From Halobacillus massiliensis (GTDB lineage: Bacteria; Bacillota; Bacilli; Bacillales; Halobacillaceae), in NCBI RefSeq assembly GCF_900166625.1, contig NZ_LT800499.1:2066115-2130114 (forward strand): a DNA stretch of 64,000 bases. The letters run 5' to 3'. The notes under the pieces are model-generated. The model searched no databases. It was not told the origin of the DNA and worked only from the letters and a program-made list of their open reading frames with translations. A program made the translations under genes and the position numbers. Of the stretch, positions 1 to 64,000 are shown one piece after another (position 1 is the stretch's first letter; the number at the start of each line of letters is the position of its first letter).

Positions 1-1
1 A

Positions 2-40
2 TTCCTTCAAAACGGCCATCACATTTTAAGCAGAAGATAA
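2..40 (+). CDS. bcd: Leucine dehydrogenase, C-terminal end only
   Basis: Only the last 12 codons are inside the window, ending FLQNGHHILSRR at a TAA. This resembles the C-terminus I recall for Bacillus leucine dehydrogenases, and bcd lies directly upstream of buk in the B. subtilis bkd operon. The enzyme deaminates Leu, Ile and Val to the keto acids used by the Bkd complex encoded downstream. The assignment rests on this short tail and on gene order. Confidence 0.6.
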   Translation, partial: FLQNGHHILSRR

Positions 41-55
41 GTGGAGGATTAGATC

Positions 56-1141
56 GTGCAATTACACAGAATTTTAGTAATTAATCCTGGTTCGACCTCT
101 ACGAAAATTGGTGTATTTGAAAATGAGCAGGAAGTATTTGAAAAAACCATTCGCCATACCGTAGATGAAATTAATCAGTTTAATAATATTATCGACCAAT
201 ATGAATTTAGAAAAGAAGTTATACTGTCTCAGCTCGATAATGAAGGAATTAATATTAGCAAGCTTAGTGCTGTATGCGGACGTGGAGGATTGCTGCGTCC
301 AATCGAAGGAGGCACATACGAAGTTAATGAAGCAATGCTTGAAGACTTGAAGAACGGTTATAACGGAGAGCATGCCTCTAACCTCGGCGGCATTATCGCT
401 CATGAGATTGCTAAAGGGCTTAATATCGGTGCCTATATTGTAGACCCTGTTGTCGTAGATGAACTCCAGGACTTAGCAAGAATCTCAGGAGTACCTGAAA
501 TTCCAAGAAAGAGCATTTTTCATGCGCTGAACCAAAAAGCCGTAGCACGCAGAACCGCATCGGATTTAGGCATCAGCTATAAAGATGCCCGTCTGATTGT
601 CGTTCATATGGGCGGGGGAATAACCGTAGGTGCTCATAGGGAAGGACGGGTAGTGGATGTAAACAACGGGCTTCACGGCGATGGTCCTTTTTCTCCTGAA
701 AGAGCAGGTACAGTGCCGGCCGGTGATTTAATCTCCATGTGCTACTCAGGACAGTACTATCGAAATGAGATGATGAAAAAACTGGTTGGTCAAGGGGGAT
801 TAATGGCTTATCTTGATACGAATGATGCGATAGAAGTAGAAAAGATGATCAAACACGGAGATCAGAAAGCCAAGGTGATCTATGATGCTATGGCTTATCA
901 GGTTGCTAAAGAAATAGGCAGCATGAGTGCTGTGCTTGAAGGCCACATTGATGCCATTTCGTTGACCGGCGGATTGGCTTATGGGAAAAAGTTTGTAGAA
1001 GAAATTAAGAAAAGAGTAAGCTGGATTGCAGATGTGCTCGTCTACCCTGGCGAAAATGAGCTTGAAGCTCTTAACGAGGGGACACTTCGAGTATTAAATA
1101 AAGAAGAGCTGCCAAAGAACTATCCTAATTTTGCAGAATAA
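56..1141 (+). CDS. buk: Butyrate kinase
   Basis: Converts butyryl (and branched-chain acyl) phosphate plus ADP to the acid and ATP. The 361-residue length is normal for the family. The acetokinase/ASKHA fold is shown by the N-terminal phosphate loop NPGSTSTK (residues 10-17) and the central HMGGGIT segment (184-190). The GTG start at 56 follows GGAGG at 43-47. It lies 15 bases behind bcd and 16 before lpdV, so it belongs to the branched-chain amino acid degradation operon, where it can conserve energy from acyl-CoA via the phosphate ester. No phosphotransbutyrylase gene is in view; it would be expected just upstream. Confidence 0.95.
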
Positions 1142-1157
1142 AAAGGAGTCGTGAACG

Positions 1158-2579
1158 ATGCCTGATGAATATGATTTAGTCGTACTTGGCGGGGGGACTG
1201 GCGGTTATGTAGCAGCCATTCGCGCGTCAAAGCTCGGGTTAAAAGTTGCAATAGTCGAAAAGAGAGAAATGGGAGGCACTTGTCTTCATAGAGGCTGTAT
1301 ACCTTCTAAAGCGCTGTTAAGAAGTGCGGAAGTTTTTCGACAAACGAAAGAAGCGGATGCATTTGGCATAACGGTAGAAACTCCAATACTTAATTTTTCT
1401 AAAGTGCAGGAACGGAAGCAGGCAATCGTTGATACGTTACATAAAGGCGTGCAAGGATTGATGAAGAAAGGAAAGATCGATATGTTTGAAGGCTTTGGAA
1501 GGATCCTTGGCCCTTCGATCTTTTCTCCATCGGCAGGAACCATTTCTGTTGAATTAAACAGCGGTGAAGAAAATGAAATGATAGTGCCAAAAAATGTCCT
1601 TATAGCTACAGGTTCCAGCCCAAAAACACTTCCGGGATTGGAAATAGACGGTGAGTATATTATGACTTCCGATGAGGCCCTTCATATGAAAGAATTGCCC
1701 GACACTATGATTATCGTGGGTGGCGGTGTTATCGGAATTGAATGGGCATCAATGTTGGCAGATTTTGGGGTTGACGTAACGGTGCTGGAGTATCTTCCAG
1801 GTATTCTTCCGACAGAAGATGAAGAAATTGCCAAGGAAATGCGAAAGCAGATAAGCAAAAAAGGAGTCAACATTGTAACAGACGCAAAAGTGCTCACAGA
1901 CACACTTAAAAAGGATGGACAAGTATCTATCGAGGCAGAAGTAAACGGGGAAAACAAGCTATTTCAGGCGGACCGCATGCTCGTTTCTGTAGGACGTTCT
2001 GCAAATGTGTCAAACATTGGACTTGAAAATACCGATATAGAAGTAGAAAATGGTGTTATTAAGACCAACCAATATTACCAGACAAAAGAATCCCATATTT
2101 ATGCGATCGGTGATGTTATCGGAGGAATGCAGCTGGCTCACGTAGCATCACATGAAGGCATAACAGCTGTAGAACATATGGCAGATAAAAATCCTCATCC
2201 TATGGATTATGACCAGGTACCAACTTGTATTTATTCAAGCCCGGAAGTTGCGAGTGTAGGATTAACACAAAAGCAGGCCGAAGAACAAGGATATGAAGTA
2301 AAGGTTGGCAAGTTTCCATTTAAAGCCATAGGTAAAGCTTTAGTTTTTGGAGAAACAGATGGTTTTGTTAAGATTATAGCCGATAAAAAGAGCGATGATT
2401 TGCTGGGTGTTCATATGGTCGGTCCGCATGTGACAGATATGATTTCAGAAGCAGGTCTGGCTAAAGTACTAGATGCTACACCTTGGGAAATTGCAGAAAG
2501 CATACATCCACATCCAACGCTTTCAGAAGCCATTGGAGAAGCTGCAATGGCAGTAGACGGCAATCAAATACATGGTTAA
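1158..2579 (+). CDS. lpdV: Dihydrolipoamide dehydrogenase (E3) of branched-chain 2-oxo acid dehydrogenase
   Basis: FAD-dependent E3 that reoxidises lipoamide on BkdB with NAD+. Visible are the FAD dinucleotide motif GGGTGG (11-16), the redox pair in GGTCLHRGCIPSK (Cys42 and Cys47), a second NAD-binding GGGVIG motif near 190, and the C-terminal HPHPTLSEA segment carrying the catalytic His of the partner subunit. Its 473 residues are typical. The ATG is preceded by AAAAGGAG. Its place between buk and bkdAA identifies it as the operon-specific E3 rather than PdhD, although sequence alone would not separate these. Confidence 0.95.
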   Translation: MPDEYDLVVLGGGTGGYVAAIRASKLGLKVAIVEKREMGGTCLHRGCIPSKALLRSAEVFRQTKEADAFGITVETPILNFSKVQERKQAIVDTLHKGVQGLMKKGKIDMFEGFGRILGPSIFSPSAGTISVELNSGEENEMIVPKNVLIATGSSPKTLPGLEIDGEYIMTSDEALHMKELPDTMIIVGGGVIGIEWASMLADFGVDVTVLEYLPGILPTEDEEIAKEMRKQISKKGVNIVTDAKVLTDTLKKDGQVSIEAEVNGENKLFQADRMLVSVGRSANVSNIGLENTDIEVENGVIKTNQYYQTKESHIYAIGDVIGGMQLAHVASHEGITAVEHMADKNPHPMDYDQVPTCIYSSPEVASVGLTQKQAEEQGYEVKVGKFPFKAIGKALVFGETDGFVKIIADKKSDDLLGVHMVGPHVTDMISEAGLAKVLDATPWEIAESIHPHPTLSEAIGEAAMAVDGNQIHG

Positions 2580-2599
2580 TTAATGAAGGAGGGATTCCT

Positions 2600-3592
2600 G
2601 TGGCTGAGAACCGCCATAAATCATTAGGCTTAAGTGATGAAAGAGTATTAGAAATGTTTCGAACGATGCTGCTTGCAAGAAAAATAGATGAACGTATGTG
2701 GCTTCTGAACCGTTCGGGAAAGATTCCGTTTGTCATCTCTTGTCAGGGTCAGGAAGCTGCCCAGGTTGGCGCATCTTTTGCATTAGATCTTGAAAAGGAT
2801 TATGCTCTGCCCTACTACCGGGATATGGGGGTAGTCCTTGCTTTTGGAATGACGGCAAAAGATTTAATGCTGTCAGGATTTGCGAAAGCAGAAGATCCTA
2901 ACTCAGGAGGACGCCAAATGCCTGGACACTTCGGCCAGAAGGAGAACCGGATTGTAACAGGATCCTCGCCAGTTACTACTCAAGTTCCACATGCGGTGGG
3001 AATTGCTCTCGCAGGCAAAATGGAGAAAAAAGATTTTGTAACTTTTGTCACTTTTGGTGAAGGTTCTTCCAACCAGGGAGACTTTCATGAAGGTGCGAAC
3101 TTCGCAGGTGTTCACAAGCTGCCTGTCATATTTATGGTAGAAAACAATAAATATGCTATTTCTGTTCCGGTATCCAAGCAGCTGGCCTGTGAAAAAGTAT
3201 CAGACCGTGCTATAGGATATGGAATGCCTGGCCATACAGTAGATGGAAATGACCCTCTTGCTGTTTACGCAGTTGTAAAAGAAGCAGCAGACAGGGGACG
3301 CAGGGGTGAGGGACCGACTTTAATTGAAGCCGTTTCTTACCGTCTTACTCCTCATTCCAGTGATGATGATGACCGCACATACCGTGAACGTGACGAAGTT
3401 GCTGAGGCTAAGAAAAAGGATTCTATTGTAACTTTTGCCAACTACTTAAGAGAGCAGAAGATTCTTACAGAGGAAAAAGAGGCAGAATTAAATAAAGAAT
3501 TGGATGACTTAGTAAATGAGGCAACAGAATATGCGGAAAATGCAGCATACGCTGAAGCTGAATCTGCAATGAATTATGTATATGAAGAGTAA
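2600..3592 (+). CDS. bkdAA: 2-oxoisovalerate dehydrogenase E1 alpha subunit
   Basis: Alpha chain of the thiamine-diphosphate E1 that decarboxylates the keto acids of Leu, Ile and Val. The ThDP/Mg site is visible as GEGSSNQGDFHEG followed by VENN (about residues 153-183). The GTG start at 2600 (MAENRHKS...) is chosen because AAGGAGGG lies 6-14 bases upstream and it gives 330 residues, the usual size. A longer in-frame extension to 2483 would run back into lpdV and has no ribosome binding site. The gene sits between E3 and E1 beta genes with short gaps. Confidence 0.95.
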   Translation: MAENRHKSLGLSDERVLEMFRTMLLARKIDERMWLLNRSGKIPFVISCQGQEAAQVGASFALDLEKDYALPYYRDMGVVLAFGMTAKDLMLSGFAKAEDPNSGGRQMPGHFGQKENRIVTGSSPVTTQVPHAVGIALAGKMEKKDFVTFVTFGEGSSNQGDFHEGANFAGVHKLPVIFMVENNKYAISVPVSKQLACEKVSDRAIGYGMPGHTVDGNDPLAVYAVVKEAADRGRRGEGPTLIEAVSYRLTPHSSDDDDRTYRERDEVAEAKKKDSIVTFANYLREQKILTEEKEAELNKELDDLVNEATEYAENAAYAEAESAMNYVYEE

Positions 3593-3607
3593 GGAGGGGA
3601 CTTTTGC

Positions 3608-4591
3608 ATGGCTGTAATTTCTTATATTCAAGCTGTTACCCAAGCATTAAAGGAAGAAATGGAGCGAGATGAGAAAGTATTCGTACTTGGAGAAGATGTA
3701 GGAAAAAGAGGCGGGGTTTTCCGTGCCACAGATGGATTATATGACCAGTTTGGTGAAGATCGTGTGTTAGATACACCATTGGCTGAATCAGCGATTGCCG
3801 GAGTAGGTATTGGTGCAGCAATGTATGGCATGCGTCCGGTAGCTGAGATGCAGTTTGCCGACTTTATTCTGCCTGCAGTGAACCAAATTATCTCTGAAGC
3901 TGCGAAAATTAGATACCGCTCCAACAATGACTGGTCTGTGCCAATGACCATACGTGCTCCTTATGGAGGAGGAGTTCATGGGGCTCTTTACCATTCTCAG
4001 TCCGTTGAAGCTATATTTGCCAGCCAGCCTGGACTTAAAATTGTCATGCCTTCCACACCATATGATGTTAAAGGACTGCTGAAAGCATCGATACGGGATA
4101 ATGATCCTGTTCTGTTTTTTGAACATAAGCGGGCTTATCGCTTAATTAAGGGTGAAGTTCCTGATGAGGATTATACACTTCCTATAGGTAAAGCTGATGT
4201 GAAAAGAGAAGGCTCTGATATAACGGTTATTACCTACGGTTTATGTGTGCATTTTGCTCTGCAGGCAGCTGAAAAGCTAGCAGAAGAAGGTATTGATGCT
4301 CATATCTTAGATTTAAGAACGGTGTATCCTCTTGATAAAGAAGCGATCATTGAGGCGGCTTCAAAAACTGGGAAAGTACTCCTTGTCACAGAAGATAATA
4401 AAGAAGGCGGGATAATCTCAGAAGTATCAGCGATTATCAGTGAAAACTGCCTGTTTGACCTGGATGCACCTGTAAAACGTCTTGCCGGACCTGATGTACC
4501 TTCAATGCCTTATGCTCCAACAATGGAAAAATATTTCATGATGAATCCTGATAAAGTAGAAAAAGCTATGCGAGAACTTGCGGAATTTTAA
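3608..4591 (+). CDS. bkdAB: 2-oxoisovalerate dehydrogenase E1 beta subunit
   Basis: Beta chain of the E1 heterotetramer; it contributes the second half of the thiamine-diphosphate active site. It has 327 residues with the transketolase-like pyrimidine-binding domain (GEDVGKRGGVFRAT near residues 23-36) and a C-terminal transketolase C domain ending in DRNKEGG-like VTEDNKEGG. The ATG follows AAGGAGGGG. It is separated from bkdAA by 15 bases and from bkdB by 18, consistent with one transcript. The pairing with bkdAA in a bkd operon makes the branched-chain assignment more likely than pyruvate. Confidence 0.95.
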   Translation: MAVISYIQAVTQALKEEMERDEKVFVLGEDVGKRGGVFRATDGLYDQFGEDRVLDTPLAESAIAGVGIGAAMYGMRPVAEMQFADFILPAVNQIISEAAKIRYRSNNDWSVPMTIRAPYGGGVHGALYHSQSVEAIFASQPGLKIVMPSTPYDVKGLLKASIRDNDPVLFFEHKRAYRLIKGEVPDEDYTLPIGKADVKREGSDITVITYGLCVHFALQAAEKLAEEGIDAHILDLRTVYPLDKEAIIEAASKTGKVLLVTEDNKEGGIISEVSAIISENCLFDLDAPVKRLAGPDVPSMPYAPTMEKYFMMNPDKVEKAMRELAEF

Positions 4592-4609
4592 TAGAAGGAG
4601 GAGCTGCCC

Positions 4610-5905
4610 GTGGGATTAGAAAAAATCAATATGCCTCAGCTTGGTGAAAGTGTAACCGAAGGAACTATAAGTTCCTGGCTCGTTCAGCCCGGCGATCAAG
4701 TAAAGAAGTATGATCCAATTGCAGAGGTAATGACAGATAAAGTAAATGCAGAAGTTCCGTCTTCATTTACAGGGACGATCAAAGAAATTATAGCTAAAGA
4801 AGATGAAACTATCGCTGTCGGAGAACTAATGTGTTATATCGAAGTTGAAGGGGCAGGCTCGGAAAAACAGGAAGACAAGGAATCAAAAGCCGAACCCGTA
4901 ACGGAAGACCCTGTCTCTGAACCGAAAGAGCAGAAGGATAAGAAAAAACAGCCGGCAGCAAGTAAAGACAGTAAAAAGAGATATTCTCCAGCGGTTATGA
5001 CACTTGCCCAGGATCATGATATCGATCTGCAGCAGGTGGAAGGATCGGGACGCGACGGGAGAATAACGAGAAAAGATATTGAAAAAATAATCGCCAGCGG
5101 TGAAATGCCTAAATCCGAAGCTCAACCGGCCCAGCATCAACCTGAAGAAGTAAGTGAACCTTCTGCACCTGTAGAAAAAACTTCTGCTGGTGTTCAGACT
5201 GAGAATGGAGACATCGAAATCCCGGTAACGGGTGTACGAAAAGCGATTGCCAACAATATGGTGAAGTCCAAAACTGAAATCCCTCACGCCTGGATGATGG
5301 TTGAAGCGGATGTGACAGGTCTTGTAGAGCTTAGGAATTCACTCAAAAATGAATTTAAACAAAAAGAAGGCTTCAGCCTGACATTTTTCTCGTTTTTCGT
5401 CAAAGCTGTGTCTCAAGCTTTAAAAGAATATCCACAGTTAAACAGCATGTGGGCGGGAGATAAGATTATCCAGCGAAAAGCAATTAATTTAAACATTGCT
5501 GTAGCAAAGGAAAATGAATTGTTTGTTCCAGTTATTAAAAACGCGGATGAGAAGAGCATTAAAGGAATTGCAAAAGATATTACCGATCTGGCTGCTAAGG
5601 CACGCCAGGGCAAGCTTACTTCTAAGGACATGGAAGGTGGAACGTTTACCGTTAATAATACGGGGTCCTTCGGTTCGGTTCAGTCCATGGGGGTTATTAA
5701 TCACCCGCAAGCTGCCATTCTTCAGGTAGAATCCATCGTGAAGAAACCTGTCTACCAGAACGGTATGTTTGGAGCAAGAGATATGGTTAACCTCTGTCTT
5801 TCACTTGATCACCGAATACTTGACGGTTTAGTTGCAGGGAACTTCCTGGCAAGGGTTAAAGAGATACTGGAGAATATGAGTAAAGAGAATATATCAGTTT
5901 ATTAA
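4610..5905 (+). CDS. bkdB: Branched-chain 2-oxo acid dehydrogenase E2 (lipoyl acyltransferase)
   Basis: Core E2 that transfers the acyl group from lipoamide to CoA. Domain order: N-terminal lipoyl domain (about 1-78, lipoylated Lys44 in MTDKVNAEV), charged flexible linker, peripheral subunit-binding domain (about 124-160), second linker, and the catalytic domain with the HRILDG motif (His401, Asp405). Its 431 residues are typical. GTG start at 4610 behind AGAAGGAGGAG. It is the last gene of the bkd operon, followed by a strong terminator hairpin. Confidence 0.95.
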   Translation: MGLEKINMPQLGESVTEGTISSWLVQPGDQVKKYDPIAEVMTDKVNAEVPSSFTGTIKEIIAKEDETIAVGELMCYIEVEGAGSEKQEDKESKAEPVTEDPVSEPKEQKDKKKQPAASKDSKKRYSPAVMTLAQDHDIDLQQVEGSGRDGRITRKDIEKIIASGEMPKSEAQPAQHQPEEVSEPSAPVEKTSAGVQTENGDIEIPVTGVRKAIANNMVKSKTEIPHAWMMVEADVTGLVELRNSLKNEFKQKEGFSLTFFSFFVKAVSQALKEYPQLNSMWAGDKIIQRKAINLNIAVAKENELFVPVIKNADEKSIKGIAKDITDLAAKARQGKLTSKDMEGGTFTVNNTGSFGSVQSMGVINHPQAAILQVESIVKKPVYQNGMFGARDMVNLCLSLDHRILDGLVAGNFLARVKEILENMSKENISVY

Positions 5906-5932
5906 GAGGCTGGAATAGAAGCCCGACTGATT

Positions 5933-5979
5933 AAAACACGTGAGATCAGATATGAAAATCTTGATTTCACGTGTTTTTA
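5933..5979 (+). terminator. Terminator of the bkd operon
   Basis: A 16-base inverted repeat (AAAACACGTGAGATCA against TGATTTCACGTGTTTT, one G-T wobble) ends in a T run, 28 bases after bkdB. Nothing else in 5980-6164 is recognisable. Confidence 0.85.
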
Positions 5980-6164
5980 TGTTTATTAGCACAGTAATTG
6001 AGATCTTAGGGGTGAGGTCAATTATTTATTTCAAGAAGGAATTTCCTTTCTTTTAAGTTAAGTTAGCTGATTTCCTTTCATAACAAACCTTTTTGCCCTC
6101 TATACAAATCATTCCCCTGCCTTTAAACTGAAGCTAATTCATTTTAAAAAAAGGGGGAGTTTTT

Positions 6165-6335
6165 ATGACAGCTGAAAAAAAGCAGAAGAACGAAAAGCCA
6201 TCTTCATTTAAAACAATGGAGGAAGAAGTGGAATACCTTCGGATGGAGAATGCTTATTTAAAACAGTTAAATGCCATAGTAGAAGAAGAAAAACAAAAGA
6301 CTTTGAATAATAAGAAATCCAGGTGGCATTTGTAA
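6165..6335 (+). CDS. Small coiled-coil protein, possible remnant of an IS3/IS150-type OrfA
   Basis: A 56-residue ORF with a good ribosome binding site (AAGGGGGAG, 7 bases before ATG). The middle, YLRMENAYLKQLNAIVEEE, is a leucine-heptad segment very like the C-terminal end of OrfA of IS150-group (IS3 family) elements, which follows their helix-turn-helix part. The HTH portion is absent, and I see no OrfB or terminal inverted repeats nearby. It could be a decayed transposase fragment or a free-standing small coiled-coil protein that only looks similar. Expression is plausible from its own RBS, function unknown. Confidence 0.5.
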   Translation: MTAEKKQKNEKPSSFKTMEEEVEYLRMENAYLKQLNAIVEEEKQKTLNNKKSRWHL

Positions 6336-6416
6336 CGGTACTTGGCTTTAAACCAACTGTATTTCCAGATTACTTTAAAAGGAATGTTACAAAAAAGAAT
6401 TCTCGTATCACTTAAA

Positions 6417-6445
6417 TTGAAAGCCTTAAAAAAACTTGGTAAACT
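6417..6445 (+). promoter_or_regulatory. Sigma-A-type promoter for brxB
   Basis: TTGAAA at 6417-6422, a 17-base spacer and TAAACT at 6440-6445, 34 bases before the brxB start. Confidence 0.5.
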
Positions 6446-6478
6446 GTGGATAGTACTTAAAGAAAAGGGGCCATTTAC

Positions 6479-6910
6479 ATGGATTTTAATATTTATATGA
6501 ATGATGTTGTAAGTAAAGCCAGAGAAGAAATTACTCAAGCTGGTTATCAGGAATTAACAACACCTGAAGAAGTAGATCAAGCATTAAATAAAGAAGGAAC
6601 TACGTTAGTTATGATTAATTCAGTTTGCGGCTGTGCTGGTGGAGTTGCGCGTCCGGCAGCAGCACACGCGGTCCATTACGATAAACGACCTGATCAGCTT
6701 GTTACTGTTTTTGCGGGACAGGACAGAGAAGCTACAGAGAGAGCGCGTGAGTACTTTGAAGGTTATCCGCCATCATCCCCATCTTTTGCTCTATTAAAAG
6801 ACGGCAAGATTCAAACTATGGTGGAAAGACATGATATTGAAGGTTTTGAACCTATGGAAGTGATTGGTAAACTACAGCGCAATTTTGAAGAATACTGTGA
6901 GGAATTGTAA
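6479..6910 (+). CDS. brxB: Bacilliredoxin BrxB (YqiW family, BrxA/BrxB)
   Basis: Thioredoxin-like protein that removes bacillithiol from bacillithiolated protein cysteines. The atypical active site CGC (Cys50-Gly-Cys52, in NSVCGCAGG) is diagnostic of the BrxA/BrxB (DUF1094) family. Its 143 residues match the usual length. It occupies the yqiW position next to the bkd operon and yqjA as in B. subtilis, which favours BrxB over its paralogue BrxA (YphP). It has its own promoter and terminator, so it is likely monocistronic. Confidence 0.9.
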
Positions 6911-6926
6911 GAAATAATGAAAATGT

Positions 6927-6962
6927 GGGGATCTTTGTTCTACACAAAGGTCCTCTTTTCTT
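6927..6962 (+). terminator. Terminator after brxB
   Basis: Stem GGATCTTTG (6929-6937) with CAAAGGTCC (6945-6953), then a T/C-rich tail. Confidence 0.7.
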
Positions 6963-6986
6963 TCGTAGACGAGGTGAAAAAATTCA

Positions 6987-7937
6987 TTGAAAATAGGTTA
7001 TAGAACGGTTAAGACGGCGATCGGAACTCCTCTGGCCATATGGATCGCTCAGCTTTTGGAACTGGAGAATTTTGCTTCAGCTGGGATTTTGACGATTCTA
7101 TGTATCCAGATTACAAGAAAACGTTCCTTTCTATCCGCATGGCATCGGTTTGCCGCTTGCGTTATCGCCATGGTCTATTCTTTTTTATTTTTTGAACTAT
7201 TAGGATATAATCCTATATCCATAGGGCTTATGCTATTTTTATTTATTCCTACTACTGTATGGTTAAAGGTGACTCCGGGTATTGTTACGAGCTCGGTTAT
7301 TATCCTGCATCTATATTCAGCACAGGCGATTGGCCTGTCTATTATATGGAATGAACTGCTTTTGATCACTGTTGGGATCGGAACAGCTTTATTATTAAAT
7401 GTATATATGCCGAGTCTTGAAAGCAAGCTTGAAAGTTACCAAAAGGACATCGAGGAAAATTTCTCTGTCATCCTAAAAGAAATCGCAAGCTTCCTTCGGG
7501 ATGGAAACGAAGGATGGACAGGAAAAGAAATTACCGAAACAGCAGCATTAATAGAAGAAGCGAAGTCTATGTCCTTTCGTGACGTAGAGAACCATTTGTT
7601 AAGAAGCCATAATCCTTATTATCATTACTTTCATATGAGAACAAAGCAATTTGAGCTGCTTGAGCGCATGCTTCCTTTAGTCACCCGGATTTCTGGCACT
7701 CATGAGAATTCAGTGAAAATTGCCGAATTTTTTGAAGAGCTGTCTGAAGGAGTAAATCCAGGAAATACGGCATTAATTTACTTAAGGAAACTAAAAGAAT
7801 TAAGAGAATCATTTAGAGATAAGGATCTGCCGGCAACGAGAGAAGAGTTTGAAATTCGGGCAAGTTTGTTCCATCTGCTCAATGAAATTGAACAATATTT
7901 AATTATAAAACGCTCATTTAAAAAGAGTGATGTATAG
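6987..7937 (+). CDS. yqjA: YqjA-like aromatic-acid-exporter family membrane protein (DUF939)
   Basis: A 316-residue protein with several hydrophobic segments in the first half (about residues 10-145) and a soluble helical C-terminal half. This layout is that of the DUF939/ArAE_1 family to which B. subtilis YqjA belongs. Its position directly after brxB (yqiW) matches B. subtilis order. The TTG start at 6987 follows GAGGTG by 11 bases. Transport of aromatic acids is only inferred from the family name; the substrate is unknown. Confidence 0.75.
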   Translation: MKIGYRTVKTAIGTPLAIWIAQLLELENFASAGILTILCIQITRKRSFLSAWHRFAACVIAMVYSFLFFELLGYNPISIGLMLFLFIPTTVWLKVTPGIVTSSVIILHLYSAQAIGLSIIWNELLLITVGIGTALLLNVYMPSLESKLESYQKDIEENFSVILKEIASFLRDGNEGWTGKEITETAALIEEAKSMSFRDVENHLLRSHNPYYHYFHMRTKQFELLERMLPLVTRISGTHENSVKIAEFFEELSEGVNPGNTALIYLRKLKELRESFRDKDLPATREEFEIRASLFHLLNEIEQYLIIKRSFKKSDV

Positions 7938-7982
7938 GAGCCGATCGAAAGAGGGATACTTTGAAAAAAGGATGACCCGCTC

Positions 7983-8525
7983 ATGCTTCTGCTCCAGACA
8001 ATGATGTTGTTTTTCTCTTTGTTTGTACCTCCTGTCGTCACAGGAGAAACGCTTACGATCGTAAATAAATCGACCCATGAACTGGTGGTTTATCAGTATG
8101 GAGAACAAATCTATAAAGCTGAAGTATCCACAGGCAAGACGGAGGAACTGACACCGGAAGGGGAATTTACGTTCAAAGTAAAAGCTGTCGATCCATATTA
8201 TCGAAAAAAGGATATCCCGGGAGGCCATCCTGATAACCCGTTAGGCAGCCGCTGGATAGGGTTTGATGCTAAAGGCTCAGACGGCAGGATTTATGGTGTA
8301 CATGGAACGAATCGGCCATCATCGATCGGCAAGTCTGTTTCCGCTGGATGTATTCGTATGAATAATAAGCAGGTAGAAAAGCTCTATACAATTGTAGAAG
8401 AAGGTTCAAAAGTAATTATTGTAAAAGATAATTCAAACTATGAAGAGATTTATAACAGCTGGGAAAGAAAACAATGGGACGCTATGTTCTCACAAGTTTT
8501 ATCGAAAGAAAAACCGAGAGCCTGA
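7983..8525 (+). CDS. Secreted L,D-transpeptidase (YkuD domain)
   Basis: Peptidoglycan cross-linking or modifying enzyme. Residues 1-21 form a hydrophobic signal sequence; the rest is one YkuD catalytic domain with the conserved HGT (His107) and SAGCIRM motif (catalytic Cys123). It has 180 residues and no LysM repeat, so it is a minimal form. The ATG at 7983 lies 11 bases after AAAAAGG. It sits where B. subtilis has yqjB, but is not that protein. Typical role is 3-3 cross-links or spore cell-wall modification; which one is not shown by the sequence. Confidence 0.85.
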   Translation: MLLLQTMMLFFSLFVPPVVTGETLTIVNKSTHELVVYQYGEQIYKAEVSTGKTEELTPEGEFTFKVKAVDPYYRKKDIPGGHPDNPLGSRWIGFDAKGSDGRIYGVHGTNRPSSIGKSVSAGCIRMNNKQVEKLYTIVEEGSKVIIVKDNSNYEEIYNSWERKQWDAMFSQVLSKEKPRA

Positions 8526-8546
8526 AAAAGGCTCTCGGTTTTGTTT
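8514..8546 (+). terminator. Terminator overlapping the L,D-transpeptidase stop
   Basis: CCGAGAGCC (8514-8522) pairs with GGCTCTCGG (8530-8538), followed by TTTTGTTTT. The stem begins inside the last codons of the gene. Confidence 0.85.
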
Positions 8547-8559
8547 TATAAGCGCCGAT

Positions 8560-8670
8560 TTACAAAAAGAAGCTTGCGCCTGCCAGAAGGCTTGATAAAA
8601 ACATAGACAGAATCATTAAATAAATAATAATTTTCATCCGTTTTTCACGTTTTGATTTTTTCTTAGCCAA
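8560..8670 (-). CDS. Prli42-like stressosome-associated miniprotein
   Basis: A 36-residue ORF on the minus strand with TTG start and an excellent ribosome binding site (AAGGAGG, nine bases upstream). It has a basic N-terminus (MAKKKSKREKR) followed by one membrane segment ending LSSLLAGASFFL. This basic head plus single helix with an LSS-LL-G-FFL tail is the pattern of Prli42, the Listeria miniprotein that anchors the stressosome in the membrane, and of its Bacillaceae homologues. The identification is by pattern memory only. It is convergent to the L,D-transpeptidase and divergent from the mutase gene. Confidence 0.65.
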   Translation of the reverse strand: MAKKKSKREKRMKIIIYLMILSMFLSSLLAGASFFL

Positions 8671-8777
8671 GGTATAAAACCTCCTTCGTCACCTACTAAC
8701 GTTATTTTAAAGGAATTCTAACATTTGGACAAGGGGGAGGAATAGTTTAAAATAAAATTGTGAATTTCAATAATATT

Positions 8778-8808
8778 TTGAAACGTAAGCGCTTTATATA
8801 TGTGTTAT
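8778..8808 (+). promoter_or_regulatory. Promoter of the mutase operon with overlapping CcpA-type cre site
   Basis: TTGAAA (8778-8783) and TGTTAT (8803-8808) are candidate -35/-10 elements, though the 19-base spacer is long. Between them, CGTAAGCGCTTTA (8784-8796) resembles a cre site (TGWAANCGNTNWCA), with two mismatches. A cre inside the spacer would give glucose repression. Both assignments are inferred. Confidence 0.4.
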
Positions 8809-8842
8809 CCTAGAAATAGACCTTTATTAAGGGGGCAGTATT

Positions 8843-10495
8843 ATGAATGAAGCTACAGGAAAAACAGGCAAAGAAAAATGGAAAGAGGATATTCTAAAAA
8901 TCACTAAGAGATTTCCGGAAAGAAAAGATAAGTTTCAGACAAGTTCTGAAATCTTAATTGACAGCTTATACAGTCCGGAGGCTCCTGATACAGGTTACGA
9001 AGAGAAGCTTGGTTATCCTGGTCAATATCCATATACGAGAGGCATCCAGCCAACGATGTACAGAAGCCGTTACTGGACGATGCGGCAATATGCCGGATTT
9101 GGTTCAGCTAAAGAAACGAATAATCGTTTCCGTTACCTGCTTAAGCAGGGCCAGACAGGCTTATCAGTTGCTTTTGACCTGCCAACACAAATTGGTTATG
9201 ATTCTGATGACCCTATGGCTGAAGGAGAGGTCGGTAAAGTAGGAGTGGCGATAGACTCTCTTGAGGACATGGAAACGCTTTTTAATCAAATTCCGCTTGA
9301 TCAAGTAAGCACATCGATGACGATTAATGCACCCGCCTCCATATTACTGGCCATGTATATTGCAGTTGGCGAAAAGCAGGGAGTGTCTCCTGAAAAGCTG
9401 ACAGGAACGATTCAGAACGATATTTTAAAAGAGTATATTGCGAGGGGTACATATATTTATCCGCCAAAACCATCTATGCGCTTAATTACTGATATCTTTG
9501 CTTACTGTCAGGAGAACCTGCCAAAATTTAATACGATTAGTATTTCCGGTTATCATATCCGTGAAGCTGGGTCAACGGCCGTTCAGGAAGTGGCATTTAC
9601 CATTGCTAACGGTATGGCTTATGTAGATGCGGCAATTGAAGCGGGTTTAGAAGTAGACCAGTTTGCTCCTCGTCTCGCTTTCTTCTTCAATGCACACAAC
9701 CAGTTCTTTGAAGAAGCAGCTAAATTTAGAGCCGCCCGAAGAATTTGGGCAAAAATAATGAAAGAACACTATCAGGCAGCAGATCCTAAGAGCTGGAAGA
9801 TGCGCTTTCATACTCAGACAGGAGGCAGCACCCTGACAGCTCAGCAGCCAGATAATAATATCGTTCGGGTAACTGTTCAGGCTTTAGCAGCCGTTATGGG
9901 AGGCACACAAAGTCTGCATACGAATTCCAGAGATGAAGCTTTAGCGCTTCCAACGGAGGATTCCGCACGTATTGCATTACGCACCCAGCAGATAATCGCC
10001 CAGGAAAGCGGTGTAGCTGATACAGTTGATCCCCTTGGTGGCTCCTATTATGTGGAAGCGCTCACAGACAAAATAGAAAAAGAAGCAGGGGAATACATCG
10101 ATCGAATCCAAAAAATGGGCGGTGCCGTTCAAGCAGTTGAAGAAGGATATATGCAGAGGGAAATCCATCAGGCAGCCTATGATGCTCAAAAGCGAATTGA
10201 ATCTAAAGAGGATATAGTAGTCGGCTTAAATGAATATAAGCTTGATGAAGAAATTAATCCCGACTTGTTAAGAGTAGACGAACAGTTGGAGCATGAACAA
10301 GTTGAAAAGACTAAACAAGTGAGAAACAGCCGTAATCAACAAAAAGTAGATGAATGTTTACGGAATTTAAAGAGAGCTTCAAACAGCCGTGAAAACGTCA
10401 TGCCACATATTGTGGAAGCCGTAAAAGCATATGCAACTGTTGGTGAAATAGCTAATGTTTTCAGAAATGAGTTTGGAGAATATACGGGGATGTAG
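8843..10495 (+). CDS. Methylmalonyl-CoA mutase-type acyl-CoA mutase, large subunit
   Basis: Catalytic TIM-barrel subunit of an adenosylcobalamin-dependent mutase. Clear family motifs include [15 protein letters not shown] (about 76-90), [30 protein letters not shown] and HTNSRDEAL. At 550 residues it lacks the B12-binding domain, which is supplied by the next gene. Association with an epimerase and a carboxyltransferase suggests methylmalonyl-CoA to succinyl-CoA conversion, but this large-subunit clade also contains isobutyryl-CoA mutases, so the substrate needs testing. ATG behind AAGGGGG. B. subtilis lacks this gene at the corresponding place. Confidence 0.85.
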
Positions 10496-10510
10496 GAAGG
10501 TGACTAGGGA

Positions 10511-11326
10511 ATGAAGCAACCAATACGGGTACTTATAGCAAAACCAGGACTGGATGGACATGATCGCGGCGCCCTTATTATCGCTCAGGCTTTGCGTGAT
10601 AATGGAATGGAAGTTATTTATACGGGGCTGAGACAATCTCCTGTTCAAATCGCGAGGGCGGCTGTTCAGGAAGACGTCGATGTCGTTGGGCTGTCATCAC
10701 TTTCAGGAGCCCATAAGTCTCTCTTTCCTAAAGTGGTGGACGCCCTTTCTAAAGAAAATGCATCAGATATTCCTGTCATTGGGGGAGGAGTAATTCCGGC
10801 AGAGGATATTCCCTTCCTGGAGGAGAGCGGGGTCCAGAAAGTCTTTACGAGCGGGACACCGACGGATGCGATTGCTGTTTATATCAAACAATTAATTCAT
10901 AAGGAAACACCAGTGCCACCCAAAAAAATCTCTCATATTGGGATAGCGGTAAAACAAATTGAAACCGCATTGCCTTTTTATCAGCATACGCTCGGCCTGC
11001 AGCTTGAAGCGGTAGAAGAAGTTTCATCTGAGCAGGTAAGGGTTGCCTTTTTAAAAATTGGAGAAAGCAGGTTCGAGCTTCTCGAGCCGACGAGTGAAGA
11101 ATCGCCGATACAAAGATTTATTGATAAAAGAGGAGAAGGAATTCATCACATCGCGCTAGAAGTGGATGATATTACTCTAAGGCTTAATCAATATGAAGAA
11201 GAAGGGGTTCCTCTCATTCATAAGGAACCTAAAAAAGGAGCACACGACAGCCAGGTGGCCTTTCTGCACCCCTCAGCTGCAGGAGGCGTTTTGTTTGAAC
11301 TGTGTCAGCCAAAGCAGGAGGATTAG
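10511..11326 (+). CDS. Fusion of mutase B12-binding subunit and methylmalonyl-CoA epimerase
   Basis: Two domains in 271 residues. Residues about 4-132 are the cobalamin-binding domain, with the base-off ligand motif DGHDRG (Asp15-His17-Gly20), the GLSSLSG segment and the VIGGG loop. After a short Pro-rich linker (TPVPPKK) comes a glyoxalase-fold epimerase (about 140-267), with SHIGIAV, HHIALEV and a terminal FELCQP glutamate as metal ligands. In other genomes these are usually separate genes. It starts 15 bases after the mutase large subunit and ends 4 bases before the carboxyltransferase gene. The reading frame is continuous and both halves look intact. Confidence 0.88.
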   Translation: MKQPIRVLIAKPGLDGHDRGALIIAQALRDNGMEVIYTGLRQSPVQIARAAVQEDVDVVGLSSLSGAHKSLFPKVVDALSKENASDIPVIGGGVIPAEDIPFLEESGVQKVFTSGTPTDAIAVYIKQLIHKETPVPPKKISHIGIAVKQIETALPFYQHTLGLQLEAVEEVSSEQVRVAFLKIGESRFELLEPTSEESPIQRFIDKRGEGIHHIALEVDDITLRLNQYEEEGVPLIHKEPKKGAHDSQVAFLHPSAAGGVLFELCQPKQED

Positions 11327-11330
11327 TTGA

Positions 11331-12878
11331 ATGGATATTTATGATAAAATCAGCGAGTTATATGACAAAAGAAGACAGATCCAGCTCGGAGGTGGCGATG
11401 ATCGGATTGACAAGCAGCATGAAAAAGGAAAGTGGACAGCCCGGGAACGGATTGAATATTTACTTGATGAAGAAACATTTATTGAATTAAATCCGTTTAT
11501 CGAACACCGTCATGATGACTTCGGCATGAATGGCAAGCAGGCCCCAGGGGAAGGAGTGGTCACAGGGTTCGGTAAAATAAACGGGCGTCCTGTTTATTTA
11601 TTTGCTCAGGACTTTACGGTTTTTGGCGGAGCGCTTGGTGAAATGCATGCGAAAAAAATCGCCGCGGTTATGGACTTAGCTGTAAAAAATGGCACCCCAT
11701 TTATTGGTTTAAATGATTCAGGTGGAGCTAGAATCCAGGAAGGGGTTTCTTCTTTAGACGGTTATGGACAAGTCTTCTATCGTAATTCGATTTATTCTGG
11801 AGTCATTCCGCAGATAAGCGTTATAATGGGTCCCTGTGCGGGTGGAGCCGTATACTCTCCAGCTATTACAGACTTCGTAATTATGGTAGAAAAGACATCT
11901 CAAATGTTTATTACGGGACCTAAAGTTATCGAAACAGTAACCGGAGAAAAAATAAGCTCTGAAGATTTAGGCGGCGCACACATTCATAACACGTTAAGCG
12001 GGAATGCCCATATTAAAGCTGAAGATGAAGCTGCTGCTCTTGATGCTGTAAGAAACTTAGTGGGTTATCTTCCGTCAAACAGCAAAGAAAAACCTCCGCT
12101 TGCGGAAGTTCAAGAGGGCGAGGATTTGCGGCCTAATCTCGCAGATAAAGTTCCGTTTGATTCGATCCGCCCTTATGATGTCAGAAAAGTGATTGAAGAA
12201 GTAGCGGATGATCATTCATTTTTTGAAATTCATAAAGATTTCGCTAAAAATATCGTCGTCGGGTTTGCCAGGTTAAAAGGGCAGACAGTTGGGCTTGTAG
12301 CGAATCAGCCGAAATATATGGCTGGCGGCCTCGATATTAATTCAAGTGATAAAGCGGCCAGATTTATTAGATTCTGTGATTCCTTTAACATTCCGTTGAT
12401 TACTTTTGAAGATGTCACCGGTTTTTTCCCTGGCATAAAACAGGAGCACGGAGGAATTATCCGGCATGGCGCTAAGATTTTATACGCTTATTCAGAAGCT
12501 ACAGTACCAAAGCTGACCGTCATTACTCGTAAAGCTTACGGTGGAGCTTACGTAGCTTTAAATAGTAAATCTATCGGAGCAGACCTTGTGTTTGCATGGC
12601 CGAATGCAGAAATTGCGGTTATGGGTCCTGAAGGTGCAGCAAATATTATTTTTGCTAAGGAAATTGCCGAGAGCGATAAACCTGAAGAGACAAGACATGA
12701 GAAGATCAATGAATACAGAGAAAGATTCGCCAATCCTTATGTAGCCGCAGGACTTGGAATGGTCGATGACGTGATCGATCCGCGGGAAACAAGAGTGAAG
12801 CTTATCCAGGCCCTTGATATGCTCAAGGACAAACATGAAGAGCGTCCATATAAAAAACACGGAAATATTCCACTCTAA
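11331..12878 (+). CDS. yqjD: Acyl-CoA carboxylase carboxyltransferase (beta) subunit, YqjD/PccB family
   Basis: Biotin-dependent carboxyltransferase, most likely acting on propionyl-CoA to give methylmalonyl-CoA. The 515 residues comprise two crotonase-like halves, with the oxyanion glycines in GPCAGGAVYSPA and AYGGAYVALNSK. The start at ATG 11331 follows AGGAGG. It is the third gene of the mutase operon, matching the yqjC-yqjD neighbourhood of B. subtilis. The biotin carboxylase/biotin carrier partner is not in this window and must be elsewhere. Confidence 0.88.
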   Translation: MDIYDKISELYDKRRQIQLGGGDDRIDKQHEKGKWTARERIEYLLDEETFIELNPFIEHRHDDFGMNGKQAPGEGVVTGFGKINGRPVYLFAQDFTVFGGALGEMHAKKIAAVMDLAVKNGTPFIGLNDSGGARIQEGVSSLDGYGQVFYRNSIYSGVIPQISVIMGPCAGGAVYSPAITDFVIMVEKTSQMFITGPKVIETVTGEKISSEDLGGAHIHNTLSGNAHIKAEDEAAALDAVRNLVGYLPSNSKEKPPLAEVQEGEDLRPNLADKVPFDSIRPYDVRKVIEEVADDHSFFEIHKDFAKNIVVGFARLKGQTVGLVANQPKYMAGGLDINSSDKAARFIRFCDSFNIPLITFEDVTGFFPGIKQEHGGIIRHGAKILYAYSEATVPKLTVITRKAYGGAYVALNSKSIGADLVFAWPNAEIAVMGPEGAANIIFAKEIAESDKPEETRHEKINEYRERFANPYVAAGLGMVDDVIDPRETRVKLIQALDMLKDKHEERPYKKHGNIPL

Positions 12879-12944
12879 TTGACAGGTCACAAACATTTAA
12901 GCTAACGTACTTAATGGAGTGATATTGAAAGGGGCCTTACTTTA

Positions 12945-14072
12945 ATGGTGGAAATTAATAAAAAAAGAGTCTTAGAAGAATTTTTAGAGCTCGTACAAAT
13001 TGATTCAGAGACAAAAGATGAAGGTAACATAGCGAAAGTATTAACGAAAAAGTTTGAAGACCTGGGTTTAGAAGTGCTCGAGGACGACGCTGAATCTGTC
13101 ACAGAACATGGGGCAGGGAACTTGATTTGCAGTCTTAAAGGCAGTAAAGAAGGTGTAGACACCATCTATTTTACTTCCCATATGGATACAGTAGTACCGG
13201 GAAAAGGTGTAAAGCCTTCTGTGAAAGACGGGTATGTTGTAACTGATGGTACTACAATCCTCGGTGCGGATGATAAAGCAGGGATTGCTGCAATTCTTGA
13301 AGCCATTCGTACGCTAAAAGAGCAGAAAATTGAACATGGCGACCTGCAGTTCGTGATTACCGTGGGAGAAGAAAGTGGTCTTGTGGGTGCAAAAGCACTT
13401 GATCGTAAAAACTTAACAGCCAAGTACGGTTATGCCATCGACAGTGATGGGAAAGTTGGTAATATTATCGTTGCTGCACCGACACAGGCGAAGATTAAAG
13501 CGATTGTTAAAGGTAAAACAGCCCATGCAGGAGTTGCGCCTGAAAAAGGAATCTCCGCTATTACTCTTGCCTCAAAAGCCATTGCAAAAATGCCTTTAGG
13601 CCGTATTGATAAGGAAACTACAGCTAATATCGGGAGATTTGAAGGCGGACAGCAGACAAATATCGTTTGTGACCAAGTGGAAATTATTGCCGAAGCACGC
13701 TCTCTCGTAACAGAAAAAATGGAAGCACAAGTAGAAAAAATGAAAGAAGCCTTTACGGAAACTGCTGAAGAAATGGGTGGAGAAGTAGAGCTGGACATTC
13801 AAGTCATGTATCCCGGATTTAAGCATCAGGCTGGGGACCAGGTTGTTGAAGTAGCAAGAAACGCGGCTGGAAAAATCGGAAGAGACAGTGAACTTCTGAC
13901 AAGCGGCGGAGGAAGCGATGCGAATATTATTGCTGGATTTGGTATCCCGACCGTTAACCTGGCCGTTGGATATGAAGAAATTCACACGACCAATGAAAGA
14001 ATGCCCATTGAAGAGTTGGAAAAAGCGGCTGAGCTTGTAACTTCGATCATTGAGGAAGCAGCAAATCAGTAA
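12945..14072 (+). CDS. yqjE: PepT-like M20 metallopeptidase (YqjE family)
   Basis: Putative tripeptidase with a di-zinc M20 active site: HMDTVVPG (His79, Asp81), GADDKAG (bridging Asp109), EE at 142-143 (catalytic Glu and ligand) and Asp in YAIDSDG. Its 375 residues fit YqjE. ATG at 12945 behind AAAGGGG. It follows the carboxyltransferase gene by 66 bases as in B. subtilis, possibly cotranscribed, and is followed by a strong terminator. Cytoplasmic peptide turnover is the likely role; substrate specificity is not visible. Confidence 0.85.
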   Translation: MVEINKKRVLEEFLELVQIDSETKDEGNIAKVLTKKFEDLGLEVLEDDAESVTEHGAGNLICSLKGSKEGVDTIYFTSHMDTVVPGKGVKPSVKDGYVVTDGTTILGADDKAGIAAILEAIRTLKEQKIEHGDLQFVITVGEESGLVGAKALDRKNLTAKYGYAIDSDGKVGNIIVAAPTQAKIKAIVKGKTAHAGVAPEKGISAITLASKAIAKMPLGRIDKETTANIGRFEGGQQTNIVCDQVEIIAEARSLVTEKMEAQVEKMKEAFTETAEEMGGEVELDIQVMYPGFKHQAGDQVVEVARNAAGKIGRDSELLTSGGGSDANIIAGFGIPTVNLAVGYEEIHTTNERMPIEELEKAAELVTSIIEEAANQ

Positions 14073-14090
14073 AATCAAAAGAATTTCGCA

Positions 14091-14129
14091 CCCCTCGGAA
14101 AAGGTTTATCCTCCGAGGGGTTATTTTTT
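14091..14129 (+). terminator. Terminator after the PepT-like gene
   Basis: CCCCTCGGA (14091-14099) with TCCGAGGGG (14112-14120), then TTATTTTTT. Confidence 0.9.
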
Positions 14130-14172
14130 CCCTGCTAGCCACATGCCTTTATGAACTGAAATATATATATGG

Positions 14173-14194
14173 TATAATTTAAGAACGAACGTTC
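14173..14194 (+). promoter_or_regulatory. LexA (SOS) box at the polymerase IV promoter
   Basis: TATAAT (14173-14178) is followed by GAACGAACGTTC (14183-14194), which fits the Bacillus SOS box core GAAC-N4-GTTC. The operator lies at about +1 to +16, 20 bases before the dinB start, where LexA would block transcription. No convincing -35 is seen. Confidence 0.75.
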
Positions 14195-14213
14195 GAAAAA
14201 AGGAAGGATTGCC

Positions 14214-15458
14214 ATGACAAAGTGGTACCCGAAGAATGGACGGGTTATCTTTCACGTCGATATGAATAGTTTCTACGCTTCTGTTGAAATGGCGTACGAT
14301 CCCTCTCTCAAAGGAAAACCGCTGGCCATTGCAGGTAATCCCGAGGAGCGGAGGGGGATAGTGGTTACGAGCAGCTATGAGGCGAGAAAATATGGTGTAA
14401 AAACCACAATGCCTGTTGGGGAAGCAAGGCGTCTTTGTCCGAGCTTAATTGTACGAAGGCCTAATTTTGAAAGATATAGAGCCGCCTCAAAGGAAATGTT
14501 TAAAATTTTATCCGAAGTGACAGAGATCATACAGCCGGTTTCCATTGATGAAGGCTATATGGATATAACAGACTGTCATGAAAAGGGATCGCCGCCTGAA
14601 CTCGCCCAATATATACAGAACCGCATACATGATGAACTTGACCTTCCATGCAGCATTGGAATAGCTCCAAATAAATTCCTTGCTAAAATGGCATCAGATA
14701 TGAAAAAACCAATGGGCATAACGATTTTAAGAAAAAGGGACCTCCGAGAAAAACTATGGGTGCTTCCAATTGAAGAAATGTATGGAGTTGGGGAAAAAAC
14801 AGCAGAAAAGCTAAGAAAAATTAAAATAAACACTATTGGCAGTCTGGCTGAACATCCGGTGTTTGAACTAAAGCAGCTGCTCGGAATAAATGGAGAGCGC
14901 CTTAGAAACCGGGCAAATGGTATCGACAACCGGCCGGTAGACCCTGAAGCGGTCCACGAGTTTAAAAGTATTGGCACTTCCACAACCCTGGCAGAGGACA
15001 CAAGTGATGACAACGAAATTCGCCAGGTGTTTAACAGGCTTTGTGCAAAAGTAGAAGCCCGGATGAAAAATAAGAAAGTTTTTGCAAGAAATGTGCAGAT
15101 TACGATTCGTTACTATGACCGCCAGACAATAACTAGAAGCCGTCAGCTTACAGATTACATTAATACAAGAGAAAATCTTTTCCGAATGGCTCTTCAGCTA
15201 TTTGATGAACATTGGAACCAGTCACCAGTACGATTGCTTGGAATTACTGCTCAGGATCTCGCCGAACAGACAGAAATCAGTCAGCAGCTTAACCTTTTCA
15301 GTTACGAAGAACATGCCAGGAAAGAGAAATTGTATAAGGCAGTTGATGACCTGAGTGAGAAGTTTGGGCCAGAAACGTTTAAAAAGCTGGCTGACAAAGC
15401 AGATACCAATATAACTACCAGCTTTCAAAAGGATTTTCTAGACGATTACAGAAAATAA
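14214..15458 (+). CDS. dinB: DNA polymerase IV, Y family (YqjH/PolYB-type)
   Basis: Translesion polymerase. Catalytic carboxylates are in HVDMNSFYASVE (Asp16) and SIDEGY (Asp112, Glu113). Helix-hairpin-helix thumb GVGEKTAEKL follows, then the little-finger domain. A sliding-clamp binding peptide QLNLF lies at residues 358-362. The 414-residue length is typical, and the ATG follows AAGGAAGG. It occupies the yqjH position downstream of yqjE. A LexA box directly upstream indicates SOS induction. Confidence 0.93.
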   Translation: MTKWYPKNGRVIFHVDMNSFYASVEMAYDPSLKGKPLAIAGNPEERRGIVVTSSYEARKYGVKTTMPVGEARRLCPSLIVRRPNFERYRAASKEMFKILSEVTEIIQPVSIDEGYMDITDCHEKGSPPELAQYIQNRIHDELDLPCSIGIAPNKFLAKMASDMKKPMGITILRKRDLREKLWVLPIEEMYGVGEKTAEKLRKIKINTIGSLAEHPVFELKQLLGINGERLRNRANGIDNRPVDPEAVHEFKSIGTSTTLAEDTSDDNEIRQVFNRLCAKVEARMKNKKVFARNVQITIRYYDRQTITRSRQLTDYINTRENLFRMALQLFDEHWNQSPVRLLGITAQDLAEQTEISQQLNLFSYEEHARKEKLYKAVDDLSEKFGPETFKKLADKADTNITTSFQKDFLDDYRK

Positions 15459-15539
15459 TAAGATAAGGGCTGTATTCTCATCCTCTTTGACTATGATAAA
15501 AAGAGAGGAGGCGGCCCCATGAAAACTATGATCCTAATT

Positions 15540-15581
15540 AAAAAGGCGCGAAATCATGAGATTCTGATTTCGCGCCTTTTT
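15540..15581. terminator. Bidirectional terminator between dinB and isp
   Basis: A perfect 17-base inverted repeat (AAAAAGGCGCGAAATCA at 15540-15556 and its complement at 15565-15581), with A and T tracts on both sides, serves the convergent genes. Confidence 0.92.
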
Positions 15582-15615
15582 CATATGGAGAGAGTTATTA
15601 TTCCAGCCTTTAATT

Positions 15616-16626
15616 TTAGCTGCGTTTAACGGCAGCGCGGACTTTATGGGCCGGTTTGTAAGTCTGATTAAACGATTCAAACAATTTTTCAAACTGCCTT
15701 AGGATATCTAATGCGAGTAAACCGTTTCCTTCTGCTGATTTAGGATAGCCAATCGGAACAGTACGCTTTACAAGCTGTGCAAACAATTCAGCTTCGGTGA
15801 ATTTTCGTTTAAACTGTTTTTCTGAGATATTGGCCACTAAAGCTAAAGCTCCGGATATGTGTGGGGTAGCCATCGAAGTACCAGATAACTTTGCATATTT
15901 ACTATCTAAATAGGTCGATAAAATATTTACTCCTGGAGCGACAATATCGATTTCATTATTAGTATTGCTGAAAGGAGCGATCTCTTTATCGAAATTAATG
16001 GCGCCAACCTGTATAACTTCATTATAAGCACCTGGATATGCTAATTCATCTGTGTCATGACGACCATCACCCTCATTCCCTGCTGCGCAGACAACGGAAA
16101 TATTCTCATCAGTCGCCCTCTTTATAGCTTCATACAACTCTGGTATATCAGACGGTCCACCTAGAGACATGGAAATAGCCCGTACCTTTTCACCATTTTC
16201 GCCCTGCCAGTCAATCGCATAGTGAATTCCATCAATAATCCATTGATATTCTCCGCTGCCTTCTTCGCTCAATACTTTTATAATCAACAAGTCTGCAGAA
16301 GGAGCGACACCATAAACCCCGTTATCCTGCATAGGCGAAGCGGCGATTGTACCCGCTACATGCGTCCCGTGACCGTTATTATCTTCGTAATTGTTTGCAT
16401 CTCCGTTATGATCATCTGTAAAATTTCTGCCGCCAATAATTCTCTCTTTTAGATCAGGGTGATCTGTCTGACACCCTGTATCAATAATCGCTATAACATT
16501 TCCTTTCCCTTGTTCTGCCTCTTTCCATACATCGGGAGCCTGAATTAAGTGGACACCTTCTGGAACTTCTGTAGTCGTTTCAAAGATTTCATCAATCTCA
16601 TAAGGAATTAGTCTGATCTTACTCAT
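15616..16626 (-). CDS. isp: Intracellular subtilisin-type serine protease (ISP)
   Basis: Cytoplasmic calcium-dependent subtilase. The catalytic triad is visible as DTG (Asp49), HGTH (His86) and GTSMATPH (Ser251), with the oxyanion Asn184 in AAGNEG. There is no signal peptide. The N-terminus carries the LIPYE motif (6-10), the short inhibitory propeptide typical of intracellular subtilisins. Its 336 residues are usual. ATG behind AAGGAGG. Its role is intracellular protein turnover, often in stationary phase or sporulation. It is divergent from the tnrA operon. Confidence 0.93.
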
Positions 16627-16828
16627 TCATCTGCCTCCTTTTTAATTATCCCCATTGGACATAAATGGATGAAATGGGAGAACCCCGTAATTCTATTATA
16701 ATTTAAGGAAAAGGCGAACACATGGTCTGAAAGAATGAATTTTCAAAAAAACATAAAAAAAGAGAAAACTTTTATGTGCGAGGATTGTAATGATTCTTTA
16801 CATCCTTGTTAGGAATAATGAATGTTTG
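16627..16828. other. Divergent isp/tnrA intergenic segment
   Basis: No gene is seen. An AT-rich inverted repeat, ACATAAAA (16751-16758) with TTTTATGT (16770-16777), lies about 125-150 bases upstream of isp. It could be a transition-state regulator target or simply sequence bias. The tnrA-side control elements follow at 16829. Confidence 0.4.
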
Positions 16829-16845
16829 TGTTAGGTTTTCTGACA
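16829..16845 (+). promoter_or_regulatory. TnrA/GlnR operator
   Basis: TGTTAGGTTTTCTGACA is a full match to TGTNA-N7-TNACA. Its centre (16837) lies about 50 bases upstream of the transcription start predicted from the adjacent promoter, the distance at which TnrA activates in B. subtilis. Confidence 0.88.
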
Positions 16846-16851
16846 TATGCG

Positions 16852-16880
16852 CTGACATTGTTAAAAAAATCCTTTATGAT
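16852..16880 (+). promoter_or_regulatory. Sigma-A promoter of the fbpA-like/tnrA operon
   Basis: CTGACA (16852-16857), 17-base spacer, TATGAT (16875-16880). Predicted start near 16887. Confidence 0.75.
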
Positions 16881-16950
16881 GTAATTAACCCAGATAGACG
16901 ACGTAAGGCTGCACCCCTGATAGAAATTACTGATAAAGAGGAGGTATCTT

Positions 16951-17178
16951 ATGGAAGATAATAGACAGACAAATCAGGTAGAAGAAAGCAGCTGGTTAAT
17001 GGAAATTACGGAGCCTAACAAGCTGCGGAACGCCGTATATAAAATGAAACATTACTATATTACATCATTGATTGAAGCCGGTATCTTACAGCCTTCTAAG
17101 AATCACTACACTTCTTTTACTCTCAGTCAACTTAAATACATGGCAGAAAAAATGGAGCACCGGTCACCTCATGAATAA
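16951..17178 (+). CDS. Small FbpA-like protein (Fur-regulated basic protein family)
   Basis: A 75-residue protein with a strong RBS (AAAGAGGAGG). Its central part, KLRNAVYKMKHYYITSLI followed by a short loop and FTLSQLKYMAEK, resembles the FbpA family: LRKAV...YI..LI..G......LTLSEL. FbpA proteins in B. subtilis are small basic proteins of the iron-sparing response. Here, however, no Fur box is upstream; instead the gene heads an operon with a TnrA site and tnrA 26 bases downstream. The family call is tentative, and the link to nitrogen control comes from context. Confidence 0.6.
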   Translation: MEDNRQTNQVEESSWLMEITEPNKLRNAVYKMKHYYITSLIEAGILQPSKNHYTSFTLSQLKYMAEKMEHRSPHE

Positions 17179-17204
17179 AATTCGTCAGGTAAAAGGAGTA
17201 AACT

Positions 17205-17507
17205 ATGTCTTCTTATAAAGATAAAAAAGTCATAACCATTGGAATTGTAAATGAACTGACAGGGCTTTCCGCCCGAATGATTCGTTACTATGAGACTAGA
17301 GGATTGATTTTTCCTGACCGAACACCACGTGGTACAAGAAAGTATTCGTTTACAGATGTAGAACTTTTAATGGAGATAGCAGATAAGCGTGAAGAAGGTG
17401 TACAGACATATGAAATCAAGCAAGAGCTTAGGAATAGAAAGAAAGGAGTAAGGGATCATATGATCCGAGGCCAGTTAAATGCCCAGTTTAATATGAGAAA
17501 ACATTAA
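17205..17507 (+). CDS. tnrA: TnrA, MerR-family global nitrogen regulator
   Basis: A 100-residue protein with a MerR winged HTH (about 12-80: [28 protein letters not shown]). It has the C-terminal tail [12 protein letters not shown] that in TnrA binds feedback-inhibited glutamine synthetase. The N-terminal [13 protein letters not shown] matches TnrA rather than GlnR as I recall it. The tail lacks the long C-terminus of GlnR. It is second in a two-gene operon behind a perfect TnrA box, so positive autoregulation is predicted. It is followed by a terminator. Confidence 0.9.
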
Positions 17508-17508
17508 T

Positions 17509-17548
17509 AAAAGTACAATTCCTTTTAAGGAGTTGTGCTTTTGTTTTT
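17509..17548 (+). terminator. Terminator after tnrA
   Basis: AAAGTACAATTCC and GGAGTTGTGCTTT pair with two G-T wobbles, followed by TGTTTTT. Confidence 0.8.
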
Positions 17549-17598
17549 AACCTGAGAGGGCGTTTTACTTAGCAAAGGTAATTTAAACGTTTATTTAT

Positions 17599-17613
17599 TG
17601 TGTCTCTGACACA
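17599..17613. promoter_or_regulatory. Perfect palindrome upstream of putB, candidate operator
   Basis: TGTGTC-TCT-GACACA, a 6-base perfect inverted repeat, lies about 34 bases upstream of the putB -35 element. This is a plausible activator position for the PucR/PutR-type regulator encoded at 21173. No match to a named operator is claimed. Confidence 0.45.
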
Positions 17614-17646
17614 AAATTCAGGTCTAAAGATTGGTACGCCGACACG

Positions 17647-17676
17647 TTGCAGATAATCGACATTAATCGTTATAAT
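17647..17676 (+). promoter_or_regulatory. Promoter of putBC
   Basis: TTGCAG (17647-17652), an 18-base spacer and TATAAT (17671-17676), 73 bases before the putB start. Confidence 0.6.
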
Positions 17677-17749
17677 TTTCTTAAGATTAAATAATCTACT
17701 TTCATAAAAAAGCCCTCATTGGTAATTGATTAGAAAGGGTGTGATGATC

Positions 17750-18667
17750 TTGGAAGCCATAAGTAAAAATTTCTTCTTGTTTCTCTCCAATAATAAGTTT
17801 TTAGATAAGTTTGCCAAACGTTTTGGAGCAAGATTTGGGGCTGACAAGATTGTAGGAGGAGAAACATTCTCCCATGCAATTCCAGTGATACAACAACTCA
17901 ACCGTGACGGGCTTCATGTAACGGTAGATCACCTTGGTGAATTTGTAACTTCTGAAGTAGAAGCCAGAGAGCGGACTCATGGATGCATTGAATCTATTCA
18001 TTCAATTGCTCATCATGAGCTTAACTCGGAGGTCTCTTTAAAACTGACCTCTCTTGGTCTGGATATCAATCGCGCACTTGTTATGGAAAATATGAAGCTT
18101 ATTCTGGATGAGGCGAAAAAGTACAACATAACGGTAACCATTGATATGGAGGATTCAAGCCGTTGTGGAGATACGATAGAAATCTATAAAGAATTAAAAC
18201 AGGATTATGAAAACTTAGGAACCGTTATCCAATCTTATCTGTATCGTTCTGAAGAAGATCTGGAAGCGCTTAATAGCTGCCAGCCTTATTTAAGGCTCGT
18301 AAAAGGTGCCTATAAAGAAACTGGAAAAGTCGCTTTTCTTGAAAAAGATCATGTCGATAAGAACCTTAGAAAACTGATAAAAGCAAATCTGCTAGGTGGA
18401 CATTACACAGCAATAGGAAGCCATGATGATGCAATTATTGCTTATACTAAAGAATTTGCAGAGAAAAACGACATTTCAAAAGAGCAGTTTGAATTCCAAA
18501 TGCTGTATGGGATGAGAAACGAAACTCAAAAGCAGCTAGTAAAAGAAGGATATAAAGTTCGTGTCTATCTGCCTTATGGGGAAGACTGGTACGGCTATTT
18601 TATGAGACGTTTAGCTGAAAGGCCGGCTAATGTGGCCTTTGCAATAAAAGGAATTTTTAGTAAATAA
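17750..18667 (+). CDS. putB: Proline dehydrogenase
   Basis: FAD enzyme oxidising proline to pyrroline-5-carboxylate. The monofunctional Bacillus type is seen: HLGEFV near 62, [31 protein letters not shown], and the C-terminal [20 protein letters not shown] that binds proline. The TTG at 17750 ([12 protein letters not shown]) is chosen because it aligns with the start of known PutB proteins and is 10 bases behind AAAGGG. Upstream in-frame ATG 17744 and TTG 17726 are less well placed. The result is 305 residues, the normal size. It is followed 19 bases later by putC. Confidence 0.92.
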
Positions 18668-18686
18668 CGAAAAGGAGAGATTTAAT

Positions 18687-20234
18687 ATGGTAACACCTTA
18701 CAAGCATGAGCCGTTTACAGATTTCACAGTAGAGGAAAATAAAAAAGCATTCGAGGATGCTTTAAAGAAAGTAAAAGAAGAGCTGGGTCAAACTCATGAT
18801 CTGCTCGTGAATGGAGAAAGAATTCGTACAGACGAAACCATTGTTTCCACAAATCCTGCAGATACCAGCCAGGTTGTTGGTACGGTTTCAAAAGCAAATC
18901 AGGAGATTGCAGAAAAAGCCATTCAGGCAGCAGCCACAGCATTTGAAGACTGGAGAAAATGGGATGAGCGGGCAAGGGCTGAAATTCTATTCCGTGCAGC
19001 CAGCATTATTAGAAGAAGAAAACACGAATTCTCTGCATACCTTGTATATGAAGTAGGTAAGCCGTGGAAAGAAGCGGATGCAGATACAGCAGAAGCCATT
19101 GACTTCCTTGAGTATTACGCCAGACAAATGATTGAGCTTAAAGATGGGAAGCCGATTGAGAGCCGTCCTGGTGAACAGAACCGTTATATCTATACACCGA
19201 CTGGGGTCGCTGTTGTAATTCCACCATGGAACTTGGCATTTGCGATTATGGCAGGAACAACTATAGCTCCTATCGTAACGGGAAGTACTGTTGTTTTGAA
19301 ACCTGCCAGCAACAGTCCTGTTGTTGCCGCAAAATTTGTAGAAGTGCTTGAAGAAGCCGGCCTTCCTAAAGGTGTTCTTAACTTCGTGCCTGGAAGCGGG
19401 GGAGAAGTAGGAGACTATCTTGTAGATCATCCGAAAACATCCCTTATTTCCTTTACAGGTTCCCGTGAAGTTGGAGTACGGATTCTCGAGAGAGCTGCAA
19501 AAATTCAGAAAGGTCAAAACCACATCAAACAGGTTATTGCAGAAATGGGTGGTAAAGATACCGTTGTAGTCGACAATAAAGCCAATCTTGAAACGGCCGC
19601 AGAAGCTATTATTGTATCAGCCTTTGGATTCTCTGGACAGAAATGCTCTTCCGGTTCACGTGCTGTTGTCCATGAAGAGGTTTATGATGAACTTCTTGAA
19701 ATGGTAAAAGAGAAGACAGAGAAGCTTACACTGGGAAATGCAGCAGAAGAGAATGTTTATATGGGGCCTGTCGTCGATCAGGGAGCCTATGATAAGGTGA
19801 TGAGCTATATTGAAATTGGAAAAGAGGAAGGACGCCTTGTGACAGGAGGTAAAGGAGATGACTCTAAAGGTTACTTCATAGAGCCGACCGTTTTTGCTGA
19901 TTTGGCACCGAATTCCCGCATGCAGCTGGAAGAAATCTTTGGACCTGTTGTCTGTTTTACAAAAGCAAGTAACTTTGATGAAGCCATTGAAATAGCGAAT
20001 AATACAGAATACGGCTTAACAGGTGCTGTCATATCTGATAATCGGGACCATCTAGAAAAAGCGAAAAGAGATTTCCACGTCGGCAACCTTTACTTTAACC
20101 GTAACTGTACTGGAGCAATTGTAGGATATCAGCCGTTTGGCGGCTTTAAGATGTCTGGTACAGATTCTAAAGCAGGCGGACCTGACTACTTAGCTTTGCA
20201 TATGAATGCTAAAACAATTTCAGAAATGTACTAG
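18687..20234 (+). CDS. putC: 1-pyrroline-5-carboxylate dehydrogenase
   Basis: NAD-dependent aldehyde dehydrogenase forming glutamate from pyrroline-5-carboxylate (glutamate semialdehyde). It has 515 residues, with the catalytic Cys320 in [12 protein letters not shown], the EMGGKD segment with the general-base Glu, and the nucleotide motif [12 protein letters not shown] follows AAAAGGAGAG. It is paired with putB, so it completes proline to glutamate conversion. The same family includes RocA; the neighbour favours PutC. A putP transporter does not follow. Confidence 0.92.
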
Positions 20235-20240
20235 TAATAC

Positions 20241-20275
20241 AAAGGAGTTTTCCATATCGGAAAACTCCTTTCATC
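20241..20275 (+). terminator. Terminator after putC
   Basis: AAAGGAGTTTTCC (20241-20253) with GGAAAACTCCTTT (20259-20271); the T run is short. Confidence 0.7.
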
Positions 20276-20396
20276 GTATTTAGTGAAAAAACCATCTGTG
20301 ACTCACACTCTGTATTAATTATTCCATTGGCAGAGAAACAGGAGTCTCACAATTTTCCTAAAAGGCTTTTCCGTTTATTGATGTGTGAAGAAAAGC

Positions 20397-20500
20397 GGCT
20401 GGGAAATAGCTCGCTTTCCGCGGGGGGCCGGTGAGCTAGCTTGCTGCACTCGAGGATCTCACCCTGTTTCTATCTCCCTGCAGGAGTTTTGCCATTTCTC
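20397..20500. repeat. Palindromic intergenic element, subtype 1, copy A1 (3' arm decayed)
   Basis: Begins GGCTGGGAAATAGCTCGC and contains the GGTGAGCTAGC, GAGGATCTCACC and CTCCCTGCAGGAG blocks shared with copies at 20558, 44757, 44926 and 45072. The closing arm ATTTCCCAGCC is degraded to CCATTTCTC. It is preceded by a CCGTTTATTGATGTGTGAA flank also seen before copy A2. The sequence from 20276 to 20396 has no gene. Confidence 0.85.
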
Positions 20501-20557
20501 TTGATCTCTCTTTAAGAGGAGGAAGAAGGCTGTTCCGTTTATGAGGTGTGAAAAAGC

Positions 20558-20664
20558 GGCTGGGAAATAGCTCGCTTTCCACGGGGAGCCGGTGAGCTAG
20601 CTCGTTACACTCGAGGATCTCACCTTGGCTCTTCTCCCTGCAGGAGTCTCGCCATTTCCCAGCC
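20558..20664. repeat. Palindromic intergenic element, subtype 1, copy A2 (complete)
   Basis: A 107-base unit closed by GGCTGGGAAAT (20558-20568) and ATTTCCCAGCC (20654-20664). Inside, GAGCC/GGCTC and GGTGAG/CTCACC form nested stems, and CTCCCTGCAGGAG forms a small hairpin. It is near identical, in reverse orientation, to 44757-44863. Confidence 0.9.
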
Positions 20665-20765
20665 TCTTTACCGGCGATGGTATGAACGGAACGCAGTAGT
20701 TTCAGTAACTACTCTAGAAAATAGTTTTCTCTTACTAATTGTTCCATTACTTCTAATAAACGCGA

Positions 20766-20885
20766 AGGGCCGGGGGAAAGGGCGAGACTCCTAGGGGAGG
20801 ATAGAACAGGGTGAGATCCCGGAGGGCTAAAAGCCCGAGGAAGCTCAGCGTTCGCCCATGGAAAGCGAGTCGTTTCCCCAGGCCC
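20766..20885. repeat. Palindromic intergenic element, subtype 2, copy A3
   Basis: Closed by GGGCCGGGGGAAA and TTTCCCCAGGCCC. It contains GCGAGACTCCT, GGTGAGATCC and GGAAAGCGAG, the same three blocks as subtype 1, plus its own hairpin GGGCTAAAAGCCC. The T run after GGCCC (20884-20891) could let it terminate transcripts. Confidence 0.88.
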
Positions 20886-20937
20886 TTTTTTCTAACACAT
20901 AGTAAACGGAAATCTCTTCCCGTTTAAGGGAGAATTA

Positions 20938-21002
20938 AAGAAGCCTCCTTAGAAGAGAAGAACAGAGAAATCCCGGAAGCCTGAGGAAGCTCTGCGTTCG
21001 AG
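20938..21002. repeat. Decayed partial subtype 2 element
   Basis: The stretch GAACAGAGAAATCCCGGA followed by GCCTGAGGAAGCTCTGCGTT parallels the middle of the intact subtype 2 copy at 20801-20852. The end arms are missing. Confidence 0.65.
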
Positions 21003-21059
21003 GACTCATAGAATGGAATATTGCTGGTCAACCGCATAAAGAGATTTTTTCAAAAACTG

Positions 21060-21100
21060 CAAGGAGTTTCCTCAATAGGGAGCCTCCTTTTTCTTTTTCT
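21060..21100 (+). terminator. Possible terminator upstream of the PutR-like gene
   Basis: AAGGAG (21061-21066) and CTCCTT (21084-21089) enclose TTTCC/GGGAG, followed by TTTTCTTTTTC. No gene ends just upstream, so it may be left from a lost gene or end transcripts through the repeats. Confidence 0.45.
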
Positions 21101-21172
21101 TTATTGAATAACCCTATATAATAATAGAAGATAAGGTGAGCGAAAACTGCTCGAAAGGTATGGGGTTTGTTT

Positions 21173-22444
21173 ATGGAAATAAAGGATTTAATTCTTCAAG
21201 CAGAGGATATTCATAAAGCAACAGAATTGATCAGTTCAAAACTTGGAAAACCCGTGATTGTTGAAAATAAAAATTTCGAATTAATTTCGTACAGTTCTTC
21301 GTTTGAGGAATTTGATCAGACACAGCAGAAAACAATACTTTCTAAAAAGTGCCCGATTTTTATTATAGACCGTTTAAAAAAGGAAGGGATCGTACAAAAA
21401 CTGGAAAAACAAACAGACCCAATCAGGGTTCATCCCATCGAAGAATTTGGATTTCACCAGCGGATTGTCATAGCCGCGAAGCATCTCGGTCATACGATGG
21501 GTTACATATGGGTGCAGGAATCTGATCAACTCCTGGAAGTTGACGAACTGAGCTTCTTAGAGGAGATTACCCCACACCTAGGAAAGCTGATATATGATGT
21601 ATATGCCCGAACGAGTGCACAGGATGGTCAGAAAGAGGAGATTCTTTGGAAGCTGCTTCACCACGAATATGGGAGTGAAAGCCAAATTCGACATGAGGCT
21701 TCTCTGGCAAAATTGAGGCTGCCTGATCGCTTCTCCATAGTTGTTTTTTCTGTTACGGATCCTAAAAATAAATATTTGCTTGATTATCTCGAAGAGTCTG
21801 TCCAGTCCTTTACCCGTCACCATACGGTCAACTATTTAAAAACTGAATTTCAAATGATATTACTTCTTCATGGAGAAGCTAAGGAAGAATTTGATTCGAG
21901 AGACCTTTCGAGAAGTTTCATTCAGGAGATAAAAAATACATTTGGTGAAGAAAAATTTTATTCCTTTTTCATCGGGATAGGGAAAGAATATACCTCTTTA
22001 TATTACTTAAGAAAGAGTTTCCTTGAAGCATTGGAGGTCATTGAAACCGCCAACTTTATAACCCCCCGTCCTGAAACAATGCCACGAGAATTTGCGAAAT
22101 TAGGAATTTATCGTTATGTCGCAGCTCTTTATGAGAAAAACAGCTCAGAAGATTATTATAGTGAAGACCTTCTCAACCTGATGGCGAATGATTTAAAGAA
22201 ACAAACCAACCTCTTACAGACGCTTGAAGTTTACCTGGCTAATAATGGGAAAGCGAAGCTTACGGCTAATGCTCTTTTTATTCATCCTAATACATTAAAC
22301 TATCGAATTAAGCAAATTCAGGAATTAACGAATATAGATTTTAATGATTTTAATATGAAAAGCTATTTATATACAGAACTTCTGCTGTTAAATAATGTGG
22401 ATGCTTACTACAAACGTTACACGGAAGCATTAAAAGTAAATTAA
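21173..22444 (+). CDS. putR: PucR/CdaR-type transcriptional regulator, probable PutR
   Basis: Likely activator of the proline genes. It has 423 residues, with a variable sensory N-terminal part and a C-terminal PucR-type helix-turn-helix, where LTANALFIHPNTLNYRIKQI (about 362-381) is the diagnostic helix. ATG at 21173 is chosen because GGGG lies 7 bases upstream; a TTG two codons earlier has no better signal. B. subtilis has its PutR gene in the same orientation behind putBCP. Here putP is missing and a repeat cluster fills the interval. Proline as effector is inferred from position. Confidence 0.78.
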   Translation: MEIKDLILQAEDIHKATELISSKLGKPVIVENKNFELISYSSSFEEFDQTQQKTILSKKCPIFIIDRLKKEGIVQKLEKQTDPIRVHPIEEFGFHQRIVIAAKHLGHTMGYIWVQESDQLLEVDELSFLEEITPHLGKLIYDVYARTSAQDGQKEEILWKLLHHEYGSESQIRHEASLAKLRLPDRFSIVVFSVTDPKNKYLLDYLEESVQSFTRHHTVNYLKTEFQMILLLHGEAKEEFDSRDLSRSFIQEIKNTFGEEKFYSFFIGIGKEYTSLYYLRKSFLEALEVIETANFITPRPETMPREFAKLGIYRYVAALYEKNSSEDYYSEDLLNLMANDLKKQTNLLQTLEVYLANNGKAKLTANALFIHPNTLNYRIKQIQELTNIDFNDFNMKSYLYTELLLLNNVDAYYKRYTEALKVN

Positions 22445-22488
22445 TTAATGGATATTAAAAGTTATTCCAGCTTATGAATGGGAGAAGA

Positions 22489-22530
22489 GGCTGGGAAATG
22501 GTTCATTTTTAGCTGGGCGATTTCCCAGCC
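22489..22530. repeat. Miniature hairpin made of the subtype 1 end arms
   Basis: GGCTGGGAAAT (22489-22499) and ATTTCCCAGCC (22520-22530) are the exact end arms of subtype 1 with only 20 bases between them. This looks like an internal deletion derivative. It may act as a terminator for the regulator gene (TTTAAATTT follows). Confidence 0.75.
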
Positions 22531-22554
22531 TTTAAATTTCAAAAAGCTGAGCTC

Positions 22555-22586
22555 AAAAAGAAAAAGCCCGGGAAATCCCGGGCTTT
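22555..22586 (-). terminator. Terminator of ppc
   Basis: AAAGCCCGGGA (22563-22573) and TCCCGGGCTTT (22576-22586). On the minus strand the stem is followed by TTTTTCTTTTT. Confidence 0.88.
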
Positions 22587-22593
22587 AGCTGTA

Positions 22594-25353
22594 TCAACCT
22601 GTATTTCGAAGACCAGCAGCAATACCGCTTATTGTAAGCAGTACTTCTGTCAGCAATTCGTCATGTCCGTTTTCATGGTTTCTTAAATTTTTTATTAACT
22701 CTACTTGCAGGAAATTCAATGGATCGACATAGGGATTACGGAGCTTAACAGATTCCTGGATCGTAGGTTGATGATCCAATAATTCATTGTCACCCGTAAT
22801 TTTCAGCAAAATATCTTTAGTCTTTTCATATTCTTCTGCAATGTTATTAAAGATTCTTTCACCCATATCCTTATCTCCTGCAAGCTCAGTGTACTCTTTT
22901 GCTGTAAATAGATCTGCTTTCGTCAGCGCCATCTGCAGGTTATCAATCGTTGAGCGGAAGAACGGCCAATTATTATACATGTTCTGCAGGTGTGTAAGGT
23001 TTTTCTCATCCTGATCAGCAAACTCCTTAAGTCCAGTTCCTGACGCATACCAGGCAGGAATGAGCTGGCGATTCTGTGTCCAGGCAAACACCCATGGGAT
23101 CGCTCTTAAGTTTTCAAATTTTGTACTGTCTTTTCTCTTCATTGGACGCGAACCGATATTCAATTCGCTGATTTCCTGAAGTGGTGTGACGTCATTGAAA
23201 TAAGTTAAGAAATCTTCATCTTTAAAGACGAGAGATTGATACTTTTCAAGCGATACATTAGCTGCAGTTTCCATTACATCTTCCCATAGGTCATCCCAAC
23301 TATTCGCTTGTTCTGTTTCTTTAGAGATGTTTGCAGCACCTTCCAGCAGGGTGGAAATACCTTGCTCAAGACTGCGATAAGCAATTTCTCTAATTAGATA
23401 GCGGGAGGATAAAACTTCTCCCTGCTCAGTAATTTTCACACCATCTCCGAGAGTGTCAAGCGGTTGGGAAGCGATGCTGCGGTTTAAAGGGCCGCCGCCT
23501 CGTCCAAGAGATCCTCCGCGGCCGTGGAAGAATTTTAATCCGACATTATATTCTTTTGCCATGTCATGGATTTCCTGCTGAGCTTTATAAAGCCTCCAGT
23601 TGGCAGTCAGTGTGCCTCCATCTTTACTTCCATCCGAATATCCAAGCATGATTTCCTGATTACTGCCTAGATTATTAAGGTGTTTGCGATATACGTCCAT
23701 TTCAAATAACGACTTTAATATTTCAGGCCCGGCTTTTAAATCATCAACTGTCTCAAGAAGGGGAGCCACGTTCAAACTGCTTTCAATTTCGCCGTTTGTA
23801 TGAAGCCGGTAAATTCCTGCCTCTTTCGCAAGAACGAGGACTTCCAGAAGATCGCTTGCAGATTCTGTCATACTAATTAAGTAAACCTGTATGGATCGTT
23901 CTCCAAATTCCTTGTGTGCTTCGCGAATAAGATGAAAGACTTTCAGCATTTCTTGGGTTTCTTCAGAATAATCTTCATTTAACAATGTGATTGGACGTGG
24001 ATCCTTCAGCACATTTTCCAGAAGCTTCACTTTTTCATTTTCAGGAAGTTGAGAATAGTCTTCGGTAATTCCGACATTTTTAAGGAGCTCATCAATTGCT
24101 GATTCATGTTCGCCGCTATGGTTTCTTATATCAAGTGTAGCTAAGTGGAACCCAAATAATTTAACCTGGCGGACAAGCTTTTGAAGCATTTTTAATTCAT
24201 GTTTTGTCGGGTGATGTTCTTTAACCGAGTTTTGAATTTCATAAAGATCATCAAGCAGCTCCTCTGCTGTATCGTATCCATGTTCCGACTTTCCGACTTG
24301 TCTAATTTTTTCTAAAATAATGGCAAACTTGCGACGATAGATTTCACTTTCTGCTCGCCACACTTTGTCTTTAGGAAGATGTTTCTCATCTTCCGTCACC
24401 GACTGGATGAAGCTTTCACTTATATGGATTCGGTTAGTAGAATGGCTGAACCGCTTCATTAATTCAATAAGAACGGCTTCATACTTTTTCAGTACGAGCT
24501 GGCGCTGCTTTTTTAATGTGTCCCAAGTAATATCAGGTGTTACATTTGGGTTGCCATCACGGTCGCCGCCGATCCAGGATCCGAAATGGAGAATATTCGG
24601 TACTTGCCAATTTTCTTCTGGATAGACTTCTGACAGACGGTTTTCTAATTCCTGATGAATGTCAGGAAGTACATCGAATAAAGTCTGATCAAAATAATAA
24701 AGCCCGTTGCGAACTTCATCCATTACTGTAGGTTTCCTCTCACGGAGCTCGTCCGTCTGCCAGAGTACAGTCACTTCATTAAACAGGCTTTCTTCCAGGT
24801 TTTCTTTTTCACCCTTCGTAAGCTGTGCGCTGTCCAGTTCTTTCAATATACCGGCAATTCGTTTCTGAATTTCAAGTACGGTCCGTTTTGTTGCTTCTGT
24901 AGGGTGTGCCGTAATAATCAATTCCAGTGATAAGGTATTTAATACGTCTTGAATTACAGTCTTATCGATATTATTTTCTTTAAGGTTTAATACGGCACTT
25001 TCAAGTGAATATGGCTGTGCTCCGTGGTCTTCCCGAAGCTGATACTCTCTGCGTCGGCGAATACGGTGATTTTGCTCAGCGATGTTTACGAGGTGAAAGT
25101 AAATGGAGAATGCCCGAATGACCTGAGAACGAAGAGGAGGCTTTAAATCTTTGATTTCCTCTTTTAATTGGGTGTATGCTTCATAATTCTGATTGCTTCG
25201 AATTTCTTTCGTCAGTTTTCTGATGTTTTCTACTTTGTTAAGTAATTTTTCTCCCCCATGATGGACAAGAATATCTCCGAGTATACTGCCGAGTAAATTG
25301 ACATCACGCCTTAATGGCGTGGTATGGTCACTTTTTTGCTGCTGTAATTTCAT
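22594..25353 (-). CDS. ppc: Phosphoenolpyruvate carboxylase
   Basis: Anaplerotic enzyme forming oxaloacetate from PEP and bicarbonate. It has 919 residues, with the catalytic His150 in TAHPTEATKRT, GYSDGSKDGG, the mobile glycine loop FHGRGGSLGRGGGP and the conserved C-terminal RNTG. The ATG at 25353 (MKLQQQK) is chosen since GGATGGTGA lies 6-14 bases upstream. A 32-residue extension has no RBS. B. subtilis relies on pyruvate carboxylase and lacks ppc, so this is an addition to the syntenic backbone. Monocistronic, with its own terminator. Confidence 0.95.
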   Translation of the reverse strand: MKLQQQKSDHTTPLRRDVNLLGSILGDILVHHGGEKLLNKVENIRKLTKEIRSNQNYEAYTQLKEEIKDLKPPLRSQVIRAFSIYFHLVNIAEQNHRIRRRREYQLREDHGAQPYSLESAVLNLKENNIDKTVIQDVLNTLSLELIITAHPTEATKRTVLEIQKRIAGILKELDSAQLTKGEKENLEESLFNEVTVLWQTDELRERKPTVMDEVRNGLYYFDQTLFDVLPDIHQELENRLSEVYPEENWQVPNILHFGSWIGGDRDGNPNVTPDITWDTLKKQRQLVLKKYEAVLIELMKRFSHSTNRIHISESFIQSVTEDEKHLPKDKVWRAESEIYRRKFAIILEKIRQVGKSEHGYDTAEELLDDLYEIQNSVKEHHPTKHELKMLQKLVRQVKLFGFHLATLDIRNHSGEHESAIDELLKNVGITEDYSQLPENEKVKLLENVLKDPRPITLLNEDYSEETQEMLKVFHLIREAHKEFGERSIQVYLISMTESASDLLEVLVLAKEAGIYRLHTNGEIESSLNVAPLLETVDDLKAGPEILKSLFEMDVYRKHLNNLGSNQEIMLGYSDGSKDGGTLTANWRLYKAQQEIHDMAKEYNVGLKFFHGRGGSLGRGGGPLNRSIASQPLDTLGDGVKITEQGEVLSSRYLIREIAYRSLEQGISTLLEGAANISKETEQANSWDDLWEDVMETAANVSLEKYQSLVFKDEDFLTYFNDVTPLQEISELNIGSRPMKRKDSTKFENLRAIPWVFAWTQNRQLIPAWYASGTGLKEFADQDEKNLTHLQNMYNNWPFFRSTIDNLQMALTKADLFTAKEYTELAGDKDMGERIFNNIAEEYEKTKDILLKITGDNELLDHQPTIQESVKLRNPYVDPLNFLQVELIKNLRNHENGHDELLTEVLLTISGIAAGLRNTG

Positions 25354-25475
25354 GATTTCACCATCCTGTATGTTCTTGTTATTTAGCGTGGCATTGATAA
25401 ACCATCGCTTATATTCACATAATGTTATCAGAATTTTTTGGATAGTCAAATGAAGTGTATAGCTGAACCCCTTGG

Positions 25476-25489
25476 TGTAAGCGCTTTTA
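25476..25489. promoter_or_regulatory. CcpA-type cre site upstream of ppc
   Basis: TGTAAGCGCTTTTA matches the cre consensus TGWAANCGNTNWCA except for one position. It lies 123 bases upstream of ppc, just ahead of a possible -35 (TTGACT on the minus strand, 25449-25444), and right after the stop of the upstream gene. Confidence 0.5.
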
Positions 25490-25492
25490 TGT

Positions 25493-25786
25493 TTAAGAGT
25501 GGCTTATATATTCTGATACGGTAAAAGAAAGATCATCATTTCCAAAGAGTGAAAGTACTTCAATCAATACACTGCTTGAAATAGGGTCAGCATCTTTTTT
25601 GGGAATTGTTTCTTCTAACGCTTTTAGCAGTTTTTTATTCTCCCCTTGCTGCGGATAAGCTTTTTTGTATAGCCTCAAAGGATCGAGATCATTATTGATG
25701 CACCATTGTGCAAAAATAAGAATCATTGTTTCTTCATCCTTCACGTATTGCTGAATGACTTTTTCATCTATTTCTTTACGATCCAT
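25493..25786 (-). CDS. Conserved hypothetical protein, about 97 residues (YxiS-like?)
   Basis: A small acidic cytoplasmic protein starting MDRKEIDEKVIQQYVKDEE and containing FAQWCINNDLDPLRLYKKAY. I have a weak memory of a B. subtilis YxiS-like protein of this type; no function is known to me. The ATG at 25786 is preceded by GAAAGGAGAG. An in-frame ATG 9 codons earlier lacks an RBS. It lies upstream of ppc in the same direction but separated by a cre-like site, so cotranscription is uncertain. Confidence 0.6.
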   Translation of the reverse strand: MDRKEIDEKVIQQYVKDEETMILIFAQWCINNDLDPLRLYKKAYPQQGENKKLLKALEETIPKKDADPISSSVLIEVLSLFGNDDLSFTVSEYISHS

Positions 25787-25868
25787 TTTCTCTCTCCTTT
25801 CATTTGATATCACGAGGAAATACCAGGTTTCAAAGAAAGCCGCCGGATAAGGGCGACTTTCGTAATCT

Positions 25869-27230
25869 TTAACCTAATACTTTTTTGATGACTTTTAAGC
25901 CTATTTGAGAGCCGGGATAACGAAAATTCTGGTCAAATTTAGTAGTCTGCTTAGTAATGCCCTTTTCATGAGTAAAAGTATCAAAACTTGCCTTTCCATG
26001 ATAGCTTCCAATTCCAGAGCTTCCCACCCCGCCAAAAGGCAGGTGGGGATTTAATATATGATAGAGCGTGTCATTGATACATCCACCGCCAAAAGAAAGA
26101 GATTCGGTTACTTTTCTTTGGTCTTTTTCATTTTCCCCAAAGTAGTAGAGGGCAAGAGGTTTGGGCTGACTGCCGATCTGGTCGATTACTTCATCTAAGT
26201 CATCATAGGTTAGGACGGGAAGAACAGGACCGAAAATTTCATCCGCCATTATTTTGTCCGTCCAAGTTACCTGATCAATAACCGTGGGTTCAATTTTTAG
26301 ATTTTTAGAATCTATACGTCCGCCGACCAGGATGTTACCATCATCAAGCAAGCTGGAAAGCCGGTCAAAATGAGCCTTGTTGACTATTTTTACATAATCC
26401 TCGTTGAGAAGAGACTGCTCTCCGTAAAATTCATAAATATATTTCTTAACAGCTTCTATTAAATCTTCTTTGATTTCATGGTGTACATAAAGGTAATCAG
26501 GAGCTATGCACGTCTGGCCAGCATTCAAAAATTTGCCCCATACGATTCGCTTGGCTGCTAAATTTACAGATGCATCTTTATGAACAATCGCCGGACTCTT
26601 TCCACCGAGTTCAAGAGTAATTGGAATCAGCTGTTCACCGGCCTTTTTCATAATTTCTTTGCCTACTGGTACACTTCCTGTAAAAAAAACGTAATCTAAT
26701 GGCTGTTCCATCAATTCCTGGGTTACTTCTTTTCCACCTTCAACTACTGCAATTAAGTGACTTGGGAAGTATTGCTCAACCATTCTTTTTATTACCCAGG
26801 AAACAGTAGGAGTGAGCTCGGAAGGCTTAATAATTACTGTATTTCCACTAGCAATCGCACCAATTACGGGCGCAAGGGCCAACTGGAATGGATAATTCCA
26901 TGGGGCGATGACTAAGACAGTTCCATACGGCTCTTTCACAATATAGTTCTTTGAGCCTGTGTGGGTTAAGGGTGTTTTAACATTCGTTGGTGCCATCCAT
27001 GATTTCAGATTTTTTAAATGATCTTTGATTTCCATTTTTAAAAACGCGATCTCTGCCGTATAAGCCTCATAATCTGACTTATTAAGGTCAAATTTTAGAG
27101 CTTTTAATATCGGTTCTTCAAAAGTCTCAAGCATTTTTCTAAGTTTGATTAACTGTTCTTTGCGAAACTCGTAACTTTTCGTATGACCTTCTTTAAACCA
27201 ATCTTTTTGCAGCTTAACAAGCGATTGCAT
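25869..27230 (-). CDS. Aldehyde dehydrogenase, class 3 type (YwdH-like)
   Basis: NAD(P)-dependent aldehyde oxidation. It has 453 residues, short compared with putC, as in the ALDH3 group. The catalytic Cys is in NAGQTCIAPDY, the general base in ELGGKSP, and the nucleotide motif is FFTGSVPVG. ATG follows AAGGAGG and overlaps the rnz stop codon by one base (TAATG), indicating translational coupling. A C-terminal basic tail without a clear membrane anchor is present. The natural substrate is not evident. Confidence 0.88.
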   Translation of the reverse strand: MQSLVKLQKDWFKEGHTKSYEFRKEQLIKLRKMLETFEEPILKALKFDLNKSDYEAYTAEIAFLKMEIKDHLKNLKSWMAPTNVKTPLTHTGSKNYIVKEPYGTVLVIAPWNYPFQLALAPVIGAIASGNTVIIKPSELTPTVSWVIKRMVEQYFPSHLIAVVEGGKEVTQELMEQPLDYVFFTGSVPVGKEIMKKAGEQLIPITLELGGKSPAIVHKDASVNLAAKRIVWGKFLNAGQTCIAPDYLYVHHEIKEDLIEAVKKYIYEFYGEQSLLNEDYVKIVNKAHFDRLSSLLDDGNILVGGRIDSKNLKIEPTVIDQVTWTDKIMADEIFGPVLPVLTYDDLDEVIDQIGSQPKPLALYYFGENEKDQRKVTESLSFGGGCINDTLYHILNPHLPFGGVGSSGIGSYHGKASFDTFTHEKGITKQTTKFDQNFRYPGSQIGLKVIKKVLG

Positions 27231-28165
27231 TAAAATTCCTCCTTAATTTTGATAAGTGGATGCTGGTAAAAGTCATATGCGATAATGGTATTTGGAAAGA
27301 TCTTTTTTGCCTCTTCCTCCAGCTGCCTGATGCCGTCTCCATGGTAACGGGAGGAAATGTGTGTAAGGAGCAGCTGGCCTACATGAGACTCTTTCGCCAG
27401 AGTAGCAGCCTGTTCTACTGTAGAATGGAAATAATCGTGGGCCATAGCTTCTTCATTACTGGCAAATGTACCTTCATGAACAAGCAGGTCAAACCCATAC
27501 AGCGGCTCTTTAAGCTTGGATAAGAAGCGAGTATCCCCTAAAATCGCCAGTCTTCTTCCTCTTTTGGGAGGACCCGTCACTTCTGCCCGGTAAATCGTAG
27601 TACCATCGTCCAAAACTGTCTTATCCTGCTGTTTGATCTTCTGATAGAGCGGACCCGGCTGAATGCCCAGCTCTTTAAGCATATCCGGCAATAGCTCACC
27701 TAGTTTATCTTTTTCTTTAATGAAATAGCCGTAACTGTCCAGACCGTGAAGGAGACGAACAGCTTCTACTTGAAAATCATCATCTTCAAAAAGGATTCCT
27801 TCCTCAATTTCGAGGATATGGAGAGGGTATTTCAAGCGGGTGCCACTGATTCTGAGACTTACCTCAATGTATTCTTTTATACCCTTAGGTCCGTAAACAG
27901 TAACAGGGGTTTCCCCGCCCTGGAAAGAGCGGCTGCTTAATAAACCTGGCAGCCCATATAAGTGGTCGCCGTGCAGGTGGGTGATAAATATTTTTTCAAT
28001 TCTCCGCGGACGGATATTTGTTTTGAGGATTTGGTGCTGGGTGGCTTCTCCACAATCGAACACCCAAGTGGTGCCGCGTTCTTCTAACAGTCGAAGTACA
28101 AGGGAAGAAACGTTCCGTTCTTTAGAGGGTACACCTGATCCTGTACCAAGAAAATATAATTCCAT
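27230..28165 (-). CDS. rnz: Ribonuclease Z
   Basis: tRNA 3' processing endonuclease with a metallo-beta-lactamase fold. The zinc motif HLHGDH is at residues 63-68, [10 protein letters not shown] just before, and the flexible-arm region in the middle; HISSRY lies near the C-terminus. ATG 28165 ([11 protein letters not shown]) is chosen over a longer frame because AAGGAGG lies 9 bases upstream. It gives 311 residues, close to the family. It occupies the yqjK position of the conserved block and is coupled to the aldehyde dehydrogenase gene. Confidence 0.94.
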
Positions 28166-28270
28166 ATATGTATCCTCCTTCCTAACTATAATACCACCTA
28201 AGGGCAGCGGGTACACATAAAATACTATTCGTTAGGGAAATCTAACTCGCCAGTAAACTGCCATAAATAA

Positions 28271-28300
28271 AAGAAAAACTGACGCTTTTTAGCGCCAGTT
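28271..28300 (-). terminator. Minus-strand terminator between the GDPD gene and rnz
   Basis: On the minus strand, AACTGGCGCT-AAAA-AGCGTCAGTT is followed by TTTCTTTTATTT. It lies about 280 bases past the GDPD stop, so the transcript would have a long tail. Confidence 0.65.
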
Positions 28301-28335
28301 AAAAGCAAGTCCGCAAATTGTTTGTCTTTTCTATG

Positions 28336-28490
28336 TTCCTATAATGGCTTCTTTGATTTTCAAAATTGAGGATTCCGTTCCGTTTACCTGAATATGTAGA
28401 AGCCGACATGGGGAACCATGGACGAACGGTAAGCTTCCATACGCTAAAGCCTTTTGCGATCTTACCCTGTTCTTTTCTCCCATAGAAATA
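28336..28490. repeat. Degenerate subtype 2 palindromic element with flank
   Basis: The segment aligns with 44471-44630 after allowing gaps: shared are CTATAA..CTTCTTTGAT, the CCATGG/GAACG block, CGCTAAAGCCTTTTGCGATC and CCCTGTTCTTTTCTCCC. The GCTTTCC arm is deleted and the closing arms are decayed. Together with the terminator this accounts for most of the 28166-28583 gap, where no gene is seen. Confidence 0.6.
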
Positions 28491-28583
28491 CCAGCCGCAT
28501 GGCTTTTACTCCATTAAACGAAACTGTCATTATTTCTTCCATTTTCCTGATCAAATGAGTGATAGAGGAGAGAACTTATCAGC

Positions 28584-29333
28584 TCAAAGGGTTCTGCTGT
28601 TTTGGATTTTATCCCTGTAGGCGACAGCTTGATGAGGTACATCTGTAAAAATACCATCACAGCCAAGTCTGAAACATTTGGCCATATAACTATAGCGATT
28701 AATCGTGTAAACCCGCAGCGGCATTTTTTCTTTTTGACACTGATCTAATAGCTTTCGATCAAGGAGACGATATTTCACATGAAGATCTGAAGCGCCGTGC
28801 TCCTGAGCAAAGTTTGGAAGGTTTCTCCGGGCCGTAGAAGTTAAAAAGGCAGTAGGGACTTTTTTATTAAGCTCATGAACTCTGGTCACACTGTTTAAGT
28901 TGAAACTGGATATGACCGTGCGATAGAGCACATCATACTTTTTAAGCAAATCCAGCACGATTTCTTCAATTTTTTTATACTCAATGACATTTGTTTTTAA
29001 TTCTACATTTAATACCATAGGAAGAGGTTTAAACCAGCAAAGAAATTCTTCCAATGTTAAAATGGAACAGTCAGAATATTTTGTAGAAAACCAGCTGCCG
29101 GCATCTAGTTTTTTTATCTGCTCACCCGTATAATCCTGCACAAATCCGGTACCATTTGTAGTACGGCGAACTGTTTCATCATGGATCAGCACAGGTATAT
29201 TATCTTTAGTAAGCTGAACATCAATCTCAAGACCGTCTGCACCAGCATCACTTGCCAGCTGATAAGCCGCCATTGTATTTTCAGGGGCCATCCGGCTGGC
29301 TCCCCTATGGGCATAAATTAAAGTTTTCGCCAT
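28584..29333 (-). CDS. Glycerophosphodiester phosphodiesterase (YqiK-like)
   Basis: Hydrolyses glycerophosphodiesters to glycerol-3-phosphate and alcohol. It has 249 residues and the GDPD TIM-barrel motifs YAHRGASRMAPENT (His9, Arg10), GLEIDVQLTKD (metal Glu/Asp) and HDETVRRTTNGTG (catalytic His). There is no signal peptide, so it acts in the cytoplasm. ATG is preceded by AAAGAGGTGAAA. It is divergent from the RocB-like gene. Confidence 0.88.
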   Translation of the reverse strand: MAKTLIYAHRGASRMAPENTMAAYQLASDAGADGLEIDVQLTKDNIPVLIHDETVRRTTNGTGFVQDYTGEQIKKLDAGSWFSTKYSDCSILTLEEFLCWFKPLPMVLNVELKTNVIEYKKIEEIVLDLLKKYDVLYRTVISSFNLNSVTRVHELNKKVPTAFLTSTARRNLPNFAQEHGASDLHVKYRLLDRKLLDQCQKEKMPLRVYTINRYSYMAKCFRLGCDGIFTDVPHQAVAYRDKIQNSRTL

Positions 29334-29417
29334 ACGGTTTCACCTCTTTGGACTATTAATAAGATATGATTTTGAAGGATGAATCTCAAAAAGTCAATGT
29401 AAGGGAGTTTATGTGTA

Positions 29418-31034
29418 ATGGATAAATGGCAAACGAAGCAGCAATTAACAGATCTGCTGTGTTCTTTAGTGGAATACCCAAGTGTAACAGGCACAAACGC
29501 AGAAATCGCTATCTTTGAATACTTATATTATATTTTAGAGGACAGGGATTATTATAAAAAGCAGCCTTCCCATTTAAAACTGCATCCGTTAAATGATGGT
29601 CGTCAGTTCCTTTCAGCATTGGTAAAAAACGGAGATTCACAAGAGACGCTGGTCCTCATCGCTCACGCCGATGTAGTTTCTGTTCAGGATTACGGATCAT
29701 TAATCAACCTTGCATTCTACCCGAAGGAACTTACACAAGAATTGCAAAAACATACGGAGAATCTGCCCGATGATGCTTTAAAAGACCTTCAGTCAGGAAA
29801 CTGGATATTCGGGCGGGGGACGATGGATATGAAAGCAGGCTTAACGGTCCATTTATCACTGTTAGAGAAAGCGATGAATGGAGAGTTTCAAGGAAATCTG
29901 CTGCTAATAGCTGTACCGGATGAAGAAGCCAATTCAGAAGGCATGCTTGCATCGCTGCCAGTCCTTGACGAACTTCAGAAAGAACATGGGCTAACATATA
30001 AAGCTGCTGTAAATACAGAGCCGATGTTCAGTAAGTATCCTGGAGATCCTGCCTATTATATGTATACCGGCTCTATTGGAAAAGCACTTCCTGGATTTCT
30101 GTGCTACGGAAAAGAAACACACGCAGGGGAGCCTTTTGGTGGATTAAATGCAAATTTAATGATCAGTTATCTTGCTAAAGAATTAGAATTGAATGAAGCA
30201 TTTATAGAAGAAGTGGATGGGGACAGAACGCCGCCGCCTATCAGCCTCATGCAAAAAGACTTAAAGGAAGAGTATTCAGTACAGACTCCGCAGGCAGCCG
30301 TTGCAATGTACAATGTACTGTTTATGAAACAATCCGTTTATGAAATGAATGATAAGCTATTAAATGCCGCCCAACGTGCGAAGAAGAAAATCATTGATCA
30401 TTACTATAAAAAAGCAGGTTATTACTTAAAAGCAGAACAGAAGTCTGCCTTCGAACCTGACATCCAGGTTATTACTTATAAGGAACTTTATAAAGAAGCC
30501 GTAAAGCGTCATGGGGAAGAGGAAGTGAAAAGAAGAATTAACCTGCTCATTAAGCAGCGATCTCAAGGAGACAGGGATTTTTCCACTACTTTAGTTAATA
30601 CACTGGCTTCATTGTGCAAAGACCTTTCACCGATGATGGTGCTTTTTTACAGCCCGCCGTTCTATCCAGCGGTTTCCTCTCATCATGACCCGCTAATTAA
30701 GAAAATTGCAGGCTTTGCCAGAGACTATGCAAAAAAAGAATATAATGTCGACGTTCTCACTCAGGAATACTTTCCTGGATTGTCCGATTTAAGCTTTATA
30801 GGGCCTGTTACAACTTCTTCATCCATTGAACAGCTTGTCGAGCAAATGCCTATCCAGGATAAAGGATTCAGCCTGCCTTCAAATTTAATGGATTCTGTCA
30901 CTATGCCGATCATTAATATTGGTCCATTAGGGAAAGATCCTCACCAGTGGACAGAACGACTCGAGTTAACCTACAGTTTTGAAAAACTGCCTGTTATTCT
31001 TACACAGTGCTGCCATCAGTTATTAAAATCATAA
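29418..31034 (+). CDS. yqjN: RocB-like M20 family peptidase/amidohydrolase (YqjN family)
   Basis: A 538-residue member of the RocB group of M20 hydrolases. Zinc-site motifs are AHADVVSV (His83, Asp85), GRGTMDMKAG (Asp137) and PDEEANSEG (about 164-172). RocB is associated with arginine use in B. subtilis, and YqjN is its paralogue at this locus; the reaction has not been defined to my knowledge. ATG follows AAGGGAG. It is flanked by its own terminator and is probably monocistronic. Confidence 0.82.
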   Translation: MDKWQTKQQLTDLLCSLVEYPSVTGTNAEIAIFEYLYYILEDRDYYKKQPSHLKLHPLNDGRQFLSALVKNGDSQETLVLIAHADVVSVQDYGSLINLAFYPKELTQELQKHTENLPDDALKDLQSGNWIFGRGTMDMKAGLTVHLSLLEKAMNGEFQGNLLLIAVPDEEANSEGMLASLPVLDELQKEHGLTYKAAVNTEPMFSKYPGDPAYYMYTGSIGKALPGFLCYGKETHAGEPFGGLNANLMISYLAKELELNEAFIEEVDGDRTPPPISLMQKDLKEEYSVQTPQAAVAMYNVLFMKQSVYEMNDKLLNAAQRAKKKIIDHYYKKAGYYLKAEQKSAFEPDIQVITYKELYKEAVKRHGEEEVKRRINLLIKQRSQGDRDFSTTLVNTLASLCKDLSPMMVLFYSPPFYPAVSSHHDPLIKKIAGFARDYAKKEYNVDVLTQEYFPGLSDLSFIGPVTTSSSIEQLVEQMPIQDKGFSLPSNLMDSVTMPIINIGPLGKDPHQWTERLELTYSFEKLPVILTQCCHQLLKS

Positions 31035-31038
31035 TCTT

Positions 31039-31068
31039 AAAAAGCTGTCGAAACTTCGACGGCTTTTT
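31039..31068 (+). terminator. Terminator after the RocB-like gene
   Basis: AAAAAGCTGTCGAA and TTCGACGGCTTTTT pair with one wobble and end in T5. Confidence 0.88.
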
Positions 31069-31161
31069 AATTATATTCTAAGGCTGTTTTTATAGGATAG
31101 CCCAGAAAATCATGCTACAATGAGAAAAATGAACAATCATTCATTATTGGAGGCTTTAGTA

Positions 31162-32124
31162 TTGAGAACCATTAAAGATATAATTCAACCGATAACTGTT
31201 CCGACTCCATATGCAGTAGGCGATGTCCATGCCTACTTACTGCGAAGTGACACCGTCACCTTAATTGATGCGGGGGTAAAAACAACAGCTGCATGGGAAG
31301 CTATGAAGTCCCAGCTCAAAGAATATAACACGGGTCCGGAAGATGTGGAGCAAATTGTGCTCACCCATCATCATCCTGACCATACCGGTTTGTTAGAACG
31401 ATTCCCGAATGCAAAATTATTAGGGCATGAGAAGGTTAAGCCATGGATTGAAAAAGATGAAGTCTTTATTCAAAAATACGAGAACTTTTTTAAAGAATTA
31501 TATAAGGAAGCAGGAGTTCCAGAGCAATACATGGCTGCTTTGGAAGAATCAAAAAAGACTTTAAAATACATTGGTGATGGTATACTTTCTGCGCGCTTAG
31601 AGGAAGGTGACTTGATTCCTTCACACGAGGAGTGGGAGGTCATTGAAACCCCCGGTCATGCCCAAAGTCACATATCTTTATTTAGAGAAGCAGACGGTTC
31701 TTTAATTGCGGGTGATCATTTGTTATTTCACATATCTTCAAACCCACTTCTAGAACCACCTTATCTTGATGAAAATAGACGTCCACTACCTCAGGTCCAA
31801 TATAGGGAGTCCCTGAAGAAGTTGTTAAATTATGAAGTAGGAGACATTTACCCAGGACATGGCAAAACCTTTAAAGAAGCACATCAGTTAATTAGGCGAC
31901 GCCTAAATAAACAAGAAGAAAGAGCAAAGCAGGTAAGAAATATGCTTATCGAAAAACCGCTGACAGCTTTTGAGGTCTGTAAGAAGCTCTTTCCAAAACA
32001 TATGGAAAGCCAGTTCGGATTAACGATATCTGAAACAATGGGGCAGCTTGATTACTTAGATTTTACTTCTCAAGTTCAATATCAATTTGATAGTGGACAG
32101 AAATTTTATTATGTAAACAGGTGA
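31162..32124 (+). CDS. yqjP: Metallo-beta-lactamase-fold hydrolase, YqjP family
   Basis: A 320-residue MBL-fold protein with the THHHPDHTG metal motif (residues 68-76), a downstream TPGHAQSHIS and AGDHLL, and a C-terminal winged-helix-like region (LTAFEVCKKLFP). The TTG at 31162 is chosen because GGAGG is 9 bases upstream and it starts MRTIKDIIQPI; an upstream in-frame ATG at 31120 has no RBS. It is followed 4 bases later by the YqjQ-like gene, the B. subtilis order. The substrate is unknown, probably a thioester or lactone. Confidence 0.83.
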   Translation: MRTIKDIIQPITVPTPYAVGDVHAYLLRSDTVTLIDAGVKTTAAWEAMKSQLKEYNTGPEDVEQIVLTHHHPDHTGLLERFPNAKLLGHEKVKPWIEKDEVFIQKYENFFKELYKEAGVPEQYMAALEESKKTLKYIGDGILSARLEEGDLIPSHEEWEVIETPGHAQSHISLFREADGSLIAGDHLLFHISSNPLLEPPYLDENRRPLPQVQYRESLKKLLNYEVGDIYPGHGKTFKEAHQLIRRRLNKQEERAKQVRNMLIEKPLTAFEVCKKLFPKHMESQFGLTISETMGQLDYLDFTSQVQYQFDSGQKFYYVNR

Positions 32125-32128
32125 TTAT

Positions 32129-32923
32129 ATGAATGACAATTTAAAAGACAAAAAAATATTAATTACAGGAGCTACGAGCGGAATTGGTTTATACTTATCG
32201 ATTCATTTAGCCGGAAAAGGGGCTCAATTAATTTTAATAGCCCGTTCTACGGAAAAACTGGAGATCATTTGTCATACTTTAAGAAAAACGTATGGAGGCA
32301 AAGTTCAAGGTTATACAGCTGACTTATCAAGTGACAGAGACTGGGAAAAAGTGCTGAAGCAAATTAATGAAGAAATCGGTGTAATAGATGTGTTAATAAA
32401 TAATGCGGGGATGGGGATATTTGAGAATGTTGCTGATAGCAATTGGAAAGATATTGATCAAATGATCCAAATTAACTTCAGTGCATTAGTTAGAGCATCC
32501 CATTTTTGGATGCCGCATTTTGTGCAACGGAAAAGTGGTCATATAGTAAATATAAGTTCACAGTCAGCGAAAATGGCGACCCCTAAATCAGCTGTTTATT
32601 CGGCTACGAAGCATGCTGTTCTTGGTTTTTCTAATGCTTTAAGGATGGAAGGAGCGAAAGACGGAGTGCTAGTAACGACCGTTAATTTAGGTCCTGTAAA
32701 AACGAACTTTTTTAAACAGGCGGATCCATCAGGAAATTATGAGAAAGCAATAGCTTCCTTAATGCTTAGTCCAAACAGTGTAGCGAGAATGATAACAAAT
32801 CATTTATTTACTTCGAAACGGGAAATAAACCTGCCCATTTGGATGGAAGCTGGAAGTAAAGTGTATCAAATTATGCCTTCCCTTATAGAAAGATTGTTTG
32901 CCAGGCAGTTTGCCAGTAAATAA
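32129..32923 (+). CDS. yqjQ: Short-chain dehydrogenase, YqjQ family
   Basis: A 264-residue SDR with the cofactor motif GATSGIG (14-20), NNAG (91-94), and the catalytic Tyr157/Lys161 in YSATK preceded by SSQS (Ser near 144). The Arg-containing segment after the second strand (ARSTEKL) suggests NADP(H). The ATG lies 4 bases behind yqjP and uses AGGTGA overlapping its stop region, so the two are cotranscribed. The oxidised substrate is unknown. Confidence 0.85.
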   Translation: MNDNLKDKKILITGATSGIGLYLSIHLAGKGAQLILIARSTEKLEIICHTLRKTYGGKVQGYTADLSSDRDWEKVLKQINEEIGVIDVLINNAGMGIFENVADSNWKDIDQMIQINFSALVRASHFWMPHFVQRKSGHIVNISSQSAKMATPKSAVYSATKHAVLGFSNALRMEGAKDGVLVTTVNLGPVKTNFFKQADPSGNYEKAIASLMLSPNSVARMITNHLFTSKREINLPIWMEAGSKVYQIMPSLIERLFARQFASK

Positions 32924-32976
32924 TTTTTGCATGGATGAGCCTTATTTTCTAATATGGAAACAGGAGGGGATATAAG

Positions 32977-33312
32977 ATGAAGCTGACGATTACAGAAGAT
33001 GCATTGAAAGAGCTAAAACAGGTAAAAACCAGCAACCATACCGCTCTTCGTCTCTATTACGATACGGCAGGCATGGGCTGTGGGGTCAATGGACAGCCGA
33101 CTATTCGGTTTACGGATCTTGTAAGAGAAGAGAAGGATGAAACAGTGGAAAATGAAGATTTTCATGTGATTATAGATAAGCAGCAGGCTGTTTTCTTTCA
33201 AAAAGACATGAAGCTTGCTTTTACAAAGGGAACATTCAGGCTTTCCAGCCCTGAAGGAATTCTAACTCCGATCATCCCTGTGGCCAGTGTGACAAAAGAG
33301 GTATATCTATGA
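32977..33312 (+). CDS. yqkB: YqkB, HesB/IscA-like iron-sulfur biosynthesis-family protein
   Basis: A 111-residue beta-rich protein of the Fe-S biosynthesis domain family. Only one cysteine is obvious (GMGCGVNG near 36), and the C-terminal CGC pair of true A-type carriers is missing, so a cluster-carrier role is doubtful. ATG behind GGAGGGG. It overlaps yqkE by four bases (ATGA), showing coupling. Synteny with B. subtilis yqkB supports the name. Confidence 0.8.
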   Translation: MKLTITEDALKELKQVKTSNHTALRLYYDTAGMGCGVNGQPTIRFTDLVREEKDETVENEDFHVIIDKQQAVFFQKDMKLAFTKGTFRLSSPEGILTPIIPVASVTKEVYL

Positions 33313-33533
33313 GTAATAGGAAGCGAAAAGAAGAAGAGTTACTGAGACAATCTATTAGTGAGGATATTGCGGAGAAGCTTCAAAATAAAAAGAAGCAGTT
33401 AAAGCAGCAGGAAGAAGAACGTGCGGAAAAAGAAAAGAAAAAGAGAATCCAGCAGAGAAAAAAACAGGAAGAGAATAAAAGCTTTGAGGACCTTTTCAAT
33501 GAAAGTGAAATGGACTGGAAATCTTTCAAATAA
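33309..33533 (+). CDS. yqkE: YqkE-like small charged protein (DUF3886)
   Basis: A 74-residue, very Lys/Glu-rich protein predicted to form a single long coiled coil (about 8-58) with a conserved acidic tail KSFEDLFNESEMDWKSFK. This tail and the length match B. subtilis YqkE. It overlaps yqkB by ATGA and is followed by a strong terminator. Function unknown. Confidence 0.78.
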   Translation: MSNRKRKEEELLRQSISEDIAEKLQNKKKQLKQQEEERAEKEKKKRIQQRKKQEENKSFEDLFNESEMDWKSFK

Positions 33534-33567
33534 AACATGAACAGTACCATTTAATAAATTTATTAAT

Positions 33568-33612
33568 AAAGAAGGAACCCTATGGTTTTACACCGAGGGT
33601 TCCTTCTTTATT
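33568..33612. terminator. Bidirectional terminator between yqkE and the neutral protease
   Basis: AAAGAAGGAACCCT (33568-33581) pairs with AGGGTTCCTTCTTT (33596-33609), with A/T tracts at both ends. Confidence 0.88.
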
Positions 33613-33645
33613 AGCACTCTATATTATACATTTCACTCCACAAGG

Positions 33646-35319
33646 TTATTCGGTAATGCCTACTTGATTGAGGCCGTCTTCAGTAGCCTTGGCTTCTTCG
33701 CTGCCTTCCCCGTAGATATCAACAGCAGATTGAATCAGAACTTCTCGTGCATGGCTGAAATCAGAATTCGGTGTTAAATACTCATTTAAGGCACGGTAGT
33801 AAATTTGTCCAAGCTTTTCTTTTCCAATCTGTTCCCCTGTAATATAAGCGGCATGGTTAATAATAGAGGAGTTAATATGAACGCCTCCATTATCCAGGTT
33901 TAGTGGAAGGTCATAATATTCATCCATGTGTGAAGGATACATACCGCTGCCATCGCCGTAAGGCACATAGGCTGCATTAACTGGATATTTGCTTGGATCG
34001 CTTAAACTGCGAAGAGAAGTTCTTCCGGAAGATTTTGCATCTTCTCCCATAATATCTTCACCAACCTCCCAATCTTCATCATCCACTAGTGCTCCGAAAA
34101 TATCTGAAAAAGCTTCATTAAGGGCGCCTGACTGGTTACGGTATCTTAAATTAGCCGTATGTGTAGTGACACCATGGGTCATCTCATGGGCCGCAACATC
34201 CAATCCAGCCGATAACGGTACCATAAATTCTCCATCACCGTCTCCATAAGTCATATAACTGCCGTTCCAAAAGGCGTTATTATAATCTTCACCAAAATGG
34301 ACAACAGACATAATGGCCATTCCTTCATCATCGATAGAATTGCGGCCATGTTCTTCTAAATAGTAATCGTACACTTCTTCTGAGTTGTAGTGTGCGTCTA
34401 CTGCAGGTCTATCGTAGTCGTCCTTAAAGGAAGCACTATTATTCTTATAAAGCTCTGCAGAACCACTAAATTGATTTTTCATATCATATGTCATGATACC
34501 TTCTAGTCCATTATGAGTTGTATCATAAAGGTAGAATTCTGTACCCTTTGAATTTCTATCATTTTTATGACTGATATGTAAATTTCTATGTTCACCTAGT
34601 ACCCCTAAACCGGCACCGTTAGCGGACTTATATTCGTCTGCATGCATGAGAGCGTTGTATTGGTCAACAATCTCACCTGATTTAGCATCGACATACACAA
34701 ACCAGTTGCCTGGATCTTCTCCCATGAAGTTTACATTTACCTTGTAGGTAAGGTAGTTCTTATCATTAAATGGATAAATTACGAGCTCTGAAGAAGGGCT
34801 TTCCACTAGATCATTCGTCGCTTTTACAGACTGTTTTGCAATGGAAATACTTTCAACTTTTGATAGGGAAGCTTTTGTAGATATATTATCCTCTTCTACA
34901 GAGTCACTAAATTGTCCGTTTACAGATTGGATCTTGTTTTCCTTGTCATAAGTAACAGCTATTTCATGTCCTTCAACGGGAACTCCATTCTTTATCTGCT
35001 GTAATTTAACATGCTTCATTTTCAAGTCATCGGTTTTTACTTCTTTAGATTTCAAGTTCTTTTCCGGCACATTTATTTTATATTTATTACTATTTTCTTT
35101 TAAGAAATTTAAAGCATTTTGGGCATTAGCTTCATTTTGTTTCTTAGCTTGTTTTTCTTTAACGAAGAAAGGTTTACCTGTATCTGCTTTCTCTTTATTA
35201 GCCTGTGAGTATGAGGGGACGGATTGAGTACTTACTGCGTCCGACTGCAAAGGGGAAACCATGCCCATTAGAAGTGCAGAAGAAAGGACAGCTGCTGGCA
35301 ATACATGTTTCTTTTTCAT
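33646..35319 (-). CDS. npr: Secreted thermolysin-family neutral metalloprotease (M4, bacillolysin type)
   Basis: A 557-residue preproenzyme. It has a signal peptide (about 1-29: KKK, hydrophobic core, cleavage near SDA), an FTP/PepSY propeptide (about 50-220), then the mature M4 domain. The zinc motif is AAHEMTHGVTTH (about 375), with the third ligand in GALNEAFSDIFG, and the HINSSIINHAAY segment carries the active-site His. ATG follows TAGGAGG. Extracellular protein degradation; the acidic mature domain would suit a saline medium, which is an inference. Confidence 0.93.
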   Translation of the reverse strand: MKKKHVLPAAVLSSALLMGMVSPLQSDAVSTQSVPSYSQANKEKADTGKPFFVKEKQAKKQNEANAQNALNFLKENSNKYKINVPEKNLKSKEVKTDDLKMKHVKLQQIKNGVPVEGHEIAVTYDKENKIQSVNGQFSDSVEEDNISTKASLSKVESISIAKQSVKATNDLVESPSSELVIYPFNDKNYLTYKVNVNFMGEDPGNWFVYVDAKSGEIVDQYNALMHADEYKSANGAGLGVLGEHRNLHISHKNDRNSKGTEFYLYDTTHNGLEGIMTYDMKNQFSGSAELYKNNSASFKDDYDRPAVDAHYNSEEVYDYYLEEHGRNSIDDEGMAIMSVVHFGEDYNNAFWNGSYMTYGDGDGEFMVPLSAGLDVAAHEMTHGVTTHTANLRYRNQSGALNEAFSDIFGALVDDEDWEVGEDIMGEDAKSSGRTSLRSLSDPSKYPVNAAYVPYGDGSGMYPSHMDEYYDLPLNLDNGGVHINSSIINHAAYITGEQIGKEKLGQIYYRALNEYLTPNSDFSHAREVLIQSAVDIYGEGSEEAKATEDGLNQVGITE

Positions 35320-35508
35320 AAAATTCCTCCTAAGATATAATAAAACAATTATAGAAAAATATAGAAAATAACTATAGAGTATTTTGAACTGTTTATTAAT
35401 TTAGAAAATTATTAATATTTCCAACTATTGTAGGTTGATCGTTAGTTTAAGAGATCTTAAGTTTGAAAAATCATTTCAGAGAAAAAAAGTAAATAATCTT
35501 TAAGTAGG

Positions 35509-35529
35509 AAATTTCGTATTACGAAATTT
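35509..35529. promoter_or_regulatory. Perfect palindrome between the neutral protease and aldo/keto reductase genes
   Basis: AAATTTCGT-ATT-ACGAAATTT, a 9-base inverted repeat about 190 bases upstream of the protease start. It looks like a dimeric-repressor operator, but it lacks a T run and no regulator is assigned. Confidence 0.4.
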
Positions 35530-35540
35530 TATATAAAAAT

Positions 35541-35580
35541 AAAAAAACCTTAAAGATTAATTTAATCTTTAAGGTTTTTT
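35541..35580 (-). terminator. Terminator of the aldo/keto reductase gene
   Basis: AAAAAACCTTAAAGATTA and its exact complement around AATT give an 18-base stem; the minus-strand reading ends in T7. Confidence 0.9.
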
Positions 35581-35584
35581 ACTC

Positions 35585-36505
35585 TTAACGGTGCTTATCA
35601 TATTTAAGAGGTTTCGTCATGGATTGTACTTCACCGAATATTTGATCAGTGATTGGGGTGGCAGAAAGGTAGGTCAGGTTTTTCTCAAGCTGCTCAACTG
35701 AACTGGCACCAAAGACGGCAGTAGCTACAGAAGAGTGGTACAGGATATATTGCAGGGCCAGGGCTTCAGCCGTACGATCTTCACTCTGGTAGTCCCGCCA
35801 CTTTTTCTCAATGGCCAGCAGTTCTTCATAACTGTATTCAAGAAAACCTTCTTTTCCTTTTTCATTTACCTTTTCTTCAGCATTAGAGGAAAGCATTCCT
35901 TTAGCCATCGGCCCCCGGGCCAAAACGCTGATGTTGTTCTCTGTTAGGAGATTGAGAATTTCTTCCTCTGGTCTTCTGTCAAGAAGGTTGTACTGCATCA
36001 TGACACTAACAATTGAAGAATTTCTCACAAATTCCCTAATAACATTAGGACGGATCGAAGAGATTCCATACTCTCGAATCAATCCTTCCTTTTTCAGTTC
36101 TTCAAAAGCTTCAATCGTTTCGTCTATAGGATCTTCAATCGTTCCTCCATGAAGCTGGTACAAGTCTATATAGTCAGTCCCCAGCCGCTGTAGGCTGTCT
36201 TTTACACCGCTTTTTATATGTTTTTTTGAAGGATCCCATGTCCAGCCTTCTTGACCCGGCGTGAAATTATTGCCGACTTTTGTTCCGAGAATGACTTCTT
36301 CCCTGCGGTCTTTTATCGCTTCACCGACAATGCGTTCATTTTCACCAAAGTCATATAAGTCGGCAGTATCCAAATAATTAATCCCCGCATCGAGCGCACG
36401 GTCTATGATTTCTTTGGCCTTGTTATAGTCTGAACCCAGCGACATACAGCCAAGACCTATTTCAGAAACATGCAGATCAGAATTTCCAATTTGTCTTTTA
36501 TTCAT
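35585..36505 (-). CDS. yqkF: Aldo/keto reductase (YqkF-like)
   Basis: NAD(P)H-dependent carbonyl reductase of 306 residues with the (beta/alpha)8 AKR fold. Catalytic tetrad motifs are YLDTADLYDFGENE (Asp and Tyr), LGTKVG (Lys) and YQLHGG (His). ATG behind AGGAAGTT, divergent from nudF, exactly as in the B. subtilis yqkF-yqkG pair. Physiological substrate unknown. Confidence 0.86.
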   Translation of the reverse strand: MNKRQIGNSDLHVSEIGLGCMSLGSDYNKAKEIIDRALDAGINYLDTADLYDFGENERIVGEAIKDRREEVILGTKVGNNFTPGQEGWTWDPSKKHIKSGVKDSLQRLGTDYIDLYQLHGGTIEDPIDETIEAFEELKKEGLIREYGISSIRPNVIREFVRNSSIVSVMMQYNLLDRRPEEEILNLLTENNISVLARGPMAKGMLSSNAEEKVNEKGKEGFLEYSYEELLAIEKKWRDYQSEDRTAEALALQYILYHSSVATAVFGASSVEQLEKNLTYLSATPITDQIFGEVQSMTKPLKYDKHR

Positions 36506-36639
36506 AAAGTTGAACTTCCTTTCACTTGAGAGTTTTAAAACGGATAATTTACCATCTTTAGCTTTATATAAGGTTATAGTTCAAGTCTTTTCTCTCCCTA
36601 TGATAAACTATTTATAGACTTTAAGAGAGGATGAAGCAT

Positions 36640-37185
36640 GTGCGTAAATTTGAAGAAGTCACCACAGAATCTGAGGAGATCTATAAAGGGAGAATCGTCC
36701 ATTTAAAGGTTGACAGTGTTACTTTACCCGATGGGAATACATCTAAACGAGAGATCATTAAGCATCCGGGAGCGGTAGCGATAATTGCTCAAAAGGAAGA
36801 TGGCAAAATTATATTTGTAGAGCAGTATCGTAAAGCGATGGAAAAAAGTATGGTAGAGATTCCCGCCGGCAAGCTTGAAGAAGGTGAGGAGCCTATTGTA
36901 ACAGCTAAGCGTGAGCTGGAGGAAGAAACGGGATATACTTCTGATAATTTAAAGTTGATCCGTACATTTTATACTTCCCCCGGGTTTGCCGATGAACTCG
37001 TCCATGTTTATTATACGAATGATCTTACAAAGCTTGAAGAAAAAGTAGACGGAGATGAAGATGAGTTCGTGGAGCTTATGGAACTGACTCTAACTGAAGC
37101 CGAGAAGCTGGAGGAAGAAGAGAGAATACATGATGCTAAAACTTCCTACGCCCTTCTATATTTAAAATTGAGGGAGCAAAAGTGA
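36640..37185 (+). CDS. nudF: ADP-ribose pyrophosphatase, Nudix family
   Basis: Cleaves ADP-ribose to AMP and ribose-5-phosphate. The Nudix box spans GKLEEGEEPIVTAKRELEEE-TG (about 83-104), after the VEIPAGK lead. The GTG start at 36640 is chosen because AGAGAGG is 9 bases upstream; the in-frame ATG at 36631 sits only one base from the RBS. It gives 181 residues, the usual size. It overlaps the endonuclease gene by four bases (GTGA), as yqkG and yqxK do in B. subtilis. Confidence 0.9.
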   Translation: MRKFEEVTTESEEIYKGRIVHLKVDSVTLPDGNTSKREIIKHPGAVAIIAQKEDGKIIFVEQYRKAMEKSMVEIPAGKLEEGEEPIVTAKRELEEETGYTSDNLKLIRTFYTSPGFADELVHVYYTNDLTKLEEKVDGDEDEFVELMELTLTEAEKLEEEERIHDAKTSYALLYLKLREQK

Positions 37186-38354
37186 CTGCTCATTTCTTTG
37201 CCGACCTTCATGTTCACATAGGCAGAGACTGGCAAGGACACCCTGTAAAGATTACTGGATCAAAAAACTTAACACTTACTGAAATTTTGAAAACGGCAAG
37301 CAGAAGAAAAGGAATTGACTTAGTCGGAGTGATAGATGCTCAGGCTCCGCGAGTACAGGAGGAACTGATCGATCTAATCAAACGAGGAATGGCTTCAGAA
37401 TTAACCAGGGGAGGGGTACTGTTCGAAAAAACGCTGCTAATTCTCGGTAGTGAGATAGAAATCTATGATTCAAGATGCAGCGGACCAATCCATGTTCTCT
37501 GTTATCTTCCGACTTTGGAAAAAATGAAAGTATTCAGCTCGTGGCTTGCAGAACGAATGACTAATATTCATCTTAGTTCCCAAAGGTTCTATGGGAAAGG
37601 TATTGAGCTTCAGGAAAAAGTTCGGCAATTAGGCGGATTGTTTATTCCCGCTCATATTTTCACTCCTTATAAGAGTCTTTACGGTAAAGGTGTAAAAAAG
37701 AGCCTGAGTGAAGTATTTGAGTATCATTTAATAGATGCAGTAGAACTTGGCTTAAGTTCAGATACAGGAATGGCTGACGGTATTTCAGAGCTTCATGATT
37801 TTCCACTTCTTACGAATTCTGATGCGCACTCCTCTGGAAAGATAGCGAGAGAATACCAGAAGCTGCAGCTAAACCGGTTGTCGTTTGAGGAATTTGCAAA
37901 AGCTCTGAAGAGTGAGGATGAATGCGGAATTATTTCTAACTATGGGATGAACCCAAAACTCGGGAAATATCATCAGTCTGTTTGTGCCATGTGCTATTGG
38001 CATGCGAAAAGTTCTCAAGTTCATTGCGAAAACTGCGGATCAAATAAAATAGTTAAAGGTGTATCTGATCGTATAGAAGAGTTGAGTAACGGTTTTTCAC
38101 CCCCAAGAAGGCCGCCTTACATCTATCAAGTGCCTCTTGACTATCTTCCCGGGGTAGGGAAAAAAACCTATGAAAAGCTGCTGGATGCTTTTGGCACGGA
38201 AATGGCGGTTTTGCATGAGGCTTCTTATAGCAATCTATGTGAAGTAGTTACTAAACAGGTAGCCGAGTCGATAACATTGATGCGAGCAGGGAAGCTTAAG
38301 ATTGAATCCGGAGGGGGAGGACATTACGGAAAAGTAGCAAAAAATCTCTCTTAA
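37182..38354 (+). CDS. Endonuclease Q-family DNA repair protein (YqxK)
   Basis: A 390-residue protein. An N-terminal PHP metallo-phosphoesterase domain has DLHVHIG near residue 6, GSEIEIY, PAHIFTPY and TNSDAHS metal motifs. A zinc-ribbon-like segment has CAMCYWH...CENCGS (about 267-287). A C-terminal helix-hairpin-helix part has LPGVGKKTYEKLLDAFG. This layout is that of EndoQ, which cuts 5' of deaminated bases (uracil, hypoxanthine) and was characterised in Thermococcales and Bacillus pumilus. GTG start overlapping nudF. Coupling a Nudix enzyme with a deamination-repair nuclease suggests a nucleotide-damage unit. Confidence 0.82.
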   Translation: MTAHFFADLHVHIGRDWQGHPVKITGSKNLTLTEILKTASRRKGIDLVGVIDAQAPRVQEELIDLIKRGMASELTRGGVLFEKTLLILGSEIEIYDSRCSGPIHVLCYLPTLEKMKVFSSWLAERMTNIHLSSQRFYGKGIELQEKVRQLGGLFIPAHIFTPYKSLYGKGVKKSLSEVFEYHLIDAVELGLSSDTGMADGISELHDFPLLTNSDAHSSGKIAREYQKLQLNRLSFEEFAKALKSEDECGIISNYGMNPKLGKYHQSVCAMCYWHAKSSQVHCENCGSNKIVKGVSDRIEELSNGFSPPRRPPYIYQVPLDYLPGVGKKTYEKLLDAFGTEMAVLHEASYSNLCEVVTKQVAESITLMRAGKLKIESGGGGHYGKVAKNLS

Positions 38355-38359
38355 ATTTG

Positions 38360-38388
38360 GTCTATTTTTTATTCTTTCTTCATAGAGT
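38360..38388 (+). promoter_or_regulatory. Sigma-E-type promoter of spoIIM
   Basis: GTCTATT (38360-38366), a 14-base spacer and CATAGAGT (38381-38388) resemble the mother-cell consensus KMATATT-N14-CATACAHT, 32 bases before spoIIM. Confidence 0.6.
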
Positions 38389-38420
38389 AGTCGTAGTAGA
38401 GGAGAAAGGATGAAGCTTCC

Positions 38421-39059
38421 ATGCATCGAAATGTTAAGTTAGTGAAAAAAGATATTCATAACCATATGAGCATATTTGTCTTTATTTTTGTACTTTTTAT
38501 TATGGGTATGATTTTTGGAGCTATCATTGTTAATAGTATGAACTTTGTTCAAAAAGAAGATTTATTCTTTTATTTAAAACAGTTTTTTGAACAGATGACA
38601 CTTTCTGAAGATACTTCACGTTCAAGTCTGTTAAAAGAAAGCATGTTTTACCATATAAAATATATGCTTTTGCTGTTTTTTCTTGGAATTTCGATAATTG
38701 GCATGCCGGTCATCACTGTCTTATTGTTTATAAAAGGCCTTGTTGTTGGATTCTCTGTCGGCTTTTTAGTTAATCAGATGGGCTGGTATGGACTGCTGCT
38801 TTCATCAGCATCCATCGCCCCTCAAAACATTCTAATTATACCGATCTACTTATTTGCCGGGGCTTTAGCACTTCTGTTTTCCTTAACATTGTGTAAACAG
38901 CTATTTATTAAGCGGGTTCACCAGCCAATCATGCAGGCATTTGCTAAATACAGTGCTCTGTTCGGCCTATTGACAGCTTGTCTAATGGTAGCATCGGTCA
39001 TTGAAGTATTTATAGCCCAGCCGCTGCTTGATGCCGCTGTTACTTGGTTATTTAAATAA
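38421..39059 (+). CDS. spoIIM: Stage II sporulation protein M
   Basis: Membrane component of the SpoIIDMP machine that drives engulfment and septal peptidoglycan thinning. It has 212 residues and five hydrophobic segments; motifs include FIMGMIFGAI near 27-36 and LPHN-like APQNILIIP (about 134-142). ATG 10 bases after AAAGG. It lies between the EndoQ gene and fur as in B. subtilis, with a sigma-E-like promoter in the 66-base gap. Confidence 0.92.
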   Translation: MHRNVKLVKKDIHNHMSIFVFIFVLFIMGMIFGAIIVNSMNFVQKEDLFFYLKQFFEQMTLSEDTSRSSLLKESMFYHIKYMLLLFFLGISIIGMPVITVLLFIKGLVVGFSVGFLVNQMGWYGLLLSSASIAPQNILIIPIYLFAGALALLFSLTLCKQLFIKRVHQPIMQAFAKYSALFGLLTACLMVASVIEVFIAQPLLDAAVTWLFK

Positions 39060-39069
39060 ACATCTTTTT

Positions 39070-39088
39070 AATAATGATTATCATTAAC
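39070..39088 (+). promoter_or_regulatory. Fur box upstream of fur
   Basis: AATAATGATTATCATTAAC, 16 of 19 positions matching GATAATGATAATCATTATC. Its central TAATGATTATCATTA is the 7-1-7 core. It is about 20 bases upstream of the fur -35. Confidence 0.8.
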
Positions 39089-39091
39089 ATT

Positions 39092-39106
39092 TTATAATAA
39101 TTATAA
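39092..39106 (+). promoter_or_regulatory. PerR box upstream of fur
   Basis: TTATAATAATTATAA is a complete match to the PerR consensus TTATAATNATTATAA, ending one base before the -35 hexamer. PerR repression of fur is established in B. subtilis. Confidence 0.85.
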
Positions 39107-39107
39107 T

Positions 39108-39136
39108 TTGACACTCCTTCTGTCACTGCTTATAAT
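39108..39136 (+). promoter_or_regulatory. Consensus sigma-A promoter of fur
   Basis: TTGACA (39108-39113), exactly 17 bases, TATAAT (39131-39136). Both hexamers are perfect. Confidence 0.92.
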
Positions 39137-39168
39137 AAAATTGGTATTACGCGGGAGGGGCGATTGAC

Positions 39169-39630
39169 ATGGAACATCGCATTGAGCGAATAAAAAAACA
39201 ACTGCATTCACAGAGCTATAAGCTGACTCCACAGCGGGAGGCGACAGTTCGCGTTCTCTTAGAAAATGAAGCTGATCATTTAAGTGCTGAAGATGTATAC
39301 CTCCTCGTAAAAGAGAAAGCACCTGAAATTGGATTAGCGACCGTTTACCGAACACTTGAACTGCTCTCTGAATTAAAAGTTGTGGACAAAATTAATTTTG
39401 GTGACGGCGTTTCAAGGTATGACCTTCGTAAAGAAGGGGCCGAGCATTTTCACCATCATCTCGTCTGTATTGAGTGCGGATCCGTTGAGGAAATTGAGGA
39501 AGATCTGCTTGGAGATGTTGAGAAACTTATTGAAGGACAATGGGGATTTGAAGTAAAAGACCACCGCCTGACCTTTCACGGTATATGCCGTGTCTGTCAG
39601 AAAGCAGCGGTTTCCAATTCATCATCTTAA
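39169..39630 (+). CDS. fur: Ferric uptake regulator Fur
   Basis: Metal-dependent repressor of 153 residues. It has an N-terminal winged helix (LTPQREATVRVLL, ATVYRTLELL), the HFHHH sensor motif (93-97) and two structural-zinc CxxC pairs (Cys100/Cys103, Cys140/Cys143). The position between spoIIM and yqzK-xerD and the match to the B. subtilis arrangement identify it as Fur rather than PerR or Zur. ATG behind GGGAGGGG. Its promoter carries both Fur and PerR boxes, so iron and peroxide feedback is predicted. Confidence 0.94.
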   Translation: MEHRIERIKKQLHSQSYKLTPQREATVRVLLENEADHLSAEDVYLLVKEKAPEIGLATVYRTLELLSELKVVDKINFGDGVSRYDLRKEGAEHFHHHLVCIECGSVEEIEEDLLGDVEKLIEGQWGFEVKDHRLTFHGICRVCQKAAVSNSSS

Positions 39631-39639
39631 TATTTACGT

Positions 39640-39678
39640 AATACCCGTGAGAGAATAAGTGTCTCACGGGTATTTTAA
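39640..39678 (+). terminator. Terminator after fur
   Basis: AATACCCGTGAGA (39640-39652) and TCTCACGGGTATT (39662-39674), then TTAATTTT. Confidence 0.88.
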
Positions 39679-39834
39679 TTTTAAAGGAGCCTTCTGATTT
39701 TTTAGAAAGCCCTTTAATCATTTCTATTTACAAAAATAATAAAATCGTGTAGTTTAATCTTGTATGAGCAAATAAAGTATATTTCATCGCAAAATAGGCA
39801 TATCCTTTATAAATAAATGTTTTATGGAGGGCCT

Positions 39835-40053
39835 ATGAATAAAAGTAATCATCAACTTAACGAATTGATTAAAGTGCTCATCATTTTTACGGTTTGTACG
39901 AGCTTATTCTATATGGCTTTGCGAGTCATTCACGATCAGCATGAAAGAAGCCATAGATACGATCCGCCAGGCGGGGCGGCAGTTAAGGTATCAACTTCTG
40001 TAGATCCTGAATGGACCGATAGATTATTCATATTCTTTCAGCTAGGAGAATAA
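39835..40053 (+). CDS. yqzK: YqzK-like small membrane protein (DUF4227)
   Basis: A 72-residue protein with one membrane segment (about 11-29, LIKVLIIFTVCTSLFYMAL) and a short extracytoplasmic tail with the conserved HxRYDPPGGxAVKV segment. It lies between fur and xerD exactly as yqzK does in B. subtilis. ATG 39835 follows GGAGGG; an in-frame ATG six codons upstream would place the RBS inside the gene. Function unknown. Confidence 0.8.
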   Translation: MNKSNHQLNELIKVLIIFTVCTSLFYMALRVIHDQHERSHRYDPPGGAAVKVSTSVDPEWTDRLFIFFQLGE

Positions 40054-40056
40054 AAG

Positions 40057-40944
40057 ATGAAGTTTGCTTTAGAGGATTTCTTTCACTATCTGACAGTAGA
40101 GCGGGGGCTCTCATCAAATACTATCCAATCATATAAGCGAGACTTGACACAGTACCTTTTGTTTTTACACGAGTCAGAAAAAATTGAGGACTGGGAACAC
40201 GTTTCCCGTGCTCATATTATGAAATACCTATATGTATTGAATGATAAAGGCCGTTCACCTGCAACAGTAGCAAGGCTTTTATCTTCTATACGGCTTTTTC
40301 ACCAGTTTCTGATACGTGAAAAATTATCCAATCAGGACCCCAGCTTACATATAGAAACACCCAAAAAGGATCGCACCCTTCCAAAAGTTCTTTCTTCCGA
40401 TGATGTCGAGAAATTATTAAGTCTTCCGGTAAAAGATGCGTTGAGTGCCAGAAATAAAGCCATGCTTGAGATCCTGTATGCCACAGGTCTTAGAGTAACA
40501 GAACTCATTTCTTTAAAAGTAAGCGACTTGCACTTAATGATGGGATTCGTCAGGTGTATGGGTAAAGGTTCAAAAGAACGGATCATTCCTTTAGGGGAAA
40601 TGGCGAAAGAGGCGCTGGAAAAATATCTGGAAGGTCCGCGGGGCCAGCTCGTTAAGAATAAGCGGACAGAGCAGCTGTTTGTTAATCACCATGGTTCCCC
40701 GATATCCAGACAGGGATTCTGGAAAGTGTTGAAAGCGGTTGCCCTGGAGGCCGGTATTACTAAAGAAATAACGCCGCATACACTGCGTCACTCGTTCGCC
40801 ACTCATTTACTGGAAAATGGGGCTGATTTAAGGGCCGTTCAGGAAATGTTAGGGCATGCAGATATTTCTACAACACAAATATACACACATGTGACAAAAT
40901 CGCGTTTAAAAGATGTTTATCGCTCTTATCATCCAAGAGCGTAA
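40057..40944 (+). CDS. xerD: Site-specific tyrosine recombinase XerD (RipX)
   Basis: Resolves chromosome dimers at dif together with XerC (CodV). It has 295 residues, with an N-terminal SAM-like core-binding domain (1-90). All catalytic residues are visible: Arg146 (TGLRVTEL), Lys170, His241 and Arg244 ([10 protein letters not shown]), His267 (LGHADI) and nucleophile Tyr276 (TQIYTH). ATG 3 bases after yqzK, with AGGAGA. Downstream are the nucleoside genes, as in B. subtilis ripX-drm-pupG. Confidence 0.94.
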
Positions 40945-41040
40945 TTTCTTTTTTATTTTAAGTTGTCTGACATCCTACAACCTAGAATCAAGCGTAGTTT
41001 TATGCAGCTGGGGAAAAGTATTATTTAGGAGGTTATTAAA

Positions 41041-42219
41041 ATGAATTCATTTAAAAGAGTGTTTTTAATAGTTATGGACTCTGTAGGTATAGGAGAAGCT
41101 CCGGATGCTGAAAAGTTTAATGATAAAGGTGCTAATACACTTGGCCATATCGCTGAGCATATGGGCGGTTTAAAAATGCCGCATATGGGATCGCTGGGCT
41201 TAAGCAACATCCGTCAAATCAAAGGAATTGAAGAAGTGAAAAAGCCTAAAGCACATTACACAACAATGGTAGAGGCTTCAAATGGTAAAGATACAATGAC
41301 TGGACACTGGGAAATAATGGGTCTACACATTCCACAGCCGTTCCGGACATTTCCAGACGGCTTTCCTGATGAGCTATTAGACAAAATAAAGGAAAAGTCA
41401 GGACGCGGCATTGTAGGTAACAAACCTGCTTCGGGTACTGAGATTCTTGTGGAGCTTGGAGATCATCATATGAAAACGGGTGATTTAATTGTATATACTT
41501 CAGCAGACTCAGTGCTGCAAATTGCCGCTCATGAGGATATAGTTCCACTTGAGGAATTATATGAAATTTGTGAATATGCCCGTGAATTAACGAAAGATGA
41601 AAAATATATGGTAGGACGAATCATTGCCCGCCCATTTGTCGGCAATCCGGGAGCTTTTGAGAGAACATCCAACCGTCACGACTATGCGTTAAAACCGTTT
41701 GGACAAACAGTGATGAATTATTTGGAGGATTCTGGAAAAGATGTCATTGCATTAGGGAAAATCTCCGATATTTATGATGGGGAAGGCGTAACCGAAGCTA
41801 TTCGGACAACAGACAACATGGACGGAATGGATCAACTTGTAGCTTCCATGGAGAAAGACTTTGAAGGAGTAAGCTTTTTAAATCTGGTTGACTTCGATGC
41901 AAAATTCGGTCATCGCCGTGATCCTCAAGGTTATGGGGACGCTCTGGAAGCTTATGATGCACGATTGCCGGAAGTGCTTGAAAAAATGACAGATGAAGAC
42001 CTGCTGATTATTACAGCAGACCATGGGAACGATCCTATCCATCATGGGACAGACCACACGAGAGAACTTGTTCCTTTAATTGTTTACCATAATGGAATTG
42101 CGGAAGGAAAAGAACTCCCCCAACGTCTAACATTTGCTGATATTGGAGCAACTATTGCAGATAATTTCTCCGCACACATGCCAGAGCATGGCACAAGCTT
42201 TTTAAAGGATATAAAATAG
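41041..42219 (+). CDS. drm: Phosphopentomutase
   Basis: Interconverts (deoxy)ribose-1- and -5-phosphate. It has 392 residues of the alkaline phosphatase superfamily, with metal motifs [13 protein letters not shown] (near 10-22), TADHGNDP and HGTDHTRE (about 323-340). The residue made covalently phosphorylated is the Thr of [11 protein letters not shown] (near 86). ATG after TAGGAGG. First gene of a nucleoside catabolism operon with punA and pdp. Confidence 0.94.
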
Positions 42220-42232
42220 GAGGCTGAGTATT

Positions 42233-43051
42233 ATGAAAATGAACACAAAAGAAGCTGCTGCTTTTATTAGAGAAAATTTAACTACAACACCTGCTGTAGG
42301 ATTGATTTTAGGCTCAGGTCTAGGGGTGCTTGCAGAAGAAATACAAAATCCTATTCAGATCAGCTATAAAGATATCCCGCATTTTCCTGAATCCACAGTG
42401 TCAGGTCATAAAGGTCAGCTTGTTATTGGAGAACTGGAAGGACGCCAGGTGATCGCAATGCAAGGGCGTTTCCATTATTATGAAGGCTATGATATGAAAC
42501 AGGTGACATTCCCTGTTCGAGTTATGAAAGAACTGGGTGTGGAAACATTGTTTGTAACAAATGCAGCAGGCGGGATAAATGAGTCGTTCAATGCCGGTGA
42601 CTTAATGGTCATTACAGATCATATCAACAATATGGGCGATAATCCTTTAATCGGTGCAAATGACGATGATTTAGGGCCGCGTTTTCCGGATATGTCAGAA
42701 GCTTATGATCGCCGTTTAATTGACCATGCGATGAAGAGTGCTGATCGTCTGGGCCTGAAGATTCAAAGAGGGGTATATATCGGAAACAAAGGACCTGTTT
42801 ATGAAACAGGAGCCGAAGTTAGAATGTTAAGAACATGGGGTGGAGATGCTGTAGGGATGTCTACAGTCCCGGAAGTAACCGTGGCCAACCATGCCGGGAT
42901 TCGAGTGCTTGGAATTTCTTGTATTTCCAATATGGCTGCCGGAATTCTAGATCAGCCCCTGACTCATGAGGAAGTTATCGAGACAACAGCCCACGTAAGA
43001 GAAGACTTTTTAAGTTTTGTCAAAGATCTGCTAAAAACTCTGCCGGCATAG
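42233..43051 (+). CDS. punA: Purine nucleoside phosphorylase (PNP-I, guanosine/inosine type)
   Basis: Cleaves purine nucleosides with phosphate. It has 272 residues and the PNP-I motifs GLILGSGLGVLAEE (phosphate loop, about 22-35), QGRFHYYEGY, VTNAAGGIN and GMSTVPEV. ATG follows ATAGGAGG, 13 bases after drm. The products feed the phosphopentomutase encoded upstream. Confidence 0.94.
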   Translation: MKMNTKEAAAFIRENLTTTPAVGLILGSGLGVLAEEIQNPIQISYKDIPHFPESTVSGHKGQLVIGELEGRQVIAMQGRFHYYEGYDMKQVTFPVRVMKELGVETLFVTNAAGGINESFNAGDLMVITDHINNMGDNPLIGANDDDLGPRFPDMSEAYDRRLIDHAMKSADRLGLKIQRGVYIGNKGPVYETGAEVRMLRTWGGDAVGMSTVPEVTVANHAGIRVLGISCISNMAAGILDQPLTHEEVIETTAHVREDFLSFVKDLLKTLPA

Positions 43052-43074
43052 GCTTGTAATAGGAGTGGAAACCA

Positions 43075-44376
43075 ATGAGAATGTATGATGTTATTGTTAA
43101 AAAGAGAGATGGACATGAACTGACCAAAGAAGAAATTGAGTTCTTTGTAGAAGGATATACAAAGGGAGAAATCCCAGACTATCAGGCATCTGCTTTTACA
43201 ATGGCCATTTACTTTCAGAGTATGACTGAAAAAGAAACGGCGATTTTAACTCAAGCTATGGTAGACTCTGGTGAAATTATTGATCTTTCAGGAATTGAAG
43301 GACATATTGTAGACAAGCATTCAACCGGAGGTGTAGGGGATAAAGTAACATTTATTGTCGGCCCGCTCGTTGCTTCAGCAGGCATACCTGTAGCCAAAAT
43401 GTCAGGCCGCGGTCTAGGGCATACAGGGGGAACACTCGACAAGCTTGAAGCTGTCCCTGGATTGGAAATAGAAATGTCCAAAGAAGATTTTATTTATAAT
43501 GTTAATAAACATAAGCTTGCCGTTGCAGGTCAGACAGGCAACCTTGCTCCAGCGGATAAGAAGCTCTATGCTCTAAGGGATGTAACAGGTACTGTTAATT
43601 CAATGCCCCTGATTGCAGGATCAATTATGAGTAAAAAATTAGCTTCAGGAGCAGACAGCATTGTTCTTGACGTGAAGACTGGCAGTGGAGCCTTTATGAA
43701 AACTCTTGAAGATTCAGAAGCGCTTGCTCGTGAAATGGTTAATATCGGGAATAACCTGGGAAGAAAAACAGTAGCCGTTATTAGCGATATGAATCAGCCG
43801 CTTGGTTTTGAAGTAGGTAACGCCAATGAAATTAAAGAAGCAGCTGAAATCTTACAAGGAAAAAAAGTAGAAGATTTAAGAAAACTCTCTTTGGAAATTG
43901 CCTCTCATATGACCGTACTTGCAGGAGCATTTGAAAGTTATGAAGAAGCTTATCACACATTGGAGCAGAATTTAGAGAATGGAAAAGCATTCAAAGCCTT
44001 CCGTACTTTTATTGAAGCACAGCACGGCGATGTGAGTGTCATTGATGATCTTTCCAAGCTGCCTGCAGCAAAGCATGTAATTGAAGTACTTGCAGAAGAG
44101 AATGGATACGTTACAGCAATAGACGCAGAATCCATTGGAGTAGCGGCGATGTATTTAGGTGCAGGTCGAGCAACGAAAGAAGATAGAATCAACCACGGAG
44201 TAGGCATTACTTTAAATAAGAAAATCGGCGATTCTGTAACTGTAGGTGAACCACTGGTTATCCTACACAGTGATAATAAAGACGCAGCTGACTCAGTAGA
44301 AAAAGTTAAAGAAGCTTATACCATTTCTTCTGAAAAAGTTGAAGCTCCTTCATTAATTCACAAAATCATTAAATAG
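43075..44376 (+). CDS. pdp: Pyrimidine-nucleoside phosphorylase
   Basis: Phosphorolysis of uridine, thymidine and deoxyuridine. It has 433 residues with the glycosyltransferase/anthranilate phosphoribosyltransferase-like fold. The phosphate-binding [10 protein letters not shown] (about 81-90), the family signature [16 protein letters not shown] and [10 protein letters not shown] are visible. ATG 8 bases behind AGGAG. In B. subtilis pdp is located elsewhere (with dra-nupC); here it extends drm-punA into one unit for both purines and pyrimidines. Confidence 0.94.
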
Positions 44377-44420
44377 TTTTTCCTTTTTTATAAGGATGAA
44401 CAGATATTCTATTAGCTGAA

Positions 44421-44464
44421 AGAAAACTGCACTTGAAAAGTTCGTGCAGTTTTCTTTTTTTTTG
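44421..44464 (+). terminator. Terminator after pdp
   Basis: GAAAACTGCAC (44422-44432) and GTGCAGTTTTC (44444-44454) followed by T8. Confidence 0.9.
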
Positions 44465-44535
44465 GCTCTCCTATAAAAACTTCTTTGATCTCAGAAATAT
44501 GAGAAACCTGTTCCGTATGTCGAATAAAGAGAAAC

Positions 44536-44655
44536 GGACCTGGGGAAACGACTCGCTTTCCATGGGTGAACGCTGAGTTTCCTCGGGCTTTTAGCCCTCC
44601 GGGATCTCCCCCTGTTCTATCCTCCCCTAGGAGTCTCGCCCTTTCCCCCGGCCCT
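44536..44655. repeat. Palindromic intergenic element, subtype 2, copy B1
   Basis: The reverse-orientation partner of 20766-20885. It reads GGACCTGGGGAAACGACTCG at its left end, carries the GGGCTTTTAGCCC hairpin and ends CCCCCGGCCC. It is preceded by a flank (CTATAAAAACTTCTTTGAT) that is also recognisable beside the decayed copy at 28336. Confidence 0.88.
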
Positions 44656-44756
44656 TCGCGTTTATTAGGAGTAACGGAACATTTAGTAAGAGAAAACTAT
44701 TTTCTAGAGTAGTTACTGAAACTACTGCGTTCCGTTCATACCATCGCCGGTAAAGA

Positions 44757-44863
44757 GGCTGGGAAATGGCGAGACTCCTGCAGGGAGAAGAGCCAAGGTG
44801 AGATCCGCGAGTGTAACGAGCTAGCTCACCGGCTCCCCGCGGAAAGCGAGCTATTTCCCAGCC
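44757..44863. repeat. Palindromic intergenic element, subtype 1, copy B2 (complete)
   Basis: A 107-base unit from GGCTGGGAAAT to ATTTCCCAGCC. Inside lie CTCC-TGCAG-GGAG and the nested pair GAGCC-AA-GGTGAG ... CTCACC-GGCTC, a potential multibranched DNA or RNA fold. Confidence 0.9.
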
Positions 44864-44925
44864 TCTTTTCTCCGTACTTGATAAACGGAACAGGTCTTTC
44901 TCTGAGAAGAATGAATATGAAGCAA

Positions 44926-45020
44926 TAAAGAGACCCCTGCAGGGAGATAGAGCCATGGTGAGATCCGCGAGTGCGAGCTAGCTCACCGGCTCCCCGCGGA
45001 AAGCGAGCTATTTCCCAGCC
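44926..45020. repeat. Subtype 1 element, copy B3 (left arm missing)
   Basis: Identical in plan to B2, but the GGCTGGGAAAT arm is replaced by GAAGCAATAAAGAG. The right arm ATTTCCCAGCC-GCTTTTCTCC is intact. It is preceded by a GATAAACGGAACAGGTCTTT flank. Confidence 0.85.
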
Positions 45021-45071
45021 GCTTTTCTCCGTAACTTGATAAACGGGACAGGTCTTTCTCTGAGAAGAAGC

Positions 45072-45171
45072 AATAAAGAGACTCCTGCAGGGAGATAGAG
45101 CCATGGTGAGATCCACGAGTGCAGCGAGCTAGCTCACCGGCTCCCCGTGGAAAGCGAGTTATTTCCCAGCC
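45072..45171. repeat. Subtype 1 element, copy B4 (left arm missing)
   Basis: A tandem partner of B3, offset by about 158 bases, sharing the flank GATAAACGGGACAGGTCTTT and the same replaced left arm. B3 and B4 therefore arose by tandem duplication of a unit larger than the palindrome. Confidence 0.85.
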
Positions 45172-45269
45172 ACTATTCTCTTATTACAGAAACGGAACAG
45201 GCTTTAAAATTTCGGAAAACCTTCAGCATGGACCTTAACCTCATAATACTAGAGAAAATAAAATCATTG

Positions 45270-45306
45270 AAAAACTGCATCCGATTAGGGATGCAGTTTT
45301 TTTTTA
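45270..45306 (+). terminator. Terminator-like hairpin before dacF
   Basis: AAAACTGCATCC and GGATGCAGTTTT pair around GATTAG and are followed by T7. It isolates dacF from the repeat region. Confidence 0.85.
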
Positions 45307-45312
45307 CCTTCT

Positions 45313-45340
45313 GCATAGAAGTAACCGAACAGGGAAAAAT
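45313..45340 (+). promoter_or_regulatory. Sigma-F/sigma-G-type promoter of dacF
   Basis: GCATA (45313-45317), 14 bases, and GGGAAAAAT (45332-45340), which fits GGNNANANT of sigma-F. It is 31 bases before dacF. Sigma-F transcription of dacF-spoIIA is established in B. subtilis. Confidence 0.6.
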
Positions 45341-45370
45341 AGGAACACTTAAAAAGCAGGAGGTAACATA

Positions 45371-46543
45371 ATGAAACGACTACTAAACTTATTATTAATA
45401 ACATGTATTGTTTTTACGCTCATTCCTACGACTTTAGTTCACGCTCAGGATACAAAAAAATCCCTGGCTTCGAACGCATCATCAGCTATTCTTATGGAAA
45501 AAAACAGTGGAATGACTCTTTTTGATAAAAATGCCAATAAAGAGCTTCCCCCGGCCAGTATGACAAAAATCATGACAATGCTGCTGATCATGGAAGCGTT
45601 AGAAAAAGGCAGATTACAACTTGACGATATGGTCCGTGTCAGTGAGCATGCGGCTTCTATGGGAGGATCACAGATTTTTCTTGAAGCAGGAGAAGAAATG
45701 GCTGTTGAAGATTTATTAAAAGGAATTGCTGTTGCCTCTGGAAATGATGCGAGTGTAGCTATGGCAGAACACCTTGCCGGAAGTGAAGAAGAATTTGTTG
45801 ATCGTATGAATCAAAAGGTGAAGGATTTAGGGTTAAAGCACACAAATTTTAAAAACCCTACAGGGCTTCCTGCCGATGATCACTACAGTACCGCTCATGA
45901 TATGGCCGTTATGGCTCGCGAACTGCTGCTGCATGATGGTATTACGAAATACACGAGTCTTTATGAAGATTATTTACGCAAAGGAACTGAAGATGAGTTC
46001 TGGTTAGTTAATACAAATAAATTACTTAAAACCTACCCGGGAATGGATGGGTTAAAAACAGGATTTACTCAGAAAGCGAAATACTGCTTAACTGCAAGTG
46101 CCAAAAAAGATGATTTGCATATGATAGCCGTCGTCATGGGAGCAGAGAAACCTAATGAGCGGAATCAAGCCGTTGCCAGTCTTCTTGATTATGGGTTTAG
46201 TCAGTATGAAGGTGTCAAACTTCATAGTAAAGACGATGTAATGAAGGTAAGAAAAAATATTAGAGGAACACCTATGGAACTTAAACTTGTTCCTGAAAAA
46301 GATGTTGTCGTACTAAAAAGAAAAAATGAAGAAAAGTCTAAATATGAAGCTAAAGTAACGGGAGTAAAAGACGCTGAACTTCCTATTAATAAGGGAGATC
46401 ACTTAGGGTGGTTGACAGTTACTAAAGGAAATGAAGAAGTAACACGTGTGCGGCTTGAAGCCCAGGAACCCGTAAAACAGGCTTCTTTTATACAATTATG
46501 GGAACGCACGTTTAGAAATTTGACAGGTATTGAGAAGTTTTAG
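45371..46543 (+). CDS. dacF: D-alanyl-D-alanine carboxypeptidase DacF
   Basis: Forespore penicillin-binding protein trimming peptide stems of spore peptidoglycan. It has a signal peptide (about 1-25, ending VHA), then the S11 peptidase domain with SMTK (Ser63, Lys66), SGN (Ser123, Asn125) and KTG (229-231), and a C-terminal beta domain ending in an amphipathic helix. Its 390 residues are typical. ATG after CAGGAGG. It lies directly upstream of spoIIAA, the same operon arrangement as B. subtilis, which separates it from other DacA-type proteins. Confidence 0.93.
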   Translation: MKRLLNLLLITCIVFTLIPTTLVHAQDTKKSLASNASSAILMEKNSGMTLFDKNANKELPPASMTKIMTMLLIMEALEKGRLQLDDMVRVSEHAASMGGSQIFLEAGEEMAVEDLLKGIAVASGNDASVAMAEHLAGSEEEFVDRMNQKVKDLGLKHTNFKNPTGLPADDHYSTAHDMAVMARELLLHDGITKYTSLYEDYLRKGTEDEFWLVNTNKLLKTYPGMDGLKTGFTQKAKYCLTASAKKDDLHMIAVVMGAEKPNERNQAVASLLDYGFSQYEGVKLHSKDDVMKVRKNIRGTPMELKLVPEKDVVVLKRKNEEKSKYEAKVTGVKDAELPINKGDHLGWLTVTKGNEEVTRVRLEAQEPVKQASFIQLWERTFRNLTGIEKF

Positions 46544-46569
46544 CGAATGACCACTAGTATTGTTAACGA

Positions 46570-46597
46570 GCAGGAAACATAGGGATTAAAGGCGAAA
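46570..46597 (+). promoter_or_regulatory. Sigma-H-type promoter of spoIIA
   Basis: GCAGGAAAC (46570-46578), 12 bases, GGCGAAA (46591-46597) against the consensus RNAGGAWWW-N11/12-RNNGAAT, one mismatch in each half. It is 37 bases before spoIIAA. Confidence 0.72.
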
Positions 46598-46634
46598 AGT
46601 CTAAGTGACTCTATTTAATAAGGAGGAGCTGTAC

Positions 46635-46988
46635 TTGAGTCTTTCCGTAGAATTTATCACAAAAGAATCGATTTTACTCGTACGTCTGGAAGGCGAGCTT
46701 GATCATCACGAAGCAACCAACCTTCGTGAAGAATGGCAGGCTCAGCTGGCTCAGAACGAGGTCGATCATGTCATTGTTAATTTAGAAAAATTAAACTTTA
46801 TGGACAGTTCAGGTTTAGGGGTAATGCTTGGAAGATATAAAGAGATCCAGGCGGCTGATGGAGAAATGATGATTTGTTCGGTTTCCCCTGATGTTAAGAG
46901 ATTATTTGACCTTTCAGGGATGTTTAAAATTGTTCGGTTAGTTGATAATGAAGACTTTGCTCTGCAAATGCTGGGGGTGGCGTCATGA
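46635..46988 (+). CDS. spoIIAA: Anti-sigma-F factor antagonist SpoIIAA
   Basis: STAS-domain protein that releases sigma-F by binding SpoIIAB when dephosphorylated. The phosphorylation site Ser58 is in NFMDSSGLG. TTG start at 46635 is chosen: AAGGAGGAG lies 8-16 bases upstream and the resulting 117 residues equal the B. subtilis protein. The in-frame codon at 46605 would put the RBS inside the gene. Overlaps spoIIAB by four bases (ATGA). Confidence 0.95.
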   Translation: MSLSVEFITKESILLVRLEGELDHHEATNLREEWQAQLAQNEVDHVIVNLEKLNFMDSSGLGVMLGRYKEIQAADGEMMICSVSPDVKRLFDLSGMFKIVRLVDNEDFALQMLGVAS

Positions 46989-47425
46989 AAAACCATATGA
47001 GAATTGAATTTTCGAGCATAAGTCAGAATGAATCACTGGCCAGGCTAGCCGTCGCTTCCTTTATAAGCCCGCTGAATCCGTCTATGGATGAGCTGACTGA
47101 TATTAAGACAGTCGTTTCTGAAGCTGTAACAAATGCCATCATTCACGGATACGAAGAAAATCCGGAAGAAAAAGTAATTTTGGAATGCTCCATTAACGAT
47201 GATCAAATTGAAATCATTATTAAGGATAATGGTGTCGGGATAGAAGATATAGAAGAAGCACGAGAACCGCTCTATACCTCAAAACCTGATTGGGAGCGTT
47301 CAGGCATGGGCTTTACAATAATGGAAAACTTCATGGATCAGGTAGATGTAAAGTCTGCAAAAGATGAAGGTACCATTATTACTTTAGCAAAGCAGTTAAC
47401 TTCAACAAAGGCTATTTATAATTAG
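46985..47425 (+). CDS. spoIIAB: Anti-sigma-F factor/serine kinase SpoIIAB
   Basis: GHKL-fold kinase that holds sigma-F inactive and phosphorylates SpoIIAA. It has 146 residues with N-box VVSEAVTNAIIHGYE (Glu46, Asn50), G1 DNGVGI and G2 GMGFTIM. Coupled to spoIIAA through ATGA and followed by sigF after 11 bases, so partners are made together. Confidence 0.96.
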   Translation: MKNHMRIEFSSISQNESLARLAVASFISPLNPSMDELTDIKTVVSEAVTNAIIHGYEENPEEKVILECSINDDQIEIIIKDNGVGIEDIEEAREPLYTSKPDWERSGMGFTIMENFMDQVDVKSAKDEGTIITLAKQLTSTKAIYN

Positions 47426-47436
47426 GACGGGCGCCT

Positions 47437-48186
47437 ATGAAGACAGATACTAAAGAAAAGCGCTTATCCGACGCAGAAGTCAGGGAACTTATTAAAAAGA
47501 GCCAGGCAGGCGATCAGGAAGCAAGGCATTTTCTTATTGAGAAAAATACCCGGCTTGTCTGGTCGGTAGTTCAGCGTTACTTAAGGCGAGGTTACGATCC
47601 AGATGATTTATATCAAATCGGCTGTATTGGACTATTAAAATCTGTCGACAAGTTTGACTTAAGCTTTGATGTCAAATTTTCCACTTATGCAGTTCCCATG
47701 ATCATCGGTGAAATTCAAAGGTTCATCCGTGATGATGGCAGTGTAAAAGTAAGCCGGAGTCTTAAAGAAACTTACCATAAGATACGAGTGAAAAAAGAAG
47801 AGCTGTTAAAAGAATACGGACGTTCACCAACAATAAATGAACTGGCTGAGTCTCTTCAGCTAAGTAATGAAGAAATAATTCAGGCTGAGGAAGCTGGGCG
47901 GTCTCCTCAATCGATATATGAGACGGTTTACGAAAGTGAAGGAGACCCTATTACCCTTGTTGATCAAATAGCTGAAGAAGATTCCAGATGGTTTGAACAT
48001 CTTTCCCTTCACGACGTGATCGAAACTCTCGAAAAAAGGGAAAAGCTGATTATTTATTTAAGATATTTTAAGGATAAAACACAGTCCGAAGTGGCCGAAA
48101 GGATTGGCATTTCTCAAGTACAGGTTTCCAGGCTTGAAAAGAAAATACTCGAACAAATGAAACACTTAATGAGTGATACGAGCTAA
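47437..48186 (+). CDS. sigF: RNA polymerase sigma-F factor
   Basis: First forespore-specific sigma factor. It has 249 residues: region 2 (LVWSVVQRYLRRGYDPDDLYQ, KFSTYAVPMIIGEI), region 3 (FIRDDGSVKVSRSLKE), and region 4 HTH (KTQSEVAERIGISQVQVSRL). It is last in dacF-spoIIAA-spoIIAB-sigF, the tricistronic spoIIA arrangement with dacF. The RBS (AGGACGGG) is weaker than its neighbours, so expression may depend on coupling. Confidence 0.96.
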   Translation: MKTDTKEKRLSDAEVRELIKKSQAGDQEARHFLIEKNTRLVWSVVQRYLRRGYDPDDLYQIGCIGLLKSVDKFDLSFDVKFSTYAVPMIIGEIQRFIRDDGSVKVSRSLKETYHKIRVKKEELLKEYGRSPTINELAESLQLSNEEIIQAEEAGRSPQSIYETVYESEGDPITLVDQIAEEDSRWFEHLSLHDVIETLEKREKLIIYLRYFKDKTQSEVAERIGISQVQVSRLEKKILEQMKHLMSDTS

Positions 48187-48222
48187 GAAAAAGCGGCGCA
48201 AAAAGCGCGGCTTTTTCTTTTT
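48187..48222 (+). terminator. Terminator of the spoIIA operon
   Basis: AAAAAGCGGCGC and GCGCGGCTTTTT form a stem with one internal mismatch, followed by CTTTTTG. Confidence 0.82.
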
Positions 48223-48251
48223 GTATGATTTTGTAAATGATCCACATACTA
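48223..48251 (+). promoter_or_regulatory. Sigma-G promoter of the spoVA operon
   Basis: GTATG (48223-48227), 17 bases, CATACTA (48245-48251): a full match to GHATR-N17/18-CATNHTA. It starts right at the end of the sigF terminator T run. Confidence 0.82.
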
Positions 48252-48287
48252 ACTAAGAGATTCTTAAGCAGGAGGCGATTGTGGATA

Positions 48288-48902
48288 ATGAGACCGGTTT
48301 ATGTGCGCTTGAAGCAGTCGATTCGTATTCCTGTTCAAGAAATAATCCGTATAAAAGACATTGCCATGATTACCGGTGTGGATAAGGAAAAGTCTGTAAT
48401 TGAAGATATGCCTATCCACAGGGTAACCGCTGAAGATCGAAATGTGATTGTAGTGGACAGTTTAACCATTATTGAACAGGTTATCAGCAGGTATCCTGAT
48501 CACCAGCTGGAGATTATCGGACCCAATTATTGTGTCGTTCATCTGGAAAAAAACCGTAAAAAACCTACGCTTCTAATTGTATCAGGCATCTGGCTATTGT
48601 TATTTATAGGTGCAGCGATGGCTATTATGAATTTTCACTATGATGTCAGCATGGAATTGGTGCAGCAGAAACTGCATTTTATGCTGACAGGCGAGGAAGT
48701 AAAGCACCCTTTATGGATTCAAGTTCCTTATTCCATTGGACTTGGCCTTGGGATGATCTTATTTTTTAACCACTGGTTTCATAAGCGTTTTAATGATGAA
48801 CCTAATCCAATGGAAATAGAAGTATTTAAGTACCAGGAAGACTTAGATCATTATGCAGCTATTCACGATAATAAGGTGGAGAAAAATGATAAGGATCATT
48901 GA
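48288..48902 (+). CDS. spoVAA: Stage V sporulation protein AA
   Basis: First component of the SpoVA dipicolinic acid channel in the spore inner membrane. It has 204 residues, a soluble N-terminal half and two membrane segments (LLIVSGIWLLLFIGAAMAI; YSIGLGLGMILFFNHWF). ATG 48288 (MRPVYVRLKQ) is chosen: AGGAGGCGAT is 8-17 bases upstream and it matches the usual SpoVAA start. An in-frame TTG three codons earlier is only 3 bases from the RBS. Overlaps spoVAB by 17 bases. Confidence 0.93.
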   Translation: MRPVYVRLKQSIRIPVQEIIRIKDIAMITGVDKEKSVIEDMPIHRVTAEDRNVIVVDSLTIIEQVISRYPDHQLEIIGPNYCVVHLEKNRKKPTLLIVSGIWLLLFIGAAMAIMNFHYDVSMELVQQKLHFMLTGEEVKHPLWIQVPYSIGLGLGMILFFNHWFHKRFNDEPNPMEIEVFKYQEDLDHYAAIHDNKVEKNDKDH

Positions 48903-49299
48903 AGCAGTCATTGGTTTAGCTTCTGGTTTAGCTGTCGGCACTGGTTTTGTTGCTTTTATTACTGTGCTTGGAATTGTACCGCGGCTAATGCAGCTAAGCC
49001 AGACTGTGTCCAAGATAATATGGTATGAGATTTCCATTATTCTGGGAGTCTTTGCAGGGATTTATTTATCGTTTGGCGACTATCCCCTTCATCTGACAAT
49101 TCCTTTACTTATCATCTGGGGACTTTTTCACGGTGCTTTTGTAGGCATGCTAGCTGCAGCCTTAACCGAAGTTCTTAATGTCTTCCCCTTACTGTTTAAA
49201 AGAATAGGGATCGAAGGTTATTTATTTACTTTATTAATGGCATTATCTCTAGGTAAAATTGCAGGATCTCTTTTTCAGTGGGTTATTTTTGTTAAATAA
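48886..49299 (+). CDS. spoVAB: Stage V sporulation protein AB
   Basis: A 137-residue membrane protein with about four hydrophobic segments, including GLASGLAVGTGFVAFITVLG and FLLTLLMALSLGK-like YLFTLLMALSLGKI. ATG 48886 follows AAGGTGGAG. The order spoVAA-AB-AC-AD is that of the DPA channel operon. Short, fully membrane-embedded, with no catalytic motif. Confidence 0.92.
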   Translation: MIRIIEAVIGLASGLAVGTGFVAFITVLGIVPRLMQLSQTVSKIIWYEISIILGVFAGIYLSFGDYPLHLTIPLLIIWGLFHGAFVGMLAAALTEVLNVFPLLFKRIGIEGYLFTLLMALSLGKIAGSLFQWVIFVK

Positions 49300-49314
49300 T
49301 GGAGGATTTGAACT

Positions 49315-49767
49315 ATGAAAAAATTTAATGCAAAAGATTATAAGAAACAAAGCCAGACATATCAGCCGAAACCACCATATGTGTGGAACTGTATAAAAGC
49401 TTTTATTATTGGTGGTCTTATTTGTACCTTTGGTGAACTTCTCACTCAAATGTATATACACTGGTTTAACTTTAGTGAAGAAAATGCAGGAAACCCTACA
49501 GTAGCGACATTGATCCTGCTCGCGGCTCTGGCTACAGGCTTTGGTGTATACGATAAACTGGGACAGTTTGCAGGAGCAGGTTCTGCCGTTCCTGTCACTG
49601 GTTTTGCGAATTCCATTACTGCAGCAGCCCTCGAACACAAAAGTGAAGGACTTGTTCTCGGAGTGGCAACCAACCTTTTTAAAGTAGCAGGATCTGTAAT
49701 TGTGTTTGGCGTTGTAGCGGCTTATGTACTTGGAATTATCCGTTTCGCATTTAGTGCAATATTTTAG
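49315..49767 (+). CDS. spoVAC: Stage V sporulation protein AC
   Basis: A 150-residue channel component; SpoVAC of B. subtilis behaves as a mechanosensitive channel for dipicolinic acid release. After a basic N-terminus come repeated membrane segments with GKLGQFAGAG-like DKLGQFAGAGSAVPVTGFAN (about 81-100), a signature shared with SpoVAE. ATG behind GGAGG. Confidence 0.94.
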   Translation: MKKFNAKDYKKQSQTYQPKPPYVWNCIKAFIIGGLICTFGELLTQMYIHWFNFSEENAGNPTVATLILLAALATGFGVYDKLGQFAGAGSAVPVTGFANSITAAALEHKSEGLVLGVATNLFKVAGSVIVFGVVAAYVLGIIRFAFSAIF

Positions 49768-49781
49768 AGGAAGTGACAACT

Positions 49782-50798
49782 ATGGGAAAAACAGGAAAAC
49801 AAACGTGGACATTTACAAAGCCCGTCTATATCCAGTCCACTGGTACCGCAGTTGGCCCACTCGAAGGAGAAGGGCCGCTTAAAGATTCGTTTGATAAAGT
49901 CTACGATACATTACATTGTGATGAAGACAACTGGGAACTCGCCGAGCGAAGGCTGATGACTGACGCTGTTCATACGTGCCTGCAAAAATCAGGTGTTGAT
50001 AAAAGTAATATCGACTTATTTCTAGCGGGAGACCTGCTTAATCAGAATGTTACCGGAAACTATGTAGCCCGCCAACTGGGCATACCGTTGCTTGGGATGT
50101 TCGGCGCCTGTTCTACTTCAATGGAAACTTTAGCTACAGCTTCAGCTCTTATTGAAAGTGGATATTCAAAGCAGGCTATTGCAGCAGTAAGCTCTCATAA
50201 TGCTACGGCCGAGCGGCAATTCCGCTACCCGACAGAATATGGAGGTCAGAAACCGAAGACCGCGACATATACAGTGACTGGAAGTGGAGCAGCTCTCATT
50301 TCAACAAATCCATCTCCTATTAGAATTGAAGCAGCTACCATTGGAAAAGTTATGGATTACGGTATTACCGATCCCTTTGATATGGGATCCGCTATGGCCC
50401 CGGCTGCCTGGGATACGATCAAAATTCACCTTCAGGATATGGGAAGAGTACCATCAGATTACGATATCATCGCAACAGGAGACCTTTCCGGAGTTGGTAC
50501 ACCTATTGTAAGAGATATGCTGAAGAGTGACGGGTTTAATGTAAATGAAGTTCATGAAGATTGCGGACTGCTGATATACCACAGCGACCAGCCTGTATTC
50601 AGCGGCGGCAGCGGTTGTGCCTGTTCGGCAGTAGTTACTTATGGAAAACTTTTAGAAGACTTAAAGCAGGGAGTTTATAATCGAATTCTTGTCGTCGCTA
50701 CTGGGGCTTTAATGAGTCCAATGATGCTGCAGCAGAAAGAATCGATTCCAGGAATTGCTCACGGGGTTGTGTTTACAAGGGAGGAGGTCACGTCATGA
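49782..50798 (+). CDS. spoVAD: Stage V sporulation protein AD (dipicolinic acid-binding)
   Basis: A thiolase-fold protein that binds dipicolinic acid on the inner membrane surface. It has 338 residues when started at ATG 49782, identical to the B. subtilis length, with AGAGGAAG 9-16 bases upstream. Conserved motifs are [37 protein letters not shown] and [11 protein letters not shown]. Overlaps spoVAE by ATGA. Confidence 0.96.
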
Positions 50799-51145
50799 CA
50801 TTTTTATGGGCTTTTCTCGTAGGAGGGGGAATATGTGTCGTCGGTCAATTGCTTCTAGACGTAGCAAAACTGACTCCCGCTCATGTAATGACATCTTTCG
50901 TAGTCCTTGGGGCTTTACTCGATGCCTTCGATTTATATGATAATTTAATTGAATTTGCCGGCGGCGGAGCGACTGTGCCCATTACAAGTTTTGGCCATAA
51001 TTTGCTGCACGGAGCGATGGAACAGGCGGAGGAGCACGGAATTATTGGTGTGGCCGTCGGTATGTTTGAGCTGACCTCTGCCGGCATCGCTTCTGCAATA
51101 TTATTTGGTTTCATAATCGCGGTAATCTTTAAGCCAAAAGGTTAA
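50795..51145 (+). CDS. spoVAE: Stage V sporulation protein AE (AEB type)
   Basis: A 116-residue, three-to-four-helix membrane protein, paralogous to SpoVAC: it shares [20 protein letters not shown]. Starts at ATGA overlapping spoVAD. This is the conserved AEB protein; the separate spoVAEA gene found between AEB and AF in B. subtilis is not present here, since spoVAF follows after 34 bases. Confidence 0.93.
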
Positions 51146-51179
51146 TAGATGGATTATGGCAAAGGAAGGAGGCGGAGAT

Positions 51180-52643
51180 ATGGCGGAAGAGAAGATACCT
51201 ATCGTAATGAAAATGGAACAAAATATGAAGATCATGAAAGATCGTCTTGGAATTGGAAAGTCCTTTGATGCGGGTGTCCGCACGCTCAGGATTTTAGATA
51301 AAGAAGTCAACATTTTTTATATAAATGGGCTATGTGAAACTCCGGTTATTGTTGAATTAATGAGACAGCTTTTTGAACTTAATGAAGGAGTTAAAGATAA
51401 AAAATCTGCATTTCAGCTTATCCATAACAGTCTGGCTCATCAGCAGGTTGAAAAAGTAGATAACATTGAGAAATGTGTCACACAGGTGCTTTCAGGACTA
51501 ATCGCAATATTAGTAGACGGCTCAACAGAAGCATTCATTGTTGATGTCAGGTCATATCCTGGACGAACACCGGAAGAGCCGGATACTGAAAAAGTTGTCC
51601 GTGGATCACGTGATGGATATACGGAGAACATTATAGAAAATACGGCGTTGACCCGCAGAAGAATCCGTGATGAAAGACTAAGAAATGAACTGATTCAAAT
51701 CGGAAAAAGATCACATACTGATATATGCATATCTTATATTGAAGACGTGGCAGACCCGGGCATGGTCAGGAGAATTAAGAAAGAACTTAAAAAAATTAAT
51801 ATCGACGGACTGGCCATGGCAGATAAAACGGTCGAGGAATTTATTGTGCAGCAGGGAGCAAATCCTTTTCCGCTCGTTCGTTATACAGAGCGGCCGGATG
51901 TCGCTTCCGCCCACCTACTTGAAGGACATGTCCTTGTCATGGTGGATACGTCTCCAAGTATGATCATTACTCCAACGACATATTTTCATCATGTCCAGCA
52001 TGCAGAAGAGTTCAGACAGTCACCTGCCGTAGGTTCATTTGTAAGGTGGGTAAGGTTTTTTGGATTGTTTGCTTCTGTATTTCTCCTGCCGTTTTGGATG
52101 CTTTTCGTCCTGCAGCCTGACCTTTTACCGGATTCCCTCGCCTTTATAGGACCAAACGAGGAAAGCACTTTGCCTATAATCGCCCAGCTGTTAATTGCTG
52201 ACTTAGGAATTGAGATGCTGAGAATCGCTGCCATACACACTCCAACCCCCCTTTCCACAGCCATGGGGCTAATTGCTGCCGTGCTAATTGGGGAAATTGC
52301 TATTAATGTTGGTCTTTTTGTGCCAGAAGTTATTTTATATGTAGCTGTCAGTGCCATTGGTTCATATGCAACACCTAGCTATGAACTTGCAATCGCCAAT
52401 AAAATGAGCCGGATTGTAATTTTAATATTCAGCGCAATTTTTGGTGTGAAAGGCTTCATTATTGCTGCTACATTGTATGTTTTGTTCTTAGCAAGAACGA
52501 AGTCATTTAACACTCCTTATCTTTGGCCATTAATCCCATTCAACGGAAAAGCCTTTTTACAGATACTGATTAGAATGTCAATTCCGATTGGGAAAATCCG
52601 TCCTAGCATCGTGCACCCGCAAAATAATCACAGGCAGAGATAA
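51180..52643 (+). CDS. spoVAF: Stage V sporulation protein AF (GerA family)
   Basis: A 487-residue GerAA-like membrane protein, with a large soluble N-terminal domain (about 1-280) and a C-terminal membrane domain with five or six segments. The GerA signature SRDGYTENIIENTALTRRRI lies near 143-162. It influences germinant responses together with other SpoVA proteins. ATG 51180 follows AAGGAAGGAGG; an in-frame ATG at 51156 has no RBS. Last spoVA gene, then a terminator. Confidence 0.94.
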   Translation: MAEEKIPIVMKMEQNMKIMKDRLGIGKSFDAGVRTLRILDKEVNIFYINGLCETPVIVELMRQLFELNEGVKDKKSAFQLIHNSLAHQQVEKVDNIEKCVTQVLSGLIAILVDGSTEAFIVDVRSYPGRTPEEPDTEKVVRGSRDGYTENIIENTALTRRRIRDERLRNELIQIGKRSHTDICISYIEDVADPGMVRRIKKELKKINIDGLAMADKTVEEFIVQQGANPFPLVRYTERPDVASAHLLEGHVLVMVDTSPSMIITPTTYFHHVQHAEEFRQSPAVGSFVRWVRFFGLFASVFLLPFWMLFVLQPDLLPDSLAFIGPNEESTLPIIAQLLIADLGIEMLRIAAIHTPTPLSTAMGLIAAVLIGEIAINVGLFVPEVILYVAVSAIGSYATPSYELAIANKMSRIVILIFSAIFGVKGFIIAATLYVLFLARTKSFNTPYLWPLIPFNGKAFLQILIRMSIPIGKIRPSIVHPQNNHRQR

Positions 52644-52689
52644 GATGATTGCCCGCTGCGGGTTGTTGTGATAAATTAAAGATAATTTT

Positions 52690-52726
52690 AAAAAATGTTC
52701 CTTTTAAAAGGAGCATTTTTGTTTAT
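52690..52726 (+). terminator. Terminator after spoVAF
   Basis: AAAAATGTTCCTT and AAGGAGCATTTTT pair with one wobble and run into TGTTT. Confidence 0.85.
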
Positions 52727-52752
52727 TAGAAGGGGAGAAAGGCGGAAGTATT

Positions 52753-54081
52753 ATGGATCGTGAAGTCAATAACCAAGGTCAGCTGTTGATCGGCGGAGTT
52801 CCAGCAGAAGAAATAGCAGAAGCATATGGAACGCCTGTTTATGTATATGATGTAAATCGAATAAGAAAAAATGCAAGAGCATTTGTTGAGACGTTCAAAA
52901 AGCATAACGTACCCGCCCAGGTAGCATATGCAAGTAAAGCCTTCTCTTCAATTGCTATGCTGCAAGTAGCTAAAGAAGAAAATTTAAGTCTCGATGTTGT
53001 GTCTGAAGGGGAGCTTCATACCGCTCTACAGGCCGGTTTTCCAGTAGAGAAAATTCACATGCACGGAAACAATAAGAGCCTGGCAGAACTAGAGATGGCA
53101 GTTCAATATAAAATAGGCTGTATTGTTGTAGATAACTTTTATGAGATTGCCCTATTAACAGATCTTTTAAAAGAAAAGAAAGTAAAAATGGATGTTTTGC
53201 TTCGTGTGACGCCTGGAATAGAGGCTCACACTCATGACTATATTTTAACAGGACAGGAAGATTCGAAATTTGGTTTTGATTTATCAAGCGGACAGGCTCA
53301 AAAAGCATTTGAGTTGCTTTTAGATAATGAATATACTCGTGTAAAAGGCTTGCACTGCCATATTGGATCACAGATCTTTGAAACAAGCGGATTCACACTT
53401 GCCACAGTTAAGCTGTTTGAAACAATGAAAAAATGGAGAGATGAGTACTCCTACCAGGCAGAAGTATTAAATCTGGGGGGCGGTTTTGGCATCCAATATA
53501 CGGAGGAAGATGATCCTCTTGCTTTAGACCAGTATGCTATTGCATTAATTAACGAAGTGAAAAGTCAGTCTAAACAATTGGATTATCCAATGCCAGAGAT
53601 TTGGATTGAGCCGGGACGTGCGATAGTAGGAGATGCGGGCGTCACCTTGTACCGAATGGGGTCTATTAAAGAGGTGCCAGGCGTTAGAACATATGCTTCT
53701 GTAGATGGAGGGATGACTGATAATATCAGGCCGGCCCTGTATCAGGCGAAATACGATGCGGTTCTTGCCAATAAGATGCACCTTCCAAACTTTAAAGAAT
53801 ATGCTATAGCTGGGAAGTGCTGTGAATCAGGAGATATGCTATTATGGGATGTGAAGCTGCCAGAAGTAGAGCCTAATGATTTAATGGCTGTTTTTAGTAC
53901 CGGAGCCTACGGTTATGCGATGGCCAATAACTATAACCGTTTCGGAAAAGCGGGTGTAGTTTTTATCGAAAATGGAAAGCATCAATTAGTCGTCCGCCGC
54001 GAGAAATATGAAGATATTACACGGTTGGACTTATCTTACAATAAGCAGGAGGAAATGGAATATGAAACAAGCAACGATTGA
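52753..54081 (+). CDS. lysA: Diaminopimelate decarboxylase
   Basis: PLP enzyme, the last step of lysine synthesis. It has 442 residues, with alanine-racemase-like barrel Lys62 ([10 protein letters not shown]), [21 protein letters not shown] and the partner-chain CCESGD motif. ATG after GGGGAGAAAGG. It follows spoVAF as in B. subtilis, where lysA is part of the spoVA transcript, though a terminator separates them here. Its last 20 bases overlap ppiB. Confidence 0.95.
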
Positions 54082-54496
54082 ATTTGAAAATGGAGAAAAA
54101 ATGACGGTTGAATTATTTAATGAAGCTGCACCTAACACAGTGGATAACTTCGAGAAATTAGCAAACAGCGAATTCTATGATGGATTAACCTTCCACCGGG
54201 TCATTCCGGATTTCGTTATTCAAGGCGGCGATCCAAACGGAAATGGTACTGGAGGACCTGGATATACGATTAAATGTGAAACGGAAGGCAACCCGCACAA
54301 GCATCAACGCGGATCATTATCGATGGCTCATGCAGGAAAAGATACAGGAGGAAGCCAGTTCTTTATCTGTCATTCTCCACAGCCTCACTTAGATGGCCGT
54401 CATACTGTTTTCGGCCGTGTCACTGACGGGGTAGAAATTGTTGATCGTGTCCGTCCTGGTGATGTTATGCAGCGTGTACGTGTGGAAGATAAATAA
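54062..54496 (+). CDS. ppiB: Peptidyl-prolyl cis-trans isomerase, cyclophilin type
   Basis: Cytoplasmic folding catalyst of 144 residues. The cyclophilin motifs [15 protein letters not shown] (catalytic Arg), [19 protein letters not shown] and [12 protein letters not shown] are complete. ATG 54062 is selected because CAGGAGG lies 9 bases upstream within lysA. Upstream codons in the same frame would extend deep into lysA. The 20-base overlap suggests coupling with lysA. Confidence 0.93.
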
Positions 54497-54670
54497 GAAG
54501 AGCAGTACTGCCGCCCTTCAAGTGTAAAAAGAATCATTAAAACGATGCTGAGATCTCCTCCTATGGGTAATTAGCCGTAGATTAATTATTATATTTATAA
54601 AGCGGGTTGAATCTTAGTAAGAAATCCAGTATGCTATTGCCTAGACAAGTTGAAGCAGTGGAGGCGGGCA
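54497..54670. other. Intergenic segment between ppiB and a micro-ORF
   Basis: No gene, strong hairpin or known control element is seen. The position is where B. subtilis carries the FMN riboswitch and ribDEAH; neither is recognisable here. Confidence 0.5.
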
Positions 54671-54760
54671 ATGAAAAAGAAGAATTGGTTCCTTTTTACA
54701 ATCCTGCTTGTAATGGGTTTAGCGTGGGGCATATATTACTGGCTTGTAATTGTCTTTTAA
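54671..54760 (+). CDS. Single-helix membrane micropeptide (29 residues)
   Basis: MKKKNWFLFTILLVMGLAWG then IYYWLVIVF: three lysines and one hydrophobic helix covering nearly the whole peptide. ATG is 6 bases behind GGAGGCGG. It precedes ribT by 47 bases. No family is recognised. The RBS and basic-hydrophobic layout make translation credible, but a chance ORF cannot be excluded. Confidence 0.5.
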   Translation: MKKKNWFLFTILLVMGLAWGIYYWLVIVF

Positions 54761-54807
54761 CTAAATCCGCGGTTAAAAAATATAATTAGTTATACGAGGG
54801 GTTATTT

Positions 54808-55173
54808 ATGTTAATACGATTTAAAAAATCATTTGAAAAAATAGCCATGGGCCTTCTTTCCTTTATGCCAGAGTGTAAAGATGTGAAGAAGCTGCAGGAT
54901 ATTATTCTGGAATATGAAAATAATGATACGTGGCACCTTTTTTTATGGAAAGAGGAGGATATCCTCGGTACGATAGGTGTGCGTACAGAAGGTAATACAG
55001 CTTATATCCAGCATGTGTCCGTGAATCCTTCCCATCGGAACATGGGTATAGGAAAGCAGATGATTCAGTCTGTCTGCCATCAGCTTGGAAAAGAATATGA
55101 TGTAAGAGCGGATCGGGTGACTGAACAGTTTTTTGAAAAATGCGAGGCAGAAAGTCCATCCTCTCCAGTATAA
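54808..55173 (+). CDS. ribT: RibT-like GNAT acetyltransferase
   Basis: A 121-residue GNAT protein. The N-terminus MLIRFKKSFEKIAMGLLSFM is nearly the same as I recall for B. subtilis RibT, and the acetyl-CoA loop is HRNMGIGKQM (about 78-87). In B. subtilis it closes the riboflavin operon; here ribDEAH are missing and it stands alone behind the micropeptide. Its substrate is unknown. ATG follows CGAGGGG. Ends at a bidirectional terminator. Confidence 0.85.
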   Translation: MLIRFKKSFEKIAMGLLSFMPECKDVKKLQDIILEYENNDTWHLFLWKEEDILGTIGVRTEGNTAYIQHVSVNPSHRNMGIGKQMIQSVCHQLGKEYDVRADRVTEQFFEKCEAESPSSPV

Positions 55174-55205
55174 AAAAGGTGTCCGTTTAGGGACACCTTT
55201 TTTTA
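55172..55205. terminator. Bidirectional terminator between ribT and the DUF309 gene
   Basis: AAAAAAGGTGTCC and GGACACCTTTTTTT form a perfect stem with a 5-base loop. Confidence 0.92.
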
Positions 55206-55206
55206 T

Positions 55207-55668
55207 TCAGCGGTTTTTATGCTTATGCACAAGCTTAGTATCTTTGAGATTACTTTGGTTCCAAAAGGAAACGTTCCATTTCTTGCATAAATCCTTTGTT
55301 TCCTGGAGCAGCGCCTGGTCTGTCAGCGGCAGGTAAAGGCTAATATAATTTGAATTATTCTCTATTCTCTTTTTAGTTAAGAGAGTAAGGCGTTCCAGTT
55401 CATGGGGATCTATTCCTAATTCCTTCAGCTGATCTTCATTGCGGCTGATTTTACTGATGGTTTTATTCACTAGAATCCCCGCGCCTTTGTAGTTCTTTCT
55501 TCGGAAGTGATAGAGTGAAACGGCTAATTGAATCAGCAGCACCCAGACAGAGTCTCTATTATGAGGCTCTGTTTCTTTCCAATGCTCTTCAAGTACTTCA
55601 TGACATTCAAAATAGTCGCGTGTTCCATGAAAATGAGCCAAATATTCTACATAGCGATAAGGAAACAT
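55207..55668 (-). CDS. ypuF: DUF309 protein (YpuF-like)
   Basis: A 153-residue helical protein with the DUF309 signature HFHGTRDYFECHEVLEEHWK (about 11-30) and a conserved Trp/Leu helix (VWVLLIQLAVSLYHFRRKN). The His/Cys/Glu pattern suggests a possible metal site. ATG 55668 is chosen for the AGAAAGG 10 bases upstream. B. subtilis ypuF is next to scpA; there it is codirectional with the rib region, here divergent from scpA. Function unknown. Confidence 0.78.
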   Translation of the reverse strand: MFPYRYVEYLAHFHGTRDYFECHEVLEEHWKETEPHNRDSVWVLLIQLAVSLYHFRRKNYKGAGILVNKTISKISRNEDQLKELGIDPHELERLTLLTKKRIENNSNYISLYLPLTDQALLQETKDLCKKWNVSFWNQSNLKDTKLVHKHKNR

Positions 55669-55879
55669 AACAACGCACCTTTCTTCTTCCATCATATCTG
55701 CCTTAAAGTCCCTCGTAAAGCTATATGGATTAGACGAAGACTATTAACGGTATAGTTTTTTTCTGATACTATTAATCAGGAGGCTTTTATTAAAAGGCAA
55801 GTTTTCGCTGCTGAAGCTGGAAGGATGCAGTTAATGAGGCCAATCAGCAAGATATCTAATGATAAAAGGAAGATAAAAA

Positions 55880-56629
55880 ATGACCGATCGTTATCACGTG
55901 AAATTGGATGGCTTTGAAGGTCCACTTGATTTATTGTTACATCTCGTTAATCGGTATGAAATCGATATTTATGATATTCCGGTATCCACGATTACTGAAC
56001 AATACATGACTTATATCCATACGATGCAGGAACTTGAATTGAATATTGCTAGTGAATACCTGGTCATGGCCGCCAGTCTGCTGGCAATGAAAAGTCAGAT
56101 GCTTCTTCCTGCTCAGCAAATTGACGATGATTTTTCTGACGAAGAGGAAGAGGATCCGAGGGAAGAATTGATGCAACGCTTGATCGAATATAAAAAATTC
56201 AAAAGTGCTGCCGAAAGTTTGAAGCAAAAAGAAGTAAAAGTTAATCGTGTTTATACACGGCCTAAGGCAGAGCCGCCGGAGGAGAACGGATCTGCTATCG
56301 AACCTTTAGATCCTGATGAGGTTTCTATGCTGGATATGATCGATGCTGTTAACCGCCTCTTAAAACAAGCGAAAAGCCGTTCGTCACAGGGTACTAAAAT
56401 TAAGAGAGATGAAATTTCCATTCAAATGCGGATGGGTGAAATCCTGGACAAAATAAATGTGGACCGTAAAGGGACACCCTTTAACGATTTGTTTAAAGAG
56501 AAGACTAAACCCCATATCGTTGTAACATTTATAGCAGTATTGGAATTGATGAAAAATAAAAATATTACATGTGTACAACCGAATCATTTTGATGAATTAG
56601 TTGTTTATAAAATGGAGGAACAAGCATGA
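55880..56629 (+). CDS. scpA: Segregation and condensation protein A (kleisin)
   Basis: Bridges the SMC heads in the bacterial condensin. It has 249 residues with the N-terminal kleisin helices (LDGFEGPLDLLLHLV, near 7-21), an acidic linker (DDDFSDEEEEDP) and the C-terminal winged helix (VVTFIAVLELMKN). ATG after AAAGGAAG. Overlaps scpB by ATGA, so the two subunits are coupled. Confidence 0.96.
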   Translation: MTDRYHVKLDGFEGPLDLLLHLVNRYEIDIYDIPVSTITEQYMTYIHTMQELELNIASEYLVMAASLLAMKSQMLLPAQQIDDDFSDEEEEDPREELMQRLIEYKKFKSAAESLKQKEVKVNRVYTRPKAEPPEENGSAIEPLDPDEVSMLDMIDAVNRLLKQAKSRSSQGTKIKRDEISIQMRMGEILDKINVDRKGTPFNDLFKEKTKPHIVVTFIAVLELMKNKNITCVQPNHFDELVVYKMEEQA

Positions 56630-57225
56630 ACAAAGAAGAGAAACGAGCCTTGACTGAAGGCCTGCTCTTTGCATCTGGAGAAGAAGGAATTGTGAAAAGA
56701 AAATTAATGGAAGCTCTCAATTGTACGAAACAAGAGTTGGATGAATTATTAATAGAGATGCAGGAAGATTATGATCACCCCCAACGTGGAATTAGAATGA
56801 TGGAATCCAATGAAACTCTTCATTTAACTACTAAACCAGAGCATGCTTCTTTCTATCAAGAGGTCTTGAATTCTAAATCGGCCACCCGATTGTCTCAAGC
56901 TGCACTTGAAGCACTTGCTATTATCGCTTACAGGCAGCCGATTACCCGTATTGAGATTGATGACCTCCGGGGTGTAAAAAGTGACCGTGCCGTTCAGACG
57001 TTAGTCAATCGGAATTTAATAGAAGAAAAGGGAAGAAAGGAAGCTGTAGGGCGCCCGGTTTTATTTGGGACAACGACTGATTTTCTTACGTACTTTGGTT
57101 TGTCTTCCATTGAGGAGCTCCCTCCATTAAAAGCTCTTGAGGGGCCAAATGATATTGAAGATGAAGCTGATCTTTTTTTCGAACGTTTTGAAGAGACAGG
57201 ACAGGGCAGTTATGAAGATACCTAA
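56626..57225 (+). CDS. scpB: Segregation and condensation protein B
   Basis: Winged-helix partner of ScpA in the SMC complex. It has 199 residues: two winged helices with LTEGLLFASGEEG at the N-terminus and ALEALAIIAYRQPITRIEID with GVKSDRAVQTLVNRNLI in the second. Acidic tail. RBS GGAGG inside scpA. Confidence 0.96.
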   Translation: MNKEEKRALTEGLLFASGEEGIVKRKLMEALNCTKQELDELLIEMQEDYDHPQRGIRMMESNETLHLTTKPEHASFYQEVLNSKSATRLSQAALEALAIIAYRQPITRIEIDDLRGVKSDRAVQTLVNRNLIEEKGRKEAVGRPVLFGTTTDFLTYFGLSSIEELPPLKALEGPNDIEDEADLFFERFEETGQGSYEDT

Positions 57226-57248
57226 TGTTTATGAAAGGAGCACATGTA

Positions 57249-57578
57249 ATGAACCTATTGAAGGTAGATCACCCACATGAACAGGGAGCGGCTACGTTGA
57301 TTGTTTACGAAGATAAAGGCAGCACAAGCTCTGTAGCGATCAACTATGAGCCAGCCAAAGATTCCCTCAACAGCGAGCAGTGGAAAACCCCCATTTTAGC
57401 ACTGGCTTATTTTATTAAACACCCTGAAGCAAAGCATAGACCTTCCGTGACTATTTCAAAAGAAGACGCTGAACAAGTTGTAAGCGAAATGAATCTGAAT
57501 GCTGTACAGAGAGCTTTTGACGATATCGAGTCAAAAGGGAACTTTGAGCTTACTTCCACCCTCGAATTTTATAACTAG
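57249..57578 (+). CDS. Hypothetical protein, 109 residues
   Basis: A soluble acidic protein not recognised by me. No motif, signal peptide or membrane segment is evident. ATG 57249 follows AAAGGAG by 8 bases; an ATG at 57225 shares the scpB stop region and has no RBS. It lies 23 bases after scpB and ends at a terminator, so it is probably the last gene of the scpA-scpB transcript. B. subtilis has ypuI in this neighbourhood, but the two do not look alike. Confidence 0.6.
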   Translation: MNLLKVDHPHEQGAATLIVYEDKGSTSSVAINYEPAKDSLNSEQWKTPILALAYFIKHPEAKHRPSVTISKEDAEQVVSEMNLNAVQRAFDDIESKGNFELTSTLEFYN

Positions 57579-57613
57579 TAAAAAAGCCTGCGATTGTGCA
57601 GGCTTTTTTTTCT
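57579..57613 (+). terminator. Terminator of the scpAB transcript
   Basis: AAAAAAGCCTGC and GCAGGCTTTTTTTT around a 6-base loop. Confidence 0.92.
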
Positions 57614-57680
57614 GCTCTCATAAGCTTGTACCTGAAAGCATAGGTTTAATTAAAAGAACAAGATAGGAGGAAGACCTCTA

Positions 57681-58766
57681 TTGAAGCGCATGTTTTTCAA
57701 ACTTATAATGATCATATTTCTTTTGTCCGTACTGTTTCCAGGGGTAACAAAAGCTCAGCCAAACATAAATGTATCGGCAGAACACGCCGTATTAATTGAT
57801 GCTAAATCAGGAAGAGTGTTGTTTGAGAAAGATGCTTATACACCCTCATTAATTGCCAGTACTACTAAAATAATGACTGCCATACTTGCAATTGAGTCAG
57901 GAAAGCTTGAAGAAGATGTGGTAGTCAGTGATCAGGCGATTCGTTCAGAAGGTTCTTCTATTTACCTGACGAAAGGTGAAAAAATAAAATTAATTGATCT
58001 TGTTTATGGACTTATGTTGAGGTCAGGTAATGATTCTGCTGTAGCAATAGCTGAACACGTAGGGGGAAGTGTAGAAGGCTTTGCCATGCTGATGAATGAG
58101 AAAGCAGATTGGCTGGGTATGGAAGCCTCAAATTTTGAAAATCCCCATGGACTAGATGGGGAGAATCACGTTTCTAGCGCATATGATTTGGCTCTACTTA
58201 TGGCCTATTCGATGAAAAACGAAACCTTTCGTGAAGTGACAGGAAGTACATCCTACAAATCAGAAAATCGTACGTACCCGTGGATGAATAAAAATAAGCT
58301 TCTGACCAAGCTTTATGAGAACACAACGGGAGGAAAGACCGGATTTACAAAGAAAGCGGGTCGGACGCTGGTTAGCAGTGCAGAAAAAGACGGCATGGAG
58401 CTTATAGCTGTTACTTTGAATGCACCAAGTGACTGGAATGATCACCAATCGATGTATGAATGGGGCTTCGAAAACTATGAAACCTATTACTTGCAAAAAG
58501 AAGGTTATATTAAAGCGGGCGGGGACTTGTACTACCTGCCGGAAGATATTGAATACCCATTAACAAATGAGGAAAGAAAGCAGCTGAAGGCTGTATTTGA
58601 ACCAATGAAAGGTAAGAAGAAGGAAGTAGGTACTCGGCATTACCGTATTAAAGATCAGGAAATTACTCAGTCACCAGTGCTAAAAGAAAGACCCGCCGAT
58701 CCATTCATTCAATCTGGCGCTGTGTTTTTCAAACGCATGATGGGGGTAGAGCCGTGGTCAACTTAA
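57681..58766 (+). CDS. dacB: Sporulation D-alanyl-D-alanine carboxypeptidase DacB (PBP5*)
   Basis: Controls cross-linking of spore cortex peptidoglycan. It has a signal peptide (about 1-25, ending TKA), then the S11 domain with STTK (Ser60, Lys63), RSGNDSA, and GGKTGFTKKAG. Its 361 residues are shorter than DacF. TTG start 57681 with ATAGGAGG 9 bases upstream. Location before spmA-spmB identifies it as DacB. A CATAGGTT sequence at 57639 could be a sigma-E -10, but no good -35 is seen. Confidence 0.93.
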   Translation: MKRMFFKLIMIIFLLSVLFPGVTKAQPNINVSAEHAVLIDAKSGRVLFEKDAYTPSLIASTTKIMTAILAIESGKLEEDVVVSDQAIRSEGSSIYLTKGEKIKLIDLVYGLMLRSGNDSAVAIAEHVGGSVEGFAMLMNEKADWLGMEASNFENPHGLDGENHVSSAYDLALLMAYSMKNETFREVTGSTSYKSENRTYPWMNKNKLLTKLYENTTGGKTGFTKKAGRTLVSSAEKDGMELIAVTLNAPSDWNDHQSMYEWGFENYETYYLQKEGYIKAGGDLYYLPEDIEYPLTNEERKQLKAVFEPMKGKKKEVGTRHYRIKDQEITQSPVLKERPADPFIQSGAVFFKRMMGVEPWST

Positions 58767-59341
58767 TATGGGTGTTTTTAGCGGTTTCCGGCATTATCTA
58801 TGCTGCTTTTAATGGGACGATGGGCGAAGTAAATGAAGCGATATTTAAAACACTTGATGAAAGCGTCATGATTACACTAAGTCTGCTTGGTGTTCTTGTA
58901 TTCTGGCTTGGTTTAATGAAAATCGCTGAAGAAGCCGGATTATTGGCAGGTCTCGCTAAGTTGTTTAAGCCATTTGTCCGAAAATTATTTCCTGATATAC
59001 CCGAAAATGATCCGGCACTGGGATATATTCTTTCCAACATGACAGCCAATATGTTCGGTTTGGGGAATGCTGCAACCCCAATGGGTCTTAAAGCAATGAA
59101 GGAATTAAAACGACTATCCAGCTCGGATGAAGCCAGCCGGTCAATGATCACCTTTCTTGCCATTAATACCTCTTCTTTAACACTAATACCTACAACAGTA
59201 ATTGCAATAAGGATGAAATATGAGTCAGCAGATCCTACAAGTATCATAGGAGCGACTATACTAGCTACCATTATTTCTACTGTTGCCGCTTTGATCATTG
59301 ACCGCATCTTTTATTATAGAAGGCAGCGGAAGTTAATATGA
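58754..59341 (+). CDS. spmA: Spore maturation protein A
   Basis: Membrane protein of 195 residues needed for full spore core dehydration. It belongs to the nucleoside-recognition (Gate) domain group, with NMTANMFGLGNAATPMGLKA (about 95-114). GTG start at 58754 inside the dacB 3' end (13-base overlap), behind GGGGGTAG. Four to five hydrophobic segments. The transported or sensed substrate is unknown. Confidence 0.94.
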   Translation: MVNLIWVFLAVSGIIYAAFNGTMGEVNEAIFKTLDESVMITLSLLGVLVFWLGLMKIAEEAGLLAGLAKLFKPFVRKLFPDIPENDPALGYILSNMTANMFGLGNAATPMGLKAMKELKRLSSSDEASRSMITFLAINTSSLTLIPTTVIAIRMKYESADPTSIIGATILATIISTVAALIIDRIFYYRRQRKLI

Positions 59342-59853
59342 GTATCTGGCTGATCCCCCTCATTATATTGATTGTTCTCGTTACAGCGACCATCAAGAGA
59401 GTACCGGCATATGAAGTATTCGTCGACGGCAGTAAGGAAGGCATTCAAATAGCCATCTCACTTCTTCCTTTTCTTTTAGGTATGATGGTGTCAATTGCCA
59501 TCTTTCAGGCTTCAGGAGCAATGGAAGCTATACTCTATGTCTTTAAACCCCTGATGAATGCTTTGGGTATACCTGAGCAGATCCTGCCGCTTGCTCTCAT
59601 TCGTCCCATATCCGGGACGGCTGCCTTGAGCATGACAACAGAGCTTATCAGGACATTTGGACCCGATTCTTTAATAGGTTATTTGGCTTCCGTCATGCAG
59701 GGAAGCACAGATACAACTCTTTACATCATTACGGTTTATTTTGGGGCAGTAGGAATCCGGAAAATGGGAGATGCTTTAAAAGTTGGACTTTTAGCCGACC
59801 TTGTTGGTATAATAGCAGCAATTATTATTGTAATCATTCTCTTTAGCGGATAA
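59338..59853 (+). CDS. spmB: Spore maturation protein B
   Basis: Partner of SpmA; 171 residues, also Gate-domain. Conserved segments are KEGIQIAISLLPFLLGMM, ALIRPISGTAALS and MQGSTDTTLYIITVYFG. ATG overlaps the spmA stop (ATGA). dacB, spmA and spmB form one coupled transcript. Confidence 0.94.
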   Translation: MSIWLIPLIILIVLVTATIKRVPAYEVFVDGSKEGIQIAISLLPFLLGMMVSIAIFQASGAMEAILYVFKPLMNALGIPEQILPLALIRPISGTAALSMTTELIRTFGPDSLIGYLASVMQGSTDTTLYIITVYFGAVGIRKMGDALKVGLLADLVGIIAAIIIVIILFSG

Positions 59854-59872
59854 GCTATTAGAGTGAGAGAAA

Positions 59873-59901
59873 GAGCCGCGCTGGACCTTTCCAGCGTGGC
59901 T
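59873..59901 (+). terminator. Hairpin after spmB, weak terminator
   Basis: AGCCGCGCTGGA and TCCAGCGTGGCT pair with one wobble. There is no immediate T run, so termination would be inefficient. Confidence 0.45.
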
Positions 59902-59968
59902 TCATGCTGTTTGTTTATGCTGTTCTCTGTATCAATAATAGAATTAACTATAATAGGGGGACGATCCG

Positions 59969-60706
59969 ATGAGTGATTTGGAACGTCTGCAGAAAGTGAT
60001 CGCCCATGCTGGTGTGGCATCACGAAGAAAAGCAGAAGATTTAATTGTCCAAGGTAAAGTGACCGTGAATGGAAAAGTAGTGAAGGAATTAGGAACGAAG
60101 GTTTCACCTAATGACAAAGTTGAGGTAGAAGGTGTGCCGATTGCTAAAGAGCCGCCGGTTTATTATCTTTTCTACAAGCCTCGAGGTGTAATATCAAGTG
60201 TGAAGGATGATAAAGGGAGAAAAGTAGTGACAGATTACTTCCCGGAAGTAGAAGAACGAATCTTTCCTATCGGACGACTTGATTATGATACTTCCGGTGT
60301 TTTGCTTTTAACAAATGATGGTGATTTCGCCAATCTGTTAATGCACCCAAGTTATCAAATCGATAAAGTATATGTAGCCAAGACAAAAGGTATACCTTCA
60401 ACTGAACAATTAAAGAGCTTTAAAAAGGGAATAAATGTAGACGGTGATCGGTTAAAAGCAGTACATGCCAAAGTTATTTCAACTGACCAGAAAAAAAATA
60501 CGGCAATCGTACAGCTTATTCTTCATGAAGGAAAAAACCGTCAAGTGAGAAAAATGTTTGAGGCGATTGGAGTACCGGTCGACAAACTAAAAAGAGAAAA
60601 ATATGGTTTTATTACTGTAGAAGGCATGAATGCCGGTGACATTCGACCATTAAAGCCTCATGAAGTGAAACAGCTGCGCGAGCTGGCTGATAAAAATGTT
60701 AAATAA
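59969..60706 (+). CDS. rluB: 23S rRNA pseudouridine synthase RluB (RsuA family)
   Basis: 245 residues. It has an N-terminal S4 RNA-binding domain (about 5-60, RLQKVIAHAGVASRRKAEDL) and the pseudouridine synthase domain with the catalytic Asp in GRLDYDTSGVLLLTNDGD and the GKNRQVRKMFEAIG motif. Target position in 23S rRNA (2605 region) follows from the family. ATG behind GGGGGGA. It lies between spmB and resA as in B. subtilis. Confidence 0.93.
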   Translation: MSDLERLQKVIAHAGVASRRKAEDLIVQGKVTVNGKVVKELGTKVSPNDKVEVEGVPIAKEPPVYYLFYKPRGVISSVKDDKGRKVVTDYFPEVEERIFPIGRLDYDTSGVLLLTNDGDFANLLMHPSYQIDKVYVAKTKGIPSTEQLKSFKKGINVDGDRLKAVHAKVISTDQKKNTAIVQLILHEGKNRQVRKMFEAIGVPVDKLKREKYGFITVEGMNAGDIRPLKPHEVKQLRELADKNVK

Positions 60707-60760
60707 TATTCAAAATTTCTACAGCCTAACAATGATATAATGTTGTGGGAGTGAGAGCAT

Positions 60761-61312
60761 ATGAAGGAAAAAACTTTAGAAAAAAAGAAAAAACGGCTTG
60801 TTTTTCGGTCTGTAATGCTGGCTGCGATGGTAGGTTTGATCGCTTTTGCTATAATTTCTAACTTAAACGATGATAAAAGCGTAGTAGCAAAAGGAGAAGA
60901 AGCCCCTGATTTCGAATTAAAAAAATTTGGTTCGGATGAAACCATTGCACTCAGTGACCTAAGAGGTAAAGGCGTCATGATAAATTTCTGGGCTACCTAC
61001 TGCGAACCATGTAAAGATGAAATGCCTTATATGGAAGAAGTATATCCAAAATACAAAGAAAAAGGTGTCGAAATTCTTGCAATAAATTTAGATACCTCTG
61101 ATCTTGTAGTACAGCGCTTTCTTGACAAATATGGGTTAAGTTTCCCAATTTTGCATGATAAGAATGGTCAGGTAATGGATCAGTATAATGTTGGACAAAT
61201 ACCTTCCACTCTCTTTATTAATCCAGACGGCGAAGTAGAAAACCATGTGGTGGGACCGCTTACACTTGAAAAACTAGAAGGTTACTTAAACGAGATAACT
61301 CCTGAGGCGTAA
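60761..61312 (+). CDS. resA: Thiol-disulfide oxidoreductase ResA
   Basis: Membrane-anchored extracytoplasmic thioredoxin that reduces apocytochrome c cysteines for haem attachment. It has 183 residues, one N-terminal transmembrane anchor (about 14-34), and the active site CEPC (Cys81, Cys84) in FWATYCEPCK. ATG 8 bases after GGGAGTGAGAG. A TATAAT (60736-60741) marks a likely promoter just upstream, without a clear -35. Confidence 0.95.
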   Translation: MKEKTLEKKKKRLVFRSVMLAAMVGLIAFAIISNLNDDKSVVAKGEEAPDFELKKFGSDETIALSDLRGKGVMINFWATYCEPCKDEMPYMEEVYPKYKEKGVEILAINLDTSDLVVQRFLDKYGLSFPILHDKNGQVMDQYNVGQIPSTLFINPDGEVENHVVGPLTLEKLEGYLNEITPEA

Positions 61313-61339
61313 GTCCAATTGAAATTGTGAGGTTTTACT

Positions 61340-62998
61340 ATGAATAATATAATTTGTGAATGTGGACATGAAAACCCTGAAGGAGCGGTGCTCTGTGAGT
61401 CCTGCGGAAAACCGATTGAAGAAAACCAGCATTTAGATGGTAATGATGAAAAACAGTTGCTAAACATGCGTTATGACGGTAGTGCACGACGTTCAAAAAC
61501 CTATAATCGCACAATTGTCGATAAAATCTGGAACTTCTTTTCATCTGTTAAAGTGGGGATTTGGCTGATTGTCACTACTTTAATTGCTTCGGCATTAGGT
61601 ACTGTGTTTCCGCAGGAGATGTATATACCTCCCGGCTCCAATCCAGCAACACATTACAGAGATCAATACGGAATATTAGGACAGATATATTACCAGCTTG
61701 GTTTTCACAATTTATACTCTTCCTGGTGGTACATGCTCCTGCTCGCTCTAATCGGGATATCCATTGTCATTGCAAGTCTTGACCGGTTTATTCCTTTATA
61801 CAAAATACTTAAAACTCAAAAGCCTAAACGGCATGATACCTTTTTGAAAAAACAGCGGGTGTTTGGTCAAACAGTATCTAAATCTGTGAATACAGAACGA
61901 CTTCGCAAAAATTTAAAGAAGCAGCGCTTTAAAGTACGTGAAGAAGATGGAAGTCTGTTAGCAGAAAAGAATCGTTTCTCCCGCTGGGGGCCATATGTCA
62001 ACCATATAGGTCTTATTATCTTTTTACTTGGAACGCTGCTTCGTTTTGTTCCTGCTTTTTTTGTTGATGAGTTTATCTGGGTTCGTGAAGGTGAAACAAA
62101 AGTAATAACAGGGACAGAAGGAAAGTATTATATCGAAAATAAAGATTTTATATTAGAAACATATGATGAAAATGATGAGCGTTTTAAAGAAGCTATTCAA
62201 AGGAATGGACAGCCAGTACCTAAAACTTATCAAACCAATGCGGTTCTCTATGAAAGAACAGACGATATAGTGGTTGGAAAAGAACCGGAACTTAAAAAAA
62301 TTAAAGAAGACGAAGCTCGAGTAAATCATCCAATTAAAATCGATAACTTTACTTTGTATCAGGCCAGCTACCAGCAGAATGAATTTCATAATATGACATT
62401 TAAGCTTCATGATACTGATAATGAGGACACATCCTACGGTGAATTCACTATTGATCTAAGTGATCCTGAAGGTGAATATGAGCTCGATAGTGGTCATCGA
62501 ATTGTTCTTGACTCTTATTTCCCTGAATATACGTTACGGGACGGAGAGCCGGTTTCTCAATCGAAATTCCCTAAAAACCCTGCATTTGTATTCAATGTCT
62601 ATGAGCCTGGAGAAGATTCAGATCCTGAAGTCAGTTTCGCGGGAATTGGTGCAAACATCGATCCTACCGGTGAAAATGACTATAAGGTTGGACTGGTAGA
62701 TTTTGATGTCCGTGATGTAACAGGCTTAACGGTCCGTAAAGACTACACGCTTCCAATTATTGCATTAGGCGGAGCTATATTTATGATTGGTGTTATCCAG
62801 GGGATGTACTGGAACCACAGAAGAATTTGGGTGAAACCTAAAGAAGACGGTGTATGGATTGCGGGTCATACTAATAAAAACTGGGTCGCGTTAAGGCGCG
62901 AAATCGATAAAGTGATTGAGGGCACAGGAATTGAACCGCCTATAGATCAGCAGGAAATAAAAGAAACGAATAATTCAGGCTATAAGGAGGGAAAATAA
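61340..62998 (+). CDS. resB: Cytochrome c biogenesis protein ResB
   Basis: System II haem-delivery component. It has 552 residues, with an N-terminal zinc-ribbon-like stretch (Cys6, Cys8, Cys19, Cys22), then the segment DKIWNFFSSVKVGIWLIVTT opening the ResB domain, three N-terminal membrane segments, a large extracytoplasmic loop (about 245-450) and a final helix (FMIGVIQGMYWNHR). ATG after GTGAGG. Next gene resC starts at its stop. Confidence 0.94.
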   Translation: MNNIICECGHENPEGAVLCESCGKPIEENQHLDGNDEKQLLNMRYDGSARRSKTYNRTIVDKIWNFFSSVKVGIWLIVTTLIASALGTVFPQEMYIPPGSNPATHYRDQYGILGQIYYQLGFHNLYSSWWYMLLLALIGISIVIASLDRFIPLYKILKTQKPKRHDTFLKKQRVFGQTVSKSVNTERLRKNLKKQRFKVREEDGSLLAEKNRFSRWGPYVNHIGLIIFLLGTLLRFVPAFFVDEFIWVREGETKVITGTEGKYYIENKDFILETYDENDERFKEAIQRNGQPVPKTYQTNAVLYERTDDIVVGKEPELKKIKEDEARVNHPIKIDNFTLYQASYQQNEFHNMTFKLHDTDNEDTSYGEFTIDLSDPEGEYELDSGHRIVLDSYFPEYTLRDGEPVSQSKFPKNPAFVFNVYEPGEDSDPEVSFAGIGANIDPTGENDYKVGLVDFDVRDVTGLTVRKDYTLPIIALGGAIFMIGVIQGMYWNHRRIWVKPKEDGVWIAGHTNKNWVALRREIDKVIEGTGIEPPIDQQEIKETNNSGYKEGK

Positions 62999-64000
62999 TT
63001 GGGTGACTTGAGTACTTTAAGCAGTAACCTATTATATGCGGCTTTCTTTATCTATTTAATTGCTACGTTTGTCTTTGCAGCAACAATAAGGGATAAAAGG
63101 AAGAAAAAATCTAACAAGATCGCTCTTGTGGCTATCGGATTAACGATAATTGGCTTCCTCACCCAAGTGGGATATTTCTTTACAAGGTGGGCTGCCGCCG
63201 GTCATGCCCCTGTTAGTAATTTGTTTGAATTTACTACCTTCTTTGGTATGATGCTTGTTTTCGCGTTTATTGTCATGTACTTTATCTACAGGATTAATTT
63301 ACTCGGGCTTGTGGCGCTGCCTATTGCTCTGTTAATCATTGCATTCGCCAGCATGTTTCCAAGAGAGATCCAGCCACTTGTACCTTCGCTTCAGTCTCAC
63401 TGGCTTTACATACACGTGACGACAGCAGCTTTGGGACAAGCGATCTTGTCTATTAGTTTTGTAGCCGGCTTAATCTTTTTAATACGGCAGGTCGACCAAA
63501 CGAAAAAGACGAAAGAAACGTTCTGGCTTGAGTTTGTTATTTTAATGGTTGCAACAACCCTGGCGTTTATCATTATTTCTTCAACCTTCAGCGCCATCGG
63601 ATATGAAGCAGCATTTGAAGCTCCTGTTAATGGACAGCCTGCGGAAATCACTTATGAGATGCCGCCGATTGCAGGTCCTTATGATGGAACATTGCTTACA
63701 GAAGGAATGTCCCCTTTATTTAACGCACCGGAATGGATGCGCGGAGTAGACGCTGCGATTAAGTTCAATACGATAATCTGGTCTGTATTGGGTGGACTTG
63801 TAATTTACGGACTGACACGCTTAATCCTGAGGGATAGAGTCGGTGCTAAATTACAGCCGCTTCTTCGTAAGGCAAATCCAGAAATTATCGATGAAGTTGG
63901 TTATCGAGCGGTTGCTATCGGTTTTCCAATATTTACGCTGGGTGCTTTAATCTTTGCGATGATCTGGGCACAGCAGGCGTGGGATCGTTTCTGGGGATGG
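62999..64000 (+). CDS. resC: Cytochrome c biogenesis protein ResC (CcsA/CcsB family), 3' truncated by window
   Basis: Haem exporter partner of ResB; 334 codons are visible. TTG start at 62999 ([17 protein letters not shown]), with AAGGAGGG 8-15 bases upstream, one base after the resB stop. Multiple membrane segments; [12 protein letters not shown] precedes the periplasmic loop. The window ends within the tryptophan-rich WWD haem motif ([12 protein letters not shown]). Conserved His in [10 protein letters not shown] and near the start of other helices are likely haem ligands. Confidence 0.93.

Follow-up and report, generated by a model that had tools for sequence, protein, structure and literature searches.

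Paired hairpin modules of a composite repeat in Halobacillus massiliensis, probably derived from miniature transposable elements

A cluster of GC-rich palindromes between a dehydrogenase gene and a regulator gene of Halobacillus massiliensis raises the question of what kind of element it is and how its copies spread. The cluster lies at positions 20397-21002 of the window, the whole 64,000-nucleotide stretch of DNA analysed here, and a first-pass annotation had described it as two palindromic subtypes of a structured element under shape constraint, possibly a mobile hairpin.

Paired hairpin modules in the window and across the genome

Direct reading of the sequence confirms both subtypes, here called S1 and S2, at these positions, and an 11-mer common to them (GCGAGACTCCT) matches the window five times with at most one mismatch, above chance (0.73 expected; shuffle maximum of 3). 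With an identity of ~72%, S1 and S2 are homologous and represent separate lineages of a single ~120-nt hairpin module (S), a relationship that the annotation had missed; the copies measured in the genome and the window are about 103-120 bp long.

We scanned the window with a covariance model (R1) of 60 rows, one of which is a window copy. The first composite (about 20328-21000) starts with a weak remnant of a third S1 copy, which includes CAGGAGTCTCACAATTTTCC (20328-20369, minus strand; 14.8 bits, E 0.015), followed by an outer S1 hairpin, S1' (20396-20511, minus strand; 79.8 bits), 89% identical to the inner S1, and by the inner S1 hairpin itself, with arms GGCTGGGAAAT/ATTTCCCAGCC (20557-20671, minus strand; 98.0 bits). 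A core spacer (20694-20739) separates this module from the inner S2 hairpin, with arms GGGCCGGGGGAAA/TTTCCCCAGGCCC (20763-20883, plus strand; 107.2 bits), beyond which a degenerate outer S2, S2' (20944-21000, plus strand), matches S2 over 24 bp at 20977-21000 and is the remnant of a further S2 copy, also missed previously. Short plus-strand sequences bracket the inner modules: TGTTCCGTTTA (20531-20541), conserved in the consensus of 60 composites, on the left of S1 and TGAACGGAACG (20683-20693; consensus AAACGGAACG) on its inner side, TGTTCCATTAC (20740-20750; consensus TGTTCCGTTAC) on the inner side of S2 and GTAAACGGAAA (20902-20912; consensus GTAAACGGAACA) on its right. The second composite (about 44538-45172) has the opposite orientation and is 89% alike over 527 bp; it consists of S2 (44538-44658, minus strand; 98.2 bits), S1 (44750-44864, plus strand; 101.5 bits), an outer S1 (44909-45021, plus strand; 68.9 bits) and a second outer S1 (45057-45172, plus strand; 77.6 bits). 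The window also contains a lone truncated S fragment (28416-28485, minus strand; 40.9 bits, model positions 29-97), located between a minus-strand metallo-beta-lactamase-fold gene and a minus-strand GDPD-family gene.

The further genomic copies that the annotation anticipated are abundant. In the two-contig H. massiliensis genome (4.31 Mb), a shared 17-mer is matched 113 times forward and 94 times in reverse with at most two mismatches (none for the reversed pattern), and an S2-specific 25-mer has 137 (63 + 74) with at most three (control 0). Of these 137 matches, 100 were listed; 83 of the listed ones are exact, and in six cases two of them are separated by about 220 bp. As such pairs are tandem copies, the 100 matches correspond to 94 sites. 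Within the same 100 matches, no S2-type copy falls in about 653-1134 kb of the second contig (~480 kb), and 25 of the 83 exact copies fall in its first 653 kb, an uneven spread that is unexplained. We fetched 60 stretches of 2.6 kb around 17-mer matches, of which 58 contain an outward-facing S1/S2 pair around a ~100-bp core, an architecture overlooked in the annotation, and the other two only one subtype; with the two window places, which have the same outward pair, the composites total 60. Each composite runs from a minus-strand S1 through a core of about 100 bp to a plus-strand S2, or has the mirror-image layout, and the consensus order is TGTTCCGTTTAC..S1 reversed..AAACGGAACG..core..TGTTCCGTTAC..S2..GTAAACGGAACA. 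In every array read, extra tandem copies sit outside the pair, S1 beside S1 and S2 beside S2. No promoters were seen by eye in the core consensus.

The modules resemble each other far more than the DNA between them does: across 54 H. massiliensis composites, mean pairwise identity is 92% for S1 and 90% for S2, versus 54% for the middle of the core. Cores fall into two main classes (35 and 14 of 51 composites at a cut of 0.72), with identities of 0.72 within and 0.59 between classes, a difference partly built in by that cut, whereas S units do not follow these subfamilies and are equally alike within and between them (0.860 and 0.875 for S1; 0.871 and 0.876 for S2). Core inversion was rejected as the reason for low core identity: among 52 composites (two others, lacking a clear core, were skipped), 691 of 1326 core pairs in forward orientation exceeded the 99th percentile of shuffles, and three did when reversed. 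Six near-identical loci (L033, L034, L044, L046, L048, and L049) were omitted from these core analyses and from those of own-copy alignments, composite ends, end searches, target duplications, neighbour orientation, within-genome changes, the within-genome part of the G-U versus A-C counts, sister-species units and the unit tree described below; the end searches and the neighbour orientations cover 56 loci.

Fold, placement and possible exchange among copies

The arms of S1 and S2 differ in sequence yet pair. To examine the fold we aligned 60 units (6 from H. massiliensis and 54 from relatives) out of 108 representatives chosen from 310 units. RNAalifold predicted 25 pairs, 21 of which have at least one double compensatory change; 90.8% of the 1494 pairing cells are paired, compared with 74.2% in shuffles, and 290 cells have changes on both sides of the pair, compared with 87.7. 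The covariation score is 0.538, against 0.227 in shuffled alignments and 0.07-0.12 when the partner is slid by 1-3 columns, the latter being a comparison in which the predicted structure is favoured, as it derives from the same 60 units. The shape constraint proposed in the annotation is thereby borne out between lineages. Such compensatory covariation is what is asked of a structured RNA; by itself, it does not separate RNA from single-stranded DNA. Blocks such as GAGACTCC, GAGGA, and GGAAAG are near-invariant in the 60 units. Judging from general nucleic-acid chemistry, tandem sheared G.A pairs could arise in a C-GA-G/C-GA-G internal loop. In 48 of the 60 units, the sense strand of S is more stable than its complement. 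We rejected G-U versus A-C counts (88:32 with wobble-dominated pairs dropped) as a guide to the strand of action; since they are biased by the chosen fold and folding the opposite strand gives a similar excess (175:95 versus 183:127), we make no claim about this strand.

Within the H. massiliensis genome the picture is different, and the expectation that differences between copies keep the stems, which stands across lineages, fails for single changes: 183 break and 87 keep a pair in S1 (of 270 cells), and 114 break and 96 keep one in S2 (of 210 cells). Double pair-keeping changes number 23 in S1 and 21 in S2 (shuffle mean of 7.8 for each; maxima of 16 and 15), and paired and unpaired positions are about equally divergent (6-7%). 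Between lineages the fold is thus under strong selection, and any selection on individual copies is weak, which is the pattern expected if the constraint acts on copies that spread.

Composites also have a characteristic placement. At the 56 loci, 32 have co-oriented neighbours, 23 convergent and one divergent (crude ORF caller), the sole divergent locus being an S1 fragment (L017); given that a circular chromosome has as many convergent gaps as divergent ones, this indicates a strong bias towards gene 3' ends. The annotated restriction to intergenic DNA holds throughout this sample except at L027, the one locus of 56 where, according to the same crude caller, an ORF of at least 150 aa overlaps the composite by more than 90 nt. 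The first window composite occupies a 932-bp gap between the genes for L-glutamate semialdehyde dehydrogenase and a PucR-type regulator, with a separate terminator-like palindrome already located 3' of the dehydrogenase gene. The regulator is up to 82% identical to those of relatives, the nearest being from Halobacillus sp. A1 and H. campisalis. Both genes could be placed in 19 of 33 relatives examined, with gaps of 110-435 bp in 17, 680 bp in one, and 838 bp in Pontibacillus yanchengensis, where an S pair lies within; among the three Thalassobacillus records named T. devorans, an S pair is present at this site in L107 and none in L082 and L105.

These data bear on the idea that S is a domesticated RNA or a protein-binding DNA hairpin that, for instance, ends or protects transcripts at gene 3' ends or organises the chromosome. 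Near-invariant unpaired blocks combined with strong covariation over many genera, the convergent bias and the likeness of S units across core subfamilies all speak for such a function. We nevertheless regard it as rather unlikely, given that most single changes among the copies of one genome disrupt pairing, that the sites can also be explained by an insertion preference of MITEs, and that copy number varies widely: the 17-mer is found in 49 of 61 genomes, counting H. massiliensis, and its matches range from 0 to 274 per genome. Nor did Rfam 15 provide a match at gathering score over the window or at E<=5 over 20300-21050.

Comparison with a sister species (G004) adds a dynamic component. Six of its 12 loci are at sites orthologous to fetched H. 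massiliensis loci, and at four of these six common sites the composite is inverted, as judged by unit-to-unit matching. Among the 11 G004 units at shared sites, seven are closer to another G004 unit than to the same-subtype H. massiliensis unit of that site (with one tie and three that are not), and for 10 of the 11 some other H. massiliensis unit matches better than the one on site. In a weakly supported tree of 41 H. massiliensis units (every unit of the six shared loci and 25 others drawn at random) together with 23 from G004, species labels are clustered (8 changes versus 19 when shuffled) but not separate. Such a pattern is compatible with sequence exchange among copies, with inversion of composites in place or with recurrent insertion at identical positions, and the shared sites could themselves be hot spots of repeated insertion. 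In a more radical reading, which we consider unlikely on the whole, S would be an independently conserved nucleic-acid domain carried by mobile elements and now maintained by the host as an outward-facing pair of two subtypes. The modules, not the intervening DNA, would be homogenised genome-wide and the whole composite would flip in place at fixed 3'-end sites; it would then evolve in concert as an element of the chromosome or of transcripts instead of being a decaying transposon.

S-bearing transposable elements of relatives and the origin of the window copies

In Halobacillus campisalis (G003) and sister genomes, S is found inside MITEs with the ends of IS1595-family transposons. The inverted ends GGCT[AT]TGTTAAAG.....TGTTGATATT are numerous in G003 (44 + 39) and G010 (50 + 53), scarcer in G001 (4 + 5) and limited to a single match in H. 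massiliensis (0 + 1). We identified 22 distinct S-bearing elements with both ends in G001, G003, and G010, 17 of them with two or more S and five with one. Nine have an exact 8-bp target duplication (ATATATTT, ATAAGAAT, ATCTTATT, AATAAATT, TTTTGTTT, TAAGTGAA, AAATGAAA, TTGTAAAT, and TTTTATAA), six of these having two S, and 13 have no exact duplication. Both empty sites that we searched for were found in the sister genome: the joined flanks of a G003 element match G010 unbroken (96%), with a single TAAGTGAA, and those of a G010 element match G003 across the junction (91%). In a genome from another family (G052), S occurs singly; both ends, at a distance of 182-237 bp from each other, are present in five of eight units, and each of these five elements has an exact 8-bp duplication. 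The ends, duplications and empty sites together lead us to conclude that the S-bearing elements of relatives transposed as MITEs, so that the mobility suggested in the annotation stands for them. In G045, G046, and G054, the ends are missing from most S units.

A candidate source of the transposition activity is found in G010, where two elements of 2.0 and 2.8 kb (L192 and L193) have the same ends as the S-bearing MITEs, exact 8-bp duplications (AATTCTTT and TTATATTT) and an open frame of 350 aa, which in L192 matches the IS1595 transposase family (NF033547, 205 bits; PF12762). The terminal inverted repeats of the S-bearing MITEs of G001, G003, G010, and G052 are shared with this autonomous element. 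Searched with nhmmer, the IS1595 elements of G010 have no S inside, so that descent of S from them is not established. The MITE-rich draft genome of G003 has no NF033547 match. Past the transposase gene, L192 (510-1378) and L193 (553-2256) have 0.9 and 1.7 kb devoid of ORFs of at least 100 aa. This part includes a palindrome, ATCTCGAAACTGAGTCTTCC..GGAAGACTCAGTATCGAGAT, and its two halves are similar to the arms of the S-bearing MITEs. Other elements with IS1595-type ends and exact 8-bp duplications contain no S (L173/L208 in G003 and L187 in G001; 758 and 173 bp).

The copies of H. massiliensis itself show none of these hallmarks, and for the window copies the proposed mobility finds no backing. 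IS1595-type ends are absent from the 145,854 bases of the 56 loci; with up to three mismatches the genome has one end-like match, located elsewhere than these loci, and with up to four there is one ~950 bp from S2 in L132. The internal arm motif GGAAGACTCAGTTTCGAGA matches the loci once with at most four mismatches (reversed control 0). The genome has no NF033547 match (10 of the 41 genomes searched have one), and in the 50 of 56 loci where both ends could be placed, target duplications of 2, 3, 4, 5 or 8 bp do not exceed those in shuffles. Lacking both IS1595 ends and target duplications, the window copies do not allow us to establish their route of spread.

We consider it probable that the palindromes are hairpin modules of a MITE-derived, BIME-like composite repeat that lacks its transposon ends. 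In Bacillales relatives, S forms the body of small non-autonomous IS1595-ended elements, presumably moved in trans by an IS1595 transposase, and many such elements of Halobacillus-like bacteria have two outward S modules around a core. The window composites would descend from such MITEs; in H. massiliensis the composite, devoid of IS1595 ends, persists at about a hundred or more sites, mostly at gene 3' ends in our sample, and gains tandem S copies. Recombination or gene conversion between copies may maintain the likeness of S, and the fold would be selected mainly in spreading copies, possibly because transposition benefits from a stable hairpin or because such a hairpin renders insertions tolerable at the 3' ends of transcripts.

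A quite improbable alternative to this MITE-derived origin is that a still active transposon of another family, with its transposase encoded elsewhere, moves the composite by the ends TGTTCCGTTTAC/GTAAACGGAACA. H. massiliensis composites do terminate near these sequences, several of the 25 own-copy alignments listed stop at these 10-12 bp inverted ends, and the copies are numerous and alike. However, there is no excess of target duplications in the 50 composites, the end sequence also brackets each inner module and may therefore be only an outer hairpin stem, and S units do not follow the core subfamilies, unlike in an element that moves as a block.

The Y1 transposase suggested as a possible mover in the annotation, in the form of a REP/REPIN-like repeat mobilised by a RAYT or IS200/IS605 enzyme, must in all likelihood be abandoned. 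An inverse pair of palindromes in extragenic sites does recall REPINs and BIMEs, and the S sense strand is usually the more stable one, but the only Y1_Tnp sequence of the H. massiliensis genome is a fragment with two stops, S is ~120 bp long, and the duplications and ends in relatives are those of an IS1595-family DDE element. Ordinary intrinsic terminators would likewise be GC-rich hairpins close to gene 3' ends, but this explanation is hardly tenable for repeats with long conserved internal blocks and no clear U-tract by eye, inserted at a window site already provided with a terminator-like palindrome after the dehydrogenase gene.

Known repeats, distribution and wider meaning

The repeat combines features of several known systems. 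Like IS1595-family MITEs, the S elements of relatives have the GGCT.TGTTAAAG...TGTTGATATT-type inverted ends of an IS1595 transposase element and 8-bp duplications; unlike them, the window copies have neither, and the body consists of one or two covarying ~120-nt hairpins. With BIMEs and REPINs, S1 and S2 share the arrangement of two related palindromes in inverse orientation, their extragenic location at 3' ends and the existence of tandem variants. REP units are short (20-40 nt, a size also given in PMC3733652), in contrast with the ~120 bp of S units, and the H. massiliensis repeat further differs from these systems by the lack of an intact Y1/RAYT gene in the genome and by its IS1595 link. 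By description, S also resembles the BOX elements of pneumococcus, intergenic repeats of modular build whose inner units vary in number.

Stem-loop families of Bacillaceae mentioned in PMC2267715 include Bcr1, Bhal-1, and Bhal-2; Bhal-1 (74 bp, 36 copies) belongs to B. halodurans, and a title cited there calls bcr1 specific to the B. cereus group. Compared by description only, bcr1 and Bhal-1 are, like S, intergenic stem-loop repeats of Bacillaceae, and Bhal-1 might be a relative of S. In the titles and abstract openings of the open literature we found no description of the S repeat or of IS1595 MITEs in Bacillaceae, which may have been described elsewhere, and a term search of the main text of a MITE review (PMC10969869) returned neither IS1595 nor Bacillus.

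A common Bacillales repeat is now tied to a named transposase family, and the body of a MITE is recognised as a covarying hairpin kept across many genera. Single-S MITEs, double-S MITEs and composites without ends form a natural series that makes several questions testable: why mobile DNA retains a structured hairpin, how repeats lose their ends yet stay alike, and whether copies undergo inversion in place. Judged by its covariation only, a repeat of this kind could easily be taken for a new functional RNA; our results suggest that selection on spreading copies can yield the same covariation signal.

Beyond H. massiliensis, 27 loci of other members of the genus comprise 13 with an outward pair and 14 with a single S. 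A covariance-model scan of a phylum sample with strict filters was positive in two of 199 genomes (H. massiliensis and one of the same class). A genome of the same class and another family (G229), in which the S model recognises all 18 candidates that were scored, with 57-67 bits, is a second expansion centre distant from Halobacillus. Some arrangements depart from those described above. In G010, a plus-strand S followed by a minus-strand S forms inward-facing pairs (L180, 1299-1715; L211, 1109-1366), which are neighbouring or truncated copies. In G045, three single S units without transposon ends are arranged in tandem with a period of about 162 bp (L227, 1074-1479). In Thalassobacillus, the right S unit contains a nested long palindrome with GGAAAG on both sides (L107, about 5546-5900; L078, about 359-600).
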